Part shown: in pieces, positions 1 to 64,000 of the stretch
How the letters are laid out: every line of letters starts with the position of its first letter
Position numbering within the stretch: position 1 is the first letter of the stretch
Assembly: GCF_000147875.1 (NCBI RefSeq)
Contig: NC_014507.1
Coordinates: forward strand, 1,116,001 to 1,180,000
Direction of reading: 5' to 3'
DNA: 64,000 bases
Source: Methanolacinia petrolearia DSM 11571
GTDB lineage: Archaea > Halobacteriota > Methanomicrobia > Methanomicrobiales > Methanomicrobiaceae
Notes under the pieces: model-generated
Seen by the model: the letters and a program-made list of their open reading frames with translations, nothing else
The model's database searches: none
What the model was told of the DNA's origin: nothing
Program-made: the position numbers and the translations under genes

Positions 1-1433
1 GGCAGCCATTCAAGATCCTGGATCGATCCGGTATCATGTACATGTGCAATGACCTCCTCCTCTCTTTTTTTAAGTTCATCCCCCGAATGTCCCTTTTCAC
101 TGAGGGTGGAGTGAAGGGCCTCCTTAAAGACCGGGCTTACAATGAAAAACGTCTTTCCGACAGTGTTCATTCGCGTATATGCAAAGGAGAAAACAGGTTC
201 TATTCCGCTCGAACACCCTGCTAAAAGCGATATCGTTCCGGTCGGCGCTACCGTCGTCATGGCCGCGTTTCTGACCTTCCTCTCCTTCCATGTGCTTTTC
301 TCCCATTCAGGGAATGTCCCAAGTTTTTCTGCGAGTAACTGCGACTCTTCAACCGCAGTTTCGGTTATTCTATGCATAATTTCCCCGCACCATTTTCTTC
401 CCCCGGGAGAGTCATAGGGGATTTTAAGCATGAGCAGGGCATCGTGTACGCCCATAACTCCCAAACCTATCTTCCTTGTCTTCTTAGTTGCCTCTTCTAT
501 CTCCGGTATAGGATACACATTTGCATCTATGACATTGTTGAGAAACCTGACCGCCATCCTGACCGTGTCATCAAGAAGCTCCTCATCAAACTTACCTTCA
601 TTTATGCAGGCCGCGAGATTGATGCTCCCGAGGACACAGCTTTCAAACGGGAGAAGCGGCTGCTCTCCGCACGGGTTCGTGATATCTATGTCCCCGAGTC
701 CGGGGGTTGGGTTGTGCCTGTTTATTTCATCGTAAAAAAGAACTCCCGGCTCACCGTTTTTCCAGATCCCGTCTACTATTCCATTCCAGATCTCACCTAC
801 GGTAACTTTGACACCTGTGACCGGATGTTTGATCCAGATTTCATCGAATTTCCGATCCCTGACCAGAGTCATGAACTCGTCATTTACCATCACGGATATG
901 TTGAAATTTGAAATGCTCCCTTCCTCTTTTTTGGAGGTAATAAAAGAGAGGATATCGGGGTGCCAGACATTGAGTATTCCCATATTTGCACCACGGCGCC
1001 TTCCTCCCTGTTTGATGACATCGGTGGCTGCATTGAATGCCTTCATAAAAGAAACCGGTCCGGAGGCGACCCCGTCCGTCGACCTGACAGGAGAACCTTC
1101 TGCCCGTATATGCGAGAAATTGTAGCCGGTTCCGCCCCCTGTTTTATGGATGACTGCACCCTGCTTCATGGCGTCGAATATTCCTGGGATTGAATCAGGT
1201 ACCGGAAGGGTGAAACATGCAGACAGCTGGCCGATTTCCGTTCCGGCGTTCATAAGTGTCGGTGAATTAGGGAGGAATCTTAGAGATGTCATTGCCTCGT
1301 AAAAAAGTTCACGATCTTTTTCATCGCTGGCAAGAGCAGAGGCTACACGGTGGCAGATGTCTTCAAATGTCTTTTCCCCTTTCCGGAGATATCTTGCAGA
1401 AAGGATGTTGTCTGTAATTGTCGAAGTGTTCAT
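1..1433 (-). CDS. nrdJ: Adenosylcobalamin-dependent ribonucleotide reductase, class II (N-terminal part)
   Basis: Reduces ribonucleotides to deoxyribonucleotides using adenosylcobalamin, so it works with or without oxygen. The frame is open from the ATG at 1433 to the left edge, giving 477 codons without a stop; the C-terminus lies outside the window. Visible family motifs are LRFLPNSPTLMNAG, GGTGYNFS, GGRRRGANMGIL, the NPCGEQPL active-site segment followed by ESCVLGSINL, and AMTTVAPTGTISLLAGCSSG. GGAG lies 7 bases before the ATG. The DUF2115 gene ends 41 bases upstream on the same strand, so the two are probably co-transcribed. Class II rather than class I or III follows from the motif set and the absence of a beta-subunit gene here. 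Confidence 0.93.
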   Translation of the reverse strand, partial: MNTSTITDNILSARYLRKGEKTFEDICHRVASALASDEKDRELFYEAMTSLRFLPNSPTLMNAGTEIGQLSACFTLPVPDSIPGIFDAMKQGAVIHKTGGGTGYNFSHIRAEGSPVRSTDGVASGPVSFMKAFNAATDVIKQGGRRRGANMGILNVWHPDILSFITSKKEEGSISNFNISVMVNDEFMTLVRDRKFDEIWIKHPVTGVKVTVGEIWNGIVDGIWKNGEPGVLFYDEINRHNPTPGLGDIDITNPCGEQPLLPFESCVLGSINLAACINEGKFDEELLDDTVRMAVRFLNNVIDANVYPIPEIEEATKKTRKIGLGVMGVHDALLMLKIPYDSPGGRKWCGEIMHRITETAVEESQLLAEKLGTFPEWEKSTWKERKVRNAAMTTVAPTGTISLLAGCSSGIEPVFSFAYTRMNTVGKTFFIVSPVFKEALHSTLSEKGHSGDELKKREEEVIAHVHDTGSIQDLEWL

Positions 1434-1474
1434 CAATATGGCTCCATAAATAAATTTTTGAGGTTCATCCGAGT

Positions 1475-2083
1475 TTAAAGCTTGTTTTCTTCGTTCTGGA
1501 TGGCCGGGCAGAAGTTGCAGATTGAAAAGGGTAAATCTTTTTCATGGTCCCGTATAGGGCATAAGAATCTGCCATCTCTCTCCTCAACTTTGAACCCTCC
1601 CGGAAATGGCATCCCGACCGGATGACCGGGATTGTCAAGGACGAAGATGGTGAAGGCAGATACGATATAGTAAAAACACCTGTGTTTCAGAGTGTACCTG
1701 AACGGTAGTTTCTGCGTCGATTCGTCACGTTGCAGGCACCCTTCGGGCAGCATCCGGCAGAAAGCAAGGAATGTTTCACGGTCTCTGATTGACTCGCTCA
1801 TGGTTGAAAATCTGGCTGTCCGTTGATATAGCAGAAGCTTGTGATACGCCCCGAAGAGCCAGTCCTTCAGGTAAGGCGAGACCTGTTCCCTGTAGGGCGA
1901 CGGCAGTCTGCAGATTTCAGCATAGAGCCAGCCCCCGATTACCTGTAGATCTGTGTTATTATAATCAGCCAATTCGGCTGCAAGGATTGATCCAAGTTCC
2001 CCCTTTGTCTTTGCGCGAGCTATTCTTTGAGAAATGGAAAAGATACTATCCTCTTCTTTTTCCTGTACGGATTTCTGACTCAC
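1475..2083 (-). CDS. DUF2115 (UPF0305) methanogen protein
   Basis: A protein of about 200 residues from a family found mainly in methanogens, with no established function. The recognisable part is the C-terminus: HPVGMPFPGGFKVEERDG, then CPIRDHEKDLP and SICNFCPA, whose cysteines could bind a metal. The frame is open back to a TTG at 2128, but that start would lie beyond the palindromic promoter sites; a GTG at 2083 gives the usual family length, so I prefer it, without strong ribosome-site support. It sits directly upstream of nrdJ and diverges from an HxlR regulator, which suggests a link to nucleotide reduction or redox control. That link is inference from position only. Confidence 0.8.
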   Translation of the reverse strand: MSQKSVQEKEEDSIFSISQRIARAKTKGELGSILAAELADYNNTDLQVIGGWLYAEICRLPSPYREQVSPYLKDWLFGAYHKLLLYQRTARFSTMSESIRDRETFLAFCRMLPEGCLQRDESTQKLPFRYTLKHRCFYYIVSAFTIFVLDNPGHPVGMPFPGGFKVEERDGRFLCPIRDHEKDLPFSICNFCPAIQNEENKL

Positions 2084-2090
2084 TCCAACA

Positions 2091-2138
2091 TAGTATACTA
2101 ATAATACTACTTTAATGTCGTAGAGCAAAATTGTATAC
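2091..2138. promoter_or_regulatory. Two GTATAC palindromes, likely HxlR operator
   Basis: GTATAC occurs at 2093-2098 (inside the perfect 10-bp palindrome TAGTATACTA, 2091-2100) and again at 2133-2138 (TTGTATACTA). The centres are 40 bp apart, close to four helical turns. They lie between the divergent DUF2115-nrdJ and HxlR genes, so binding by the HxlR protein would control both. The same TTGTATACTA sequence occurs upstream of the flavodoxin operon at 58923-58932. Confidence 0.5.
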
Positions 2139-2139
2139 T

Positions 2140-2565
2140 ATGCAATCTGATTACTCAAAGATAAAAGCTCATTTCCCGATGCAACCTGCATTTAAATACA
2201 AGTGCTGCCCTGCTCATGTTGCTATTCGAGTTCTCGGGAAAAAGTGGACTCTGCTGATACTGCGTGATATCGCAATATTAGATATCAGGAGGTTTGGTGA
2301 GATCAAAAGATCTCTTCCGGGCCTCACACCAAGGGTTCTCTCGATGAGGCTTCGTGAACTTGAGGAAAACGGATTTATTGAGGCTGAGGTTATCAAAGAA
2401 AATCCACGTGTGGTCGAATGGCATCTCACCGGGAAGGGTCAGGATACCATATCAATACTCCTGGCATTTATGGAATTTGGTGCGAAGTGGTATCCTGCCG
2501 AGGTATTTGAGGATGGTCAGAGTCATACTCTTGAAGAGCTTTATCCGGAAAAAAACGGAGCCTGA
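2140..2565 (+). CDS. HxlR-family transcriptional regulator
   Basis: A winged-helix one-component regulator of 141 residues. The HxlR core is complete: CCPAHVAIRVLGKKWTLLIL, RRFGEIKRSLPGLTPRVLS, MRLRELEENGFI and the wing VVEWHLTGKG. Two cysteines open the domain, as in family members that sense thiol-reactive or redox signals, though sensing is not shown here. A TTG at 2131 is in frame but the ATG at 2140 is more likely; an ATG at 2179 is also possible. It is divergent from DUF2115-nrdJ, and paired GTATAC sites at 2091-2138 probably serve autoregulation. Confidence 0.9.
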   Translation: MQSDYSKIKAHFPMQPAFKYKCCPAHVAIRVLGKKWTLLILRDIAILDIRRFGEIKRSLPGLTPRVLSMRLRELEENGFIEAEVIKENPRVVEWHLTGKGQDTISILLAFMEFGAKWYPAEVFEDGQSHTLEELYPEKNGA

Positions 2566-2585
2566 TATTATTTTACAGACAACTG

Positions 2586-2735
2586 ATGTACACAGACACC
2601 GCGAAAGAGTTCGCCGAAGAAAGGCATGCTCTACTGCAACGGTTTCCCGACGCACTGGAAGATGAGACCATAAGTGCCGGGCATGCTCCGCGAGGGACTG
2701 ACCGTTTACTTCTTGATTGTATAATATGTATGTGA
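2586..2735 (+). pseudogene. Short ORF, possible truncated remnant
   Basis: A 49-codon frame starting MYTDTAKEFAEERHALLQRF and running 30 bases into the 3' end of the convergent AlbA_2 gene. The opening faintly recalls the N-terminal helix of carboxymuconolactone decarboxylase (AhpD-like) proteins, but the catalytic CxxC region would be missing. It could be a 5' fragment left after a deletion, or a chance frame. I do not assign a function. Confidence 0.25.
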
Positions 2736-3998
2736 GCCCGAACCTTTCTTCTCGGCGAGACCGAGCTTTTCCAGTTTTTCGATTCTCCTGAGAACCGTAT
2801 TTTTGGAGATCTTCAGTCTCGCTGCGATATCTCCGCTCTTCATTGGAACATTTATAATCTTGAGGATCTGATTATCCGTATCATCAATTGATGAAGATAG
2901 CACTTTTTTGAATATCACTGAAAATGTGGAGGAGCCCGCCTTAAATTCGACCGAACACATCGGGTGGTTCTCAACCTCCTCTTCGATCATCTTTATCCCG
3001 AATCCGTATCTTTCGATGTAGCCCGAATCATAAAGGAGGTTTGACAATGACGGGTTTCTCGGGATGTGTTCGGGATCTTTGATATCCACTCCGGGCATGA
3101 GGCCGCCGGGATTTTTTATCTCGAACCTGTCGGGATATACGAGGATCTTCACATCCGCACTGATTGTATAGTTCCGGTGGCAGACTGCGTTTATGAGGGC
3201 TTCACGAATCGCCCGCGGGGGGTATTCCTCGACTTTTATTCTTCTTGTCCCTGCCACTACATCGATCTTTTTTATGTCTCTCAGCAGGTTATCGTATGCC
3301 TCTTCGATAACCTTCCACACGGGCCCTTCATACTCTTCGCTCCACATGGGCCCGTCTTCACTCATGCCCACCCGTCTTATCTTTGCATAGGCGATGTTCT
3401 CGGTGGCCTCAGTGAAGAACAATATTCCTGCGTTTGTGAGTTTATCGTTTTTTATAGCCCCGGCACTCCTGAGATATCTGGATCTGTTGTCGTCTGCGAT
3501 TGTTTTTCCTCTTGTCTCCTTCACCCTCTCAAAGAACCAGTCGATGTAATCGGAGCGGGCGTCTTCCTTTGGGAGCATGGGGATCTCGTCCCAGTTGATG
3601 GTTCCCATCTCCGATGAGAGCATTACAATCTCCTGGAGTGAGAGGGGCCTGACCCCTGTGCCTGTCCTGATATACACGATTCCGCCAATCGAGCAGAGGT
3701 TGGAACTTTTGTCGACGGTGATTACGAGGAGGTCTTTGTCATCTACCGATATCTTCTGTGTCTTTATTGCCGGCGGAGGTATTATCGACTGAACCGAGCT
3801 TGTAACCTTCTCGATTGTGTCTTTTACATCTGTACCGACTATTTTTCCCGCATCCGAAACTCCGACGATTATCTTTCCGCCGTCGGAGTTGGAAAAGGCG
3901 GCGATTTCGTGGTGGATATTCTTTCCGGCCGATTCCTTGAATTCAAGAACTTCAGATTCTCCGGATTGTATTAAGTAGATGAGCTCCTCCAGATCCAT
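2706..3998 (-). CDS. AlbA_2 (Schlafen-type) regulator with HTH tail
   Basis: A 430-residue protein of the group often annotated as RecG-related or putative transcriptional regulator. Residues about 10-120 form the AlbA_2 domain (ESEVLEFKES, FSNSDGGKIIVGVSD). The middle holds the HATPase_c_4-like region (PPRAIREALINAVCHRNY, IKNPGGLMPGVD, RNPSLSNLLYDSGYIERYGFGI). The last 60 residues are a winged helix (MKSGDIAARLKISKNTVLRRIEKLEKLG). The length is normal for the family and the frame is intact. Its upstream region carries GTTAC/GGTAA half-sites that are copied again at 5802-5879. Known members act in mobile elements, stress control or defence; which applies here is not visible. Confidence 0.85.
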   Translation of the reverse strand: MDLEELIYLIQSGESEVLEFKESAGKNIHHEIAAFSNSDGGKIIVGVSDAGKIVGTDVKDTIEKVTSSVQSIIPPPAIKTQKISVDDKDLLVITVDKSSNLCSIGGIVYIRTGTGVRPLSLQEIVMLSSEMGTINWDEIPMLPKEDARSDYIDWFFERVKETRGKTIADDNRSRYLRSAGAIKNDKLTNAGILFFTEATENIAYAKIRRVGMSEDGPMWSEEYEGPVWKVIEEAYDNLLRDIKKIDVVAGTRRIKVEEYPPRAIREALINAVCHRNYTISADVKILVYPDRFEIKNPGGLMPGVDIKDPEHIPRNPSLSNLLYDSGYIERYGFGIKMIEEEVENHPMCSVEFKAGSSTFSVIFKKVLSSSIDDTDNQILKIINVPMKSGDIAARLKISKNTVLRRIEKLEKLGLAEKKGSGSHTYYTIKK

Positions 3999-4005
3999 GG
4001 TTACT

Positions 4006-4083
4006 GTTGCACCATGTTTATAGAAAAATGTAACGGTAGATTAGTTACTGTTCCATTTTATGGGTGAACGGTAATGAACGGTA
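4006..4083. repeat. Promoter segment of AlbA_2 gene, copy 1 of a duplicated 78-bp block
   Basis: This block before the AlbA_2 start matches 5802-5879 over about 78 bp with roughly three quarters identity by eye. It contains GTAACGGTA, GTTACTGTTCC, and the direct pair GAACGGTA-AT-GAACGGTA. AACGGTA and TTACTGTT form an imperfect inverted pair around GATTAG. The arrangement looks like a multi-site operator for an HTH protein, plausibly the AlbA_2 regulator itself. Confidence 0.55.
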
Positions 4084-4089
4084 GATTGT

Positions 4090-4300
4090 GTGATGAATAG
4101 GATTTTCATTTTTGTTGTTACGGCCTGGATGCCGCCACCGACCCAGTTACCGACCCAGTTGGCGACCCAGTTACCGACCCAGCAGGAAGATCCTGTCATG
4201 AGACTGCTGTTGTCACTTGCCGACGGGGGGATATCTTCCGGGAATCAGCGAATAATTCTGAATATTAAGCACCGACAGACATTCAGGGACAATTACATGC
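4090..4300 (+). pseudogene. C-terminal remnant of an AlbA_2/Fic-type regulator (TQ-repeat tail)
   Basis: Reads PPPTQLPTQLATQLPTQQ, then EDPVMRLLLSLADGG, then IKHRQTFRDNYMHP. This is the C-terminal layout of RecG-like and Fic-like regulators: a TQ-rich linker, a short winged helix, and the motif family HRxxFRxxYLxP. The body of the protein is missing, and after about 4300 the frame runs antisense through the end of the convergent permease gene, so the expected closing motif has been lost. The linker is encoded by a 12-base tandem repeat (CCGACCCAGTTA) near 4137-4183. It shares strand neighbourhood with the intact AlbA_2 gene, which suggests a rearranged family cluster. Confidence 0.6.
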
Positions 4301-4309
4301 ATCCTTTTT

Positions 4310-5614
4310 TTATCCAACCAAGAGAGCCGCATTCTCGACATAAGGAAAGACAAATGCCGTAAGCAGAAGAGCGACAGCGAATATGATAATTGCTGCAACT
4401 GCCAGTGGCAGGGTGTAATGCTTCATCACCGTCGTGATGTCATCGCCCGTGGTTCTCTGCACGAGCCAGAAGTACGGATCGGTCAGGTATGAGATGAAGC
4501 ATGTCCCGGCCGAGATCATGAGTATCAGCGGAACCGGGTGAAGTGTTTCTGCAAGCCCGGTGGTGGCAATTATTTCTGACGAGATCACCGCGGTCACTAC
4601 CCTGGACCCCTGTACGGTTGCAAAAACTGCCGCGATTATGAACGGAACCAGGATATCGGGAAGTACGGGGATCATCGAATCCATTATGCCGTTCGCTATA
4701 CCCGAACCAACTATCACCTTCCCTACCGCTCCCGCGGAACAGAAATCAAACAGGATTAACCCTGCAAATTTAGCACCTTTTGAAAAACTTTTCATTCTGA
4801 TATCAGGAGGAGCAAGTGCAAGGGCGGTTATCATTCCTGCAAGCATTATGAATTGCGTGAGGATAAGATGGGACAACTGCAAAAGAAACAGTCCAACAGG
4901 TATCGCTACAAACATTACGATAAAAGGGGCCCATGCACGGATCTTAATATTGGCGGGAATCTTCTCTTCCGGTAGTATCTCCGGCGGTACGGATTCAACT
5001 GTTTCTCTTTTTGTCTTCCGGTACAGGAAACCGGAGAGTAGCAGAATGATTACGAGAATCGCAAACGAGAGAGGGATTGTTATTGCGTCAAAATTAAAGA
5101 CCGGATAATCAGGCGCTAGACCGGTCAGGAGAGGTATCGTTGCAGGGGTCGGAAATATCAGGACATAGGATATGATGCTGCCTACCGCTACGAGATACAG
5201 GGGCCTGTTTGATCCGGGAGTTTTGTCGCCAGGTTTTTTCATCGCCGGGGCGATCATCAGGTAAGTAGTGATACAGCATGTAGTCGGAATCGAGAGTATG
5301 TAGCCGATAATTCCGGCGTTCACACCGCGATCTTTTATGTCGAATCGCAATCCGGAGATTATTATATCCAGCAAACCCTGGTCGGAAAGCAATCTCACGA
5401 TGACAATGCCGGATAGTATGATAACGGCAAACGAAGAGAAAATATTCCCCATCCCTTCTATCGCCCACGTAAGGACCTGTTCGAATCCGAATCCCGCAAG
5501 AAGGCCCATAACGACTGCCCCAGTGAACAGGAACAGGAATGTAGGAACCTTCCTGGAAAAGGCGAGGATTGTAATGTATGCCAGTGTGATGATCAAAACC
5601 GGAACAGGATCCAT
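4310..5614 (-). CDS. GntP-family permease
   Basis: A 434-residue integral membrane protein with about 12 hydrophobic segments. The topology and motifs such as SIPTTCCITTYLMIAPAM, VGSIISYVLIFPTPATIPLL and GSRVVTAVISSEII fit GntP/DUF401-like transporters, which move gluconate or other organic acids with protons. The substrate cannot be read from sequence. A charged loop near residue 205-225 splits the two halves. It is a lone gene, convergent with a regulator remnant, and its upstream neighbour on the same strand is a short ORF of doubtful status. Confidence 0.75.
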   Translation of the reverse strand: MDPVPVLIITLAYITILAFSRKVPTFLFLFTGAVVMGLLAGFGFEQVLTWAIEGMGNIFSSFAVIILSGIVIVRLLSDQGLLDIIISGLRFDIKDRGVNAGIIGYILSIPTTCCITTYLMIAPAMKKPGDKTPGSNRPLYLVAVGSIISYVLIFPTPATIPLLTGLAPDYPVFNFDAITIPLSFAILVIILLLSGFLYRKTKRETVESVPPEILPEEKIPANIKIRAWAPFIVMFVAIPVGLFLLQLSHLILTQFIMLAGMITALALAPPDIRMKSFSKGAKFAGLILFDFCSAGAVGKVIVGSGIANGIMDSMIPVLPDILVPFIIAAVFATVQGSRVVTAVISSEIIATTGLAETLHPVPLILMISAGTCFISYLTDPYFWLVQRTTGDDITTVMKHYTLPLAVAAIIIFAVALLLTAFVFPYVENAALLVG

Positions 5615-5682
5615 TGAAAGATAGTTGGAAGGAGAAATTATTTAGATTTTGTTTTTGATGTGACAACTTGTCTTCTCTTGGA

Positions 5683-6003
5683 TCACTGATTAGGAGGTCT
5701 CCTTAATATTTTGAATAGTGCCGAGGCAATTGTTTTTATCGTGAGTTCTGGGAATTCGGACTGTGTCAGGCAGATGAACTCTTTCAGTTCTTTTTTCCAC
5801 CGTTGCATCGCATTTGTAGAAAATTGAACAGTAAATCCGGTTACTATTCCATTTTTGGGTGAACAGTAGTGAACGTTAAATGTTTCTTTGGGAGAAATGA
5901 ATTCTCTTATCATGTACCTGCCGGGATTCTCCTGCGGGTTTGCATCTACTGTATGTAATGCCTCTATCACTCTTGTCCGAATGCTAAATCTGCAATTTTT
6001 CAT
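5683..6003 (-). CDS. Hypothetical 106-residue ORF, probably spurious or chimeric
   Basis: No family recognised. The stretch KELKEFICLTQSEFPELTIK (within about 5710-5800) resembles the N-terminus of the AlbA_2 protein at 3998 (LEELIYLIQSGESEVLEFK), and the DNA just upstream of it matches that gene's promoter. So the ORF appears to read through a decayed copy of the AlbA_2 5' end including its promoter, and its coding status is doubtful. Confidence 0.3.
   Translation of the reverse strand: MKNCRFSIRTRVIEALHTVDANPQENPGRYMIREFISPKETFNVHYCSPKNGIVTGFTVQFSTNAMQRWKKELKEFICLTQSEFPELTIKTIASALFKILRRPPNQ
5802..5879. repeat. Copy 2 of the AlbA_2 promoter block
   Basis: Matches 4006-4083 in the same orientation. 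It retains an inverted pair, AACAGTAA and TTACTATT around ATCCGG, and a direct pair GAACAGTA-GT-GAACGTTA. Similarity extends weakly to its left into the position equivalent to the first codons of the AlbA_2 gene. Confidence 0.5.
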
Positions 6004-6172
6004 CAGATTCAGAAATTAAAGGATTAATCCAGGACTATTTTTACAAAACAGGATCCTTGTACCTATATTAAAGTTGTAATGGTCTCATTGTTTTTTATAA
6101 ATCATTATAATATTATTATACCAGATTTACAAAACCTGATTTTTAAATTTGAAATTTTTAAAGGGAAAAATA

Positions 6173-7042
6173 ATGTTGATATCGGAAAAATGTGTTGAAT
6201 GTCTTCTGGGAAGGATCGAATTTGAATGCAGACTGACCACCGATGATGAAAAAATCATCAAAAAAGCTGTCAGCGAATGCAAGCAAAAAATTATGGAAAA
6301 TATAAATTCACAGGTCCCCCCTCCGGAGATATCAAGCGAACTTCACAGGCATGTCGGCACCATAACAGGCAATAAGGACCCATATAAGAAGATCAAGGAA
6401 TCCAATAATAAAGATGCAATAGAACTTGAGAACAGAATAAAAGATAAATTAACGAACCTGCACGACTACTGTCTTGCTGCATCTATTGGAAATACGCTGG
6501 ATTACGGGTCCCCGGAACACGAAGTGACAAAGAATCTTGATGTTTTTTTCAGGGAAGAGTTTTCAAAAGGCTTTGCTATTGAGAACATCAGAGATTTCGA
6601 GCCTTTTTGCAGGAATATTATATATATCTGCGACAATTGCGGCGAAATCGTATTTGACAGGCTCCTCATTAAGTATCTTAAAGAAAAAAAGAGAGCAAGA
6701 ATTGTTGTTGTAGTCAAGAAAAATCCTATAATTAATGATGCAACCCTGAAAGAGGCAAAAGAGCTCGGCCTGGATATAATTGCAGATAAAATACTAACAA
6801 ATACAGATTCTCAGGCTGAAGTCGGATTTAATTCTTCATTAATATCCGGAGAACTGGAAGATGAGATGAAAAATGCAGATTTGATAATATCCAAGGGTAT
6901 GGCAAATTATGAATCATTAAGTGAATACAAAAAAAAGAACAATATTCCCCCAATTGCCTTTCTTATGATGATCAAATGTGAACAGGTTGCAGATTATTTC
7001 GGTGTCCCAAAAGGATCAAGGGTAGCTTACCTTGAGAAATAA
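6173..7042 (+). CDS. DUF89 / ARMT1-like damage-control phosphatase
   Basis: A 289-residue archaeal DUF89 protein. The family hydrolyses phosphate from damaged or excess phosphometabolites with a divalent metal. Visible features are CVECLLGRIEFEC at the start, the helical region through LHDYCLAASIGNTLDYG, the segment YICDNCGEIVFDRLLIKYL containing the conserved D-N-GE motif, and DLIISKGMANYESL. A TTG at 6149 is in frame, but the ATG at 6173 preceded by AAAGGG is preferred. The gene is AT-rich and stands alone between worn regions. Confidence 0.85.
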   Translation: MLISEKCVECLLGRIEFECRLTTDDEKIIKKAVSECKQKIMENINSQVPPPEISSELHRHVGTITGNKDPYKKIKESNNKDAIELENRIKDKLTNLHDYCLAASIGNTLDYGSPEHEVTKNLDVFFREEFSKGFAIENIRDFEPFCRNIIYICDNCGEIVFDRLLIKYLKEKKRARIVVVVKKNPIINDATLKEAKELGLDIIADKILTNTDSQAEVGFNSSLISGELEDEMKNADLIISKGMANYESLSEYKKKNNIPPIAFLMMIKCEQVADYFGVPKGSRVAYLEK

Positions 7043-7313
7043 TCCGGTACTTATGATATTGACTAAGCATCTCGCAAATGATGCTTATAACTATTTTTTG
7101 TTCCCCCTGAGTCATAATGATAAATAAAAAATCGTCTTTGTGGAAACAAGTATTATTCAGGAGTTTATTAATCCCGATGAAAATCAGATCATTCACTCTT
7201 CTTTTTCATGGTAAATCCTTAAACCAACTCTTCATAAAGTAACTGGATTGAAAAATAATTCATCACCATAGTGTTAAAATGAGGATTTCTACAGAGCCTC
7301 GCATTTTTTTATT

Positions 7314-7448
7314 TTAAAATTTTAAGATTAGGACAAGTTTAAAAATTCGTCTCATGTCAGTCCTGCCGGTCTGATGGTCGATATTGTAACCGATTTTATT
7401 AAGCGCTTTTATTACTTCAAGGTAGGATAGTACAGGTAATTTTGGCAT
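7314..7448 (-). pseudogene. hicA: Decayed HicA-like toxin
   Basis: A 44-codon frame, MPKLPVLSYLEVIKALNKIG followed by YNIDHQTGR, matches the N-terminal half of HicA mRNA interferases (KLPV-S--EVIKAL-KIG). The catalytic continuation GSH plus LRHP is missing: after HQTGRTDMRR the frame is unrelated and ends at once. It follows a HicB-like remnant directly, the normal order in many archaeal hicBA loci. Confidence 0.6.
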
Positions 7449-7451
7449 CTA

Positions 7452-7547
7452 TCAGGCGTTTATTTCAATGGTTTCTTTTATATATTGACGGTGGAGGTGG
7501 GTTTTGCCTTCCTGTGTGCAATGACCGGGATCGACATGCCTGTCATC
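7452..7547 (-). pseudogene. hicB: Decayed HicB-like antitoxin fragment
   Basis: In the frame ending at the TGA at 7452-7454, immediately before the hicA remnant, the translation contains PGHCTQEGKT and YIKETIEINA. This is the UPF0150/HicB signature (PGC-TQGKT----NIKEAIEL). The N-terminal strands and the C-terminal DNA-binding part are absent. An imperfect hairpin followed by six T at 7551-7576 lies just upstream. Confidence 0.5.
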
Positions 7548-7628
7548 GATAAACGGAGTGCTGACTCCCGTTTTTTAATTCTTCTGAAGACTGCGTTTAG
7601 GATGTCCAATAATTATCAAGAGAAATCC

Positions 7629-8954
7629 TCAGATATACGCCTTCAGTCTCCAGATAAGGTATAGCGGAATCTCCAGAACCTCGCCGTATTCATCCGAATG
7701 TCTGGCAATATTATTAAGACTGGTCCGGACAGCAACACGCGGGCTGTATTTTTTCCTGTACTCTGCCAGACTTCTTGAACGGGTATTTCCTGCTGATTTA
7801 ACCTCGATAGGAACGACATCAATACCTTCCTGTACGATATAATCAACCTCGGCAATCCCGCCGGATTTCCAGAAATAGGGTCTTTGGAAATCGTTTGCAA
7901 TAAGTTCTGTCAATACGAAATTTTCCGTGAGAATCCCACGCATGTCGGCGGTCAGCGAAGAGGTGTCAAAAACGACATCTGCCGGAAATTTGCTCATCCT
8001 GCGTAAAAGTCCTACATCCGAGAAATAGATCTTGAAGTATGTAATGTCCGCATAGGCAGTAGCCGGAATATATGGCCGTTCGATCTTTTCGATTTTATAG
8101 ATTAGCCCTGCCGATATCAGCCATTGAAGGGAGTCTTCCAAATCACGGGCACGCATCCCCTGCTTTACATGGGCGAATATGAATTTCTGATTATCCTTTG
8201 CAAGCTGTGCCGGAATTGCATGCCAAATTAGGGAGAGTTTTGGAAATTCGGATACGGACGCATATTTCACGAAATCTTTTTCATAATTGCCGAGAATCTC
8301 GCTTTGTTTTGTTTCTACAAGCCCGATGTCGTTGTTATTTATCCATGAGCTGACAACCTCGGGCAGACCTCCCGTGATCAGGTATTCGCGATATGCTTCT
8401 TCCAGTTTGCCGGTAAATACAGCAGACACCTCTTCATCCGGGGACAAAGTATCCAGGTACTCGTGAAGGAGCTCTTCATCCTTTGCCAGTAGAAATTCCG
8501 GGAAATTAAGAGGATACATCTTAAGCACCTGCACCTTGCCTACCGGAAATGAAACATTTTTTCCCATCTGTGCAACAGCCACTCCCAACAGGGAACCGGC
8601 GGCAGCAACGTGGAGTTCGGGCAGATTTTCGCAGAAATATTTGAGAGATGTTATCGCACGTGGGCAGATCTGGATCTCGTCTAATATGAGGATGGTTGTT
8701 CCGGGCCGGATGGATTTATTCCTTAGAATCCCAAGGTCTTTAATGATTCTTGAAACATTCAGGTCGCCTCCGAATATCTGTTGCAGCCGGTCATCATATT
8801 CGAAGTTGAAGTAAGCGATATCTTTGAATTCCGCTTCGCCAAAGTGCTTTAATATCCAGGTTTTCCCGCACTGGCGAATTCCTTCGATAAGCACCGGTTT
8901 ACGACACTCACTGTCTTTCCATTTGAGTAAAGTATCGTAAATGAACCGTTTCAT
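7629..8954 (-). CDS. AAA_14 / DUF4143 ATPase
   Basis: A 441-residue protein of the common archaeal ATPase family in which an AAA core is joined to a DUF4143 domain with a restriction-endonuclease-like fold. Walker A is GIRQCGKTW near residue 25, Walker B TILILDEIQ near residue 91. The C-terminal part has YFWKSGGIAEVDYIVQ and VVPIEVKSAG, the D-E-K pattern of that nuclease-like fold. Function is not settled for the family; members are often linked to mobile DNA or toxin-like loci. Three spaced direct repeats and a perfect palindrome occupy its promoter (8961-9049). Confidence 0.85.
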   Translation of the reverse strand: MKRFIYDTLLKWKDSECRKPVLIEGIRQCGKTWILKHFGEAEFKDIAYFNFEYDDRLQQIFGGDLNVSRIIKDLGILRNKSIRPGTTILILDEIQICPRAITSLKYFCENLPELHVAAAGSLLGVAVAQMGKNVSFPVGKVQVLKMYPLNFPEFLLAKDEELLHEYLDTLSPDEEVSAVFTGKLEEAYREYLITGGLPEVVSSWINNNDIGLVETKQSEILGNYEKDFVKYASVSEFPKLSLIWHAIPAQLAKDNQKFIFAHVKQGMRARDLEDSLQWLISAGLIYKIEKIERPYIPATAYADITYFKIYFSDVGLLRRMSKFPADVVFDTSSLTADMRGILTENFVLTELIANDFQRPYFWKSGGIAEVDYIVQEGIDVVPIEVKSAGNTRSRSLAEYRKKYSPRVAVRTSLNNIARHSDEYGEVLEIPLYLIWRLKAYI

Positions 8955-8960
8955 AAAATG

Positions 8961-9049
8961 ACATTTGCACTTTTAAGTATATATTATGTGTGTAAATTAC
9001 ACATTTTTGCAACTTATTTTGTGGATGATGTACACATTTATACAACTTA
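8961..9049. promoter_or_regulatory. Direct repeats and palindrome upstream of the AAA_14 ATPase
   Basis: ACACATTTTTGCAACTTA (8999-9016) and ACACATTTATACAACTTA (9032-9049) are 33 bp apart, with a weaker third copy ACATTTGCACTTTTAA at 8961-8976. Overlapping the first is a perfect palindrome TGTGTAAATTACACA (8989-9003). The same AATTACACA core occurs near 26253, upstream of the AbrB-like gene. Confidence 0.5.
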
Positions 9050-9112
9050 ATGTCAGAAGAGGGGTTTTTATAAGGTTTCCTGTCTGCATGCATTATGAAA
9101 ATTTTATGTTTT

Positions 9113-9360
9113 CGAAAAAAAGCCCGAATTGTCGTTTTTCCGATCCACACAGAAGCCTCAGAACGGATTATTTCAGGTCCCGAAGGGTTAAACATCATCT
9201 GAAAAATTTGAGGGCCTTCTACGGGCCGATATAAAAATCAACAAATTGGCCTTTAATCCTAATAATATCTGAAAATATGGCGTCTTTCAGAACAACTCAT
9301 TAATCAGGTAAAATCGGATCTGAAAAAAACCTAAAAAGAGCCCAAATTAAGCTCATTTTC
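9113..9360. repeat. Dispersed repeat, copy A
   Basis: About 250 bp without a gene, similar to 45783-46015 in the same orientation. Best-conserved blocks are ATCCACACAGAAGCC followed by CAGAA (near 9143), the middle GGCCGATATA...CTTTAATC block (near 9224-9257), and AGCCCAAATTAA (near 9339). The order and approximate spacing of the three blocks are kept in both copies. Confidence 0.5.
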
Positions 9361-9411
9361 CCCGGAAAGGGAGTCGAAAAGAGTCTCCCTCCCCGGTGTT
9401 CGAAATTCTGT

Positions 9412-9915
9412 TCAGGCAAGAGCGGCCACTGTGTCGGCCCAGGTCTCGACAACGGTCAGGATGGAGTTGTCCTCATAGGAACTGATCCTGACCTTGTCAC
9501 GACTGAAGGTGACATAGTAGGTCTCGCTGTTTGCGTCATGGCACTTGAGCTGGCAGGAATAAGTATCACTGTCTGCATCGCGGACGGGATCACCGCCAAC
9601 GGCAACGGCAAGATCCGCGTCTGCGAGGATTGCGCCGGCAGCACTGTTCATTGAAGAAACAGTGGGGCACTTGACGGAAAGAGTTCCGATCTTCTCTGCC
9701 GCATTATCCTCGAAGACGATCTTCACGGTATAACTCTCGCGGTTGACCTCTACCCCGTTGTGCGACACACCGCTCTGAGTGTAAGCAGTGCAGCCGAAGG
9801 GGTTGTCATCGATCACCGACTGGATGATACTCTGGAAAGTTGCAACGTCTGCGATGGAGGCTGCAAGCTCACGAGTGGCCGACTTGGTGTTGGTAGTTTC
9901 GATGAAATCTGCCAT
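9412..9915 (-). CDS. Unknown 167-residue protein, possibly of an integrated element
   Basis: I do not recognise a named family. The protein is soluble, begins MADFIETT, has an alpha-helical first third (ELAASIADVATFQSIIQSVIDDNP) and a strand-rich rest with alternating hydrophobic residues, and contains only two close cysteines (CQLKC). GGCAGGAG lies before the ATG at 9915, so the start is firm. It diverges from a small coiled-coil membrane protein across a perfect palindrome. GC-rich and codon-regular compared with the AT-rich DNA on its left. A structural or accessory protein of a virus-like element is a guess from context. Confidence 0.7.
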   Translation of the reverse strand: MADFIETTNTKSATRELAASIADVATFQSIIQSVIDDNPFGCTAYTQSGVSHNGVEVNRESYTVKIVFEDNAAEKIGTLSVKCPTVSSMNSAAGAILADADLAVAVGGDPVRDADSDTYSCQLKCHDANSETYYVTFSRDKVRISSYEDNSILTVVETWADTVAALA

Positions 9916-9994
9916 TCGTTTTTTCTCCTGCCTGCCTTTTCCCCGGGTACTGGAACAGGCATTTAATTACTCGATCTTTTGGGTAATTAGCGTG

Positions 9995-10018
9995 ACTGTA
10001 TCAGATAGTTGATACAGT
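9995..10018. promoter_or_regulatory. Perfect inverted repeat between divergent genes
   Basis: ACTGTATCA (9995-10003) and TGATACAGT (10010-10018) are exact reverse complements around GATAGT. They lie between the genes starting at 9915 and 10072, a typical place for a dimeric repressor operator controlling both. Confidence 0.6.
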
Positions 10019-10071
10019 TTGATTTATCCCTGATTCTGCCGAATTTATCCGCAGGAGTGAGCGAACGCACG

Positions 10072-10365
10072 ATGAAAGAAGAGAAGAGTAACAGGGACAT
10101 GATCGTCGAGACGAACCGGGATGTGAAGTGGATCTGCAGGACGCTTGAGGAGATGAAGGAGTCCATCGGGGACCACGAGAACCGAATCCGGGATCTCGAA
10201 GGTTTACCATGCAAATCACGGTGTGATTTACAGGAAACACGTCTTGAACATCCGTTCAACACGTGTTTTAAGTCGGAGTCGGCGGGCCGCGAGAGGCAGA
10301 TCTCCGCCGGGGTCGGGGCTGGTGCGGGCGGTCTTGTTGCTGTGCTGATGAAGTTTTGGCAATGA
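10072..10365 (+). CDS. Small coiled-coil protein with C-terminal membrane anchor
   Basis: About 97 residues from the ATG at 10072 (GGAG lies 14 bases upstream; an upstream TTG at 10009 would overlap the palindrome). The first half is a charged helix with heptad spacing (NRDVKWICRTLEEMKESIGDHENRIRDLEG split over 10105-10200), the end is a glycine-rich membrane segment ISAGVGAGAGGLVAVLMKF. This layout resembles small phage XhlA/holin-associated proteins. The middle, 10208-10268, is encoded by two strong hairpins and looks like an in-frame insertion. Identification as phage-like is tentative. Confidence 0.55.
   Translation: MKEEKSNRDMIVETNRDVKWICRTLEEMKESIGDHENRIRDLEGLPCKSRCDLQETRLEHPFNTCFKSESAGRERQISAGVGAGAGGLVAVLMKFWQ
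10208..10268. repeat. Two adjacent hairpins inside the small membrane-protein gene
   Basis: The 21-base string at 10208-10228 contains AAATCAC/GTGATTT around a 3-base loop and recurs with one mismatch at 60336-60356. It is followed by a 15-bp stem with one mismatch, 10235-10249 against 10254-10268, closed by the 4-base loop ATCC. Such stacked stems in a reading frame suggest insertion of a small palindromic element. Confidence 0.55.
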
Positions 10366-10388
10366 CGGATGTCATTGTCGAACTCTTT

Positions 10389-10407
10389 GAAATTACGGAG
10401 TAATTTC
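10389..10407. terminator. Hairpin with T-run between convergent genes
   Basis: GAAATTAC (10389-10396) and GTAATTTC (10400-10407) pair perfectly around GGA and are followed by GGGGTTTTTTGG. The site separates the small membrane gene (plus strand) from the convergent gene ending at 10433. Confidence 0.5.
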
Positions 10408-10432
10408 ATGGGGTTTTTTGGTGGGTCTTAAT

Positions 10433-10750
10433 TCACTGGTCATGTGATTTAAAAGGAAGCGGCACACTTGCCGAATGACTCTTCCTTTCAATTTTCTCCT
10501 TTAATTTTAACGAATTCCAAAACCCTGCGACGGCTGTTATCCAGTAGAACCCGAACATTGCTGCTAGGTAATAATTCGATGAGTAAACTCCTTCGAAGAA
10601 CCAGATCAGGTTTGCGATGATCCAGCATGAGAAGCCGGAAAGTCTTGATGCGGCTTTTTTTCCTGCAACAAGGGCGGCCCCTGATATTCCCAGGATTACG
10701 GCGATGGTCTGAAGAGGGTCGATGGCTGCGAGTAGTTCTGTGATTGTCAT
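10433..10750 (-). CDS. Small integral membrane protein, PnuC-like fold
   Basis: A 105-residue protein with three to four membrane helices: LQTIAVILGISGAALVAG, FSCWIIANLIWFFEGVY, YYLAAMFGFYWITAVAGFW, then a basic tail. The pattern 'LG--GA-LVA-KK---------I-N--WF' resembles short PnuC/YgjV-like proteins often found in viruses and plasmids, but no substrate can be claimed. The start ATG at 10750 is preceded by AAGGAG, which lies in a perfect stem TTAAGG-CT-CCTTAA (10753-10766) that could hide the ribosome site. Confidence 0.6.
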   Translation of the reverse strand: MTITELLAAIDPLQTIAVILGISGAALVAGKKAASRLSGFSCWIIANLIWFFEGVYSSNYYLAAMFGFYWITAVAGFWNSLKLKEKIERKSHSASVPLPFKSHDQ

Positions 10751-10752
10751 TG

Positions 10753-11069
10753 TTAAGGCTCCTTAAAAAATTGGGCGTGAAACGAATGTTTCAGGCACTA
10801 TTGAAGAAAATTCTGTAGGAATTTTCTGTTAAATGGATTTTTGGTGATCTCTCTGGATTGGGGTAAGGTGTCCCGGCCGGATTATTGACTGCATTCAAAG
10901 AAACAAGTCGGTACGGCATATTGTGAAGACCCGTTGACTCAACAGTTCGGAGTTGTGAGAAATGTCCTATGTTTTTCCGACCGGGGACGATCATAGGTTG
11001 CTTAGCTGGATATTTAACCGGGGAGCGGAAGGGGTGAAAGTAAACAATTTGATAATTTCCACTTTCACC
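10753..11069. other. Inverted-repeat-rich interval upstream of orc1/cdc6, candidate origin
   Basis: Contains TTAAGG/CCTTAA (10753-10766), GAAAC/GTTTC (10779-10792), GAAAATTC/GAATTTTC (10806-10826, perfect), CCTATG/CATAGG (10966-10997) and GGTGAAAGT/ACTTTCACC (11033-11069, perfect 9-bp arms). No gene is convincing here. Archaeal origins commonly sit directly beside orc1/cdc6 genes, but I cannot see a canonical origin-recognition box, so this is only a candidate. Confidence 0.35.
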
Positions 11070-11114
11070 AGGCACAGAATTCATCCTTATACCTCATCAT
11101 AAAAATTCATAAGA

Positions 11115-12236
11115 ATGAAGAGAAACTTGCTAATGGGGGACCAGACTCTCTTCAGGGACCCCGATATTTTTGAGATAGATCATGTACCGGAGCAGTTTAA
11201 TTTCAGAGATACGCAGCTCAGCGAACTGGCCTATGCCATCCGGCCGGCGATGGCCGGGGGTCGACCGTTCAACTCAGTTCTCCGGGGCCTTCCCGGAACG
11301 GGGAAGACGACCTCGGTCCGGGTGCTCTTCTCCGAGATCGAACAGACGACTAAGCGGGTCCTGCCTGTATATATCAACTGCAAGAATGACCGGACACGGG
11401 TTTCGATCTTTGGTTCAATATTCAACCGGATCTTCGGGCACTATCCGCCGACCACCGGGATTGCGTTCCGGAAGATCTACAATGAGATAGGAAATTACCT
11501 TTCGGAGTCGCGGACGGTTGCAGTCGTATGTCTCGACGATGTAAATTATCTGATGTATGAAAACCGGCTGAATGATATTCTCTATGTGCTACTCCGGCTT
11601 TATGAAGAATTCCCGGGTGCAAGACTGGGCGTAATTGCTGCGGTGAGCAACATCGAGGTTGACTTTATGACCAAAGTCGATTCTGCGGTCTGGTCTGTAT
11701 TCAGGCCCGTTGATATTTACTTTCCTGCTTACGGCTACGAGGAGGTCCGCGAGATCCTTTCCCGGAGAGTACGCTGCGGTCTTTATCCGGGGGCGATGTC
11801 AGGTGAGGTCCTGGATCTTATTACTCAAAGAACGGTTACAGCGGGGGATCTCCGCGTCGGCCTTGCGATAATAAAAGAATCTGTTGCAAATGCTGAGAAG
11901 GCGGCAAGGAAGGAAGTCCTTGCAGAGGATGTATCGACATCTGTCTCTGCGAAGGATATCCGGTTACGGGATGCAATCGGGGGCTTGTCTCCGGAGGAGA
12001 AAAAATTCCTGGCGGTCCTGGCTGAAGTGGTTCGTGACAGTGAAGAGCTGCCGACCTCCGGAATTCTTTATGAGATTGTGAATAAGAGGCTTTCAATGGG
12101 TTATGCCAACTTTCACAAGCGGCTGAGGAAGCTGGAGTCGATGGAGATAATTTCTATGAAGTCTCTTCAGGGGAGAGGACAGACCAGGGAGATTTCACTG
12201 AGGTATGAGGCCGGGGAGATTTTGAAGGTTTTGTGA
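11115..12236 (+). CDS. Orc1/Cdc6 replication initiator
   Basis: A 373-residue AAA+ initiator. Walker A is LRGLPGTGKTTS near residue 59, Walker B AVVCLDDVNYL near residue 140; the lid segment YEEVREILSRRVR and the C-terminal winged helix (SPEEKKFLAVLAEVV, YEIVNKRLSMGYANFHKRLRKLESMEII) complete the usual architecture. Slightly shorter and more divergent than a main chromosomal Orc1, and its neighbours are virus-like small genes, so it may belong to an integrated replicon. The ATG at 11115 follows AATTCATAAGA without a strong ribosome site. Confidence 0.9.
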   Translation: MKRNLLMGDQTLFRDPDIFEIDHVPEQFNFRDTQLSELAYAIRPAMAGGRPFNSVLRGLPGTGKTTSVRVLFSEIEQTTKRVLPVYINCKNDRTRVSIFGSIFNRIFGHYPPTTGIAFRKIYNEIGNYLSESRTVAVVCLDDVNYLMYENRLNDILYVLLRLYEEFPGARLGVIAAVSNIEVDFMTKVDSAVWSVFRPVDIYFPAYGYEEVREILSRRVRCGLYPGAMSGEVLDLITQRTVTAGDLRVGLAIIKESVANAEKAARKEVLAEDVSTSVSAKDIRLRDAIGGLSPEEKKFLAVLAEVVRDSEELPTSGILYEIVNKRLSMGYANFHKRLRKLESMEIISMKSLQGRGQTREISLRYEAGEILKVL

Positions 12237-12418
12237 ATAATATGTTCGGTTTGAAAACCTCCTGCATTAATGGGCGTTCTATTCTAACCTTTATTTGGGG
12301 AATACCTTCTTTTATAACAAATTGAGGGAAAAGTGGGGAAATGTCCATCTTCTCTAAGCTCTTTTTTTACCTTATATCAGGTCAATCGATCCTTATTTTG
12401 TGCAGGATTTCACTTATA

Positions 12419-15247
12419 CTATTTTTTGCTCTCAGAGCCCGGTGAAAAATTATCCTCCTCTCCAACCCCGTAATGAATTCTAAGATATTCCCAGATCTTC
12501 TCAGATTTTATCCAGCCGTCATCCAGCATCTTTACAATCCCATCGATAATATTGACCTGTGATATTATTTTTTCAGCCGAGCCGGGGCAGTTGATCTCAG
12601 CGATACCATTTATCACCATGAGCGGATTTCGTATCTGGTCGTTCAATGTTGCAAGCTGTTCCATATTCGTTTCGATTTGTCTCAGGGCCTCTTTCTCACG
12701 AATTTCCGATTCCTTTCTTTCAGTGATGTCGCGGATTATGGAAACCCTGCCTGTGTGGGTTTTATTATAATGAAAAATGGTCGAAATCGAATGCTCTGTC
12801 GGGAAAGACGTGCCGTCTTTTCGCTTCATACGAAATTCAAATCTGGGAATTCTCTGATGCTCGCGGACATATAGAATAATCTGTTCGTCGAATATCTTCA
12901 GGTGGTTCTTATCGATATGAAGCATACTTATATTCTTCCCGATCAGTTCTTCACGATTATATCCGAATATTTTTTCTGCTGCTTCATTGACAGTTCTGAT
13001 TATTGCCGGGTCATCATCGAGAACAAATGCCGCATCCTCCAGGGATTCGAATGTTCTCAGGAACAGTTCCTTTTCGCGTTTTAATTCTTTTTCAGCCTTT
13101 TGGTTTTTTATAACCTCCCACATAAGATTTCCAAGGGTTGCAAGGGCGTCAGCATCATCATCAATATAGGACCTCTTTTTATTGGCTACAATAATTATTG
13201 CGGTTATTTTTCCCGCATCGAATATTGGTACCATAAGGAGACGTTTCATCATGACATGACCTTTGGGAAGGCCGTGTTTTGCCGGATGATATGCTGAATA
13301 GTCATTGATTATTACAGGTTCACGGTTTCTGATGCATTCTGCCCATATTCCTGCGGAATGAACTGGGAAATGAACCGGATTACCCTGAACAAGGCATTTA
13401 TCCATCACCCCCTTCGACCAGCTGTGAATGGTAATATCCGATTCATCCGGTGAGATGAGCCCTATTAGACCATACTGGCTTTCTGTCATAGACCGGCTGC
13501 TCTCAAGTGCATGTTCCATTAAATCTGTTTCTGATCCCACGGCAACTGTCTGGTAAAGGTCAAGCAGTGATTTTACACGTAACAGGTGAAGCCTGATTCG
13601 ATCATTTGATCTCTTTTGTTCTGTCACATCCCAGACCACTGATATAACAAGACCTTTCCTTTCAAGGGGAATATTTCTTGCACTGATGAAGGTCGTCTCT
13701 TTACCACTCCGGCTGATAGGAATGTCATCCCAGTGCATCCGCTCAGGATCACCGCTATCCATATCCTCAAGAACTCTTTTCTTTATCTTCTTCCTGAATT
13801 TAGGATCTTCGTATACATTCTCCCAGAATGAATCGGGGGCCTTAAGAGCTTCTTCGTCGACCCTGTAACATTTAAGGAAATTCCTGTTGAAATATTCGAA
13901 TTCTAGTTCCGGTTTTACCGAATTGACCGCGATTCCCACAGGAATGTTGTCAAGAACAGTTCTAATGTATGCTTCATTCTCCTTTAGTTCGTTCTGGGCC
14001 TGAATGACTTCGTCAAGTTGCTGCCTTAATTCCTCTTCAGTGGCGGCAAGCTCCTCGTTCTTTCTTTTAAGATCCTCTTCAGCTTCTTTTATATCTGTAA
14101 TATTGTGATGAGTACCTACCATTCTGAGAGGATTTCCGTCCATATCACGCTCAATAACAGTGCCTTTGCTAAGTATCCAGATTATTTGTCCGTCTTTACC
14201 GGTCATCCTGTACTCTGAATCGAATGCCGCGGCAAGCCCTTTAAGATTTTTATCAAGTTCTCCGAGCACTCTCTCGCGGTCCTGTGGGTAGAGGAGTTTG
14301 CTCAGTGAATCGAAATCATCTTTAATTTCATCGGGAGAATAACCCAGCATCCGGGCCCACCGTTCATTGAATATTACTTTTCCTGAGGGTATGTCCCAGT
14401 CCCAGGTTCCGAGTTCACCGCCCCTGATCGCCATCTGAAGACGATTGAGAAGATCAGACCTTTCGGTGGTATCCCTAATGATAGTGATGCTTCTGAACTC
14501 TCCGTCTTCTCTGGAAAGATTAGAGCTAACCTCTATAGATATAATTCTTCCATCTTTGCGAATCATTCTGCTTTCAAATATGGCTCTGCCTTTTTTGAAG
14601 ATCTCATCGGAAATTTTTTTTGCTGTTCCGGGAGTTTCAGGTTCGATGATATCCGTCATAGAGAGCAGCCTTAATTCATCTGTTGAATAGTTAAGCATCT
14701 CTTCTGCTGCTTTATTAGCATCAATAATTCTGCCCGGACGGCGTTCGGGAGTGATTATGTGAACAATGATGGCATCGTTTGCATTTTCAAAAATGTTCCT
14801 GTAGCGGATCTCACTATTTTTTGAAGCCTCTTCCCTTCTTCTACAGGCGACTATCCTGTTTATCGCTGCGGAGAGTTCGCCCAGCTGTGATTCCGGATCT
14901 TTTGTAATTTTTAAATAAAGATCAGCACCAGCATTTAGTGCTTCAACAATCACCTCTTCTTCATCCATACCGGAAAAAAAGATAAATGGAGTATTATCTT
15001 CATTATCACGAATAGTTCTGAGAAGGGAAAGTGCATCGTCTAAAGGCACACCGTGTCCGGCTACAATTGCGTCAAAATTTGTCATATTGAGGATTTTAAC
15101 TGCATTGTCCGTATTTTCACAGACCTCTACATTAAATTCCGTGTCTTTGTGAAAAGATTTTGTTTTTTTGAAGTCCGGAGAATCTGTGTCTATATATAAA
15201 ACTTCGATCCGGTTCTCGTACCCGTTTTTATCAGGTTCGTTCTTCAT
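12419..15247 (-). CDS. Pseudo-receiver / multi-PAS / GAF signalling protein
   Basis: A 942-residue soluble sensor. Residues about 10-130 have a receiver fold, but the phosphoacceptor position reads FDAIVAGHG instead of the usual SDY, so the aspartate is missing. Then come PAS domains (about 145-265, 270-395, 430-545), a GAF domain (about 560-710, SQYGLIGLISPDESDITIHS) and another PAS (about 725-850). The end has a DHp-like helix in which the histidine is absent (LATLNDQIRNPLMVINGIA) and no ATPase domain follows. It therefore cannot autophosphorylate and probably relays or dimerises. GGGGGTGA precedes the ATG; it lies 19 bases after a membrane kinase gene, so they form an operon. Confidence 0.85.
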   Translation of the reverse strand: MKNEPDKNGYENRIEVLYIDTDSPDFKKTKSFHKDTEFNVEVCENTDNAVKILNMTNFDAIVAGHGVPLDDALSLLRTIRDNEDNTPFIFFSGMDEEEVIVEALNAGADLYLKITKDPESQLGELSAAINRIVACRRREEASKNSEIRYRNIFENANDAIIVHIITPERRPGRIIDANKAAEEMLNYSTDELRLLSMTDIIEPETPGTAKKISDEIFKKGRAIFESRMIRKDGRIISIEVSSNLSREDGEFRSITIIRDTTERSDLLNRLQMAIRGGELGTWDWDIPSGKVIFNERWARMLGYSPDEIKDDFDSLSKLLYPQDRERVLGELDKNLKGLAAAFDSEYRMTGKDGQIIWILSKGTVIERDMDGNPLRMVGTHHNITDIKEAEEDLKRKNEELAATEEELRQQLDEVIQAQNELKENEAYIRTVLDNIPVGIAVNSVKPELEFEYFNRNFLKCYRVDEEALKAPDSFWENVYEDPKFRKKIKKRVLEDMDSGDPERMHWDDIPISRSGKETTFISARNIPLERKGLVISVVWDVTEQKRSNDRIRLHLLRVKSLLDLYQTVAVGSETDLMEHALESSRSMTESQYGLIGLISPDESDITIHSWSKGVMDKCLVQGNPVHFPVHSAGIWAECIRNREPVIINDYSAYHPAKHGLPKGHVMMKRLLMVPIFDAGKITAIIIVANKKRSYIDDDADALATLGNLMWEVIKNQKAEKELKREKELFLRTFESLEDAAFVLDDDPAIIRTVNEAAEKIFGYNREELIGKNISMLHIDKNHLKIFDEQIILYVREHQRIPRFEFRMKRKDGTSFPTEHSISTIFHYNKTHTGRVSIIRDITERKESEIREKEALRQIETNMEQLATLNDQIRNPLMVINGIAEINCPGSAEKIISQVNIIDGIVKMLDDGWIKSEKIWEYLRIHYGVGEEDNFSPGSESKK

Positions 15248-15266
15248 TTGTCACCCCCCCAGTTAT

Positions 15267-17483
15267 CTATTTGGCCCTGAACTTCCCTTCAGGTATGTGA
15301 ATCTCGAATCGTGCACCTTCTCCGGGTGTCCCTGTCTCGGTTATCGTGAGACCTGTTATAGACAGAATCTCTCTTGAGAGAAAGAGCCCGAGACCTGAAT
15401 TCTTGAAATATTCTCTCCTGAATATCTTCTCTTTTACATCCCCCGGAATCCCTACTCCGTCATCTTCACAGTAGATTATAAGCTCATCGGGCTTCTGTTC
15501 GGAGTAGAAAGTGATCTCCGTTATGGTCTCGCCATGTTTTATGGCATTATCTGTCAGGTTATAGATCACTTTCTCAAAGAGAGGATCGGCAAACACCTCA
15601 ATATTTTCTATATTGTTTGTAAACTTTATAGACTTTATATCGCTGACAAATGCGCTGCTTGTACTGATCTTTTCTATAATCTCTCCGACATCGAACCATT
15701 GCGGGCTCTGTTCGCCTAAATCCTTGTAATAACCTGTAAAAGTGATCTGCCTCTTTATTGTCTCAACTGCGTTTGTAATTTTATTTATATATTCTTCAGT
15801 TTTTGTCTCCTTCGGGATATTCTGGTCCATTTCGATCAGATCCAGGTATCCTGCCGCCACTGTAATCTGGTTGAGGATATCGTGGCGTGTAATGCTTGAC
15901 AACAGGTTTAGTTTCCTGTTCACTTCTTTTAAAGCATCCTGGTTCTTCTTTTGCTCTGTAATATCTGTAGCGAATAGAAGAACCCCGTAAACCTCGCCAT
16001 TTTGATCTTTCAACGGAATCTTATCCATGCTTATCCAGAGTTTCTTCCCTTTTGCTGTTATGAATGATTCAATTATCCCGAATTCGGGCTCTCCGGAATT
16101 GATTATTTTGAGATCGTCTTCGTAATAGGCGTCCTTATAATGCGGGAACAGATCACGACCTGATCTTCCTACGATGTCTTCTACGGGCAACCCGAATTTT
16201 TCTGCAACCTTGGGATTAACCCTGATGAATTTGTTCTTGGTGTCCTTGTAAAATATCATCGCGGGTGCGTTTTCAAAGATGGTATTAAGATCCTTGTTAA
16301 GGATCATGAGCTTGGCTTCGGATTCGCGAAGGGCGTCTTCCATCTCCTTTCTGAGGGTAATGTCACGGCCGATTCCCAACACTCCGATAAGTTTCCCGTC
16401 TGAGTCATACATTGGTGTTTTAATTGTTTCAAGACATGCACGATGACCATCGTCGGCAAATGTGATCCATTCTTCGTTAGTCGTAGGCCCTCCTGCCTCG
16501 ACAGCCCTGCGATCGTTCTCGCGGAAAAAATCTGCTAATTCATGATCGAGAAAATCATAATCCGTTTTACCCTTGATCTCCTCTTCTGTTGCCCCGAAGA
16601 AGCGTTCAAACATCTTGTTGCATGAGATAAAAACCCCTTTTTCGTCTTTTAGCCATACAAGATCGGGGATCGTTCGTATTAATGTCCGCAGGTATGCTTC
16701 ATTTTCGCGTAATACAGTTTCATTTCGTTTAAGTTCGGTGATATCGTGTATATATTCTACTGCTCCGATTACTTTTCCATTCGTATCGTAAAAGGGGGAT
16801 GCAGTAACCCGAAAGTCTGTAATATCCTTTTCATTTTCCGAATCGAAATGTATTTCTGCAGAGACTGTATCTCCTTCCTTTTTCAGGTTTTTATATCTTG
16901 AATCGAGAATGTCTCCTGAAATTACCGCATCGATCAGAACCGGTTTTTTATTCCCGTATATAGCTTCAGAATAGGCAGAATCTCCCTTGCCGACGATATC
17001 ATCTTTTGGAATGCCTGCCACTTTTTCCATCGCACGATTCCAGGCAATAACTCTTTTATCCGTGTCGATTAGAAAAATGGGGTCGGGCAGAAATTCGATG
17101 ATATCGTCCAGTTTCTGTTCGGCATTCGTCAGCTCTTCTTCTGTGCATTTTTGTTTAATAGAAAGGTACGTGGTTACTCCTGCTATAAAGATGAAGATGC
17201 ATACTCTTATCAGGGCATCGTAAATAATCTCCGGGTTCTGTGTGAATACGGAGATCAGGATGAAGTATATTGCAGATATAAGAATCGAGAAGAAGAATCC
17301 TTTCTTGCCGTAGTATATGCAGGCGATAACGATCGGTATGTAAAAAAAATTCTGGAATATTATGAAACACCCGTTCATCAATGAAATAATGCTGATCGCT
17401 ATTGCTAATAGCGTGCTCGCGGTTATCAGGTAAACCGGAGCGATTTTGGGAGTCCATACAGGTTTTATGTCACTTTTTTTCAT
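15267..17483 (-). CDS. Membrane PAS histidine kinase
   Basis: A 738-residue sensor kinase. The N-terminus has about five membrane helices (residues 15-110; INGCFIIFQ-type segment IPIVIACIYYGKKGFFFSIL). Three PAS domains follow (about 125-250, 260-380, 395-510). The kinase core has the variant H-box SSITRHDILNQITVAAGYL, N-box LTDNAIKHGETITEI, G1 EDDGVGIPG and G2 SGLGLFLSREIL. It is complete and should be active. It belongs with the kinases at 33718 and 48560, which share the last PAS and the core nearly residue by residue. No DNA-binding response regulator is adjacent; the downstream pseudo-receiver protein is the likely partner. Confidence 0.9.
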   Translation of the reverse strand: MKKSDIKPVWTPKIAPVYLITASTLLAIAISIISLMNGCFIIFQNFFYIPIVIACIYYGKKGFFFSILISAIYFILISVFTQNPEIIYDALIRVCIFIFIAGVTTYLSIKQKCTEEELTNAEQKLDDIIEFLPDPIFLIDTDKRVIAWNRAMEKVAGIPKDDIVGKGDSAYSEAIYGNKKPVLIDAVISGDILDSRYKNLKKEGDTVSAEIHFDSENEKDITDFRVTASPFYDTNGKVIGAVEYIHDITELKRNETVLRENEAYLRTLIRTIPDLVWLKDEKGVFISCNKMFERFFGATEEEIKGKTDYDFLDHELADFFRENDRRAVEAGGPTTNEEWITFADDGHRACLETIKTPMYDSDGKLIGVLGIGRDITLRKEMEDALRESEAKLMILNKDLNTIFENAPAMIFYKDTKNKFIRVNPKVAEKFGLPVEDIVGRSGRDLFPHYKDAYYEDDLKIINSGEPEFGIIESFITAKGKKLWISMDKIPLKDQNGEVYGVLLFATDITEQKKNQDALKEVNRKLNLLSSITRHDILNQITVAAGYLDLIEMDQNIPKETKTEEYINKITNAVETIKRQITFTGYYKDLGEQSPQWFDVGEIIEKISTSSAFVSDIKSIKFTNNIENIEVFADPLFEKVIYNLTDNAIKHGETITEITFYSEQKPDELIIYCEDDGVGIPGDVKEKIFRREYFKNSGLGLFLSREILSITGLTITETGTPGEGARFEIHIPEGKFRAK

Positions 17484-17768
17484 ATGTCTTCATAGAATGG
17501 GCTTATACTGCCTTGAGATGATTTACGTGACTCATTACAGCGCTTCTGATTCTTTATGAATCCTTCAATGGCTTCAAATCATATCAATGTTTCCAATATT
17601 TCTTTATTTTGCATCCTGAAAGATAAATGAACGAATTGTGTTGGATAATTTATAGGCTCCAGAACCTTTTTTATTTGATTTATTACCTGGCTGTTTATGA
17701 TCAGTTATATGCAATTATGGCAGGAGTTCAGGGAAGAGATTTATATTAAATTGTTTTATTAATCACTT
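17484..17768. other. Divergent promoter region
   Basis: AT-rich spacer between the kinase (minus strand) and the membrane PAS protein (plus strand). TTATATTAAATTG near 17741-17753 is a plausible TATA element about 20 bases before the ATG at 17769, implying a very short leader. No gene is seen. Confidence 0.3.
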
Positions 17769-18731
17769 ATGGAGATTGTTATACCGGAGAAATGGTCGGG
17801 GACGTCGGTAAAACTCGCAGTATTAGGTGCGGTGACGATAATTGTTGCTGCTATAACTTTATTCTGTCTGTCTGGCGATATTCAGATAATTTTTACTCAT
17901 CTTTACTATATACCAATAATTCTTGCTTCGTACTGGTTTGAGCGTAAGGGAGTACTCTTTACACTTTTTTTAAGCCTTTTCTACCTTGAGGCGGTATATT
18001 CATTTAATCCTGCTGATATGCAGGGACTTTATTCGGCAATTATAAGAGTGATTGTATTCATTGGAATATCTTTAGTTATCGCTTTTCTTTCTGCAACTAT
18101 TAAAAAGAAGCAGGAGAATGTCTCAAGGTCCGAACGATTATTTCATGCCGTCTGGGAGAGCATTCATGCGGGTATCGTTCTCGTGGATGCAAAAACGCAC
18201 TGCATTATTTCAGCAAATCCCGAGTTCACCAGAATGACAGGATTTTCAGAATCGGATTTGGACGGACAGGTCTGCCATGAATACATTTGTCCTATGGGGG
18301 TGGGTGAATGCCCTGTAAGCGACAAGGGTCTTAAAGTTGAACACGTAGAAGGTGTTTTACTTTCCAAAGATAAAAAAGAGATTCCTGTTTTTAAAACCAT
18401 AGCAGAGATGAAGATAGGTGACGAGGATTATTACATAGAGAGCTGTATCGATATTACCGCGTTAAAAGATGCGGAGAACATTCTCCTTGCTTATCTCCGG
18501 GAAGCGACTCTGCGGATCAGAAACCCCCTGGAACTGGTTCGTGAGAATCTCATCGAACTGCAGAAAGAACAGGAGGATCGTGAAACTAATCCTGCATATA
18601 TAACTACAGCAATTGCAGTACAGCAAAAGAATATTGAAGGAATATTGGGAAATCTCCGGGAAATCGAACGGGCTGTTGCAGAGAATCGGACAGAGATACC
18701 TGATGCTTTAAGGGAATACCTTAAGAGGTGA
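17769..18731 (+). CDS. Membrane PAS sensor without kinase domain
   Basis: A 320-residue protein. Residues 15-105 hold about four membrane helices similar to those of the neighbouring kinase (HLYYIPIILASYWFERKGV). A PAS domain spans about 122-235 (ESIHAGIVLVDAKTHCIISANPEF split across 18156-18225, then MTGFSESDLDG). It includes an unusual CHEYICPMGVGECPV insert with three cysteines that might bind a metal or cofactor. The C-terminal helix EATLRIRNPLELV resembles the histidine-less DHp helix of the protein at 12419. No ATPase follows. It is 6 bases upstream of a RecA-fold gene and probably co-transcribed with it. Confidence 0.75.
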   Translation: MEIVIPEKWSGTSVKLAVLGAVTIIVAAITLFCLSGDIQIIFTHLYYIPIILASYWFERKGVLFTLFLSLFYLEAVYSFNPADMQGLYSAIIRVIVFIGISLVIAFLSATIKKKQENVSRSERLFHAVWESIHAGIVLVDAKTHCIISANPEFTRMTGFSESDLDGQVCHEYICPMGVGECPVSDKGLKVEHVEGVLLSKDKKEIPVFKTIAEMKIGDEDYYIESCIDITALKDAENILLAYLREATLRIRNPLELVRENLIELQKEQEDRETNPAYITTAIAVQQKNIEGILGNLREIERAVAENRTEIPDALREYLKR

Positions 18732-18737
18732 TTATTA

Positions 18738-19298
18738 ATGGAATTTAAAATGGGTGAGGACAATAAAAAAATTATCCTTGCACTGTCACCTTCCCGTACT
18801 TACAGGGAGAATAATCTTGCGATGCTGAAAGAGGTTCAGAAAAGGGATGAACTCAGAACGATTATTATCTGCTTGAATCAGCCGCAGTCTTTTCTTATGG
18901 ATTTTTACGGGAAAAACGGGATAGACATGAACCGGGTCTTTTTCGTCGATGCCATAACCAAATATGCAACAGGCAGTGCTCCGAAAAATATCGAAAATTG
19001 TCTTTTTGTTTCACGCCCGGGCGATCTTACTTCAATGAGTATCGCAGTAACAAGCGTAATTAATAAATTTAAAAATGATAAAATCATAATTTTCCTGGAT
19101 TCTGTCAATGCCCTGCTAATTCATACGAATTCTGTTAATCTGACAAAATTTATTCATTTTATTATCAGTAAGCTGAGAGTGCTGAATATTTCAGGAATTT
19201 TCCTTGCGGTCGAAAAAGGTCTTGACCCGATTTTATTAAATCAGATTATGCTGTTTGCAGATGAGATGGTTGAATTTCCTGATGGATCTCAACAATAA
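18738..19298 (+). CDS. RecA/KaiC-fold protein lacking the P-loop (DUF835-like)
   Basis: A 186-residue protein with the strand order of KaiC-type ATPases but no Walker A: the first strand reads KIILALSPSRTYRENNLAML. The Walker B-like strand is KIIIFLDSVNALLIH near residue 115. Such DUF835-like domains are common in archaeal signalling clusters and may bind nucleotides or protein partners. The gene follows the membrane PAS protein by 6 bases and so probably acts in the same signalling pathway. Confidence 0.6.
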   Translation: MEFKMGEDNKKIILALSPSRTYRENNLAMLKEVQKRDELRTIIICLNQPQSFLMDFYGKNGIDMNRVFFVDAITKYATGSAPKNIENCLFVSRPGDLTSMSIAVTSVINKFKNDKIIIFLDSVNALLIHTNSVNLTKFIHFIISKLRVLNISGIFLAVEKGLDPILLNQIMLFADEMVEFPDGSQQ

Positions 19299-19330
19299 AA
19301 AACCGAATTCTTTTTAGGTTTGCTTTCTCA

Positions 19331-21061
19331 TCAGTCATCGACAGTTATATCTCTCAGATATTCATATCCCTTTAATTTTTTTGTAATTATCCAGTCGAAT
19401 ATGAATTCTGCAGCTTTGGTCTTATTCAATTGCATGTAATACAAAAGTCCGATATTTTGAGCCATAAAAGGCACTATTCCACCTGTATGAGTCAGAACAT
19501 ATTCATTCTTTTTCAGGAGATCGTAATTGCCCAGGTAAAGCATCTTTGCAATAAAATAGACAGAATCAAGGTAATTTTCGTTTATGATCGGGATACCCCT
19601 GCTGTCTTTGGGATGGACCAGAACCGGAACTCTGGATTTCGCGAGTTTATCAAGTATTCTCAAATCAAATATATCTTCAAGTTCTGAATTGTATATCCGG
19701 GTATAAATACAGATGCCGTCCAGATTCAGGTTATTCAGGCAATAGTCGATCTCTGCTATCGCATGGTCTGCATCATCAACATCAACAGCTCCAAAAGCAC
19801 CGATCTCACGAGGATTTTCATCCCTTATATCTGCAACTTTTGTATTATATTCCCTTATAACCGGAAAACAGATTTTGCTTTCATAATTCCAAATTTGCGG
19901 TAGATCCAGAGAGAGCATTATTCTTTCATAGCCCTTTTCATTCATCAGCTTATAAATATCATCCGGATTCCAGACTTTAACCTGCTTTTCATCGAAATTA
20001 TTGACGATTCCCTTAACAGCTTCAATGACACTATCAGGATTACAATGATAATGATACTTAATCTTCCCGGCATTTTTTTGGTTTATACTGGTATTGCAGG
20101 AATCCAGGGGGATATTTTCAATAGGCTCATTGAATTCAAAAAGTTTTTCTGCATTATTTTTAAAAATATCCTGAATAAACGATTTTTTAATATCAAGGGA
20201 GTTGATTAATTTTATCCAGTAAGCATAATTATTTTTTGCCCATATGTAATCGGTTCCTAATACCACATGGTTGATTCCTGAGAAAGAAATTGTATCTTTC
20301 ATGGTGTCATGATATGCTATTCTTGCAGTGTCGGGATAAATCCGGGTCTTCAGGTTTTTAAATTCTGTATCAATATCGGGATTTTCTTCTTTCATAGTTT
20401 TTATAATAGTAGGGGCGACTACTGGCAATACTCCCCCGCCGTGAGAAAGTATAAATTTAATATTGGGGTAATCCCTGTGATAGCCGCTTCTGATAAAATC
20501 GATCATAGTGTGTGTGGTATCAAGCATGAACAGGTACATATAATTCAGCAGGCGATGGTCACTTTTTTCAGGGCGTGCGGTCGGGTGAACAAATACGACT
20601 GCATTTCTGTCATTCAGCTCTTTAAAAAATTCCCTGTATTCTTTTTTGCCGAGATAATTTCCGTTTACATTGCTTAACAATCCAACACCATCAAGCTTTA
20701 GTTCATCTAGTGAATATTTTAATTCCGTTATGGCCCCCTCAACATCGGGGAGAGGAACTGCTGCGAAACCGCCGAATTTTTCAGGATTCCTGTAAATAAT
20801 ATCTGCCATGTATTCGTTGCATCTTCTGGCCAGCCTCCTACTAAAGTCATTTCCATTGAAATAAACGCCTGGTGTTGATATCGACATAAAGACTTTCGTA
20901 AAATTGTGCTTTTTCATCATCCTCAATTGCATATCTTCTGTCCATTTCGGTTGTTTAAAACCGAATATGTCAGTGACCCCTGCTATTTTCAGTTCTTCTT
21001 TGTAGAATTTCGGGATGATATGGTGGTGGACATCCCACTTTTCAAAATTTGATCTTTTCAT
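19331..21061 (-). CDS. Tandem amidohydrolase_2 protein
   Basis: About 576 residues from the ATG at 21061, which follows AGAGGTTGTTTT; a longer in-frame start at 21088 is less likely. The first half (1-320) is a full amidohydrolase_2/ACMSD-like TIM barrel: WDVHHHIIP metal site, VFVHPTARP, ILSHGGGVLP and VVLGTDYIW. The second half (about 335-576) repeats the fold in weaker form: IKYHYHCNP, VLVHPKD, LTHTGGIVPF, but the terminal GTD aspartate motif is missing. The gene is divergent from a TetR regulator across a perfect palindrome. The first half is probably a metal-dependent hydrolase or decarboxylase; the second may be structural or act on a related substrate. Confidence 0.8.
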   Translation of the reverse strand: MKRSNFEKWDVHHHIIPKFYKEELKIAGVTDIFGFKQPKWTEDMQLRMMKKHNFTKVFMSISTPGVYFNGNDFSRRLARRCNEYMADIIYRNPEKFGGFAAVPLPDVEGAITELKYSLDELKLDGVGLLSNVNGNYLGKKEYREFFKELNDRNAVVFVHPTARPEKSDHRLLNYMYLFMLDTTHTMIDFIRSGYHRDYPNIKFILSHGGGVLPVVAPTIIKTMKEENPDIDTEFKNLKTRIYPDTARIAYHDTMKDTISFSGINHVVLGTDYIWAKNNYAYWIKLINSLDIKKSFIQDIFKNNAEKLFEFNEPIENIPLDSCNTSINQKNAGKIKYHYHCNPDSVIEAVKGIVNNFDEKQVKVWNPDDIYKLMNEKGYERIMLSLDLPQIWNYESKICFPVIREYNTKVADIRDENPREIGAFGAVDVDDADHAIAEIDYCLNNLNLDGICIYTRIYNSELEDIFDLRILDKLAKSRVPVLVHPKDSRGIPIINENYLDSVYFIAKMLYLGNYDLLKKNEYVLTHTGGIVPFMAQNIGLLYYMQLNKTKAAEFIFDWIITKKLKGYEYLRDITVDD

Positions 21062-21089
21062 AAAACAACCTCTTATAAATACAAACAAT

Positions 21090-21108
21090 CTATACTATTT
21101 TAGTATAG
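21090..21108. promoter_or_regulatory. Perfect palindromic operator for the divergent TetR gene
   Basis: CTATACTATTTTAGTATAG has 8-bp arms around TTT and lies between the amidohydrolase start (21061) and the TetR start (21199). This is the expected shape and place for TetR-type autoregulation with control of the divergent target. Confidence 0.75.
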
Positions 21109-21198
21109 TTAGTACAATATTTATGTGTTGCTCAAGATCTGAATTAAATGAACTATTATATTTTAAACAGTACATATTTTGGTAAGGAAAGTGCCAGC

Positions 21199-21795
21199 AT
21201 GAACGGACATCAAAAACGGGCCATTAAAATAGAAAATCACATTAAAAGATCGGCCTTGGAACTTATCAACATACATGGACCTGCAAAGGTTAGTATCGAT
21301 GAAATCGCACGACATGCAAATGTTTCAAAAGTAACCATTTATAAATATTTCAACAGTAAAGACGGGCTTTACAATGAAATCATAAAAATGATTCTTGATG
21401 AAAATATGGAATCCACGCAAACCATTATCAATAGCGATTTGACTTTTTTGGAGAAGTTAAAGTACATTATAGCCACCAAATCAAATTCAGTCAACTATAT
21501 GGGCGGTGAATTCCTTCAGGAATTCATCAGAAACGATCGGGAGATTGAAGAATATATTAAAACGAATTATGAAAACAAATTTACAGAGCTAATGTTTAAT
21601 TTTTTTGAACAGGGAAAATACAATGGATATATAGATGACAGCCTGTCAAATGATATCATTTATACGTATATCAAAATTTTTAGAAGCGGTCTGAAAGAAA
21701 GAGCGTCTGAGCTGGAGTTGACCATTGCCGATAATAATTCATTTGAAACCCTGATAAATTTGTTTTTTTACGGCCTGATAATGAGGCCGGAATAA
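21199..21795 (+). CDS. TetR/AcrR-family regulator
   Basis: About 198 residues. The HTH is IDEIARHANVSKVTIYKYFN near residues 33-52, and the C-terminal helical ligand domain has no signature I recognise. AAGGAAAG precedes the ATG at 21199; an ATG at 21148 is in frame and would add 17 residues. Divergent from the tandem amidohydrolase, with a 19-bp palindrome between them, so the hydrolase substrate or product is a likely ligand. Confidence 0.88.
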   Translation: MNGHQKRAIKIENHIKRSALELINIHGPAKVSIDEIARHANVSKVTIYKYFNSKDGLYNEIIKMILDENMESTQTIINSDLTFLEKLKYIIATKSNSVNYMGGEFLQEFIRNDREIEEYIKTNYENKFTELMFNFFEQGKYNGYIDDSLSNDIIYTYIKIFRSGLKERASELELTIADNNSFETLINLFFYGLIMRPE

Positions 21796-21839
21796 ATTCT
21801 TTCCTGGTATTTGAGAGAAATCTTATTAATTAACGTTTC

Positions 21840-22601
21840 TTATATTTCACCGAATAAGGCACGAACACAGTTTGCAATCTCAAAATCCCTTTTCCCCATC
21901 CCATATCCTATCTTCTGCACCCTCATAACAGGCATAGATGAAAATCCAGGGCAGAAATGTTTCAATAACCCCGCTCCTGTAGGGGTGCAGAGTTCGGCAT
22001 TTATAGTCCCGCCGTATATTGGGACATCTTTTAGAATATGTGCTGTTGCAGGAGCAGGTACCGGCAGAATTCCATGTGCACAATGTACATGTCCTGACCC
22101 CACGTGAACAGGTGATGCCAGTACCTGTTCCGGATTAAGCTCTTCCATTAGAAGGCAGACACCAGTGATATCCGCAATTGCATCCATTGTTCCCACTTCA
22201 TGGAAATGGATTTGGTTAACTGGTTTTCCATGAACATAGCTTTCTGCTTCTGCTATCAGGGAGTAAACGGCGAGTACATTTTCCTTTACATGATCGGGGA
22301 TTTTTATATGGCTGATAATATGCTCAACTTCAGTCATGTTATTATGACAATGTCCATTATTGTGATTGTGCTCACGGGAAATCTCCCCGTGTTCTTCCTC
22401 TTTACCGTTAACCGTGATTACAACTTGCGTCCCCGTGATTCCACATTTTATCGCGGGTCGTGTCTGAAGAGAAATTCCGGGAATTTCTAATTCATTAAAT
22501 CGTTGCAAAAAATCTTTGGGATCAGAATGCAATTCTAAAAGTGCTGACATCAACATATCGCCTGATGCACCCATATTACATTCGAGATACAACATTTTCA
22601 T
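21840..22601 (-). CDS. larC1: LarC N-terminal domain protein (nickel-pincer cofactor)
   Basis: In the Lar system, LarC uses CTP to insert nickel into the pyridinium-bisthiocarboxylate cofactor. This 253-residue protein is the N-terminal domain only: LYLECNMGASGDMLMSALLE, a histidine-rich insert near residues 75-92 (HNHNNGHCHNN), QIHFHEVGTMDAIADITG, CTPTGAGLL, and ends GYGMGKRDFEIANCVRALFG. Full-length LarC continues for about 130 more residues; here the frame stops and a convergent gene ends 45 bases on. The ATG follows the larB stop without a gap. In some bacteria larC1 and larC2 are separate frames joined by frameshifting; no larC2 is visible here. Confidence 0.88.
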   Translation of the reverse strand: MKMLYLECNMGASGDMLMSALLELHSDPKDFLQRFNELEIPGISLQTRPAIKCGITGTQVVITVNGKEEEHGEISREHNHNNGHCHNNMTEVEHIISHIKIPDHVKENVLAVYSLIAEAESYVHGKPVNQIHFHEVGTMDAIADITGVCLLMEELNPEQVLASPVHVGSGHVHCAHGILPVPAPATAHILKDVPIYGGTINAELCTPTGAGLLKHFCPGFSSMPVMRVQKIGYGMGKRDFEIANCVRALFGEI

Positions 22602-23357
22602 TTATTCTGCTCCTATGTGATTGATCATACTTGCGAGGTAGCCTGCCCCAAAGCCATTGTCAATATTCACTACACTTACACCACTTGCACACGAATTCAA
22701 CATTGAAAGCAGTGCTGCCAGGCCGCCAAAGGATGCACCGTAACCAACACTTGTTGGAACAGCAATCACGGGGCAGTCAGCAAGGCCGCCGATAACACTT
22801 GGAAGTGCACCCTCCATTCCTGCAACGGCAATAATAACACGTGCACTCATGATATCATCTGCATGTTCCAACAGCCGGTGAATACCTGCTACACCTATAT
22901 CATAAAGACGTATTATTCCATTTCCAAGTGCCATTGCCGTTAATGCCGCTTCCTCAGCTACAGGAATGTCGCTGGTTCCGCCGGTGGCTATGACAATTTT
23001 TCCATATCCGTCAGGTTCGGGTAGTTCTCCAGCAATGCCGATATTTCCTGTTTCATAATACTGTAAGGGTATTTTAATGCTGACAAATTCAGCACTTTCC
23101 TTGTTCAATCGGGTTATCAGCACTGTTTTCTGACCATTAGCCAGCATGGATGCAGCAATTTCTGCAATTTGCTGTGGTGTTTTTCCTGCTCCGTAGATAA
23201 CTTCAGCTATACCCTGCCGGAGACTCCTGTGATTGTCAATTTTGGCAAAGCCTAAATCTTCAAACGGTGCAGTTTTAAATTGCAATAATGCCTCATCTAC
23301 TGTGAGGTTACCTTCGGATACTTGTTTGAGTATTCCAATAATTTCCTTTTTTTCCAT
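22602..23357 (-). CDS. larB: LarB, pyridinium biscarboxylate synthase
   Basis: LarB carboxylates nicotinate adenine dinucleotide and splits it to give the biscarboxylated mononucleotide, the first step to the nickel-pincer cofactor. The 251 residues show the PurE-like core: VIYGAGKTPQQIAEIA, ATGGTSDIPVAEEAALTA, AGMEGALPSVIGGLADCPVI, PTSVGYGASFGGLAALL and NIDNGFGAGYLA. Length is normal. It overlaps the larC1 start (TAAATG), so the two are translationally coupled. LarE, the sulfur donor enzyme, is not in this window. Confidence 0.92.
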   Translation of the reverse strand: MEKKEIIGILKQVSEGNLTVDEALLQFKTAPFEDLGFAKIDNHRSLRQGIAEVIYGAGKTPQQIAEIAASMLANGQKTVLITRLNKESAEFVSIKIPLQYYETGNIGIAGELPEPDGYGKIVIATGGTSDIPVAEEAALTAMALGNGIIRLYDIGVAGIHRLLEHADDIMSARVIIAVAGMEGALPSVIGGLADCPVIAVPTSVGYGASFGGLAALLSMLNSCASGVSVVNIDNGFGAGYLASMINHIGAE

Positions 23358-23534
23358 TTAGTACTCCTGTTCTTCTAGATCCGGAGAATCGGATAGATTT
23401 GAAGTATATTTAATCGAAATTTAGAGAGAGTGCGGTTTAAAATAACCCTGAAAACTGGAATTATTGCCAGATTCGTAACTCTGTATTTATAAAATATCCA
23501 AATCCATACAAACTTCGTCAGAACAAATATAGTC

Positions 23535-24116
23535 CTATTTTAAAACACCATTCCAAAAAACATGAATATAATAATTAAACAGTTCTTCCAGTGGTAAATC
23601 TGTATTATTTTCACGGATTAATTCCAAAAGACCTGCTGCACTTCGATAAAGATATACCTGAAAAATCTCTAAGGGGACATCAACAAAAATTCCCAATTTG
23701 ATCCCTTGGACAATAATCTCATCTGTCCATGTAAACTGCGAATGTGCCTCTTTTCTGACTTCTTCAGCAATATTTGGGGAATTGCAGAACTGCATTACGA
23801 ATTGTTCCTTTTCCGGATTCTCTATACCCCACTCCAGATATGCCCATAGAATCTTTTCGGTTCTTTCTTTTAGCGGAAGGTCTTTTATATCTGCCTCCGA
23901 GAAGACTTTTGACATCTCGCTTTTTATGGAAAGGTACAATTCACCGATAAGTGTTGTTTTATCCGGGAAATAATGGAAGAGGGTACCTGAAGCGACATCC
24001 GCTTTTTTACATATTGCCGATGTAGGCGTGGCATGAAACCCTCTGGTTGTAAAGAGATGAAGAGCAGCATCAAGTATTTTTTGCCTGTTGTCCGGTTTAG
24101 ATAATTCCCTGTTCAT
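23535..24116 (-). CDS. TetR/AcrR-family regulator
   Basis: 193 residues with the HTH ATPTSAICKKADVASGTLFHYF near residues 29-50, followed by a helical ligand domain (LLELIRENNTDLPLEELFNYY). It lies 54 bases after the Fe-S aldo/keto reductase on the same strand and is probably co-transcribed, so the triple operator upstream of that reductase (25432-25476) would give autoregulation. larB starts 178 bases further down, possibly under the same control. Confidence 0.88.
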   Translation of the reverse strand: MNRELSKPDNRQKILDAALHLFTTRGFHATPTSAICKKADVASGTLFHYFPDKTTLIGELYLSIKSEMSKVFSEADIKDLPLKERTEKILWAYLEWGIENPEKEQFVMQFCNSPNIAEEVRKEAHSQFTWTDEIIVQGIKLGIFVDVPLEIFQVYLYRSAAGLLELIRENNTDLPLEELFNYYIHVFWNGVLK

Positions 24117-24170
24117 GTCTTTCTGTTCCCACTTTTTTGGATGATCTGGATATATTGAGTTTATCTCTCT

Positions 24171-25370
24171 TCACTCATTCATATCGGTTGGCAGATGCCT
24201 CTTTGCAAGTGGCATAATTAATTTTGTCCGCCAGCCTTCAAGTGTTTTTGTAGCTTTTTTAAGTTCGTCCGGTATTGCGATATGTTGTGGGCATGCCTTT
24301 AGACACTTTCCACAGTTTCTACATAGTGAAGCATTTGCCGTTTCTCCCATAACCCCCATTAGGTGACAGGCGTACATGCCGCGTGTCATAAATTTGCTAC
24401 TTCCTGAGTAGTACTGGTTATAATATTCAAAACACATTGGAATATTGACACCGAAGGGGCAGGGCATACAATAACTGCATCCTGTGCATGGCACTTTGAG
24501 AAGTTTTTTGTATGTTTCTTTTGCCTTATCAATAATTGCAAGTTCCTTTTCAGTCATTGAATTTGGAAATGCCGAGTTACATGTCCGGATGTTTTCTTCT
24601 ATATGTCTCTCATCGTTCATGCCAGATAGAACCACGGTAACTTCGGGGTGATTCCAAATCCAGCGAAATGCCCAGTCTGCCGGGGTTCTCTTCGTTTCCG
24701 CCTCCGAATAAAGCCTGGTTACTTCACCAGGTACTTTATCCGCCAGGTTTCCACCTCTTAACGGTTCCATGATCATTACGGCCAGATCTTTTGATGCTGC
24801 ATAGAGAAGTCCTTCCTTACCTGCCTGAATGTCTTCATCGATGTAATTATATTGGATTTGGCAGAATTCCCAGTCATATGAATCTACGATCTCTATGAAT
24901 GTCTTTCGATCTCCATGGAATGAAAAACCGGCGTTAATTATTTTTCCCTGCTTTTTTGCCTTGCTAAAAAAGTCAAAAACACCGTATTTCTTTGATTTCT
25001 CCCAGGTTGCTGAGTTTAAACCATGGAGCATATAATAATCGATATGATCTGTCTGAAGTTTTTCAAGCTGAATATTGAGATACTTATCCATATCCTCTCT
25101 TGATTTCACAGCCCACACAGGTAATTTTGTTGCAAGCTTTATCTTTTCTCTGTACCCCTCTTGAAGAGCACGCCCAAGAAAGTTTTCACTTTCATTATTA
25201 TGGTACGGAAATGCTGTGTCGATATAATTGATCCCGTTGTCGATCGCGTACCTGATCTGTTTAGTCGCTTTTTCTTCATCGATCCTGCCTCTTTTTGTCG
25301 GCAGTCGCATTGCACCGAAGCCTAATGCGGATAATTCATCGCCGTTTTTTGGAACTGTTCTATATTGCAT
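24171..25370 (-). CDS. Aldo/keto reductase with C-terminal ferredoxin domain
   Basis: About 399 residues from the ATG at 25370 (MQYRTVPKNGDELSALGFG); a longer frame to 25454 would run through the operator and is unlikely. The AKR barrel spans 1-290 (NYIDTAFPYHNNESE with the catalytic Asp/Tyr, HYMLHG-type segment HIDYYMLHGLN). The C-terminus has CTGCSYCMPCPFGVNIP near 300 and CRNCGKCLKACPQHIAIP near 350, suited to one or two Fe-S clusters. This COG1453-type enzyme probably takes electrons from ferredoxin; substrate unknown. A close paralogue lies at 57085-58284. Confidence 0.88.
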   Translation of the reverse strand: MQYRTVPKNGDELSALGFGAMRLPTKRGRIDEEKATKQIRYAIDNGINYIDTAFPYHNNESENFLGRALQEGYREKIKLATKLPVWAVKSREDMDKYLNIQLEKLQTDHIDYYMLHGLNSATWEKSKKYGVFDFFSKAKKQGKIINAGFSFHGDRKTFIEIVDSYDWEFCQIQYNYIDEDIQAGKEGLLYAASKDLAVMIMEPLRGGNLADKVPGEVTRLYSEAETKRTPADWAFRWIWNHPEVTVVLSGMNDERHIEENIRTCNSAFPNSMTEKELAIIDKAKETYKKLLKVPCTGCSYCMPCPFGVNIPMCFEYYNQYYSGSSKFMTRGMYACHLMGVMGETANASLCRNCGKCLKACPQHIAIPDELKKATKTLEGWRTKLIMPLAKRHLPTDMNE

Positions 25371-25431
25371 TCTTTTCTCTCTCTTCATTTTTAAAGGATG
25401 ATTTCGGTTTTCTAACACCTGGGTTGGATTC

Positions 25432-25476
25432 CTAGAGTGGCTGCTCTTGAGCAAACACTCTAGAGTACTTGCTCTA
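25432..25476. promoter_or_regulatory. Triple TetR-type operator
   Basis: The motif TAGAGTNNNTGCTC occurs three times: plus strand at 25433, minus strand ending at 25463, and plus strand at 25461. The first two form a 32-bp palindrome (25432-25463, 13 of 15 arm positions paired). A TATA-like TTTATATTAT on the minus strand lies at about 25484-25493, so the operator covers the probable transcription start of the aldo/keto reductase operon. Confidence 0.7.
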
Positions 25477-25755
25477 TTGCATTGTATAATATAAATAATT
25501 TTCTTAGATAGCCAAGAGAGAAATTTTCTATATTGAAATTAATCTAATTATTAGATTTGTGATTTTAATCTTTTTTGGAGCTTTAATTGTAACATTAATA
25601 AAATTGAATTCAGACCTTTTTTATATAGTACGAGTGTTAACCTTACAATATGGGAAAAATTCCTATTAATATTATGCCTTTGAGTTGAAATGGAACAGAA
25701 AATCGTTGTAATCTGCCCACACATCTGAGGGATAAAGACAAAATAATACCCATAA

Positions 25756-25990
25756 TCACCTCACCCCTTCTTTCTTTAAATCCTCTCTCAAAAGCCTCCC
25801 GAAACATCCCTCACAGATATTCGTCCGAAGCTCCTTCGAAGAAAAACTGCCTTCCATCCACTGCAGAGGTCACACTTCCCGAGCTCCTTATTCACTCTTT
25901 TGAAATCGTTGTGGTCAAGGAGAGCTGCATGAAGTTTTGAAGGTTTTATGAGTGTATTCTTTATATTTTCAATAGGGAGAATTATTTCCT
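25756..25990 (-). pseudogene. Truncated copy of the primase-helicase C-terminal zinc finger
   Basis: The DNA at 25759-25915 matches 28031-28190, the end of the primase-helicase gene. Translation gives DHNDFKRVNKELGKCDLC, then, only after a -1 shift at a T5 run, SKELRTNICEGCFGRLL and a GVR stop. The two CxxC pairs would form a zinc finger. Everything upstream of about 25990 is missing, and the frame is broken, so this is a fragment. It lies 2.3 kb from the full gene, suggesting duplication or an element boundary. Confidence 0.6.
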
Positions 25991-26003
25991 GCTATTTTTG
26001 AGA

Positions 26004-26177
26004 TTATCTTATTTTTTCGACGATCAGCCGTTTATTTTCTGGATCTATTGTGATTTTGACCTGCTCCCCTTCTTCAAATGGAAAATTAGAATCCATTACT
26101 AATTTTGCAGGAACAGAAAGGTATTTGGTGTTAGTTTTTCCAGCAGATGTAATCTTTCCATTTCCGACGAGTACCAT
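26004..26177 (-). CDS. AbrB/SpoVT-like small DNA-binding protein
   Basis: A 57-residue protein, MVLVGNGKITSAGKTNTKYL followed by SVPAKLVMDSNFPFEEGEQV and KITIDPENKRLIVEK. The swapped-hairpin AbrB layout is clear: G-KIT--GK---Y-SVP--LV---NF-F--GE-V-I-ID. Such proteins act as antitoxins or transition-state regulators; no toxin gene is adjacent. Upstream DNA (26195-26260) carries repeated TACACAGGTG/TATACAGGTG and AATTACACAT, perhaps its own binding sites. Confidence 0.65.
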   Translation of the reverse strand: MVLVGNGKITSAGKTNTKYLSVPAKLVMDSNFPFEEGEQVKITIDPENKRLIVEKIR

Positions 26178-26340
26178 AATACATAGTGATTTACACAGGT
26201 GATTATTTCTAGATACAATCCAAACGAAGCATTATACAGGTGTTAATTACACATGTTAAGGGGAGAGAACAGAAAATGTTCATACCAAATATAGAAGAGA
26301 TCGGCGACGGCCCCAGGTGGGGATATCGTTTCAGGTGGTG

Positions 26341-26583
26341 ATGATGGAGTCCATTCCTTCGATCATTGACCCGGATAAAAAAATCATCTACGAATCTCTA
26401 AAGTCATCAATAGTGGAAGTCGCTCAAACCCGAGCCGAGTGGGAGGATTTGTCCAGAATAGAGGTTCTGAGGGAGATGGCAACTGAGGAGACTCTTCTTG
26501 CTGGTCTTGCCGTCGAGAGTTATGATTTGGCAGTTGCGTTTATGAGAAAGATAAAAGAAGATCACATCCCGGAGGGCGTTTAG
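26341..26583 (+). CDS. Unknown 80-residue acidic helical protein
   Basis: No family recognised. The protein is helical and acidic (MESIPSIIDPDKKIIYESLK, EWEDLSRIEVLREMATEETL) and ends EDHIPEGV. The ATG at 26341 follows CAGGTGGTG; a GTG at 26317 is in frame. A strong hairpin terminator follows the stop by 29 bases, which supports a real transcribed gene. It lies inside the mobile-element region. Confidence 0.5.
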   Translation: MMESIPSIIDPDKKIIYESLKSSIVEVAQTRAEWEDLSRIEVLREMATEETLLAGLAVESYDLAVAFMRKIKEDHIPEGV

Positions 26584-26611
26584 GCTGATATTATAACTTC
26601 AGCCTGTTTCT

Positions 26612-26632
26612 CGCACCAGTGGTGCGATTTTT
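26612..26632 (+). terminator. Hairpin terminator
   Basis: CGCACC (26612-26617) and GGTGCG (26621-26626) pair perfectly around AGT and are followed by ATTTTTTC. It is placed after the 80-residue ORF and before the convergent RhuM gene. Confidence 0.6.
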
Positions 26633-26720
26633 TCAGAGCCACGGTAAGTCTCATAAAAATTTTTATTCTCCAGATATTCGACGCTGAGAAACCGGAAATT
26701 CCTCGGGCCCAAATTTAGTT

Positions 26721-27785
26721 TTATCTCTCCGGCTCTCTATTTGCGGTCTCGTTTTTTTCGGCAATCTGTTTTATCTCGTCTTCCATCTCGATGAAATGCC
26801 TTTCAACCTCCGAGGGTTCGTTCAATTGCCTCGTGCTGTATTTTTCGTATTCTTCGCGGGCCTTTTTCATTGCGATTTCATGACTTATGCTTCCGGCATC
26901 CGTAAGCAGCTCCCGCCCGGTCATTGTAAGGAACTGGTGAAGGCGCTCGATCCAGTCCTGCATCGTCATCGGTATCCGGTTCAGTGCCTGCAATTCTGCA
27001 ATTTCGAGATATGCGGTGACGATTCTGTTGAGGACTTCCAGTTCGTCTTCATTCAGATAGTTTTTCGCAACCTCCACGTCGCGCCTGAGAAGTTTGTTTC
27101 CCGGATAATTCGTGATCCCCATTAAGGGCCTGTCTGCATCTGCACGTTCGTAGATCAGTTCTGCGGCAGTGTGGCCGTGAGCCGCCCAGTGCATCTTGTT
27201 CTGAACTTGTTTGAAGAACTGTGTTGTTAATTCGGATTCGGGATCGTAGTCTATGCTGGTTGCGTATATGTCCAGAACCTTTCGCCAGAATACTTTTTCC
27301 GATGACCGGATATCGCGTATCCTTGCTAAGAGCTCCTCGAAGTACCTGTCGTTGTCGGGCTCTTTTAGGCGTTCGTCATCGAGGATGAATCCCTTTCTTA
27401 TAAATTCCGTCAGGTGCTGTGTCGCCCATATCCGGAAACGTGTCGCAATTTTACTCCTGACACGATAGCCGACGGAGATTATCATATCGAGATTGTAGTA
27501 GTCGATCGAGCGCCTGATCTCCCTTTCGCCCTCGTTTTGAACTGTCAAGTATTTCTTGACAGTTGCCTCGGGGACGAGTTCGCCTTCTGAATAGATGTTT
27601 CTTATATGCAGGCTTATGTTCTGTTTTGTGGTGTCGAAGAGTTCGGCCATCTGCTGTTGTGTGAGCCAAACGGATTCGTCCTGGAACCTGACATCAAGCC
27701 TGAAGGTGTTGTCTTTCGACTGGTAGATTAAAATCCGGCCTCTTGGTGATTCGTCAGGTAATTCGATTTGGGTCTTGTCTTCCAT
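26721..27785 (-). CDS. rhuM: RhuM-family protein
   Basis: A 354-residue RhuM family protein, named from a Salmonella pathogenicity island but widespread in archaea and on mobile elements; biochemical role unknown. Visible motifs: VWLTQQQMAELFDTTKQNIS with an HTH, HIRNIYSEGEL, SIDYYNLDMIISVGYRVRS, and TRFRIWATQHLTEFIRKGF, followed by a C-terminal helical domain (MHWAAHGHTAAELI, MTMQDWIERLHQFL). Length is normal and the frame intact. It sits downstream of the replication module and fits an accessory cargo gene. Confidence 0.88.
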   Translation of the reverse strand: MEDKTQIELPDESPRGRILIYQSKDNTFRLDVRFQDESVWLTQQQMAELFDTTKQNISLHIRNIYSEGELVPEATVKKYLTVQNEGEREIRRSIDYYNLDMIISVGYRVRSKIATRFRIWATQHLTEFIRKGFILDDERLKEPDNDRYFEELLARIRDIRSSEKVFWRKVLDIYATSIDYDPESELTTQFFKQVQNKMHWAAHGHTAAELIYERADADRPLMGITNYPGNKLLRRDVEVAKNYLNEDELEVLNRIVTAYLEIAELQALNRIPMTMQDWIERLHQFLTMTGRELLTDAGSISHEIAMKKAREEYEKYSTRQLNEPSEVERHFIEMEDEIKQIAEKNETANREPER

Positions 27786-28098
27786 ATTTTAGATCACTCC
27801 CGGTCCGGTCTCCTGTGCGAAGCCGGGTATGAGTACGCTTTTTAATGTATTTCTCATCGCCACAGTTCTATTTGCCTGAATCACTGAATATTTCTGCAAC
27901 GGTTTTATCATTTGAGTCCTCTGTTTTTGATTACCGCAAGAGCAAATATCATATCTTTAATTTTTATATTGTCTATTGAAACTGATTATCTTTTTCCGCC
28001 ATTAATTTCAGATGTCCCTCCGTTTTTTTACCTCACCCCTTCTTCCCTCAAATCCTCTCTCAATAGTCTCCCGAAACATCCCTCACAGATATTCGTCC

Positions 28099-30855
28099 TC
28101 AACTCCTTCGAAGAAAAAAAAAGGCCCTGCCTTTCCCGCAGAGATCACACTTCCCAAGCTCCTTTTCCGTACGTGTAAAATCGCGTTGTTCGGGAACGCC
28201 AGGGAGTGGCCGGACCTTTGCAGCACTTTTCCCGCTGTGGAGGGGTTTGCAGCAGTCTTGCAATCCTAAAGAAGGAATATCCTTTGGTAGTTTAGTAAAC
28301 GCATTATAATTATTGTCCCGATTGATTTTGTTTGCAGCATCGCCGGATTCACAGCAAGAGTCACAGTATGAAGGAGACACACCCCCTTCCTTCTGTGTTC
28401 CTGTGGATGTACGCAAAATACTATCTGTACATGTACTAGTACCTATATTATTATCTTCTTTTAAAGATCCGGAAACATTCTCCGAATTTTGATCTTTGCA
28501 GCAACCTTTGCGTACCTGCTGTAAATCTTCAGTAAAGCTGCAAAGGTTTTCGGGGGAATCGGGGGAGTCGTCCCCCCCGTCATCGCCGTCATTATCTCCG
28601 TCTTCCGGCGGGTCGTCGAGCCATATATCGCCTCCGCCGATCCAGATCTTATACATCTCAAAATCAAACGAGTAATGGTTCTCACGTCTCCGGACACAGT
28701 AGCCGTCCTCGTCGAGCGTCACCGTCGTATCGATACATGTCAGGGCCGGGCACTTTTCAAGAAGGCCCGCGTAACTCGTCCCCCGGGAGTTGTATCCGTG
28801 AAACATCCGGTATGTCTGGTAATATGAAAGGCCGGTGAGTTCCTGGATATTCCGGATGTTAAAGGATGTCATCCCCGTTTTTGCAACCGTAGATAATGCG
28901 GCCGCTTCATTCCGTGTGAGCTTGGTCTCCTGTCCCCCGGTGTCGCCGTTGATCCGGGTGTAGAGGTTCTTTCCGGAATCGAAATCTTCCCTCTGTGCGA
29001 TGATGCTCCCTTCTTCATCTCTCTTTCTCTGGCAGAAGTTTAGCCTGGCATGGCACTTGATGAGGTCGAAGAGCATCGCCGGGTTCCGCCTGTTGGAAGA
29101 GGCGAGGAACTGGATGCGGGTCGCAAACGGGATCGCAACATTCAGGCAGTCTTCCTTGAGGATATCCCACATGGCCCGGCAGATTTCTGCCGCGGACTCG
29201 TCCGGTTTGATCTCCCCGGCCTCGACCTTCTTCATGTGCTCAAGGACGGCCCGGTCCTGGTCGGCGGAGTCGTCGATCCAGACCGTGAGCATCCTGTTCA
29301 TCACCTGGTCGTCGCCGATGTTCTCGACCTTTACGAGCCACCAGACGCACCGTTCGGGGATCTTGCATACCCGGAGCTGCCGGTCGGTGGTGAGCGTCCG
29401 GTGCTCGATCTGCTCCCGGAAGTTTGCGGTCGCCGACTTGAGGAGCTCCTGGATGTCCTCGGACATCGTCACGTCGTCGAAGAGCAGCACGGTTCCCGGC
29501 CGCAGGTTTTCATGATAGAAGAGAGCCTTGTTCGAGACCGTTCCCTTGAGCCGGTAGGCGGGCGGGATGAGGTTGAGCATCGTGCTGCAGGCGTGCGTCT
29601 TTCCCTTCCCGGAGTTTCCGGAGATCGAGACGTGCAGGCCCTTCGTGTTCAGGACCGACTGGGAGACGACCGACATTATCAGGCACTCGGCGACGATACG
29701 GTCCCCGACATGCTCGATGTTGAATGTGTCGAGCATGAAAGCGATCGGGTCGCCGGTCCGCAGGATCTCAAGGGCCTTTGTTCTTTCAGGTGACTCTTCG
29801 TTCTCCGGGGAAGAGGAGGCCGGCGGCTCGGATCTTTTCTTCGCCCTTTCCTTTTTGCTTTTCCTGATCTCAAACATCGCCCGGAGTTCGGCCCAACGCT
29901 GTTTTCCGCCGCCGCAGGAATTGTGATGGCAGCCGGCATAGATCGCCCCGTTATCAAACTGTATCGCGAAGGCCCCGTCCTTGTGGGCCGAGGAGAAAGG
30001 GCAGTCTTCGAGGACGAAGAGTGTTCCGCCCTGCCAGGGCCTTTCGCTCGCAACCGCGATCCCGTGTTCGGAGAGCCACCGTGAGAGGTCGATTGCTTTC
30101 TCTCCGTTCTTCGCCGGCGGCTTCGGCTCGTCTTTCGGGAGGAGGGTCGCAAGCCTCCGGAGCGTGTCCGCTTCGGTGGTTATCATCTCCTCAGGGGCAT
30201 CAAGGATCTTTGCCATCCGGTGCGGGCGGTCAGGGGTGTCGTCGCCCTTACAGGAAATTGTCCCGTAGAGTTTCCAGATACGGGCCGCGTTGTAGTTCGC
30301 CGCATCGACCATGACCGAATCATCGGAGAAAAGGGCGTCGAGTGTGGTCAGGCAGTCTTTGACCAGCGCGGTCGCGTCATCGTCATTCGGGAGGTCGATT
30401 GAATAAAGAAGATGGGCCCCGTTCCCTGAGTCGGCGAGGACCGGGCGGGGGAACCCGATAGTTTCCAGAAACCCGGCGATCTTTTCCGCCTTCGAAATGG
30501 CTGCTTCGTGTTCCTCGTCGGTCGATGAAACTCCGCTCGGCCGGACCGGGTCGAGGTCCACCGGGAGCCACCGCCGGCGGATGATATCTGCGTCCGCTGT
30601 TGTCGCATCCTTTCGCCCGAGCTTCATCTTCACGCGGTTGGCCCTCCGCGAGAGAAGGGCCGGGTTGACTTCGTTGAGGGTTACGTAAACACCGTGGACA
30701 TCTGAAAGACGGTTGATCTGATCTGCCTTCTCCGCAAGTACGGTGTAGTCGTCGAAGTACCCGCTGTGAGTGTTGTAATCGGCAAGCGCCCGGAGCTCAA
30801 CAACTCCTCCCGCGGGAAAAAGAATGGAGAGGGCCTTTTCGATCTCCCCGGTCAT
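28099..30855 (-). CDS. Primase-helicase-like replication protein of a mobile element
   Basis: A 918-residue protein. The N-terminus (1-230) resembles archaeo-eukaryotic primase domains (RRWLPVDLDPVRPSG, VLADSGNGAHLLYSIDL, ARIWKLYGTISCKGDD). Near 285-320 a CHC2-like finger reads CPFSSAHKDGAFAIQF then CHHNSCGG. An ATPase follows: Walker A SGNSGKGKTH near 407, Walker B TVLLFDDVTM near 445. The region around 665-690 looks like a winged helix. The last 120 residues are low-complexity and cysteine-rich, then KCDLCGKGRAF. A run of nine T there puts the second half of a zinc finger (SKELRTNICEGCFGRLL, stop at 28028) out of frame by one base. It overlaps the upstream gene by 4 bases (ATGA). Confidence 0.82.
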   Translation of the reverse strand: MTGEIEKALSILFPAGGVVELRALADYNTHSGYFDDYTVLAEKADQINRLSDVHGVYVTLNEVNPALLSRRANRVKMKLGRKDATTADADIIRRRWLPVDLDPVRPSGVSSTDEEHEAAISKAEKIAGFLETIGFPRPVLADSGNGAHLLYSIDLPNDDDATALVKDCLTTLDALFSDDSVMVDAANYNAARIWKLYGTISCKGDDTPDRPHRMAKILDAPEEMITTEADTLRRLATLLPKDEPKPPAKNGEKAIDLSRWLSEHGIAVASERPWQGGTLFVLEDCPFSSAHKDGAFAIQFDNGAIYAGCHHNSCGGGKQRWAELRAMFEIRKSKKERAKKRSEPPASSSPENEESPERTKALEILRTGDPIAFMLDTFNIEHVGDRIVAECLIMSVVSQSVLNTKGLHVSISGNSGKGKTHACSTMLNLIPPAYRLKGTVSNKALFYHENLRPGTVLLFDDVTMSEDIQELLKSATANFREQIEHRTLTTDRQLRVCKIPERCVWWLVKVENIGDDQVMNRMLTVWIDDSADQDRAVLEHMKKVEAGEIKPDESAAEICRAMWDILKEDCLNVAIPFATRIQFLASSNRRNPAMLFDLIKCHARLNFCQRKRDEEGSIIAQREDFDSGKNLYTRINGDTGGQETKLTRNEAAALSTVAKTGMTSFNIRNIQELTGLSYYQTYRMFHGYNSRGTSYAGLLEKCPALTCIDTTVTLDEDGYCVRRRENHYSFDFEMYKIWIGGGDIWLDDPPEDGDNDGDDGGDDSPDSPENLCSFTEDLQQVRKGCCKDQNSENVSGSLKEDNNIGTSTCTDSILRTSTGTQKEGGVSPSYCDSCCESGDAANKINRDNNYNAFTKLPKDIPSLGLQDCCKPLHSGKSAAKVRPLPGVPEQRDFTRTEKELGKCDLCGKGRAFFFLRRS

Positions 30856-31205
30856 TTTCTTTCCTCTGGAGCATCAGTTTCGAGTGGAAACAAAGGGGCT
30901 GATACTGCCTCTCCCCTTGCAACTCTCTGCAGGGAGATGAGCGGAAGGATGTAGTGACCGTTCGTGGTGAAGAACGTCACCGCCTTTCCTCCGGCATTCA
31001 TCGCGGCGTGGCCCCCGATTGAAAGTAAACTTTCGGTGATCCCTCCCTCTCCGGTTCGACAGACTGATTTCGAGATCGGGACGACGCGGCCGTAGAAGAT
31101 GAGGCTCTTCACGTCCTCTGTCGTGATGAAGAGGCGCATGCCCCCGGCTTCGATCCGGAGCGAGTCGTCACCGCATATGCTGATCTTTCCTGGCTCAGGA
31201 TTCAT
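30852..31205 (-). CDS. Unknown 117-residue protein of the replication module
   Basis: No named family recognised. It is a compact alpha/beta protein starting MNPEPGKISICGDDSLRIEA, with hydrophobic strands RLFITTEDVKSLIFYGRVVP and a serine/glycine-rich middle. Start overlaps the preceding gene by 11 bases and its stop overlaps the primase-helicase start, so it is translationally coupled to both. A DNA-binding or replication accessory role is inferred only from this coupling. Confidence 0.65.
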   Translation of the reverse strand: MNPEPGKISICGDDSLRIEAGGMRLFITTEDVKSLIFYGRVVPISKSVCRTGEGGITESLLSIGGHAAMNAGGKAVTFFTTNGHYILPLISLQRVARGEAVSAPLFPLETDAPEERK

Positions 31206-31470
31206 CGGGTTTCTCCTCCTTTGCGGATGCGGTCAGCCTGATAAGGTAGTTGTGGCCGCGTGTTCTCCGTATATTAACTTCGATGATCGAATCTCCGAAT
31301 TCGTGGAGCTCCTGTGAGAGGGCCTGCGGCAGGAGATAGAGGGGGACGGGCCCGGCCGATTTGTTTAAGCTTTCAGAGATAGAAGAGTTGTTGGCAGTTC
31401 CCGGATTATTTGTGTTAGCCCACAATTTGCCCCCCTGGGGGCTGCCGTCTATCTGTTCTGTGCCTGGCAC
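31195..31470 (-). CDS. Unknown 91-residue protein of the replication module
   Basis: Starts at a GTG at 31470 preceded by GGAGG 7 bases upstream, which is much better supported than the upstream ATG of the open frame (31524). Residues 1-45 are polar; the end is a possible strand-helix unit (ELHEFGDSIIEVNIRRTRGH, NYLIRLTASAKEE). Overlaps the genes on both sides. No function can be given. Confidence 0.55.
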   Translation of the reverse strand: MPGTEQIDGSPQGGKLWANTNNPGTANNSSISESLNKSAGPVPLYLLPQALSQELHEFGDSIIEVNIRRTRGHNYLIRLTASAKEEKPDES

Positions 31471-31592
31471 GTTTCGCCTCCGGGCGTGTTGTCGATGAGT
31501 TTTGCTTTTCCTTCGGCGATCCATTTCTCCCAGACAAGTCTTGCAATCGGGTCCGGTAAGTGTTCGAGCGTTTGTTTATCGATTTCTTCCAT
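31449..31592 (-). CDS. Short first gene of the replication module (47 residues)
   Basis: MEEIDKQTLEHLPDPIARLV followed by WEKWIAEGKAKLID. The helix-rich start is well formed, and its 3' end contains the GGAGG and GTG of the next gene. A TATA-like TTTATAAAA on the minus strand at 31643-31651 lies about 50 bases upstream, with a stem GGTGC/GCACC (31605-31621) in the leader. It is therefore probably the promoter-proximal gene of a four-gene operon ending in the primase-helicase. Confidence 0.55.
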   Translation of the reverse strand: MEEIDKQTLEHLPDPIARLVWEKWIAEGKAKLIDNTPGGETCQAQNR

Positions 31593-31748
31593 GTTTTTTT
31601 ACCTGGTGCGATTTTAGCACCGAAACAGGATAGGGATGAGCGTTTTATAAAGTTGAAGAGTGCCAAGTGGAAGAAAAGTAAAACCCGGGCTTTTGCATGA
31701 TATCCAATTCATACTAATATCCCCTGCCGGAGGCGAAAAGGGGTACGA

Positions 31749-32675
31749 TCAAACCGTCTTACTGTAATCTACCCGGCACAGCGACGATTTATAAAAGAAA
31801 TAGCCGACGATAACGAAGGTAACGACGGGTGAGAGCCATGTAGGGATATGGACACCGAAACTGTCCAGAATCATAATCGTTCCAAGTACGAAGATTGAGT
31901 ACATCGCCCCGTTCTTAAGGAACTGGTAACACTTGATCTTCTCGATATTTCTGATAGTGAGCTCCCGCACGACGAAAGCTCCAATACTATTTCCGATCAG
32001 GATCAGCGGTACGGCAAGTGTGAACGCAAACGCCCCTATGACACCATCGATCGAGAACGTCGCATCGATTACTTCAAGATAAAAGATCTTGGAGATATCC
32101 GAGATCTTCCGGTCTTTGAGTCTTGCTTCCTGCACTTCAGCGTTCTGCCGGAACCCGTGGACAATAAAGAACGCTGTCGAACCGACTACTGCTCCGAATC
32201 CCATCATCGGGCTCACCTGCATGGCAAACCATACGATGCTGCAGAGCAGGATTGAAACAACTGCAAAGAACCAGACACTTTGCCGGGAGAAGAACCGCTC
32301 TCCCGGAAGGCCGAAGTTCTTTTCATCGACGAAGAGCCAGTGAAAGAAGAGGAAGATCAGAAATGTACCGCCTCCGATCAGCAAGATCGGGGATGAGGTC
32401 TCGATCGCCTCAACCACAGCAGGGTCACTTGAGAATGTCGCAAAGAGCGCTTCGACCGGTCCGAGAGACGGGGTTGTAATCCAGACGATTAACCAGGGAA
32501 GAAGACCTCTTATAACAAACACGGCAAGGAGCAGTCCCCATACGAGAAACCACCTGCGGGCCTTCTCCTCCATCGTCGATAGCACCTCGGCATTGATAAT
32601 GGCGTTGTCGATGCTGGATATGATCTCAAAAAGGCAGAGGCCTGACACGACCAGGATAAGAGAGAGGAGATCCAT
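31749..32675 (-). CDS. DUF475 / TerC-like membrane protein
   Basis: A 308-residue integral membrane protein with about nine helices. It has the TerC-superfamily duplicated acidic motif: FEIISSIDNAIINAEVLS at the start and YLEVIDATFSIDGVIGAFAF near residue 200. The long cytoplasmic loop (about 170-195) and length fit DUF475. Related TerC proteins take part in metal handling, often manganese; the ion here is unknown. Single gene with no obvious operon partner. Confidence 0.85.
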   Translation of the reverse strand: MDLLSLILVVSGLCLFEIISSIDNAIINAEVLSTMEEKARRWFLVWGLLLAVFVIRGLLPWLIVWITTPSLGPVEALFATFSSDPAVVEAIETSSPILLIGGGTFLIFLFFHWLFVDEKNFGLPGERFFSRQSVWFFAVVSILLCSIVWFAMQVSPMMGFGAVVGSTAFFIVHGFRQNAEVQEARLKDRKISDISKIFYLEVIDATFSIDGVIGAFAFTLAVPLILIGNSIGAFVVRELTIRNIEKIKCYQFLKNGAMYSIFVLGTIMILDSFGVHIPTWLSPVVTFVIVGYFFYKSSLCRVDYSKTV

Positions 32676-32744
32676 AGACTTAGGATAACTTCTGCCGGCG
32701 AATCTATATAAATAATAGTTCTGCCGGTTGCGTCATCAGATGAA

Positions 32745-32981
32745 CTAGTAATCAGTAATATTCCAATACTCTATTATGTACTCAACGATCTCAAGTACAC
32801 TTAGAACAATTAGTATTATGCATAATATCATCCAGAAAATGTAAAACAGAACCAGCCCTGCTCCAAAGTTCATATTTAAAAAATCTACAACCGGCAGCAT
32901 CAGGTCCGGATTCAGAGTGACAAGTACAAGAACGAATATTGCAAAAGCAAGAAAGAATGGAGATATTGGGAATCTTTTCAT
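32745..32981 (-). CDS. Small two-helix membrane protein
   Basis: 78 residues, MKRFPISPFFLAFAIFVLVL then VLFYIFWMILCIILIVLSVL, with an acidic-aromatic tail (EIVEYIIEYWN). It begins 8 bases after the stop of the 197-residue membrane protein, so the two form an operon and may interact. No family recognised. Confidence 0.65.
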   Translation of the reverse strand: MKRFPISPFFLAFAIFVLVLVTLNPDLMLPVVDFLNMNFGAGLVLFYIFWMILCIILIVLSVLEIVEYIIEYWNITDY

Positions 32982-32989
32982 TATTCCAA

Positions 32990-33583
32990 CTATTTCTTAC
33001 CCTGTTTACTCTCCTGCGACTGCATTACCTCGTATTCTATTCCCTTGAGGAAATCCGAGGTTTTTCTTTCAATATCGTCGGAGAAGACCTCCCCGACTCT
33101 TAAAAGAACTACTATAGCCCACAGTATGATCACTATCAGGACTATTCCTGCAAGTACGTTGAATATACTTGTTATAAACGGCAGGAAGAAAAGATATGCA
33201 ATCACAGCTACCAGAACATAAGCCAGACCGCGGAACCCATACTGATACTTTTTTAGATTTTTTTCATCAATAGTATCCTTTCTAAGTACTGCCACAGCAG
33301 CGTAGGATGCAATCGCATCAGTAATTGCCTTTATATCCTTCAGTACTGCAAGCAGAATGATAAGCAGGGCAATCATTACAATAGCTGCAATGAGTTTGTC
33401 GAGTCCGATTAGACCGAGGAATGTGGGATCACTCAGGTATCCTGATAGCGGAAGGAAGATGTATACTGCAAAAAGCCATATAAGGAAGGCTATTGCGAAC
33501 TTCACAAGAACTTTAGGGAATTTTTCTGTAACGGTCTCTCTTGCACCGGTCATAACATCAATTGCTTTTTCAACCATAACCAT
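32990..33583 (-). CDS. Membrane protein with four helices
   Basis: 197 residues, with hydrophobic segments at about 27-48, 60-82, 115-135 and 140-162, short charged ends and a Lys/Gln-rich C-terminus. Family not recognised; similar unnamed proteins are common in methanogens. Upstream member of a two-gene operon with the 78-residue membrane protein. Confidence 0.65.
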   Translation of the reverse strand: MVMVEKAIDVMTGARETVTEKFPKVLVKFAIAFLIWLFAVYIFLPLSGYLSDPTFLGLIGLDKLIAAIVMIALLIILLAVLKDIKAITDAIASYAAVAVLRKDTIDEKNLKKYQYGFRGLAYVLVAVIAYLFFLPFITSIFNVLAGIVLIVIILWAIVVLLRVGEVFSDDIERKTSDFLKGIEYEVMQSQESKQGKK

Positions 33584-33717
33584 CCCTGCGTTACTCTGTA
33601 ACCACTCCTGTATTTAATACTTTTGAGCATTGATTAAATCCTGACGGATTTTTATACCAACAAATGATTATCCGCGGATCTGACCCGAAGCTTCGATTGT
33701 ATTGAATAAAAAAAATG

Positions 33718-35943
33718 TTATTCAGAAATCTGATCACTCAATTGTGAAGAAATTCTGAATTTTCCGTCAGGCACATGAATTTCAAACCTTGCTCCTTCCC
33801 CAAAATGTCCGTTCTCAATAATTTTAAGACCTGTAATTCCGAGAATTTCTCCTGAAAGGAAGAGGCCGAGACCTGAGTTCTGGTAGTATTCTCTCTTAAA
33901 TATTTTTTCTTTTGCCCAGTCGGGGACCCCGGTTCCGTTATCTGTACATATTATTAAAATTTCTTTAGGTCTTTTTTCGATGGAAAATGAGATCTGGGTT
34001 AATGTTTTACCGTGTTTAATCGCATTGTCGATCAGGTTGTATATGACTTTTTCAAAGAGCGGATCGGCGAAGACTTCCAGATCGTTTATATCGTTCTCAA
34101 GCTCAATTCCATCGAGATCTAAATTGGCACTTACTTTTCCGATAATCACTCTTACATCAAACCATATGGGTGCCTGTTCACCGAGATCTTTGTAGTAGCC
34201 CGTAAAGGTGATCTGCCGTTTGATTGTTTCAATTATTTTTGAGATTTTTTGCAGATATTCCTCAGTCTTTGTTCCTTCGGGAATTTCATGATCCAATCCA
34301 ATTATTTCCAGGTATCCTGCCGCTCCAGTTATCTGATTCAAAATGTCATGCCGTGTTATGCTTGATAAAAGGTTTAGTTTCCTGTTAACTTCTTTTAATG
34401 CATCTTCATTCCTCTTCTGTTCCGTAATGTCGGAGATGAACAGGAGGATCCCGTAGACATGACCGTTTTGCTCCTTTAAAGGTATCTCGTCTGTCCGTAT
34501 CCACAAATTTTCCATAGTCGGTGACGGGAATGATTCTATCTTTCCAAATCTCGGCTTCCCTGAATTTATTACCTGGAGGTCGTTCATGTAATACATATCT
34601 GCAAATTTTGGAAACAGTTCAGAGCCGTTTTTCCCTTCGATCTCCCCTGTTGACAATCCGAAAGCTCTTGCACCTGCAGGATTAGCTTTTATGTAATTGT
34701 TCCTGTTATCTTTGTAAAAGATCATCGCGGGTGCGTTATCGATAATTATTTTAAGGTCTTCATTGAGCTTTTTGAGCTGAGTTTCGGAATTGCGGAGCAT
34801 GTCTTCCATCTCTTTTCTGTGGGTGATGTCTCTTCCGATTCCCAGGACGCCCATGAGGGTCCCGTCAGGATTGTACATTGGCATCCTGATTGTTTCGAGA
34901 TATGCACGGTTGCCGTCGTCTGCAAATGTGATCCATTCTTCGTTGATTGTGGGTTTGCCTGCTTCGATGGCCCTGCGATCATTTTCATGGAAGAATTCCG
35001 CGATTTCGCGTTCGACAAAATCATAATCCGTTTTTCCGATAATTTCACTCTCTTTTGAACCGAGAAAGCGCTCGAACATTCTGTTGCATGCAAGATAACT
35101 ACAATTTTTATCCTTAAGCCAGATGAGGTCGGGTATTGTGCTTATAAGTGTCTGAAGATAGGCCTCGTTCCTGCGCAGCAGGTCTTCACTTTTTTTCTGT
35201 TCGCTGATATCACGTGAGATCATGCAGGCATATTCGATCCCTTCGTGCGTAATGAGATGTGCTATCGTGTCGGCCGGATACTGTGTTCCATCGCGGTACA
35301 TGTGAACCGATTCAAATCTTATTTTCCCTTTTGCTTTAATCTCCGACCACAGTTTTCCCCATGCCTCGCCGGATATTTCGGGATTGATCTCGGAAATTGT
35401 AGTTTTTACTGGTGAACCGGGTTCAATTCCAAATGATTCTAATGCCTTTGAATTGGAATATACGATCTCCCCTTTGTTATCTGTGAAATAGATTTGATCG
35501 GGAGAGTGATCGAATGCAAAACGGATCAGTTCAAGAAGCGATTCCAGCTTTTTTATGGCTGTAATGTCCTCGCCTGAAATGATAATGCCTGTAATCTCTT
35601 CGTTCCGGCCTTTGATGATACTTTTTTGCCATAGAATGGTTCTGGTCTCTCCGTTTTTTGTGGTGATATCAAATTCTGGTGAACCGGAAGTCCCATTACT
35701 TTCTGCTATATAATTTAAGAAAGCGAGCTGGTTTTGATCTTTTTTTGCCTGCGGCAAAAAGATATCCGTAAATTTCTTATCGAGAATTTCATCCTCATCG
35801 TACCCGAGTATCTCGCAGCCTTTGCGATTAATTTCCCTGATAATTCCTTGTTTATCAAGAAACAGGAGCATGACTCCCGCGGCATCTATATACAGGTTAA
35901 GAGTGTCGTGATTTCTCCCGGCATTTTTCTCCGTCTCTGCCAT
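33718..35943 (-). CDS. Soluble PAS histidine kinase
   Basis: 741 residues without membrane segments. Four PAS domains (about 10-130, 140-255, 262-380, 395-510) precede the kinase core: H-box SSITRHDILNQITGAAGYL, the signature GYYKDLGEQAPIWFDV, N-box LIDNAIKHGKTLTQI, G1 TDNGTGVPDW and G2 SGLGLFLSGEIL. It is the cytoplasmic counterpart of the kinases at 15267 and 48560; the third PAS (ITHRKEMED and EEWITFADDGNRAYLETIR) is almost shared with them. No response regulator is adjacent, as is common in this order. Confidence 0.9.
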   Translation of the reverse strand: MAETEKNAGRNHDTLNLYIDAAGVMLLFLDKQGIIREINRKGCEILGYDEDEILDKKFTDIFLPQAKKDQNQLAFLNYIAESNGTSGSPEFDITTKNGETRTILWQKSIIKGRNEEITGIIISGEDITAIKKLESLLELIRFAFDHSPDQIYFTDNKGEIVYSNSKALESFGIEPGSPVKTTISEINPEISGEAWGKLWSEIKAKGKIRFESVHMYRDGTQYPADTIAHLITHEGIEYACMISRDISEQKKSEDLLRRNEAYLQTLISTIPDLIWLKDKNCSYLACNRMFERFLGSKESEIIGKTDYDFVEREIAEFFHENDRRAIEAGKPTINEEWITFADDGNRAYLETIRMPMYNPDGTLMGVLGIGRDITHRKEMEDMLRNSETQLKKLNEDLKIIIDNAPAMIFYKDNRNNYIKANPAGARAFGLSTGEIEGKNGSELFPKFADMYYMNDLQVINSGKPRFGKIESFPSPTMENLWIRTDEIPLKEQNGHVYGILLFISDITEQKRNEDALKEVNRKLNLLSSITRHDILNQITGAAGYLEIIGLDHEIPEGTKTEEYLQKISKIIETIKRQITFTGYYKDLGEQAPIWFDVRVIIGKVSANLDLDGIELENDINDLEVFADPLFEKVIYNLIDNAIKHGKTLTQISFSIEKRPKEILIICTDNGTGVPDWAKEKIFKREYYQNSGLGLFLSGEILGITGLKIIENGHFGEGARFEIHVPDGKFRISSQLSDQISE

Positions 35944-36122
35944 GGTGGTTAGTAGGCAGTATAAAAAATAAATATTTCCAATTAATTCGATGCCTTGCTA
36001 TATTGACGGGTTTTTCTTCCCGCATATCATTTCCGGGTTCACAGCTCTTGTCTTTTTTCCTCCGGTGGCAGAGATAAAAAGTATTAGCGGATAACCTTCT
36101 GGATGCCCGTATCTCCTGAATT

Positions 36123-36172
36123 ATTCTTTTTAACTATTAAGTTGATCTTAATTCTTAAGTCCTAAAAAGAAT
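36123..36172. promoter_or_regulatory. Long inverted repeat in the leader of the SLOG-like gene
   Basis: ATTCTTTTTA (36123-36132) and TAAAAAGAAT (36163-36172) are exact reverse complements, and the 30-base loop holds TTAAG/CTTAA half-sites. It ends 13 bases before the GTG start at 36186 and could be an operator or a leader structure. Confidence 0.4.
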
Positions 36173-36185
36173 TGAGGTAAGAATT

Positions 36186-37820
36186 GTGACCCTTTTATTT
36201 GCCGAAAATGGCAGCACGAATGTTCCGGAGAGTGAATCGAAGATTAAAGAGAACGCCGAATCTCTTCCTCAGTCCCTTCCTGTTACAGTGAATATCGGTT
36301 TATTTTTAAAACCGGGGGACCTGGGTTCAAAATCAGCTGAAGCGCTCGACCAGATAATTCACAGGCTGAACTCATTGCTTTCGCATACGCCCCATAATTT
36401 CAGGTTTCTTTTGCCTTTGTCATGTGCTGAAGACTTCATAATCGTTGAAGAGGTCCGGACTTCGGTCGGGCGTGAAGTTGCTGCTCCGGATCTTGTCCTC
36501 TTTACATACGAAGGGGTTATGAAGGATTCCGATTGCCCGGCAGGGGACGCGATGAAGTACGATATAAGATCTGTATCTCCCGGCCGGACAGCCTACGGTT
36601 ACGATCCCTTATCAATTGCAGTAATGGAGAACAGTAATCTTGTCGTTATAATCGGGGAAGAAAAAAGCCTTACTTCAAGTGGTAAAAACCCGGATGTGCT
36701 TGCAGAGCGTTATGGGAGAACCGCGGTCTTTATAGATCAGACTACCGGTAATACAAGAGAATTTCAAAATGACGATCGAATCTTTGATACTTTCAGGTGT
36801 TTTGATACGTATAATAATGAAAGAGTCAGCAGGAAGAAATTTTTAAGGAAGAAGGAGGAGTACGTCCGGGCTTTAAAGGCCGATTTCTCGGTTGCCGGCC
36901 TGAAGGAAGAGATCATAGAACCGTCGTATGAACATCTCCTCCCCCATTATATCAAGGCAAAAATCCTGGGCAGGAAGTACAGATCGCTTTATTTCATGAA
37001 AGGAATACTGATCTCGCTGCTTTCCGCTCTGGCGGTCTTTACGATCGCGCTTCAGACTCTTTTCTTCCCTGATCAGTCGTTTCTTGTATGGGTCGAAGTT
37101 GTCGAGATTATAATTATTATAGCGCTTATGGCAGGTTCGAGGATTGGGAATTACCATATCAAATGGATCGACTATAATTTCCTCTCCGAGAGGATTCGTA
37201 GTGCATTTTTTATCGGAATATTATGCATGACATGCAGCAGAAAGGAGGATCTTCCTCCAATGACGCCCCTCAGAACGCCGAATGACTGGATGGCACTGGC
37301 ATTTGAGACTATAATTTCAACCGGGCAGGCGACGTATTGCAGCAGGGAAACCGATTTCGAACCGCTGAAAAAATTCTTTACGCTTGCATGGATAAACAAG
37401 AGGCTTGCGCATTATGAAAAGGAGGCCGAGAATGCCAGGTTGAGATATCGTTCACTGGCGCTTTCGGGTGAATTTCTGTTTTCATTCACGCTCATACTCG
37501 CAGTTGCACATGCCCTGGGAGTGGGGCACTGGGAGACGTTCTTTAATGCTGAAGTTCCGCTGCTTATGGCATTTCTGACGATAACCCTCCCTGCCTTCGG
37601 TGCAGCGATATCCGCGATAAGGGTTCATGGCGAGTATAACAGAAATTCTGACAGGTATTCACACATCGTAAGGCATTTGACAGCGATAAAGACCGAGATG
37701 AAGTATATTTCAGGTCTTCCCGAGCTTTGTGCGCTGGTAAAGGAGGTTAACGAGATGACTTTCAGGGAGGTTCACGACTGGAAGGTTATCTTCAGGTATG
37801 CAAATATCGAAGGAGTATAA
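36186..37820 (+). CDS. SLOG-like domain fused to four membrane helices
   Basis: A 544-residue protein. The first 200 residues look like a SLOG (Rossmannoid, nucleotide-derivative-binding) domain: TVNIGLFLKPGDLGSKSAEALDQ, then LLSHTPHNFRFLLPLSCAED, FIIVEEV and a later VVIIGEEKSL strand. The rest has two membrane hairpins, at about 272-325 and 425-475, separated by a cytoplasmic stretch. In the second hairpin the helix AHYEKEAENARLRYRSLALS and the following EYNRNSDRYSHIVRHLTAIK recall SLATT-type 2TM effectors. Family knowledge links SLOG plus SLATT to nucleotide-triggered membrane effectors in conflict systems. GAGGT precedes the GTG. An MscS channel gene follows 72 bases later. Domain assignment is by pattern only. 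Confidence 0.55.
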   Translation: MTLLFAENGSTNVPESESKIKENAESLPQSLPVTVNIGLFLKPGDLGSKSAEALDQIIHRLNSLLSHTPHNFRFLLPLSCAEDFIIVEEVRTSVGREVAAPDLVLFTYEGVMKDSDCPAGDAMKYDIRSVSPGRTAYGYDPLSIAVMENSNLVVIIGEEKSLTSSGKNPDVLAERYGRTAVFIDQTTGNTREFQNDDRIFDTFRCFDTYNNERVSRKKFLRKKEEYVRALKADFSVAGLKEEIIEPSYEHLLPHYIKAKILGRKYRSLYFMKGILISLLSALAVFTIALQTLFFPDQSFLVWVEVVEIIIIIALMAGSRIGNYHIKWIDYNFLSERIRSAFFIGILCMTCSRKEDLPPMTPLRTPNDWMALAFETIISTGQATYCSRETDFEPLKKFFTLAWINKRLAHYEKEAENARLRYRSLALSGEFLFSFTLILAVAHALGVGHWETFFNAEVPLLMAFLTITLPAFGAAISAIRVHGEYNRNSDRYSHIVRHLTAIKTEMKYISGLPELCALVKEVNEMTFREVHDWKVIFRYANIEGV

Positions 37821-37891
37821 CCGGTCGGGTATTGTCGCGAAAGTGGCTGTTATGATGTGAAATTTATATACTTTTTTACCGATACTCAGGT

Positions 37892-38839
37892 ATGTTTAGG
37901 GATTATGTTGCATCGATCCTGCTCATAATCGGATCTGCTGTAATGTGGATCCTGGGCGTAAGCGATTATGGTGCGATCTTCTTCAAATTGTCCTGGTCTC
38001 TTCTTTGCCTTGCACTGGTTTTTATCTTTTATAAGATCATTACCGGGAACCTCACAAAGAAGTTTATTAAAGACAGCAAGGCCAGGTACACGTTCAAAAA
38101 AGGCATTCTTATTATTCTGCTGATTGTTCTGGCATTTGCCATAGTCCAGATATGGGTCGAGAATACGGAATCGCTGACGATATCATATGGTATAATCGCC
38201 GCAGGAGTTGCAATTGCCCTCCAGGATCTTTTCAGGAACTTTGTAGGCGGTATAGTTATCGCCGTTTCCGGTGTGTACAGGATCGGCGATCGCGTTGAGA
38301 TGGGTGGCGAATTCGGGGATGTAATGGATATAGGAATACTGAATACGACTATGATGGAGCTTAAAGGCTGGGTGGATGGCGAACAGCCCACCGGCCGTCT
38401 TTCGATTATTCCGAATTCAATTGTTATCAGTGGGACAATTCACAATTATACAAAGGATCACAACTTTATCTGGGACGAGATAACGATCCCGCTGACATAT
38501 GACAGCGACTGGAAAGGTGCAATTACTGAATTCCTTGAGCTTTTGAAGAAAGAAACGGGTGACTTGTCTTCGCAGGCTGATAAGGAGATCGATCGACTGG
38601 GTGAAAAATATTATCTGCCCAGGAAAGTGACTGAGCCTTCGATATATGTTCGTCTTACCGATAACTGGATTGAACTTCACCTGAGATATGTTACGGATTC
38701 CAGGACAAGGCGGATTACACAGGACAAATTGAGCAGAATGCTGATGGATCGGATATCCGGCAACGACCGGTATGAGATTGCCAGTGAGAATATAATTGTT
38801 GTGGGTAATCATAAGGTCCAGATAATTGATTCAAAATGA
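37892..38839 (+). CDS. MscS-family mechanosensitive channel
   Basis: 315 residues with four N-terminal membrane helices and the MscS core: pore-lining GIIAAGVAIALQDLFRNFVGG, then the beta domain YRIGDRVEMGGEFGDVMDIG, RLSIIPNSIVISGTIHNYTK, and a C-terminal alpha/beta domain. It opens under membrane tension to release solutes. Here it directly follows the SLOG-like membrane protein in the same direction. A TATA-like TTTATATAC lies just before it at 37862-37870, so it also has its own probable promoter with a short leader. Confidence 0.88.
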   Translation: MFRDYVASILLIIGSAVMWILGVSDYGAIFFKLSWSLLCLALVFIFYKIITGNLTKKFIKDSKARYTFKKGILIILLIVLAFAIVQIWVENTESLTISYGIIAAGVAIALQDLFRNFVGGIVIAVSGVYRIGDRVEMGGEFGDVMDIGILNTTMMELKGWVDGEQPTGRLSIIPNSIVISGTIHNYTKDHNFIWDEITIPLTYDSDWKGAITEFLELLKKETGDLSSQADKEIDRLGEKYYLPRKVTEPSIYVRLTDNWIELHLRYVTDSRTRRITQDKLSRMLMDRISGNDRYEIASENIIVVGNHKVQIIDSK

Positions 38840-39390
38840 CAGGGCCTTCGATTAAGAGTCCGGATAATACAGAACAACCGAAGTCTGCCACAAATGCCGC
38901 CCTGCCGGTTTATGCAGATATTTTATATTTCCAAATATTTAATATGAAAAACAAAGCCACAATGATTTTGTTGAGAAAATTCCTATAACCAAAAACGTGA
39001 CTCTTTTACATCTGGCGGAAATGGGGAAAACACAGATACCTGCACGCTCGAAAGATGACGAATTATCCCGGTTCTCTGTTCTCTCATTTTTCCGCCATCA
39101 GGATCATGCGTGACAAAAGAACAAAGTTATCCAATGGGATCGATAAATTTTGTCCGATGAGAATGAATAGAAAAAATCCGATGCAATGGATTGTGAGGTG
39201 ATTAGGAACAGGACAACTGTATAGTATCTGTACCGGATAAGCGCAAATAAAAATGTCCCTTACATTTTCCACATCGAATTTGGGGGATTTTCTTATAAAA
39301 ATCAATAATTCGCTGAAAAAAATTCAACAACATCAAGATTTCAAAAAATCTCACGATCCCAAACAAAAGAGAACCTAATACTTTTATATT
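38840..39390. other. Gene-free interval
   Basis: No convincing gene on either strand. The right end carries the promoter of the HTH gene at 39413. A frame containing LAEMGKTQIPARSKDDEL (about 39010-39065) is open for roughly 50 codons but lacks a start and any recognised motif, so it is not called. Confidence 0.35.
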
Positions 39391-39410
39391 GTAAATGTGG
39401 ATATATTTAC
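39391..39410. promoter_or_regulatory. 20-bp operator at the HTH gene start, site 1
   Basis: GTAAATGTGGATATATTTAC ends 2 bases before the ATG at 39413 and is nearly identical to the site at 41064-41083. A TTTTATATT TATA element overlaps its left side (39382-39390), so the transcript is probably leaderless and the site covers the start of transcription. Confidence 0.7.
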
Positions 39411-39412
39411 TT

Positions 39413-39862
39413 ATGTTCCTTCCCACAAACGAGAAACAGTTCGTGTTCTGGAAGATGCGTCGCAGCGGGATGCAGAATATCTCCATTGCAAACGAGCTGG
39501 GCATCACAAGGCAGGGAGTATCTCAGGCGCTTCGTACGATGGATAAGAAGATAGATGCCTCACTTAGGGAGATGGCGCAGGCGAACCGGATCCGGATCAA
39601 AAATGTCGATCCGGAGCGTGGCATCCTGTCCGGATGGTCCGTCCCTTTCCAGACCAGTGCCTACATCTTTGTCTCGGAGAAGCACGGTATGCAGGTCTGG
39701 TACGAGCATGAAGGCGACTGCGAATCCTGTGACGAGTACACGAAATGCATCGAATTTATCTGGGATCTTGCATCCGAACTGGGGATTTCGATCAAAAAGG
39801 TCCAGGACCCGACAGAGATGGCAGAGGAACTTCTTGCAAAGATCCGGGAGGATCAGGTATGA
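39413..39862 (+). CDS. HTH transcriptional regulator with cysteine cluster
   Basis: 149 residues. The N-terminal HTH reads FWKMRRSGMQNISIANELGI then TRQGVSQALRTMDKKID, similar to sigma-4/Tfx-like archaeal regulators. A strand-rich central part (GILSGWSVPFQTSAYIFVSE) leads to CESCDEYTKC, a CxxCx5C group that could bind a metal. ATG at 39413 is chosen because the TATA and operator end just before it. Overlaps the next gene by 4 bases (ATGA). Likely regulates itself, the membrane protein and the DUF3821 surface gene through the shared operator. Confidence 0.72.
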   Translation: MFLPTNEKQFVFWKMRRSGMQNISIANELGITRQGVSQALRTMDKKIDASLREMAQANRIRIKNVDPERGILSGWSVPFQTSAYIFVSEKHGMQVWYEHEGDCESCDEYTKCIEFIWDLASELGISIKKVQDPTEMAEELLAKIREDQV

Positions 39863-40986
39863 CCGGCGAATCTGAAATTACCGAACACCGGTTCGGCCTG
39901 TGCCCGAAGCAGCCGGTGGTCTGCGTCTCGCAGACGGTTATCGACAATCAGCATGAACCGTTCTGTGCAGGCGGCCCGGATGGCGGAGGAGGAATGTCCG
40001 GATCTGTCCGAAGGGGAATAGGAGCGGCCCTCTTTGGGATGAGGACACTGAACCAGAACAGGAATCTCCTCTGGTTTGCAGTTCTTGCCGGGCTTGTGCT
40101 GGCCGGGAACACAATCGGTCAGTCTTCACGCTACTTCATCAGCTGGAACATGCACATGCAACTTGGTATAATGTATGATGTCCTGGAGTTTTTAATCGAG
40201 TTTGCAACAATTTTCTGCCTGGTGTTCCTGCTGGTCGTCCTCTTCCTGAGCATCCCGCGAGAGGAAGGAGTCTCATCTTCGCTTTTTGCGGGAATTGCAG
40301 AAGCGAAAAAATACCTGAAGGCGATCTCCATATGGTCCTTTCTCCTGTCACTTGCAGGAATATTTCTCGACAAGGCCTTAAATTCCCAGTCACTGCTTGG
40401 GTGGCCGCAGGAGCTCTGGAAATTCAATCTCTTCGGGTATTTTAATTCCTTTATTTTCAGTACGCTCAGCAGTTTTCCTTTCAACCTGTCTCTACGTTGG
40501 GATCTCTTTACCGAGATTCCGGGCTATGGAGGACGATCGGTGCTGTTCTGGATCTATCCGGGGCTGGTTGAAACCCTGATGATGTCGGTGATCAACCTGC
40601 TCCTGCTTATCCTGACCCTGTTCGTAGTACCCCTTATCGTTCTCGAACAAAAGACTCTCCGTGAGGCGGTCGCGGGATCGTTCGCCCTGATGAAAAAGAT
40701 CCGGGTTGAGGCAGCTGCCTGTGCTGTCTTCCTTGGAGTTCTTGTACTCGGTGTGTTTCTTATGTACCTGCTCGTTGAAGCGGCACATGGCATTTTCGCA
40801 CCTATGGAAGTTGTCAGCTATATTCCCTCCGTTACATGGACTGCCATTGGCCTCTTCTATGATATCATACTTTTCAGCGTTGTGTTTGTGGTGGCGACAG
40901 TCGGAGGAATTGCAGTGCTGGATCTTTACAACTCTGCAAAGAGCAGGCAGGAATACAGATTTTTAGAACCGGAATCCTGCCTGTGA
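39859..40986 (+). CDS. Multi-pass membrane protein
   Basis: 375 residues from an ATG overlapping the regulator stop. About 60 polar residues with several cysteines (FGLCPKQPVVCVSQTV) precede six membrane helices, e.g. NRNLLWFAVLAGLVLAG, ILTLFVVPLIVLEQKTL, VVFVVATVGGIAVLDLY. The segment VPLIVLEQKTLREAVAGSFALM is typical of archaeal DUF4013-like or glycerophosphodiesterase-membrane-like proteins. Exact function unknown. Translational coupling ties it to the HTH regulator, which may read a signal from it. Confidence 0.65.
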   Translation: MTGESEITEHRFGLCPKQPVVCVSQTVIDNQHEPFCAGGPDGGGGMSGSVRRGIGAALFGMRTLNQNRNLLWFAVLAGLVLAGNTIGQSSRYFISWNMHMQLGIMYDVLEFLIEFATIFCLVFLLVVLFLSIPREEGVSSSLFAGIAEAKKYLKAISIWSFLLSLAGIFLDKALNSQSLLGWPQELWKFNLFGYFNSFIFSTLSSFPFNLSLRWDLFTEIPGYGGRSVLFWIYPGLVETLMMSVINLLLLILTLFVVPLIVLEQKTLREAVAGSFALMKKIRVEAAACAVFLGVLVLGVFLMYLLVEAAHGIFAPMEVVSYIPSVTWTAIGLFYDIILFSVVFVVATVGGIAVLDLYNSAKSRQEYRFLEPESCL

Positions 40987-41063
40987 TCTTTTTCCGGCCC
41001 GAATCACGGAGGGGATTCTGGGGGAACTTAGAATCACAAATGCCATAGGAAATATTTTATATT

Positions 41064-41083
41064 GTAAATATTGATATATTTAC
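41064..41083. promoter_or_regulatory. 20-bp operator at the DUF3821 gene start, site 2
   Basis: GTAAATATTGATATATTTAC has arms GTAAATAT/ATATTTAC around TGAT and ends 2 bases before the ATG at 41086. It differs from site 1 (39391-39410) at only two positions, and the TATA element TTTTATATT has the same spacing. Confidence 0.75.
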
Positions 41084-41085
41084 AT

Positions 41086-42828
41086 ATGATACTACCCGGT
41101 AGTAGACACAAGTTTGCGATGAGAACGGCAATCCTTCTTGTTCTTATCGTCGGGACGGCAGTCGTCCCTGTTTTAGGCGCATCGACAGACACGGGGGTCA
41201 CCATCTCCGCGGATGGCGATCAGTCCTATTATCTTGGAGAAAAAGTGGTCCTGCGGGGCCAGAATTCGGAGACAGATACAGTATATCTTTTCCTTACCGG
41301 CCCTGACCTTCAGGCAACAGGTGTTAACCTTGAATCACCTGACAAGGCAGTAGTCAGCGGAGACCCGGACTCATTTACGGTTGTGAAAACAGACCCGGAT
41401 AATACCTGGGAATATTCGTATTATACGGCCAATCTAAATCTTGATGCAGGGACATATACCCTCTATGCCGTGAGCAAGCCCACAGCAAAGAACCGGCTCG
41501 ATGGCTCGACGGCCTATGGCACGACCGGCATAATACTCAAAAAACCCTTCATCACCGCAGAGATTTCTCCTTCGAATGTCATCAAAGGCCAGCCCTTTTC
41601 GGTTACAGGGATTGCAGAAGGAGTTCCTAATGAAGTTCAGATCTGGATTACAGGTGATTCTTATGTCTATACAACACAGACACCGGTGAACTCCGATGCA
41701 TCTTTTACGTTTGATGCTGATTCGGCAATGTCAGGAGATCTCCCGGCAGGTCAGAACTATCTCATCGTTCAGCACCCGATGGCGGACAATCAGTTAGACT
41801 TCATTGTCAGCGGGGATTATGTCTGCAACGTGAAACAGGGCAGTAACGCGAATGTCTTCAAAATCAATGGCCAGGGGAGCCTGGATGGCATGGATGCGGC
41901 AGACGCACTCATCGAAGCAATAAGCAGCCAGGAGACAAACGACGACACATATACCAGTGACATGTATACCATAATCCCGTTCCAGGTTACTGGTGAAGGA
42001 GATCTGACATCTCCGGCAACAGGTGCTCCGACACTCTCCGCGGATGGCGACCAGTCCTATTATCTTGGAGAAAAAGTGGTCCTGCGGGGCCAGAGTTCCA
42101 GTGCAGATACAGTATATCTTTTCCTTACCGGCCCAAATCTCCAGGCAACAGGTGTGAACCTTGAATCGCCTGACGAGGCAGTAGCCAGCGGAGACCCGGA
42201 CTCATTTACGGTTGTGAAAACAGACCCGGATAATACCTGGGAATATTCGTTCTACACGGCCAATCTAAATCTTGATGCAGGATCGTATACTCTCTATGCC
42301 GTTAGCCGGCCCATAGCAAAGGACCGGTTCGATGACTCGACGGCCTATGACTCGACCAGCATAATACTCAAAAAACCCTTCATCAGCGCAGAAATATCTC
42401 CTACGAATGTTGTAAAAGGACAGCCTTTTTTGGTTACAGGAACTGCGGAAGGAGTCCCGTCGGAAGTCCTGATCTGGATTACAGGTGATTCTTATGTCTA
42501 TACAACACAGACTCCGGTGAACTCCGATGCATCTTTTACGTTTGATGCTGATTCGGCAATGTCCGGAGATCTCCCGGCAGGTCAGAACTATCTCATCGTT
42601 CAGCACCCGATGGCAGACAATCAGTTCGACTTCATTGTCGGCGGGGATTATGTCCGCAACGTGAAACAGAGCAACGGTAGGAATGTGTTTAAAATCTCCG
42701 GCTACGGAAGCCTGGATGGCATAGATGCGGCAGACGTACTCACCGATGCAGTAAGCAGTCAGGAGACAGGCGGCGACTCTACCAGTGACACATATACCAT
42801 AATTCCGTTCCGTGTCTCTGTTTATTGA
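41086..42828 (+). CDS. Secreted DUF3821 surface protein with internal duplication
   Basis: 580 residues. A signal peptide (MRTAILLVLIVGTAVVPVLG after a short lead) precedes two tandem copies of one 277-residue unit (from residue 41 and residue 318). Each begins ISADGDQSYYLGEKVVLRGQ or the equivalent, continues with VYLFLTGP, DPDNTWEYS, and KGQPF-VTG Ig-like strands, and ends with a TIIPF strand. No C-terminal membrane anchor or sorting motif is visible. DUF3821 proteins are Methanomicrobiales surface proteins of unknown role. ATG at 41086 follows a leaderless-type promoter with the shared operator. Confidence 0.8.
   Translation: MILPGSRHKFAMRTAILLVLIVGTAVVPVLGASTDTGVTISADGDQSYYLGEKVVLRGQNSETDTVYLFLTGPDLQATGVNLESPDKAVVSGDPDSFTVVKTDPDNTWEYSYYTANLNLDAGTYTLYAVSKPTAKNRLDGSTAYGTTGIILKKPFITAEISPSNVIKGQPFSVTGIAEGVPNEVQIWITGDSYVYTTQTPVNSDASFTFDADSAMSGDLPAGQNYLIVQHPMADNQLDFIVSGDYVCNVKQGSNANVFKINGQGSLDGMDAADALIEAISSQETNDDTYTSDMYTIIPFQVTGEGDLTSPATGAPTLSADGDQSYYLGEKVVLRGQSSSADTVYLFLTGPNLQATGVNLESPDEAVASGDPDSFTVVKTDPDNTWEYSFYTANLNLDAGSYTLYAVSRPIAKDRFDDSTAYDSTSIILKKPFISAEISPTNVVKGQPFLVTGTAEGVPSEVLIWITGDSYVYTTQTPVNSDASFTFDADSAMSGDLPAGQNYLIVQHPMADNQFDFIVGGDYVRNVKQSNGRNVFKISGYGSLDGIDAADVLTDAVSSQETGGDSTSDTYTIIPFRVSVY
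41206..42828 (+). repeat. Tandem duplication, period 831 bp
   Basis: Unit 1 41206-42036 and unit 2 42037-42828 match in frame with long identical stretches, for example the region encoding VKTDPDNTWEYS and the 100 bases encoding GDLPAGQNYLIVQHPMADNQ. Differences are concentrated in hydrophilic loops. The high DNA identity suggests a recent event or gene conversion. Confidence 0.85.
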
Positions 42829-42871
42829 AATCACGGGAAAGGAGTATGACCAAAGAAACAGGTGAAAAGTT

Positions 42872-44239
42872 GTGGCAAATCAAAACATACCGCATCCGGG
42901 AAAGCACTCCGGAAATGCCTGTTCGAGGCATTTGTTGTTCATAATACTATGCCTTATTATTCCTCTTTTTTTTGTTCCCGTTATACCTGCTTCAGCTGAA
43001 GATGCAATGTTTCGGGGCAATCCGGAGCATACCGGAGTTTATGATGCCGGTGTTATTGAACCGGGGAGTGAACCAGGGAATGCCGAACTATGGCGGTTTT
43101 CTACGGAAGGTATCGTGTATTCATCCCCGGCCGTGGCGGACGGAATTGTCTATGTCGGGAGCGAAGACAAGAACGTGTACGCAATCGATGCTGTCACGGG
43201 AGAAGAGAAGTGGCGGTTTTCTACGGGAGATCATGTGTTCTCATCCCCGGCAGTCGCAGACGGTGTTGTATATTTCGATAGTGAAGACAAGAACCTGTAT
43301 GCGATCGATGCCGTGACAGGAGAAGAGAAGTGGCGGTTCGCAATGGGAGGCTGGGCGTATTCCTCCCCTGCAGTGGTGAACGGCATTGTCTATGCGGGGA
43401 ATTCATATGAAAGCGTGTATGATACTACGGGTGCAGACAGGAGCCTGTATGCTATCGATGCCGCTACAGGCAAAGAGAAGTGGCGGTTCGTTATGGAAGG
43501 TATCGTGGATCGATCTCCCGTAGTAGCGGACGGGATTGTCTATATCGGCTGCAGCGATGGGAACCTGTATGCGATCGACGCTGAGACGGGCAAGGAGAAG
43601 TGGAGGTTCGATAAGGCAGACTGGGTGTTTTCATCCCCTGCTGTAGCGAACGGTATCGTCTATGTCGGAAATGAAGATAAAAACGTGTATGCGATCGATG
43701 CCTTGACAGGAAAAGAGAAATGGCGTTTTGCTACGGATGATCGGGTAGTTTCATCTCCGGCAATAGTGGACGGAATTGTTTATGCCGGGAGCTGGGATAA
43801 TAACCTGTATGCGATCGATGCCTTAACCGGAAAAGAAAAGTGGCGTTTCACAACAGGCGATCGCGTGGTTTCCTCCCCGGTCGTGGCGAATAGTATCGTC
43901 TATGTCGGGAGTGAGGATAACAACGTGTATGCGATCGATGCCGCTACCGGAAAAGAGAAGTGGCGGTTCGCTACGGGAGATGATGTGGATTCATCTCCTG
44001 CTGTGGCGAACGGCGTTATCTATGTCGGGAGTAATGATAAAAACCTGTATGCGATCGGAACAAATCCGTCATCGCTGACAACAGTTTCAACAACTATCCC
44101 TGTCGCTGATGAAGGAAGCACGACATCCGGGACAGCAACCGCTCAGCCCGGTCAGGCGACCCGGTCTGCCCCGCTCCGGTACGCTCTGTTCGGGGCAGTC
44201 TTCGTGGCAACGGGAATTGTAATCCTGAAAAGACATTAA
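42872..44239 (+). CDS. Surface PQQ-type beta-propeller protein
   Basis: 455 residues from a GTG at 42872 preceded by AGGTGA. A signal peptide (residues 18-42, LLFIILCLIIPLFFVPVIPA) is followed by about nine repeats of 36-40 residues with the consensus SSPAVADGIVYVGSEDKN and VYAIDA-TGKEKWRF. These are PQQ/Trp-docking propeller blades, and one longer repeat near 170 has an insertion. The C-terminus is a Thr/Ser-rich linker, a membrane helix (YALFGAVFVATGIVIL) and basic residues, so the propeller is cell-surface anchored. No PQQ-dehydrogenase signature is seen; a binding or scaffold role is likely. Confidence 0.88.
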   Translation: MANQNIPHPGKHSGNACSRHLLFIILCLIIPLFFVPVIPASAEDAMFRGNPEHTGVYDAGVIEPGSEPGNAELWRFSTEGIVYSSPAVADGIVYVGSEDKNVYAIDAVTGEEKWRFSTGDHVFSSPAVADGVVYFDSEDKNLYAIDAVTGEEKWRFAMGGWAYSSPAVVNGIVYAGNSYESVYDTTGADRSLYAIDAATGKEKWRFVMEGIVDRSPVVADGIVYIGCSDGNLYAIDAETGKEKWRFDKADWVFSSPAVANGIVYVGNEDKNVYAIDALTGKEKWRFATDDRVVSSPAIVDGIVYAGSWDNNLYAIDALTGKEKWRFTTGDRVVSSPVVANSIVYVGSEDNNVYAIDAATGKEKWRFATGDDVDSSPAVANGVIYVGSNDKNLYAIGTNPSSLTTVSTTIPVADEGSTTSGTATAQPGQATRSAPLRYALFGAVFVATGIVILKRH

Positions 44240-44355
44240 GATCATTTTTGAACGGATGACCCTGTCATCCTTTTTTTAGATTGTAGGACGACAACGGCGA
44301 ATATCAATACCTTTTTCGGCTCACTCCGTTAAAATAGATCCATAAGGTACGATAT

Positions 44356-45564
44356 ATGTCCTCTACTTCTTCCCTGCCCGGCAGGCGGATGGTCTATTTT
44401 CTCTTTATGCTCGGATTTTTCGCGATATTTTCGACAACAATATCCAAAAACCCTGTGCTCCCGCTCTTCTCGCAGGCCCTCGGCGCCGGGGATGCCGTAA
44501 TCGGCCTGATCGCAGCGGTATCTCCTCTGGCGGGGATTCTCTTTTCATTCCCTGTAGGAGTTATCTCGGATCATCTTGGAAGAAGGAGACTGCTTATCAT
44601 ATCCGGTCTGGTATTTCTCTCCGCACCATTGCTCTACCTCATCATTTACGATCCCCTGTGGCTGATTCCGATCAGGTTCTTCCACGGGACGGCCACTGCG
44701 ATCCTCGGCCCGGTCGTCTCTGCGATCATAGCCGAACGGTTTCCGGCTAACAAAGGCGAGATGCTCGGGCAGTACTCTTCTGCAACCCTCATCGGCAGAA
44801 CCCTGGCCCCGGTTGTCGGGGGTTTCGTCATCTCGTTGTTCGTCATGTACCCCGGGCTTATCCCTTACCGGATAGTGTATATCGTCGCGGCACTCGCCGC
44901 CCTCCCTGTTCTGATCCTGACTCTTATGTATAAGGAAGAGAAGCATGTCCCCCTTGCCTTCGTGCCGTTCTCGTCATTCCGCAGCAGTTTCATCACGTTC
45001 TTCTCGGAACGTAAACTCCGGGCGACGGCATTTGTGGATATGGCAACTTATTTTGCCTTCGGTTCGTTCGAGACGTTCTTCCCGCTCGTCCTTTTATCGC
45101 AGGGGATCGGTGCATACCTGATCGGGGCCCTGTTTGCCGTCCAGACGCTGGTTATTGCCGCGACGAAACCGTTCTTCGGGAGGATCGCCGACAGGATCGA
45201 CAAGAGAATACAGATCGTAACCGGGCTTCTCTTTCTCGGGGTATCAACGGCTGCAATTCCGTTTGCGTCGTCTTTTGCCGTATTCCTTCTCGTGAGTTCC
45301 ATTGTCGGTCTCGGCATCTCGCTCTCCACTGTTGCGACCAGTGCGTATATAGCAGATCTCGCGCAGGAGGGCCAGATGGGAGCCTCGATGGGAGCATTGT
45401 CGTCTATCATGGACATCGGCCATTCGGCAGGACCGGTCGTAACAGGTGTTATCGTAGCCGGCAGCGGCTACGTTGCGGGATTTTTTTCGAGTCTCCTGGT
45501 TGCCGTCACAGTTTGCGTATTTTTCATCATTTCTGTCCGGGATCGAAAGGTAAACAGGAATTAA
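44356..45564 (+). CDS. MFS transporter
   Basis: 402 residues with 12 predicted membrane helices. The MFS loop 2-3 motif is GVISDHLGRRRLLIISG near residue 74, and the equivalent in the second half is GRIADRIDKRIQIVTG near residue 274. Substrate unknown; the set of small-molecule or drug exporters is the closest match. AAGGT lies before the ATG. Stands alone, followed by a dispersed repeat. Confidence 0.85.
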   Translation: MSSTSSLPGRRMVYFLFMLGFFAIFSTTISKNPVLPLFSQALGAGDAVIGLIAAVSPLAGILFSFPVGVISDHLGRRRLLIISGLVFLSAPLLYLIIYDPLWLIPIRFFHGTATAILGPVVSAIIAERFPANKGEMLGQYSSATLIGRTLAPVVGGFVISLFVMYPGLIPYRIVYIVAALAALPVLILTLMYKEEKHVPLAFVPFSSFRSSFITFFSERKLRATAFVDMATYFAFGSFETFFPLVLLSQGIGAYLIGALFAVQTLVIAATKPFFGRIADRIDKRIQIVTGLLFLGVSTAAIPFASSFAVFLLVSSIVGLGISLSTVATSAYIADLAQEGQMGASMGALSSIMDIGHSAGPVVTGVIVAGSGYVAGFFSSLLVAVTVCVFFIISVRDRKVNRN

Positions 45565-46079
45565 TCCGGGTGACGGTGACGTATTGCGTAGCTTAATTGC
45601 CGTTTTGTCTGCCGGCAGAACGGATGAGAAGTAACAAACCCGGGATAGATTCCCTGTTTTTTAATAGAAGACAATGGATTTTTTTAAATGAAAACTATTG
45701 AAAATTATAATTTTTCAGGGAATCTTCTTGGAAAAAGATCTTTCAGATATCCTATTATTGTAAAGTAAAACTTAAATAGGGTGAAAATACGGCCAAAATG
45801 CGGTTTTTACAATCCACACAGAAGCCCCAGAATCCACGATCTCCCCTCTCCCCTATAGATACATCGTCCGGAAAAAAGAGGGTGATGACGCGCCGTTATA
45901 TCGATGCAATTCGGGCTTTAATCACTGAAATGTCCTCATATCCCAGTTTTTTAAAACAAGCCACCAAAACGCGGTGTAAAATGTTAAAATAAGCCCAAAT
46001 TAAAGGTTTTCAGGCCTGCCCAAAACCTCGCTGAAACGTTGGAGGAAATATAAAATATCGAAAGGTCTTATGGAGGCAT
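45565..46079. other. Interval with dispersed repeat and a strong ribosome site
   Basis: Apart from the repeat at 45783-46015 there is no gene. ATAAAATATC near 46049-46058 may be the TATA element of the next gene, whose ATG is preceded by GGAGG. Confidence 0.35.
45783..46015. repeat. Dispersed repeat, copy B
   Basis: Pairs with 9113-9360. The block ATCCACACAGAAGCCCCAGAA lies near 45812, GCCGTTATAT...GCTTTAATC near 45892-45922, and AAGCCCAAATTAA near 45991. Sequence between blocks is diverged but length is nearly kept, as expected for an element with conserved structure rather than coding capacity. Confidence 0.5.
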
Positions 46080-47735
46080 ATGAATAGCAGCGATAAGAAT
46101 TCTATGGGCCTCGATCCGGAGACGAAAGAGAATATTGCCCGTGTTTTGTGGATGAATGAATATAATCCCGGCTTAATCCCTCCGGAAATAATGGAAAAAA
46201 TAAATGAGGAGAAGAATAGCGGCCTTGCATTCGGAGAACGAATGCAAAAACGTCTTGCCGATCTTCTGGCCAGTCCCGAAAGCTTTACCCCGGATTACAC
46301 GGAGCGCTATGAAACCTTCCTGACTTATTCCAGCGAAATGTCACCTCATCAGGCCTATTCAATGACAAATCTCCTCGGCCAGGACAGTGTAAGAGGATAC
46401 AAGGAGCTGACATCGAATTTCATATTAAAAGTCCCTGAATGTGACAGACCGCAGTTATTGTACCAGGTCGGATGGCATTTCTTCGTGGGAACGGCATTCG
46501 ACGCGGATAAAAAGGAGTACGGCGTTCAGATGATGTTCTGGCACTACTCCCTTCTTCCGCCTGATATGGCCGAAGATGAGGGTCTTAGCGATGAGGAAAA
46601 CCAGATCGTCGAGATGCACCTTGCCATAAGCGTTGCAGACAAAAGGCACTACAGGAGCCGGCCGGTCGTGGTGGCAGGAACCACCGGCCTGATCGGATTT
46701 TCGGATACTCCCTACGCATATGAATTTGGAAAGAACAAGCTGACCTCCCAGGCGAAAGATGCTATCTTTCCTATCAGGCTGGAGGCGTGGAGTATTGACA
46801 ACCGGCAGGAGATTCCGGTTGAGATAGCCATCGATATCACTCTTAACCAAACTAAAGGCTATATCCTGAACGGGGATAAGGGTATGTCGCCAAGCTGTGG
46901 CGGTATCGGAACGCTCTACTATTCGGTTCCGAATCTCCAGGTAGATCCTGCCGTAAGCCGGCTGTCTATCGGCGGAGAAAAGATTCAGCTCACCGGCGGA
47001 AAGTTCTGGTACGATCACCAGTGGGGTACGGGTTTCATGCCCCAGGGCAGTACCCGGCCGGAACCTCTGCGAGCTTTTGTTCTCACTCAAGAACAGAAAA
47101 GTGTCCCCGGGTGGGATTGGATGGAGATCCAGTTCGACGACAACACCGAGATCGCTCTCTCAGCCCTCCACACTCCTGCGAACATAGGGTTCTATTTCCA
47201 GACCGGACCGAATCCGCCGGGTACGATGACCGCGGATGCAAAGGGATCGTATATCTTGCAGAACGGGGCACACAGCCAGATCAACGCTACAATTCAGGTG
47301 ACAGAGTGGGTTAAGAGTGTTGTGTCGGACGGTCCGTACGCGGCTACAAGTACCTGGTATCCCAACCGCGTGGAGGTGACGGTGAATACAAACATAGTTC
47401 CTGCCGACAAGAGGAATTTTGTAATGGTGCCCATCGTTTTAACCGGGCAGCAGGGATTTTTCGGATCGGGTGCACAGTACTCTGAGGGCGCAGTCGACAT
47501 TGAATCTCCCGGCGGAAAGAAAATAGGGGTTGGCTTCCTGGAATCCGTAAACTATGCCGATGGCAGGAAACAGATCCTGCGGCTGGCCGGTCTTCCCGAT
47601 AATGATGATATGGTTCGGCTTATCTCCCCTCCTGCGGTTTCGGAAATTCTCAGGATTGAGGCACTGGCATTTTTGGAAATACCAAAGAATCGCCGGGAAC
47701 TCGAAGAAGAACTGATGAATTGCAAAGGTACTTGA
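46080..47735 (+). CDS. CrtC/AttH-like lipocalin-domain protein
   Basis: 551 residues, cytoplasmic, starting at an ATG behind GGAGG. From about residue 110 the layout fits the AttH/CrtC (carotenoid hydratase) lipocalin pair: VGWHFFVGTAFD, FWHYSLLPPDM, SIGGEKIQLTGGKFWYDHQW with the family WxDHQWG motif near residue 313, and WDWMEIQFDDNTEI. Members are hydratases or of unknown function. Nothing nearby suggests carotenoid synthesis, so the substrate is open. The N-terminal 100 residues are helical and not family-specific. Confidence 0.7.
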   Translation: MNSSDKNSMGLDPETKENIARVLWMNEYNPGLIPPEIMEKINEEKNSGLAFGERMQKRLADLLASPESFTPDYTERYETFLTYSSEMSPHQAYSMTNLLGQDSVRGYKELTSNFILKVPECDRPQLLYQVGWHFFVGTAFDADKKEYGVQMMFWHYSLLPPDMAEDEGLSDEENQIVEMHLAISVADKRHYRSRPVVVAGTTGLIGFSDTPYAYEFGKNKLTSQAKDAIFPIRLEAWSIDNRQEIPVEIAIDITLNQTKGYILNGDKGMSPSCGGIGTLYYSVPNLQVDPAVSRLSIGGEKIQLTGGKFWYDHQWGTGFMPQGSTRPEPLRAFVLTQEQKSVPGWDWMEIQFDDNTEIALSALHTPANIGFYFQTGPNPPGTMTADAKGSYILQNGAHSQINATIQVTEWVKSVVSDGPYAATSTWYPNRVEVTVNTNIVPADKRNFVMVPIVLTGQQGFFGSGAQYSEGAVDIESPGGKKIGVGFLESVNYADGRKQILRLAGLPDNDDMVRLISPPAVSEILRIEALAFLEIPKNRRELEEELMNCKGT

Positions 47736-47871
47736 AGCCCTGCGTCAGGTGCCGGCAGCATTGGTAGTGCTGTGTTGTATCAGGTCTTCCTCTTTGAGTA
47801 CAGATTTTACAGCTTTCATAGTCCTTAACCAAAACCCAAAAAAGACAGAAGAGACAGATGGATAAATAACA

Positions 47872-48573
47872 ATGGACCTGATAATCGGCGGGGGAACTTA
47901 TGGGAAGCTGGCGTTTGACAAGATACGGGACGAAGGCAAATGCATCGTAGTACTCGATGAAGATCCCGGTTGCATCGTGCAGAAAGAATATCGTCTCCCC
48001 GAAATCTCCGCATGGGACACTCTCCCGGAAGAAGCGGTTTTCATAAAGGGCGGTATCGAAACCGCCGCCGTGATCGTTGCCGGAACGTGGGGGAAATCAG
48101 GTTCGGGAGAATTCATGCAGGGGAGAATCTTCCCGACCGCCCCGGTCCATATCCTTGCAGGGATTATATCCGCGATCTGCGGGTTCGTTCCCGATCATGA
48201 GGGAGCGAAAATAGCTGGCGGATTAATCCCTGAAGAACTGATTGCCGGAAAAAAAGACGCTGATATCTACTGCACCCTGAACAGGAAAGAGCCGTGTCTT
48301 CCACTTTGTTCTTCGCCGAAAATCTGCCCGGTGACAAAGGAGAGGCGTGATGTACCGTTATGGGAAACTCTCGTGAATTATCTCTCCGGTGACGGGAAGC
48401 CGGGGCTGCCTCCTTCATACATAATTGAAAGCAGACAACTTTGTCCGGGTCTCGGCTATATCGACTGTACAGATTTAACGGTGGCTATAAAAAAAGCCTG
48501 TAAGGAGGATGCAATCCTTGCAGGAACGGCATGTGCATGCCACGGCGTTGTCACCGGACTCAGGAAGATTTGA
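47872..48573 (+). CDS. Conserved methanogen-type protein with Rossmann start and cysteine cluster
   Basis: 233 residues, family not recognised. It opens with a dinucleotide-binding-like turn (LIIGGGTYGKLAFDKI) and strand CIVVLDEDPGC. The middle has CTLNRKEPCLPLCSSPKICP, with four cysteines that could hold a cluster, and the end GTACACHGVVTGL has two more. The 3' end overlaps the convergent kinase gene by 14 bases. A redox or metal-linked role is plausible from the cysteines but not shown. Confidence 0.6.
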   Translation: MDLIIGGGTYGKLAFDKIRDEGKCIVVLDEDPGCIVQKEYRLPEISAWDTLPEEAVFIKGGIETAAVIVAGTWGKSGSGEFMQGRIFPTAPVHILAGIISAICGFVPDHEGAKIAGGLIPEELIAGKKDADIYCTLNRKEPCLPLCSSPKICPVTKERRDVPLWETLVNYLSGDGKPGLPPSYIIESRQLCPGLGYIDCTDLTVAIKKACKEDAILAGTACACHGVVTGLRKI

Positions 48574-51148
48574 TCCTGAACTTTCCTTCTGGCGCGTGGA
48601 TCTCGAATCTCGCACCCTTACCGGGTGTTCCGGTCTCTTCTATGTTAAGACCGGTGATCGCCAGGATCTCCCTCGACAAAAATAGGCCGAGCCCTGAGTT
48701 TTTGTAATATTCGCGCCTGAAGATCTTCTCCTTTGCATCGGTGGGAATCCCGACACCATTATCTTCACAGACAATAATGAGTTCTTCGGGTGTCTCCAGT
48801 GTATAAAACGAGATCTCGGTGATCGTATTGCCATGTTTTATCGCGTTGTCGATCAGGTTGTAGATCACCTTTTCAAAGAGCGGATCGGCAAATATTTCCA
48901 CGTTTTGAATATTGTTTTTGTGTTTTATTTCCCCTAATGATGATGTATTTGAGACTTTATTGACCAGATCGCCTACATCAAACCAGCCAGGGGTCTGTTC
49001 TCCGAGGTCTTTGTAATACCCGGTGAATGTGATCTGCCTCTTGATCGTATCGATTGCGCCCGAGATCTTTTTGATGTACTTATCTGCCTTTGATTCGTGA
49101 GGGATCTCGTCATCAAGCTCAATCATCTCCAGGTACCCGGCAGCCCCGGTGATCTGGTTGAGGATATCATGCCGGGTGATGCTTGATAGCAGGTTGAGTT
49201 TACTGTTGACTTCCTTCAAGGCATCTTCGGATTTCTTGCGTTCTGTTATGTCTCTCCCGATACCGAGAATTCCTGAAACATTTCCTTTGGAGTCGTACAT
49301 CGTGGTTTTGATAGTCTCAATATATGCACGCCGTCCGTCTTCGGCAAATGTGATCCATTCGTCGTATACCGTGGGTTTTCCCCCCTCGACTGCCTGCCTG
49401 TCCTTTTTGCGGAAAAAGTCGGCTTGTTCCCCGGCAAGGAAATCGTAGTCCGTTTTGCCCTTGATCTCGCTTTCTTTCGCACCGAAGAAACGCTCGAACA
49501 TGGGATTGCATGCAAGGTAGACTCCGTTTTCATCCTTGAGCCATACCAGGTCGGGGATGGTCTGAATGAGTGTACGCAACTGCCCCTCGCTCTCTTTAAT
49601 AGCTTCTTCTATCTCTTTTCTTCTTGTGATATCGTCTATGATGATCCTCGCACCGTCGGGAGTCTTCCCGTTCAGTGCAGGCGAGACATGCAGCCTGAGA
49701 TAGAGCTTCTTTCCCCATACCGAGGTATATTCAATCTCAAATTCCGGGTACTCCGCACCGGTCATTATCACATCTCTCAGGATATCAGGAAATCCCGCTT
49801 TTATGATATTATCTGTCTGCATAAGATTGATCTCCAGCGTCTTTTCGATCGAAGGAGAGCCAAGAATCCCGGGCACCTTGCTGTTAACATATGTGATCCT
49901 GCCGAACCTGTCGCAGGTGAGAATTCCGATCGGAGCATTGTCCGCAAGATCGCGGTATTTCTCCTCCGATCTTCTCAGTTCGCCGGCTATGATCATCCGG
50001 TCATTTATATCCTGGACCTGGACAAGATAACCCGAGATCAAATCCGGAGCGGTCTTCAGCGGTGTTATGAGAACATTCAGCCAGATAGTTCCCCTACAGG
50101 ACGTAGAGTACAGGTTGAGATCCCTGACCTTCTCAAAATCGAATTCAGACTCGTACCTGATTGTATTTCCTTCGGCAAGCATTTTCTTCTGCTCGTCACC
50201 TATATTGGGATCTTCAAATAGGGAGAAGCCTTTAAGCGAATCTGCATTTTCAACCCCGAAGAGTTTGAGGCACGAGGGATTTACATGTACCAGATAACCC
50301 CCTGAATCGAAGAGTTCGATCGCGATCGGTGAGTTGTCGTAGATTACCTTGTACTGCTCTTCTCTTTTCCTGAGTGCATCCTCCGCTTTTTTCCTCTCGG
50401 TAATGTCCCTTGCAACTGAGAGAATAAAATCATCTTTCTCATCGTTTCGTATCAGATGGGCGTTTATTTCTACCGGGAAGATCGTTCCGTCGGCTTTCAC
50501 CAGTGATGATTCGAAGATGTGATCTCCTGTTTCATAAAGAATTTCGACAAGATTTTTTTCGTCGCTCTTCTCTACGTCTGCTGTAATATCAACGACGGTC
50601 AGTTGGATCAGTTCGTCGTGCGTGTAGCCGAGGTTTTCACAGGCGCTGCTGTTAACTTCAAGAAAACGTCCAAATACTCCGTTTTTCTGATCTATCCCGT
50701 GAAGGAATATTGAATCGACAGTGCTTTCGAAGAGCATATGATAGCGGTCCCTGCTCTTTTTCAGTTCTTTGTTTGCATTATCCAGTTCCTGATTTTTTTC
50801 TTCAATTCTGCTCTCGGTCTCCTTTATTCTTTCTGCAAGGACCGTAACCAGGGAGGCGATCGCGATGAAGAGAAAGGTCCTGACGATACCATTTTCAAGT
50901 TCTCCGAAGCCCGCGAAAACAAACAGCAGGGCGAGGTAGATGAGAGAGAGGAGGATCGAAAAGACCAGTCCCCGTCGAAGGTAGAATATGCAGGCCAGGA
51001 TAATCGGAATATAGAACAGGTTCTGGAATATTATGTATAAGCCGGACGAGAGGGATACGAGGCTGGCGGCGATTGAGATAACTGTTGTTACTATTATCAG
51101 TGCAGGAGCGATTCTGCTGTCAAATGCATTTTCATCGCTCTTATTCAT
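48560..51148 (-). CDS. Membrane PAS histidine kinase
   Basis: 862 residues. Five N-terminal membrane helices similar to those of the kinase at 15267 (IFQNLFYIPIILACIFYLRR) are followed by a coiled coil (TESRIEEKNQELDNANKELK) and four PAS domains (about 130-255, 265-380, 395-510, 520-640). The kinase core has SSITRHDILNQITGAAGYL, GYYKDLGEQTPGWFDV, LIDNAIKHGNTITEI, EDNGVGIPTD and SGLGLFLSREIL. Intact and probably active. Third member of the paralogous kinase set in this window. Confidence 0.9.
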   Translation of the reverse strand: MNKSDENAFDSRIAPALIIVTTVISIAASLVSLSSGLYIIFQNLFYIPIILACIFYLRRGLVFSILLSLIYLALLFVFAGFGELENGIVRTFLFIAIASLVTVLAERIKETESRIEEKNQELDNANKELKKSRDRYHMLFESTVDSIFLHGIDQKNGVFGRFLEVNSSACENLGYTHDELIQLTVVDITADVEKSDEKNLVEILYETGDHIFESSLVKADGTIFPVEINAHLIRNDEKDDFILSVARDITERKKAEDALRKREEQYKVIYDNSPIAIELFDSGGYLVHVNPSCLKLFGVENADSLKGFSLFEDPNIGDEQKKMLAEGNTIRYESEFDFEKVRDLNLYSTSCRGTIWLNVLITPLKTAPDLISGYLVQVQDINDRMIIAGELRRSEEKYRDLADNAPIGILTCDRFGRITYVNSKVPGILGSPSIEKTLEINLMQTDNIIKAGFPDILRDVIMTGAEYPEFEIEYTSVWGKKLYLRLHVSPALNGKTPDGARIIIDDITRRKEIEEAIKESEGQLRTLIQTIPDLVWLKDENGVYLACNPMFERFFGAKESEIKGKTDYDFLAGEQADFFRKKDRQAVEGGKPTVYDEWITFAEDGRRAYIETIKTTMYDSKGNVSGILGIGRDITERKKSEDALKEVNSKLNLLSSITRHDILNQITGAAGYLEMIELDDEIPHESKADKYIKKISGAIDTIKRQITFTGYYKDLGEQTPGWFDVGDLVNKVSNTSSLGEIKHKNNIQNVEIFADPLFEKVIYNLIDNAIKHGNTITEISFYTLETPEELIIVCEDNGVGIPTDAKEKIFRREYYKNSGLGLFLSREILAITGLNIEETGTPGKGARFEIHAPEGKFRIKSS

Positions 51149-51650
51149 TCTCTATCCGCACCTTGTTGTTATGTCTTTTAGCCCTCTTTCAGCAATTATT
51201 TAGTTAAAAATTATTTATAATTATATTCTTATGCATTTTGGATTTGGATCTTTTTGGTGGAGGATCTTTTTTTGGAAGTGGATTCTCCGGATTGAATTCT
51301 AGTATTGTTGATTAGTTCTTTCTTCTTTGTGTTATATAGGTAATTTCTGGGATTGATATTCATTCAATTTTGTTTTCATAATGATCGTTAAATTTCATTC
51401 AGGTCGGGTTTGGAAAGCATTTTATTATGAGTGAATCTTATTAAGCCTCCCAAAAAAACCAAGTACTCACTCTATAAATAGAATTTCCATCGATAATTAT
51501 CAAGATATTTCTGATGGAATCGTTTTCAGGATACATGAAGATATGAGATCATCTAAATCACTGTTTTCACCGGAAATATAAATTCACGGAGGGGAATTCC
51601 GGCCCGTTTTGAATATCGGCATTAAGGGTGCCCTTTGTACGGAGTGTTTT
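51149..51650. other. AT-rich intergenic region
   Basis: About 500 bases with no convincing gene. Possible TATA elements for the symporter are CTATAAATAG near 51470-51480 and AAATATAAAT near 51574-51583. Two similar strings, GGATCTTTTTGG and GGATCTTTTTTT (51246-51275), sit close to the kinase start and may be part of its promoter. Confidence 0.35.
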
Positions 51651-53144
51651 ATGGTTGGCAACGAACTGGAAATACTGGCGGCCTTTGTCGTCTATCTTGG
51701 CGTAATGGTCACAATCGGATTTTTGTATTATAAAAAGACGAACAGTGTCAGCGACTACATCCTCGGGGGAAGAGGACTAAACAAGTTTGTAACGGCGCTC
51801 AGTGCGGAGGCATCCGATATGAGCGGGTGGCTCCTTATAGGAGTTCCCGGTCTGGCATATCTTTCGGGAATGTCGGTCATATGGATCGCAATCGGGCTTA
51901 TTATCGGAACATTCCTGAACTGGAAATTCATCGCGAAGAGACTCAGGGTCTATACCAAAAACGCGAACGACTCCCTTACCCTTCCCGACTTTTTCAAGAA
52001 CAGGTTCGGCGACAACTCCGATATCATCGGCGCCATCTCGGCAATTTTTATCCTGATATTCTTCCTGATATACACGTCCGCACAATTCGTTGCCAGCGGA
52101 AAACTGTTCAATACGGTATTCGGCGTAGATTATACCACCGCCCTTCTCATAGGATCGCTGATCGTCGTATTGTACACTTTCACCGGCGGATTCAAGGCCG
52201 TATGCCTGACCGACTTCATTCAGGGCTGTCTGATGTTCTTCGCCCTCCTCATCGTTCCGATCATGGCGCTCGCAATTCTCGGGGGTCCGGGGAATGCAAT
52301 CGCAGAGATCGAACAGATCAATCCATCACTCTTAAACCCGTTCCTCAATCCGGACGGAAGCCCTCTTACAATAATCGCAGTCGTATCCATGCTTGCATGG
52401 GGCCTCGGCTACTTCGGCCAGCCGCATATTCTCGTCAGGTTTATGGCGATTAAAAATCCCGGCGAAATAAAGGAGGCAAGAGCGGTCGCGATGGTCTGGG
52501 TCATCATATCACTCTTTGCTGCGGTTGCCATAGGAGTCATCGGGAGAGTGTTCCTTCCGCAGACTCTTGCCGGTGCGGAATCGGAGACGGTCTTCATGGT
52601 CATGACTGGCGAGGTCTTCTTCTCCTTTTTGGCAGGAATAATATTCTGCGGGATTCTCGCGGCAATCATGAGCACCGCCTCTTCACAGCTTCTTGTAAGT
52701 GCGTCCGCGGTCTCACAGGATCTATACAAGACATATCTCAAATCCGATGCAACCGACAGGCAGCTGATCTGGATAAGCAGGTTCTCTGTTCTTGCTGTCG
52801 CGATCTGTGCAATAGTGATTGCGGTTAACCCGGACAGCTTCGTATTCAACATCGTCTCGTATGCATGGGCGGGCTTCGGTGCGGCATTCGGTCCGATCGT
52901 GATTATGGCGCTCTTCTGGAAGAGAACAACTCTTCAGGGCGCCCTTGCGGGGATCATTGTGGGAGGACTGACGGTTCTCATATGGATGCAGTTCGAATTC
53001 TTCGGCCTCTACGAGATCGTTCCCGGATTCATATTCTCGATGATAGCCATCTACGTGGTGAGCATCCGCACTGCACCGCCGGACGATTCCATCGTAAAAG
53101 TCTTTGAAGAGACGGAAAAAGAGTTGGCGGAAAGTCCTGATTAA
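51651..53144 (+). CDS. Sodium:solute symporter, PutP-like
   Basis: 497 residues from an ATG behind CGGAG; a TTG at 51609 is in frame but weaker. About 13 membrane helices and SSS-family motifs: DYILGGRGLNKFVTALSAEASDM with the sodium-site serine and glycine, WKFIAKRLRVYTKN, PDFFKNRFGD, YTFTGGFKAVCLTDFIQG, WGLGYFGQPHILVRFMA and IMSTASSQLLVSASA. The LSAEASDMSGWLL and GYFGQPHI segments match proline symporters best. It imports proline or a similar solute with sodium, useful as an osmolyte. Confidence 0.9.
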   Translation: MVGNELEILAAFVVYLGVMVTIGFLYYKKTNSVSDYILGGRGLNKFVTALSAEASDMSGWLLIGVPGLAYLSGMSVIWIAIGLIIGTFLNWKFIAKRLRVYTKNANDSLTLPDFFKNRFGDNSDIIGAISAIFILIFFLIYTSAQFVASGKLFNTVFGVDYTTALLIGSLIVVLYTFTGGFKAVCLTDFIQGCLMFFALLIVPIMALAILGGPGNAIAEIEQINPSLLNPFLNPDGSPLTIIAVVSMLAWGLGYFGQPHILVRFMAIKNPGEIKEARAVAMVWVIISLFAAVAIGVIGRVFLPQTLAGAESETVFMVMTGEVFFSFLAGIIFCGILAAIMSTASSQLLVSASAVSQDLYKTYLKSDATDRQLIWISRFSVLAVAICAIVIAVNPDSFVFNIVSYAWAGFGAAFGPIVIMALFWKRTTLQGALAGIIVGGLTVLIWMQFEFFGLYEIVPGFIFSMIAIYVVSIRTAPPDDSIVKVFEETEKELAESPD

Positions 53145-53280
53145 AATAGATAAAAAAATTTTTGATTAATCTCGTAAAATCATCATTTTTATTCGCTATT
53201 TTCATCTTTAGCGTTATTCAATAATTTGAGTACAGAAGATTTTTGATGCTTAGAATTTATAATTTAATCTAACTCGGTAT

Positions 53281-53778
53281 ATGATAGGGAAAAGCAAAAT
53301 GGGGAAAAAGAATTTTATTCTGAATAAAGATGTCTTTGAGATTTTAGCATGTGACACCAGAATAGATATACTAAAATCACTTAGTTCAAGAAGAAAAACA
53401 AATTCAGAAATCTCAAAAGAACTTTCTCTACAAACACCAACAATTTATCGTCATCTTGAAAAATTAGAAGGAGCAGGGTTGATAAAATCGGTAGATTCAA
53501 ACAATAAATGGGTATATTATGAACTTACTCCTATAGGAAATGCATTAATTAATCCTGAAAAAGAAAATAATTTTTCAATTCTACTATCTTCTTTTCTTAC
53601 ATATATCACGACTTTCGCAATTGTATATACATATTATACTATGCCAAAACTCACTTCTGCACCGTTGTTTCCACATTTATTAGGAGATCCGTTTTTAATA
53701 TTATTTTTTGCAGGCATTACTGCGACAGTATTACAAACACTAATTATAATTAATTTTTATTTAAAGAGAAGAAATTAA
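53281..53778 (+). CDS. ArsR-like HTH protein with two membrane helices
   Basis: 165 residues, AT-rich. The winged helix is at residues 15-90: FEILACDTRIDILKSL, NSEISKELSLQTPTIYRHLE, KLEGAGLIKS and the wing WVYYELTPIG. Two C-terminal helices follow (FSILLSSFLTYITTFAIVYT; LILFFAGITATVLQTLIIIN). A membrane-held regulator would have to find its operator at the membrane or signal by release. TATA-like TTATAATTTAATC sits about 20 bases before the ATG, so the mRNA is probably leaderless. Neighbour of a secreted protease in the same AT-rich island. Confidence 0.8.
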   Translation: MIGKSKMGKKNFILNKDVFEILACDTRIDILKSLSSRRKTNSEISKELSLQTPTIYRHLEKLEGAGLIKSVDSNNKWVYYELTPIGNALINPEKENNFSILLSSFLTYITTFAIVYTYYTMPKLTSAPLFPHLLGDPFLILFFAGITATVLQTLIIINFYLKRRN

Positions 53779-53920
53779 GATATATACTTTTTGGGATTAT
53801 TAGTTTTCGAGCTAATAATTTTGTGTATTTTATATTAACTTAATTAATATTCAATTATTGTCAAAATAATATGATTTGTATATTTAGTATGATTCCTATA
53901 TTTTGGCGGGAGTTATTAAA

Positions 53921-54991
53921 ATGAGAAAAAGAGAAATATTCTCTATTGTATTGATGATTTTCCTGATCATAAGTTTATTTGGAACTGTGTCAGGATACGA
54001 AATGAGAGACAGGTCATATCAGGCTGTTTCTGAGGATTATACAAAATATCTTATTGCAGCTTACGGGAATGTCCCGGTGTATGATCAAAAAGGTGAAATT
54101 GTCAATACTGGTATAATTAAAGAGATACCAGATGAAAAAGCGATGTTTGAATGGTACGACTATACTCACGAAATTATAGAAAATACCAGGCCGAATGTAA
54201 GAAAGTACTATTATCCGGATGGACCAGTTATAGCATATGGCTCTGATGTTTTGGGAACAATTCGGGTTGGTATCAATGATGAAATGACTATTGATCAAAA
54301 TACCATAGATGAAATTAGAGGTTTTATCGATTCTGAAGCTTTAAAATCTGACATTACTGATATACCAATTATTTTTGTATCAGAACCTATTGCTAAACTC
54401 TCAGCGGCTCGTAATGATTCCTGGCGGCCAGTCATTGGAGGGGTTCGTTATGTGTTAGGTGATCATTTCGGAACGACAAGTTATGCTGCAACGAGGAACG
54501 GACAAAATGGAATTGTTATTTCAGGTCATTATGCCGGGGTGGGTGATCCAGTATATCAGCCCGGGTCATCAGGCAGTATTGGCACTGTTACGGTATCATC
54601 TAATGGTGATCATTCAGACGCTGCCTGGGTATCTTACAGTAATGTGGACGACAATATATTCGAGTTCTCATGGACTCAGCCGGATGTATATGGGTATAGG
54701 GACCCTTGGAGAGGTCTGGATGTAATAATGTCAGGTGTCATAAGTGGGGCCTCCAATGGAGAGGTAGTTGTTGAGACTGATGCTTGGAATGATTATTTCC
54801 AAAAGACGATCCAAAATCAATATTATGCTGATTACCAGGATGCCCCAGGTGACAGTGGTGCTCCTGTTTATTATAAGGATAACCAGCACAGAGTACTTCT
54901 AGTCGGAAATCACTGGGGAAAAGCCAGATATTCTATCTTTTCTCCAATATCATTGGTAATGGATGATTTAGGAATTACACCAATGTATTAA
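53921..54991 (+). CDS. Secreted chymotrypsin-like (S1-type) serine protease
   Basis: 356 residues from an ATG preceded by GGGAG. A signal peptide (REIFSIVLMIFLIISLFGTV) and a propeptide-like region to about residue 165 are followed by the protease domain. Probable triad: His203 in VISGHYAG, Asp233 in HSDAAWV, Ser312 in PGDSGAPVY. The oxyanion GDSGAP motif is textbook. No cell-wall anchor or transmembrane tail. AT-rich like the HTH-membrane gene before it, with a 142-base gap, suggesting the pair was acquired together. Confidence 0.78.
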   Translation: MRKREIFSIVLMIFLIISLFGTVSGYEMRDRSYQAVSEDYTKYLIAAYGNVPVYDQKGEIVNTGIIKEIPDEKAMFEWYDYTHEIIENTRPNVRKYYYPDGPVIAYGSDVLGTIRVGINDEMTIDQNTIDEIRGFIDSEALKSDITDIPIIFVSEPIAKLSAARNDSWRPVIGGVRYVLGDHFGTTSYAATRNGQNGIVISGHYAGVGDPVYQPGSSGSIGTVTVSSNGDHSDAAWVSYSNVDDNIFEFSWTQPDVYGYRDPWRGLDVIMSGVISGASNGEVVVETDAWNDYFQKTIQNQYYADYQDAPGDSGAPVYYKDNQHRVLLVGNHWGKARYSIFSPISLVMDDLGITPMY

Positions 54992-55277
54992 TTTGCCTTA
55001 ATGGGTTATCTAAAAAATTAGATGATCATCATCATTCATTTTTAATATATTTGGCAATTCCTTAAATCCATACAAATTTCATTTTATGGAATGTTAGGGA
55101 ACAATCGTGTTTTTAGAACATAATAAATAATGAATTAGGATCTGTCCTGCCTTCTTCATTGGATAAATCGTATATACACCCGGCAAAATAATTAGAATAA
55201 AAGGGGGACTTAAGGATTTCATCGACATATTTCAGATTGTATTCCGGGCCGGTTGATCCCCGGGGGAGGAAGAGACC
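54992..55277. other. Intergenic region
   Basis: Two-part spacer, AT-rich up to about 55200 and GC-rich after it. This base-composition step marks the right edge of the AT-rich island. GGAGGAAG at 55264-55271 serves the next gene. Nothing else is seen. Confidence 0.3.
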
Positions 55278-55874
55278 GTGATTGAAGTTCTGGTTCTTTT
55301 TCTCGGGCCGTCGTTTTTTTCTCTTCTCATCTGGTTCGGGCTGAAAAAAATATCATCGCCGGTGATGAAGAAGACCGCCCTTCTGGTTTTGCCCGTCTTG
55401 TTTGTTCTCTCGATTATTTTATGGGTGCTCCTTAAACCGCATACCATAGGGCCGTCGCCGTTTATTTTCGCACTTGCCGCGATTTCGATGATCGCATTTG
55501 CAGCCGGGTATCCTGTCGCAATCGCGATGAATGTTTTCCAGGGAATATTCAAAGAAAAAGACGAAGGCTACGTGGCGGCATTCGCTCCCCTGATCTCGGT
55601 ACCGTTTATCCTCAAACTGCTGATCTCGCCGGAAGTCTGGGAGGGTAAACTCTACGGCGATTATTTCTCTATCAAGATCCCGCTTATCGGGTGGGCAATC
55701 GATCCCTTTACCTCCGGATGGGCGCATACGACCGCCGGCGACAGTCTGTTTCCTATGCTGATATTGTACACCGGTTTTTTCGTCGAGATGACGATGATTA
55801 TGCTTCTTGTCTTCTGGTGTTTCAGGAAGGCGGCGGGAAGTTCGGGCGATCAGACAACTGAAAAGGAAGATTAG
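55278..55874 (+). CDS. Polytopic membrane protein of unknown family
   Basis: 198 residues starting at a GTG behind GGAGGAAG. Five membrane helices, e.g. LVLFLGPSFFSLLIWFGL, TALLVLPVLFVLSIILWVLL and LFPMLILYTGFFVEMTMIML. A loop containing YGDYFSIKIPLIGW and DPFTSGWAHTTAGDS faces outward or inward between helices 4 and 5. No function can be named. Confidence 0.62.
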   Translation: MIEVLVLFLGPSFFSLLIWFGLKKISSPVMKKTALLVLPVLFVLSIILWVLLKPHTIGPSPFIFALAAISMIAFAAGYPVAIAMNVFQGIFKEKDEGYVAAFAPLISVPFILKLLISPEVWEGKLYGDYFSIKIPLIGWAIDPFTSGWAHTTAGDSLFPMLILYTGFFVEMTMIMLLVFWCFRKAAGSSGDQTTEKED

Positions 55875-56043
55875 ATACGGGTGGATTAAGGAATCAGGAC
55901 AGAAGATCGGGCTCTTAGCTGTTTCATGCGGGTAAATAATTTCAGGATAGCAAAAAATTACCAGAAAACGCTTCGCATTTTTTATCTTCACATCCGTATG
56001 GGTATTACATACCTTACTATACCTTAATCGGGCAACCCCGGCA

Positions 56044-56295
56044 CCGGCGGTCAGGTCCGCCGGACGGCCCCTGCCCAGGGGCCTTGCTTTATGATAGCCC
56101 TCTCACGGCACGCCCGGGGACCGGCAAGGGTCCCCGTGCTGTTGAATTTAGTTTTCGGTACATTCTGTCCCTTACGCGTCATGAATTTACCGCATCTCGC
56201 CGCTCAGGGGATACTTGTCTATCCCCTGTGCGGTCTGTCACAATTGAGAGGCCCCGAGGTCGGGGCCGATCCGCGAACTGCTATGCGGTTCGCGG
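56044..56295. other. Cluster of six perfect stem-loops
   Basis: Perfect stems, 5' to 3': CCGGCGG/CCGCCGG (56044-56063), GGCCCCTG/CAGGGGCC (56066-56083), CGGGGACC/GGTCCCCG (56115-56136), CAGGGGATA/TATCCCCTG (56205-56228), GGCCCCGA/TCGGGGCC (56250-56267), CCGCGAAC/GTTCGCGG (56271-56295). Loops are 2 to 9 bases. The interval has no gene and is far more GC-rich than its flanks. It may be a structured RNA, or a nest of small palindromic elements. Confidence 0.6.
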
Positions 56296-56392
56296 CGAGG
56301 GGTTGTCAAAAGTAGGGAGACTTGCTTTTATACCCACACGGTAATTTTACGATGCCGTTCCGTACGCACCATGAATTTACTATGGCTCGCCG
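56172..56392. repeat. Imperfect 31-bp direct repeat flanking hairpins
   Basis: 56172-56202 and 56362-56392 share TACGC, CATGAATTTAC and CTCGCCG in register (about 24 of 31 positions). Each is followed by a TCAAAAGT string (56306 and 56403). The first copy encloses three of the stem-loops, the second encloses none, as if the hairpins had been inserted in one copy. Confidence 0.5.
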
Positions 56393-56460
56393 TGCGAGTT
56401 CGTCAAAAGTGGTGAAGCTGCAATACTTACGCAGATTAGCGGAGATCCAAAAAAATGAGT

Positions 56461-57015
56461 TTATTTTACCAGGGTTCTCCCCAGCTGCTCCGCCTCTTTG
56501 ATCTTGTCGGGGTACTTGGCAAGATCGTCGGGCAAAAAGCACTGGTTCTGGCAGACGAAACCTGCATCGGTAAATCCCAGGAACCCGAAGACGAATTTCA
56601 GGTAGTCGTTAACAGGATTCAGCTGTTCCTCTTCCATTCCGCCGCATGTAAGCGCGACAGCCATCTTTTTGCCCTTGGGGAAATCCGTGGAAAAGTCCGG
56701 CTTTAAGAGGGCATACAACCTGTCGATGAACGGATATGCCTGTGCGTTCAGCCTCGACCAGTAGATCGGAGATCCGAAGACCAGAACGTCCGCTTCTGCC
56801 AGGGTATCGCAGAGATCTTCCATGCTGTCCTGTATGATACAGCCGTTCCCGCTTTTGCAGCTGTTGCATCCTGTACAGGGCTGGATGTTTCTTTCGCAAA
56901 GCCTTATCAGTTCGGTCTCCGCTCCCTCTTCCCGTGCACCGGAAAGAACATGCTCCACAAGCGTCTGGCTGTTCCCGCCTTTCCGTGGGCTTGACGCAAT
57001 ACCAATAATTTTCAT
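56461..57015 (-). CDS. NADPH-dependent FMN reductase / iron-sulfur flavoprotein-like
   Basis: 184 residues with a flavodoxin-like fold: the FMN loop GIASSPRKGGNSQTLVEHVL at the start, FGSPIYWSRLNAQAYPFIDR near residue 80, and CTGCNSCKSGNGC near residue 47. The CxxCxxCx4C group matches the cluster-binding pattern of archaeal iron-sulfur flavoproteins. Third gene of an operon with flavodoxin and an Fe-S aldo/keto reductase, 69 bases downstream of the latter, so it probably passes electrons between ferredoxin and flavin. Confidence 0.85.
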   Translation of the reverse strand: MKIIGIASSPRKGGNSQTLVEHVLSGAREEGAETELIRLCERNIQPCTGCNSCKSGNGCIIQDSMEDLCDTLAEADVLVFGSPIYWSRLNAQAYPFIDRLYALLKPDFSTDFPKGKKMAVALTCGGMEEEQLNPVNDYLKFVFGFLGFTDAGFVCQNQCFLPDDLAKYPDKIKEAEQLGRTLVK

Positions 57016-57084
57016 AGTTTATAGATAAAACACGCCGCAATAAATCCTTTTGTCCCTCTTAACAGCTCTCCGGATCTCACATAA

Positions 57085-58284
57085 TCATTTCTTCTTAAAT
57101 ATCTCCTTTGCCATGGCGACCCTCTGCTCCAGGTCGGGTCCTTCCATCTCTTCCACGACTGATTTAAGAACTTCGGGGATGTCGATGTGCTGGGGGCACT
57201 TCTCAAGGCACTGCCCGCATTCGATGCAAAGGGATGCATACTCCGGCTCGCCTACGGAGAGAATTCCGCCCAGCCGTGAAGCATACATGAATTTTTCCTC
57301 TTCGGGGTTGTCGGCGAGATTCAGGTTGTTGTAGTGCTCGAAGCATAGGGGAATGTTTACACCCGCCGGGCAGGGCATACAGTACTGGCAGCCGGTGCAT
57401 CCGACTTTCAGCAGTTCGCGGTATTTGGCCTCGACTCTTTTTACAAGCTCCAGCTCTTCTTCTGTCAGTGAATCGGGATATGCCTCGTCTGCAATCCTGA
57501 GGTTCTCGCGGATGTTTTCCTCGTCGTTCATGCCCGAAAGAACGACCGTGACCCCGGGATGGTTCCACACCCAGCGGAGAGCCCATTCGGCAGGAGATCT
57601 CTTCACCGGAGCCTCGTTCCAGATCTCCTTTACGACCTGGGGGACTGTTCTTGTCAGGTTTCCCCCGCGAAGGGGCTCCATAACAATAACTGCAAGACCT
57701 TTGGCTGCGGCATATTCCAGGCCGGCCGTTCCCGCCTGGTTCTTTTCGTCGAGGAAGTTATACTGGATCAGGCAGAAATCCCAGTCGTAAGAGTCAACAA
57801 TCCGCCTGAAATCCTCTCCCGCCCCGTGGAATGAGAAACCTGCATTTACAATGCGCCCGTCGGCTTTCGCCTTGCCAAGGAAATCGGTTATACCAAGGTT
57901 TTTTACATTATCCCACAGATCTCCAACGAGAGCATGGACAAGATAATAGTCGATGTGATCGGTTCTGAGCTTTTCAAGCTGGGCGTTGAGGTATTTATCC
58001 ATGTCCTCCCTGGTCTCGATAAGCCATGAGGGAAGTTTTGTCGCGAGCTTTACCTTCTCGCGGTACCCCCCGGCAAGGGCACGGCCTAAAAACGGTTCGC
58101 TCTCCCCGTTGTGATAAGGCCAGGCTGTATCGACATAGTTTACCCCATGATCGATCGCGTAACGGACCTGTTCTGTTGCTCTTTCTTCATCTATCGAAAA
58201 GTCTTCTCTGACCGGAAGCCGCATGCACCCGAATCCGAGGATGGATAATTCGTCTCCGTTTTTCGGAACTGTTCTGTATAGCAT
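57085..58284 (-). CDS. Aldo/keto reductase with C-terminal ferredoxin domain
   Basis: About 399 residues from the ATG at 58284, behind GGTGACTAAA. Same architecture as the enzyme at 24171: AKR barrel with NYVDTAWPYHNGESE, HIDYYLVHAL, then CTGCQYCMPCPAGVNIP and CIECGQCLEKCPQHIDIP. The two share most positions, so they are recent paralogues, but this one sits in a redox operon without a TetR. Middle gene of flavodoxin - AKR - FMN reductase; natural donor is probably flavodoxin or ferredoxin. Confidence 0.88.
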   Translation of the reverse strand: MLYRTVPKNGDELSILGFGCMRLPVREDFSIDEERATEQVRYAIDHGVNYVDTAWPYHNGESEPFLGRALAGGYREKVKLATKLPSWLIETREDMDKYLNAQLEKLRTDHIDYYLVHALVGDLWDNVKNLGITDFLGKAKADGRIVNAGFSFHGAGEDFRRIVDSYDWDFCLIQYNFLDEKNQAGTAGLEYAAAKGLAVIVMEPLRGGNLTRTVPQVVKEIWNEAPVKRSPAEWALRWVWNHPGVTVVLSGMNDEENIRENLRIADEAYPDSLTEEELELVKRVEAKYRELLKVGCTGCQYCMPCPAGVNIPLCFEHYNNLNLADNPEEEKFMYASRLGGILSVGEPEYASLCIECGQCLEKCPQHIDIPEVLKSVVEEMEGPDLEQRVAMAKEIFKKK

Positions 58285-58341
58285 TTTAGTCACCAATTTT
58301 GATTTATTATGATCTTATTCCGGGAAATACAGAATATCCGG

Positions 58342-58830
58342 CTAATCTTTGAACCCTACTTCAAGTAGCCAGGTATTTATTTCTTCCTGCGAGTTTTTTA
58401 CATTTCCTCCCCTGATCGCAAGGCCGTTCATGACAGTTGATTTGGAGCAAATTGATTTTATCTCCTCCACACTTCGCCCGAGACCGCTTCCTTCGTGAGT
58501 GCAGAACGGAGCTATCGTCTTACCCGCCAGATCATATTCCGGGAGGAATGCTGCAACCGGCCGCGGGATCGTTCCCCACCAGTTGGGATAACCGATGAAG
58601 ACCAGATCATATGAATAGATGTTTTCAGCTTTGGTCTTCAAAGCAGGCCTGTAATCCTGGTCAAGCTCCTTTCGCGCCTGCTCTACAACCGCATTATACT
58701 CGTGAGGGTACTGGTTTACAGGAACGATCTCGAAGATCTCGCCTCCGGCAATTTTGTGTATCTTGTCTGCGACTACACGTGTGTTGCCTGAATGCGAGAA
58801 ATAAGCTATGAGTGTTGATACTTTTTTCAT
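58342..58830 (-). CDS. Flavodoxin
   Basis: About 162 residues from the ATG at 58830 behind AGGATC; a TTG at 58842 is in frame. FMN phosphate loop: AYFSHSGNTRVVADKI at residues 10-25. Aromatic flavin loops: FIGYPNWWGTIPRP near 87 and THEGSGLGRS near 120. Class matches the short-chain flavodoxins similar to those acting on quinones and aldehydes in anaerobes. First gene of the three-gene redox operon. Confidence 0.85.
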   Translation of the reverse strand: MKKVSTLIAYFSHSGNTRVVADKIHKIAGGEIFEIVPVNQYPHEYNAVVEQARKELDQDYRPALKTKAENIYSYDLVFIGYPNWWGTIPRPVAAFLPEYDLAGKTIAPFCTHEGSGLGRSVEEIKSICSKSTVMNGLAIRGGNVKNSQEEINTWLLEVGFKD

Positions 58831-58857
58831 AGATCCTGTCAAATAGGGACTTTAAAA

Positions 58858-58932
58858 GTACCCGTTTCTTTTAGGTACCTGTTTATATGGTATGCTTTAT
58901 TTAGTGGATACAAACACGGATGTTGTATACTA
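58858..58932. promoter_or_regulatory. Candidate HxlR-type operator sites upstream of the flavodoxin operon
   Basis: GTACC (58858-58862) and GGTAC (58874-58878) form an inverted pair around 11 bases, next to the flavodoxin start. Further upstream TTGTATACTA (58923-58932) is identical to one of the two GTATAC sites at the HxlR gene near 2131. HxlR regulators often control exactly this kind of redox gene. Confidence 0.45.
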
Positions 58933-59094
58933 ACATTATTGTCACTATAAAATCCTGATATACCTGTTTAATGTGAATAATATACTTGTAACAGCGGGGT
59001 ATGATCCCATCAGCCTGCCTTAAATCTAAAAAATAAATTTTAAGAGGAACCGAAACTGCCGTTCCCGGATTCTTACCCCTTTTTTAATGCATTG

Positions 59095-59571
59095 TTACTC
59101 TTCACTGAATGAATGAAGTTTTTTCTCTATCCTGCCTAATTTCACTTGAATGTTCTCAAGCGTCTTTCCATATTGCTCCAGTTTTTCACAGGGCAAATCT
59201 TCCAGGTACGAAAGATTACTGTCTATATCTCTCAGTATAGAATCAACTGTTCCCGGTTTTTCATATTCACCTATGCCAAACATGCTTATCTCTTCGGATC
59301 CGGCTTCTGTAAGTTCATATCTTCCGTCATCTTTCTTTACAATCAGTTTGTCTTCTGCTGCTTTGCTCAGAAGAGGGTAAATAGACCCTGGCGAAGGTCT
59401 CCAGTGGCCATGAGTCATCATGTCAATTGCATCCATGAGTTCCGCTCCGTTCTTTGGCCCTTCGCTCAACAGGCGCAGGACGATAATTCTCAATCCGCCA
59501 TATCCGCGGAATAAGCCAACCCTGTTAAATTTTTTCATAAATGCTCTCATTTCTGCGCGATTATCATTCAT
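59095..59571 (-). CDS. PadR-family transcriptional regulator
   Basis: 158 residues. The PadR winged helix is complete: LRIIVLRLLSEGPKNGAELM, DAIDMMTHGHWRPSPGSIYP, LLSKAAEDKLIVKKDDGRYE with the PSPGSIYPLL signature. A C-terminal coiled coil (LSYLEDLPCEKLEQYGKTLE) for dimerisation follows. Upstream, three evenly spaced CGATATCG palindromes (59603-59649) are an obvious autoregulatory operator. Confidence 0.9.
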   Translation of the reverse strand: MNDNRAEMRAFMKKFNRVGLFRGYGGLRIIVLRLLSEGPKNGAELMDAIDMMTHGHWRPSPGSIYPLLSKAAEDKLIVKKDDGRYELTEAGSEEISMFGIGEYEKPGTVDSILRDIDSNLSYLEDLPCEKLEQYGKTLENIQVKLGRIEKKLHSFSEE

Positions 59572-59602
59572 TGATATTGCCTCATCGGTTGTTATTTATT
59601 TC

Positions 59603-59649
59603 CGATATCGATTTATCGATATCGTTTTTCGATATCGACAATACGATAT
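59603..59649. promoter_or_regulatory. CGATATCG operator array for PadR
   Basis: Perfect 8-bp palindromes CGATATCG at 59603-59610, 59617-59624 and 59630-59637, then a half-site CGATAT at 59644. Spacings of 14, 13 and 14 bp place them on nearly opposite helical faces in turn. Located 32-78 bases before the PadR start codon. Confidence 0.7.
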
Positions 59650-59912
59650 TTACAGGCATAATATAAAAATTGTTTGCCACGTGAATCGACAAAGGATTAG
59701 ATGCCCGGGAAAAGTGGAAAAAGGACGACAAATTTTTAATGAGTATTTTAGGAGATATAATTTCAATATCTTCGATCCCACTGTTACAGGAATTTTTCAA
59801 ATGCCTTTACAACATCCAGACTTCAGTTTTTGGAAAAATCAGGTCTGTAAAAATGGTATGTCATATATAGTGCGTATATGCAGACATTCTCTATACACAC
59901 GGTATTGATACT

Positions 59913-60269
59913 ATGGAAGAACCCTCCGAAAAACAGTACAAATATGCCTGGGGAATAGATGCAGCCATAGCTGTAATCGGGGGTAAATGGAAACCCCTGA
60001 TCCTCTATGAGCTAAGGGACGGAACACTTCGTTTCAGCCAGATCCTGAGGGGAATCCAGCCGAAGATCACCCAGAGAATGCTTACCAAAGAGCTTCGCGA
60101 ACTTGAGAAGGACGGCCTTATCACCCGAAAAGTCTACCCTGTCGTTCCACCGAAAGTCGAGTACTCACTAACTGAAAAAGGACTCTCGCTAATGCCTATC
60201 CTCGACGAACTCTGTCACTGGGGATACGAGCATATGGACGATGAGATCGAGTTTAAATGTGAGGAATAG
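59913..60269 (+). CDS. HxlR-family transcriptional regulator
   Basis: 118 residues, short and complete: DAAIAVIGGKWKPLILYELR, LRFSQILRGIQPKITQRML, TKELRELEKDGLITRK and the wing PKVEYSLTEKG. Lacks the N-terminal cysteine pair seen in the HxlR at 2140. TCATATATAG near 59862-59871 is a plausible TATA element, giving a leader of about 20 bases. Target unknown; nearest GTATAC/GTACC sites are at the flavodoxin operon about 1 kb upstream. Confidence 0.9.
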   Translation: MEEPSEKQYKYAWGIDAAIAVIGGKWKPLILYELRDGTLRFSQILRGIQPKITQRMLTKELRELEKDGLITRKVYPVVPPKVEYSLTEKGLSLMPILDELCHWGYEHMDDEIEFKCEE

Positions 60270-60652
60270 ACGGCAGCAGTGAAACATGATCGGGAGATCG
60301 TTATATAATAATCTCCGGATCGAATTCATATTTTACATGCAAATCACGTTGTGATTGTTATAAAAATCAGAGTTTGGACCCTTTAGATCCCCGGGCTGTT
60401 TAATTTTGTTTTGTTTGGAAATCCGGATTGAGACCATTTAGATACCTTGTCCTAGTTCCAATAAACTTTGTAGATTTTCATCATTTTTTGTGTGATGGAA
60501 TCTCCGGTCATGGGGGTTTTACATGAAACAGTGCATGAAACTTTTGTTTCATGAACATTTTTACACAAACTCCGGCGCGGCGGCAATCTGCCGGACTGAA
60601 AATAACTCATGTATAAATATCCTCCTGGTCATGATCGGGAATATTATTAAGC
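60270..60652. other. Gene-free interval with shared hairpins
   Basis: 60336-60356 repeats, with one mismatch, the hairpin string at 10208-10228. A perfect stem CATGAAAC-TTTT-GTTTCATG lies at 60536-60555, preceded by another ATGAAAC at 60524. No gene is seen. Confidence 0.45.
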
Positions 60653-60669
60653 AACTTAATCATTAAGTT
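60653..60669. promoter_or_regulatory. Perfect palindrome at the MarR start
   Basis: AACTTAAT-C-ATTAAGTT, a 17-bp perfect palindrome ending 5 bases before the ATG at 60675. MarR proteins bind such dyads, so this is a very likely autoregulatory operator controlling the MarR-exporter operon. Confidence 0.75.
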
Positions 60670-60674
60670 ACTAA

Positions 60675-61193
60675 ATGATGGCTGTTGCTAAATCACAACC
60701 AACCGACTTCGCCGACCTGTACGAGGTATGGATGAGAATACGGAATAAAATGAATATTATGGAGAATCTTCCGCGTGATTTCGGAATCGATGAACAGCTG
60801 AAATTATCGGAGATCCATACTATTCAGGCTATAGGAAGTACGAAAGAGAATAACAACAGGATCATTGCCGATATCCTGGGAATAACACCTTCTGCCGTTT
60901 CACAGATGGTGGCGAAACTGACCCGCCGCGATCTTGTAAAAAAAGTACGCGGGCTTAGAAACGATAAGGAAGTATCCCTTGAACTTACCGAAAAAGGACG
61001 GACTGCATTTAAGTGTCACGAGAAGACCCATGCGGATGTTTACAAGAGAATTGCCGCAGGTGTCGGAACCCTGAAAAAAGAGGAACTGGAAGTGATTTCC
61101 AGGATCTTTTCTGCAATGGAATCGGTCTACGATCAGCAAATCCGCGATCTATCGGCCAATAAAAACGTCAGCGAAACGGAGCGATCCGATTGA
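60675..61193 (+). CDS. MarR-family regulator
   Basis: 172 residues. MarR winged helix: LSEIHTIQAIGSTKENNNRI, IADILGITPSAVSQMVAKLT and the wing GLRNDKEVSLELTEKGR, followed by the dimer helices. Overlaps the downstream MFS exporter by 4 bases, so the pair forms a classical MarR-exporter operon in which an exported compound relieves repression. The operator lies immediately upstream. Confidence 0.9.
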   Translation: MMAVAKSQPTDFADLYEVWMRIRNKMNIMENLPRDFGIDEQLKLSEIHTIQAIGSTKENNNRIIADILGITPSAVSQMVAKLTRRDLVKKVRGLRNDKEVSLELTEKGRTAFKCHEKTHADVYKRIAAGVGTLKKEELEVISRIFSAMESVYDQQIRDLSANKNVSETERSD

Positions 61194-62389
61194 CCGCGGA
61201 AGATGCGAATGCAAAGCCCTGGCTGAGAAATCTTCCGGGTAACTTCAGTGAGATTATTCAGCTCGGATTTGCGCACATGGTCAACGACATCTATTTTCCG
61301 ATACTGATGGCGCTGCAGCCGGTCCTGATCACAACTCTCGGTTACAGTTATTTCCAGGCCGCACTCCTTCCGACAATGCACAGCCTGCTTTCATCCGTCC
61401 TCCAGCCCGTCTTCGGGAGCCTCGCCGACAGGAAAGGTCTTAGGATCAGCATCATCATTTCTCTGCTGTTATCCGGCTGCGGTATCGCATTTCTCGGTCT
61501 GGTCTCCAATCACTATTATGTAATGCTAGGGTGCGTTGCCATATCGGCAATGGGTCACGCGACATTCCATCCCGGTGCGCTCTGCAAGGTTGATGCACTC
61601 GCAACGCCGGGAACCCGCGGGCGTCTCACATCTCTTTTTACCGTCGGAGGAAATCTCGGCCAGGCACTCGGTCCTATCGTCGGCGGTCTCGCCCTGTCGT
61701 ACGGCGGTATATCATCGATAACGTGGCTCGTGATCCCGGCGATCGCCGGTGCACTGGTTCTCATGTTCAGGCCGATTCCCGGGGTTCATAAGAAAACCGT
61801 AGTGACTTCCGCCTCCGGCCGGGAGAACTGGAAGCCTGTCATATTCCTCTTCTCCGGTGCGACACTTCGTGCATGGGCCACCTTCGGGGCCATGACTTTT
61901 ATCCCTACATTCCTTGTCCTGGAGGGCTACTCACTCATAGATGCGACTTTTTTAGTCAGTGTCATGCTTTTGGCAGGAGTTGTGGGACAACTTCTTGGCG
62001 GTTCGCTCTCCGACCGGTTAGGAAGAAAACCTGTGGTCGTTGCAACAACATTCGCGGCCGTCCCGGTTTTTGCCGCAATCCTTGTCACCCACGGCGCCCT
62101 GCTGATCCTTTTCATTATACTGTTCGGTTTCCTCCTCTGGTCCTCATTTGCGGTGACGATATCGATGGCTCATGAGCTGGTTCCCACCCAAATAGGCCTC
62201 ATATCCGGTATGTTCATGGGAATCGCCATGGGCGCGGGTGGGATCGGTGTTTCGGTCTCCGGAATTATCGCCGACCATTTCGGCCTGACGACAGCGCTTG
62301 CTACATTCCCTGTAATCGTATTTTTCGCGGCCGTAATGTTCGTACTGGTCAGGTACAGCCCTGAGAAGATCAAAACGCCTGGAGATTGA
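61190..62389 (+). CDS. fsr: Fsr-like MFS exporter
   Basis: 399 residues starting at a TTG inside the MarR stop (TTGA), with GGAG 10 bases before it. Twelve membrane helices. The opening FAHMVNDIYFPILMALQP, the segment QPVFGSLADRKGLRISII, and GHATFHPGALCKVDALATPG fit the fosmidomycin-resistance (Fsr) branch of MFS. Probable role is export of a small toxic compound under MarR control; the natural substrate is unknown. Confidence 0.85.
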   Translation: MTAEDANAKPWLRNLPGNFSEIIQLGFAHMVNDIYFPILMALQPVLITTLGYSYFQAALLPTMHSLLSSVLQPVFGSLADRKGLRISIIISLLLSGCGIAFLGLVSNHYYVMLGCVAISAMGHATFHPGALCKVDALATPGTRGRLTSLFTVGGNLGQALGPIVGGLALSYGGISSITWLVIPAIAGALVLMFRPIPGVHKKTVVTSASGRENWKPVIFLFSGATLRAWATFGAMTFIPTFLVLEGYSLIDATFLVSVMLLAGVVGQLLGGSLSDRLGRKPVVVATTFAAVPVFAAILVTHGALLILFIILFGFLLWSSFAVTISMAHELVPTQIGLISGMFMGIAMGAGGIGVSVSGIIADHFGLTTALATFPVIVFFAAVMFVLVRYSPEKIKTPGD

Positions 62390-62729
62390 ATAATAAGGAA
62401 AAACTGACCTGAATCCCTTTTTCGGGTTGAAAAATTCAAAATTTTTTATATCCGCTTCCGGTCTCGATCTCGTATAATAATCCATCATCTTCATATGGAA
62501 GGGATCATATTGTAACGATATCGCCCGGGAAGGCAGCCATAGGATTTATGATCCTGTATCCTTCAAAAAATGCAATTTTTCGTATTGTAAAAATCAATAT
62601 TATTCAAAATTCATGTCTTAATTGAAACAAATGTGTGGTTGAAACGAAAAACTGTTGCATCAATTTCTTAAAGTTTATCATGATCAGGGCTATTATCATT
62701 TACTGTCTAAGAATGATGGAACGATAATT
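62390..62729. other. Intergenic region
   Basis: No gene. AT-rich, with a small GC-rich island at 62520-62540. A TATA-like element is not clear; the next gene starts at 62730. Nothing else recognised. Confidence 0.3.
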
Positions 62730-64000
62730 ATGTCATACGGGGAGCAGGAGAATTCCGGCATATCACTTCTTTATGTCGATGATGAGCCGGTTCTTCTTAA
62801 TATGAGCAAATTATTTCTTGAGAAAATAGGCGGCTTTTCAGTAACAACAGCAGGGAATGCAAAAGATGCCCTTAAGCTTCTGTCGGAAAAACCCTTTGAT
62901 GCAGTAGTCTCCGATTACCAGATGTCCGGTATGGACGGTATCGGACTGCTGAAATCTCTCCGGAGCTCCGGCAACAGAATCCCTTTCATTATTTTTACCG
63001 GAAAAAGCAGGGAAGAGGTTGTAATAGAGGCGTTAAACGAGGGCGCGGACTTTTATCTCCAGAAAGGCGGAGATCCTAAATCACAGTATGCCGAACTGGC
63101 GCATAAGATTAAAAGCGCAGTAAAAAGCAGAAGATCGGAAGAAGCACTTGAAAAGCGTGTGATAATGCTGACTCAGCCGCCGGCGGAAGGCAATATCGAG
63201 TTCGAGGATCTGTTCGATATCGATGAAATCCAGCGGATCCAGGACGATTTTTCAACAGGTGCCGGCGTCGCATCGATAATTACCCGGCCCGACGGAACGC
63301 CGATTACAAAACCGAGCAATTTTACGCGGCTGTGCAGCGATGTCATCCGGAAAACCGAGCACGGCTGCAAAAACTGTTATATCTCCAACGCCACGGTCGG
63401 GCGGCCTAATCCTGACGGTCCGACGGTGCAGAAGTGCTTAAGCGGCGGCCTCTGGGATGCCGGTGCGAGTATTATCGTCAATGGCAGGCACATTGCAAAC
63501 TGGCTCGCCGGTCAGGTCCGAAACGAAGCCCAGACCGAAGAAAAGATGCTCGAATATGCCCGGAAGATCGGTGCTGACGAAAATGTCTTCCTCGAAGCAT
63601 ATTATGAAGTACCTTCAATGTCGACGGAGAGGTTTGAAAACGTTTCAAAAGCATTGTTCGCGATGGCGAATCAGCTTTCAAAATCCACGTATCATAACCT
63701 CCGGCAGGCAAGGTCAATTGCCGAACATGAAAGGACGAAGAAGGAACTTCTCCGGAAGACCGGGGAACTCAATACTGCCTATGAACAGCTTGCCGCCTCT
63801 GAAGAAGAGCTCAGGCAGAATTACGACGAACTGGTAAAAAGTGAAAAGGAGCTTCGCGAAAGCGAAGCGAAGTTCAAAACGCTTGTCGATCTTTCCCTGG
63901 ACGGCATCCTGGTGGTGGATTTCTCGGGCAAAATCCTCTTTGCCAATATGGAAATCAGCCGAATTCTGGATGTAAAAGATTGCAAATCCCTGGCAGGGAC
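62730..64000 (+). CDS. REC-PocR-PAS sensor protein (N-terminal part)
   Basis: The frame is open from the ATG at 62730 to the right edge (423 codons). Residues 10-130 are a normal receiver: LLYVDDEP, phosphoacceptor in VVSDYQMSGMDG, IIFTG and the lysine in FYLQKGGDP. Residues about 155-320 are a PocR domain: IQDDFSTGAGVASIITRPDG, KNCYISNATVGR, QKCLSGGLWDAGASIIVNGR, with cysteines placed as in cluster- or ligand-binding PocR members. A coiled coil and a PAS domain start near residue 385. The output domain lies outside the window. PocR domains sense small hydrocarbon derivatives. Confidence 0.85.
   Translation, partial: MSYGEQENSGISLLYVDDEPVLLNMSKLFLEKIGGFSVTTAGNAKDALKLLSEKPFDAVVSDYQMSGMDGIGLLKSLRSSGNRIPFIIFTGKSREEVVIEALNEGADFYLQKGGDPKSQYAELAHKIKSAVKSRRSEEALEKRVIMLTQPPAEGNIEFEDLFDIDEIQRIQDDFSTGAGVASIITRPDGTPITKPSNFTRLCSDVIRKTEHGCKNCYISNATVGRPNPDGPTVQKCLSGGLWDAGASIIVNGRHIANWLAGQVRNEAQTEEKMLEYARKIGADENVFLEAYYEVPSMSTERFENVSKALFAMANQLSKSTYHNLRQARSIAEHERTKKELLRKTGELNTAYEQLAASEEELRQNYDELVKSEKELRESEAKFKTLVDLSLDGILVVDFSGKILFANMEISRILDVKDCKSLAG

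Follow-up and report, generated by a model that had tools for sequence, protein, structure and literature searches.

Prokaryotic MITEs are described as short, multi-copy, intergenic elements that have terminal inverted and direct repeats, contain no ORF and fold strongly; they are typically AT-rich, and the core of one example measures 113-145 bp (excerpts of PMC10969869). Dispersed intergenic palindromes that occur in arrays are also known as REP, BIME and REPIN sequences (excerpts of PMC3733652), and template switching between inverted repeats has been described as a way in which arms are homogenised and the spacer is inverted (excerpts of PMC8604942). Here we analyse a hairpin-rich region of Methanolacinia petrolearia, formerly Methanoplanus petrolearius, whose genome measures 2,843,290 bp (excerpts of PMC3035365 and PMC4149034), within a window of 64,000 nt (the whole stretch of DNA that was analysed; positions of features are counted from its first letter). 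The region is very probably one copy of an orphaned ISL3-type MITE that carries a structured cargo. The repeat family is not named in the excerpts of PMC3035365, PMC4149034, PMC10969869, PMC3852290 and PMC8604942, and we do not claim that it is absent from print.

Results

A stem finder that accepts perfect stems of at least 7 bp with loops of 3-10 recovered exactly six non-overlapping stems (7, 7, 8, 9, 7 and 8 bp), which span exactly 252 bases (56044-56295), just as the original prediction of six 7-9 bp stems had it. When the window was divided into 183 non-overlapping tiles of 349 nt, these had 0.30 stems on average and a maximum of 3 (0/183 with five or more), and no shuffle folded as well as the region on either strand (z-scores: + strand -7.05, - strand -5.49), which bears out the claim of an order beyond chance. 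The region is also free of genes, as had been noticed, and lies between convergent genes that end at 55874 and 56461. The 31-bp direct repeat reported at 56172 and 56362 is real, and two pairs were resolved here, one of 41 nt (73% identical, 56162/56352) and one of 32 nt (72% identical, 56287/56384); the role of a bracket around half of the hairpins that it had been given was not upheld, however, as the repeat is explained by partial duplication of the element and subsequent decay. Likewise, the hairpins do lie within 56044-56392, but this interval is too narrow, since the repeated unit of about 540 bp runs from about 55910 to 56448 and encloses a 277-bp core (Table 1). Searches with Rfam 15 gave no match above the gathering score in the window (only a sub-threshold match to dauA, 19.7 bits vs 45) and none at the H4 hairpin in 11 further loci, and a tRNA search of the region found none.

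Table 1. The element and its neighbours in the window.
Feature	Position	Strand	Remarks or evidence
198-aa ORF	55278-55874	+	no Pfam match
Whole element, ISL3-type MITE (very probable), with hairpin core and decayed second centre and tail	55910..56448	+	terminal repeats, homologous copies
Left terminal repeat GGCTCTTAGCTGTTTCATG	55910..55928	+	1 mismatch to the family sequence; matches one ISL3-family IS end
AT-rich head	55929..56030	+	conserved among copies
GC-rich quasi-palindromic core, ends GGCAACCCC / GGGGTTGTC, six hairpins	56031..56307	+	277 bp
Hairpin H1	56044..56063		stem finder
Hairpin H2	56066..56083		stem finder
Hairpin H3	56115..56136		stem finder
Hairpin H4	56200..56233	+	perfect stem 56205-56228; 20-mer 56207-56226 (GGGGATACTTGTCTATCCCC) recurs across Methanomicrobiales
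Hairpin H5	56250..56267	+	stem finder
Hairpin H6	56271..56295	+	stem finder, covariation (strongest)
Tail, first copy (AAAAGTAGGGAGACTTGC...)	56308..56339	+
Decayed second core centre and tail (the earlier direct repeat 56172/56362)	56352..56429	+	repeat search, alignment reading
Right terminal repeat CGCAGATTAGCGGAGATCC	56430..56448	+	matches the other ISL3-family IS end
NADPH-dependent FMN reductase-like gene	56461-57015	-

In aligned copies, the core of the family extends from GGC[A/G]ACCCC to GGGGT[T/C]G[C/T]C, has a GC content of 65% and shows a mean pairwise identity of 83% (43 full cores). Alignment of the left arm with the reverse complement of the right arm reached a score of 35, beyond all of 500 shuffles (mean 17.5, maximum 30), and the core thus consists of two arms in inverted orientation, each with three hairpins. 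The family terminal repeats, GGCTCTTCGCTGTTTCATG and (as reverse complement) GGCTCTTCGTTAATCTATG, lie outside the AT-rich head and the tail. The element contains only short, unsupported ORFs and carries no gene for a transposase. The tail at the end differs in some copies, and tandem arrays whose units are separated by spacers of 36-73 bp occur at about 1.68-1.70 Mb, where long repeats flank them. The alternative tail, which ends near GGGATACTACA / GTAGTATCCC (L043 3744-3850; L080, L089, L093 (G009)), is common to elements of another genus that bear a single arm and looks like a second type of mobile element hosting the same arm.

The ends of the element resemble those of two different ISL3-family IS that carry the PF01610 transposase (in genomes G007 and G012): its head agrees with one IS end at 24/26 bases in each case, and its tail with the other end at 19/26 and 22/26 bases. 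Perfect 8-bp duplications flank four of the four IS copies examined (L139, L140, L144, L146), and ten of the 24 element copies with both ends have flanks that agree at 7 or more of 8 bases, compared to 5.0% of random pairings (for example ATAAAATT at L053 and AGCAATAT at L071). The flanks of the window copy agree at 5/8 and form no clear target-site duplication, as is the case for 14 of the 24 copies. One insertion in the sister species (G001, L074) is absent from the corresponding site L132 of the window's genome (G000, 2.84 Mb). The pair L064/L130 was dropped as an empty site because its G001 copy is a deletion derivative, and at L071/L134 the G000 site is occupied by unrelated DNA and is not a clean empty site. 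PF01610 had no match in G000, G001 or the third congener (G002) in a search whose control was positive in 4/14 named genomes, and genes with this domain are present in 5/28 genomes of the taxonomic family. Since the ISL3-like ends, the 8-bp duplications and the differing site are not accompanied by a transposase, we classify the element as an ISL3-type MITE with a missing partner, "orphaned" referring to the lack of a PF01610 partner in these three genomes.

A profile search of stretches fetched around matches yielded at least 54 copies or pieces in G000, 33 of them nearly full length; DNA searches gave dozens of matches of about 300 bp with 70-90% identity (best 40 of 62 candidates), and a consensus query confirmed at least 53 pieces (best 40 of 64 candidates). 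The copies found on the G000 chromosome (C1), for the best 40 of these 62-64 candidates, all lie within about 469-2297 kb, a 1.8-Mb span of the 2.84-Mb genome. A search of other genomes, which the original prediction had proposed, revealed a comparable set in the congener G001 only (60 genomes, the host and its relatives included). The suggestion of a "nest of palindromic elements" was thus well founded, the region being a copy of a dispersed, quasi-palindromic and apparently mobile element. The occurrence of the stems elsewhere as a repeat had been named in the original prediction as part of what would refute it, and for the repeat this is what was observed, although no known repeat family was matched. 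A covariance model of the right arm found 9/199 Methanomicrobiales genomes at E up to 0.01, with strong matches in G000 and G001, a clear one in G009 (5.5e-11) and weak ones in six others. Exact core patterns had no match in named genomes or viral contigs (records very near the host genome may be excluded from this search), nor did the H4 pattern in viral contigs, and a viral link was dropped for these reasons.

The classified clusters of copies number 44, of which 20 lie between tandem genes, 18 between convergent and 6 between divergent genes, two more being unclassifiable. Many broken copies retain the left half (model position 1 to about 127-183; L039, L048, L068, L069, L070, L109, L112, L115, L119, L120, L122, L128, L136) and right-half remnants are fewer, an excess that suggests the loss of one arm of the palindrome. 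About 0.7 kb from one shared copy lies an archaeal RNase P RNA gene (200 bits; L045 4499-4808).

Pairing in the right arm is conserved among copies, as seen by covariation, a check that had also been proposed: 95.4% of cells in the aligned copies are paired, and eight pairs have changed on both sides, compared to 4.0 in shuffles (0/500 as high) and 1-4 in slid controls. This covariation is not decisive for a structured RNA, because homogenisation of a palindrome also predicts it. Between species (16 site pairs), substitutions amount to 0.078 per paired vs 0.170 per unpaired site, and 72/125 changed stem pairs leave one side unpaired. When a given strand folds as RNA or ssDNA, G-T pairs are tolerated and A-C pairs are not. 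A single + strand RNA as the whole story was rejected on this ground (82 G-T vs 54 A-C cells over all stems including the outer one, with the left arm opposite), and its failure led to a test by arm, using parsimony on 62 distinct cores. G-T and A-C changes stood at 41:21 in the right arm, compared to 6:24 in the left (Fisher p 4e-5; p 0.17 for the control at unpaired sites), which points to the outward-running strand as the one that matters in each arm. That each arm would fold on the strand running away from the centre is suggestive only, because H5 departs from the pattern (1 G-T, 5 A-C), no direction had been specified in advance and the tree is blurred by exchange between copies.

Orthologous sites in G000 and G001 were located by flank probes, and at 16 of them both species have a full core. 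At only 5/16 sites was the most similar G001 core the one at the same position (median rank of the positional partner 5.5 of 27), and the mean core identity at shared sites was 0.871 vs 0.835 for other copies, while adjacent flanks and heads were mostly 90-98% identical, with some bins lower or gapped (12 same-orientation pairs). At 4/16 sites, the core is in opposite orientation relative to collinear flanks; in our reading of the alignments, the neighbours are preserved at L046/L121 and only the core appears flipped, and head and tail are flipped too at L038 and L058. We infer that exchange between copies and flipping via the inverted arms rewrite cores after insertion, gene conversion being deduced here from identity ranks rather than directly seen. 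The flipped cases may alternatively reflect independent insertion into the same site. A "recombination site", as had been considered, is unsupported as such, despite these inversions in place between species.

The weak matches of the arm model in distant genomes pointed to H4, the largest hairpin of the core, which has a GGGGATR/YATCCCC stem and an apical CTYGYC. An exact 20-mer pattern of H4 on the other strand, GGGGATRGRCRAGYATCCCC, occurs in 33/199 Methanomicrobiales genomes and 12/38 genera, with counts of 35 in G000, 37 in G001 and 7 in G002, and the same pattern written backward gave 0 in every genome listed. Among 84,980 named species genomes, it was found in 51 stretches, where about 7.5 would be expected by chance over 257 Gb (our own estimate, assuming even base composition). 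Forty-one of these stretches are titled Methanomicrobiales or unplaced Euryarchaeota and 10 have other titles, the latter including an unplaced euryarchaeote with a context unlike the rest (L226) and at least three stretches (L198, L201, L229) that are in a Methanoregulaceae-like context and may be mis-binned. In 49 distinct contexts of Methanomicrobiales type, the innermost pair of H4 is GC in 32, AT in 15, GT in 2 and AC in 0, and TATC follows H4 within 24 nt in 11 (p 0.002), as it does in the core. In other genera, H4 stands in several distinct multi-hairpin contexts (L172-L194, L197-L247), such as GGAGCAAGA[H4]GATTGCGACTTATCGCGATGAGGGGGAGGG and GTGCGGAGAGAG[H4]CGGCGYGACGCAAGGGCGGGGGAGTGGG.

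A second dispersed hairpin repeat, with the 33-mer GCCCTGAGGTCAGGGCGTGTTCGCGAAGCGAAC, occurs 15 times in G000 (8 of these exact; the places on C1 include 393505, 532055, 1277191 and 2727073), 12 times in G001, 5 times in G002 and once each in G014, G007 and G012 (loci L147-L166). It resembles the element in its GGCAACCC end, its chained hairpins and an H4-like hairpin nearby, but differs in its H5 and H6 hairpins, and no ISL3-type ends were seen in the stretches read.

Discussion

The MITE would owe its spread to an ISL3-family transposase that worked in trans on the terminal repeats GGCTCTTCGCTGTTTCATGTGGG and GGCTCTTCGTTAATCTATGTGGG, with each insertion, mostly into intergenic DNA, generating an 8-bp target duplication. 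Its cargo would be the core of about 280 bp, with two inverted arms each folding into three hairpins. Alternative tails and tandem arrays with their 36-73 bp spacers are not made by simple transposition and argue against this account in its plainest form. After insertion, exchange between copies and flipping by the element's own arms would rewrite the cores, and such continued rewriting would explain why two cores at the same site are more divergent than their flanks. The reason for the maintained pairing would be that the arm functions in folded, single-stranded form, as either RNA or ssDNA, presumably on the outward strand. Today, the family is most likely a selfish repeat that still recombines but is largely immobile.

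It is a realistic possibility that the arms have a role as RNA or ssDNA. They could belong to a functional multi-copy family of structured RNAs of the genus, transcribed and using the mobile ends only as a means of spread. This is consistent with the covariation of right-arm pairs, the arm-wise wobble bias, the slower change of stems than of unpaired positions and the conservation of H4 across the order; however, Rfam offers no match, the arms favour opposite strands and hence no single transcript, many copies are broken halves and more than half of the changed stem pairs are left unpaired on one side, and we therefore consider a functional RNA family rather unlikely. If it were nonetheless correct, discrete outward transcripts with ends near GGGGTTGCC would be predicted, and silence would favour the selfish or mechanical explanation. 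In the latter, pairing would be a by-product of DNA mechanics, with template switching between the inverted arms maintaining the stems and flipping the spacers in the absence of selection. The reported action of template switching on arms and spacers (excerpts of PMC8604942), the inversions in place and a core identity at shared sites that is below that of the flanks and near that of unrelated copies fit this explanation, whereas it predicts neither an arm-dependent wobble with no bias at unpaired sites nor a hairpin that is found order-wide and conserved in its apical sequence, and we think it rather unlikely that mechanics alone account for the pairing.

Two further explanations deal with the hairpins without an ISL3-type element. 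The position of the window copy between convergent genes, and the predominance of convergent over divergent gaps among the clusters (18 vs 6 of 44), would suit a cluster of transcription terminators, but homologous units that agree in size and order also lie in tandem and divergent gaps, and a terminator requires no terminal repeats and no ordered hairpins over 280 bp, which makes this improbable. REP- or REPIN-like palindromes moved by an IS200/IS605-type tyrosine transposase (RAYT) would equally be intergenic, palindromic, high in copy number and arranged in arrays; the length of about 540 bp, the ISL3-type ends and the target duplications speak against them, and since PF01797 (Y1 transposase) had no match in G000 in a search whose control was positive in 5/14 genomes, we dropped this highly implausible reading.

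The orphaned ISL3-type MITE is thus retained as the vehicle, and what it carries may be an ancient structured module, so far undescribed. The presence of H4 across the order, together with a second repeat that shares an end and an H4-like hairpin, leads us to treat the arm as an old hitch-hiker. Tentatively, it is possible that the arm (H4-H5-H6) is a structured Methanomicrobiales module that is borne by transposons and active as folded RNA or ssDNA, with H4 read by a conserved factor, and that the two arms of the Methanolacinia element were fused head to head, their amplification being due to an ISL3 transposase that has since been lost. An order-wide hairpin that Rfam 15 does not recognise offers RNA-seq and binding studies a concrete object. 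The repeat family can now be counted, and should be masked or named when these methanogens are annotated and their genomes compared, while the sites common to two species allow direct tests of the rewriting of a palindrome (exchange, flipping and arm loss) in an archaeon.

Compared to the ISL3-family IS with PF01610 (copies in G007 and G012), the element has both terminal repeats and the 8-bp target duplications, but lacks a transposase gene or any coding capacity, is about 540 bp long rather than 1292-1351 bp, and has a GC-rich hairpin core for which pattern and model searches gave no match as such in the IS-bearing genomes. It differs from REP, BIME and REPIN sequences, whose dispersed intergenic palindromes and arrays it shares, in having no RAYT, a much larger size and transposon ends. 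With prokaryotic MITEs it shares all the properties listed at the outset (excerpts of PMC10969869) except for the content of its core, which is 65% GC, about 280 bp long and a two-armed quasi-palindrome with a hairpin, H4, common to the whole order. The element is thus ordinary in kind, as a MITE, and unusual in content, as an orphaned ISL3 MITE with a large, GC-rich, two-armed cargo that includes an order-wide hairpin.
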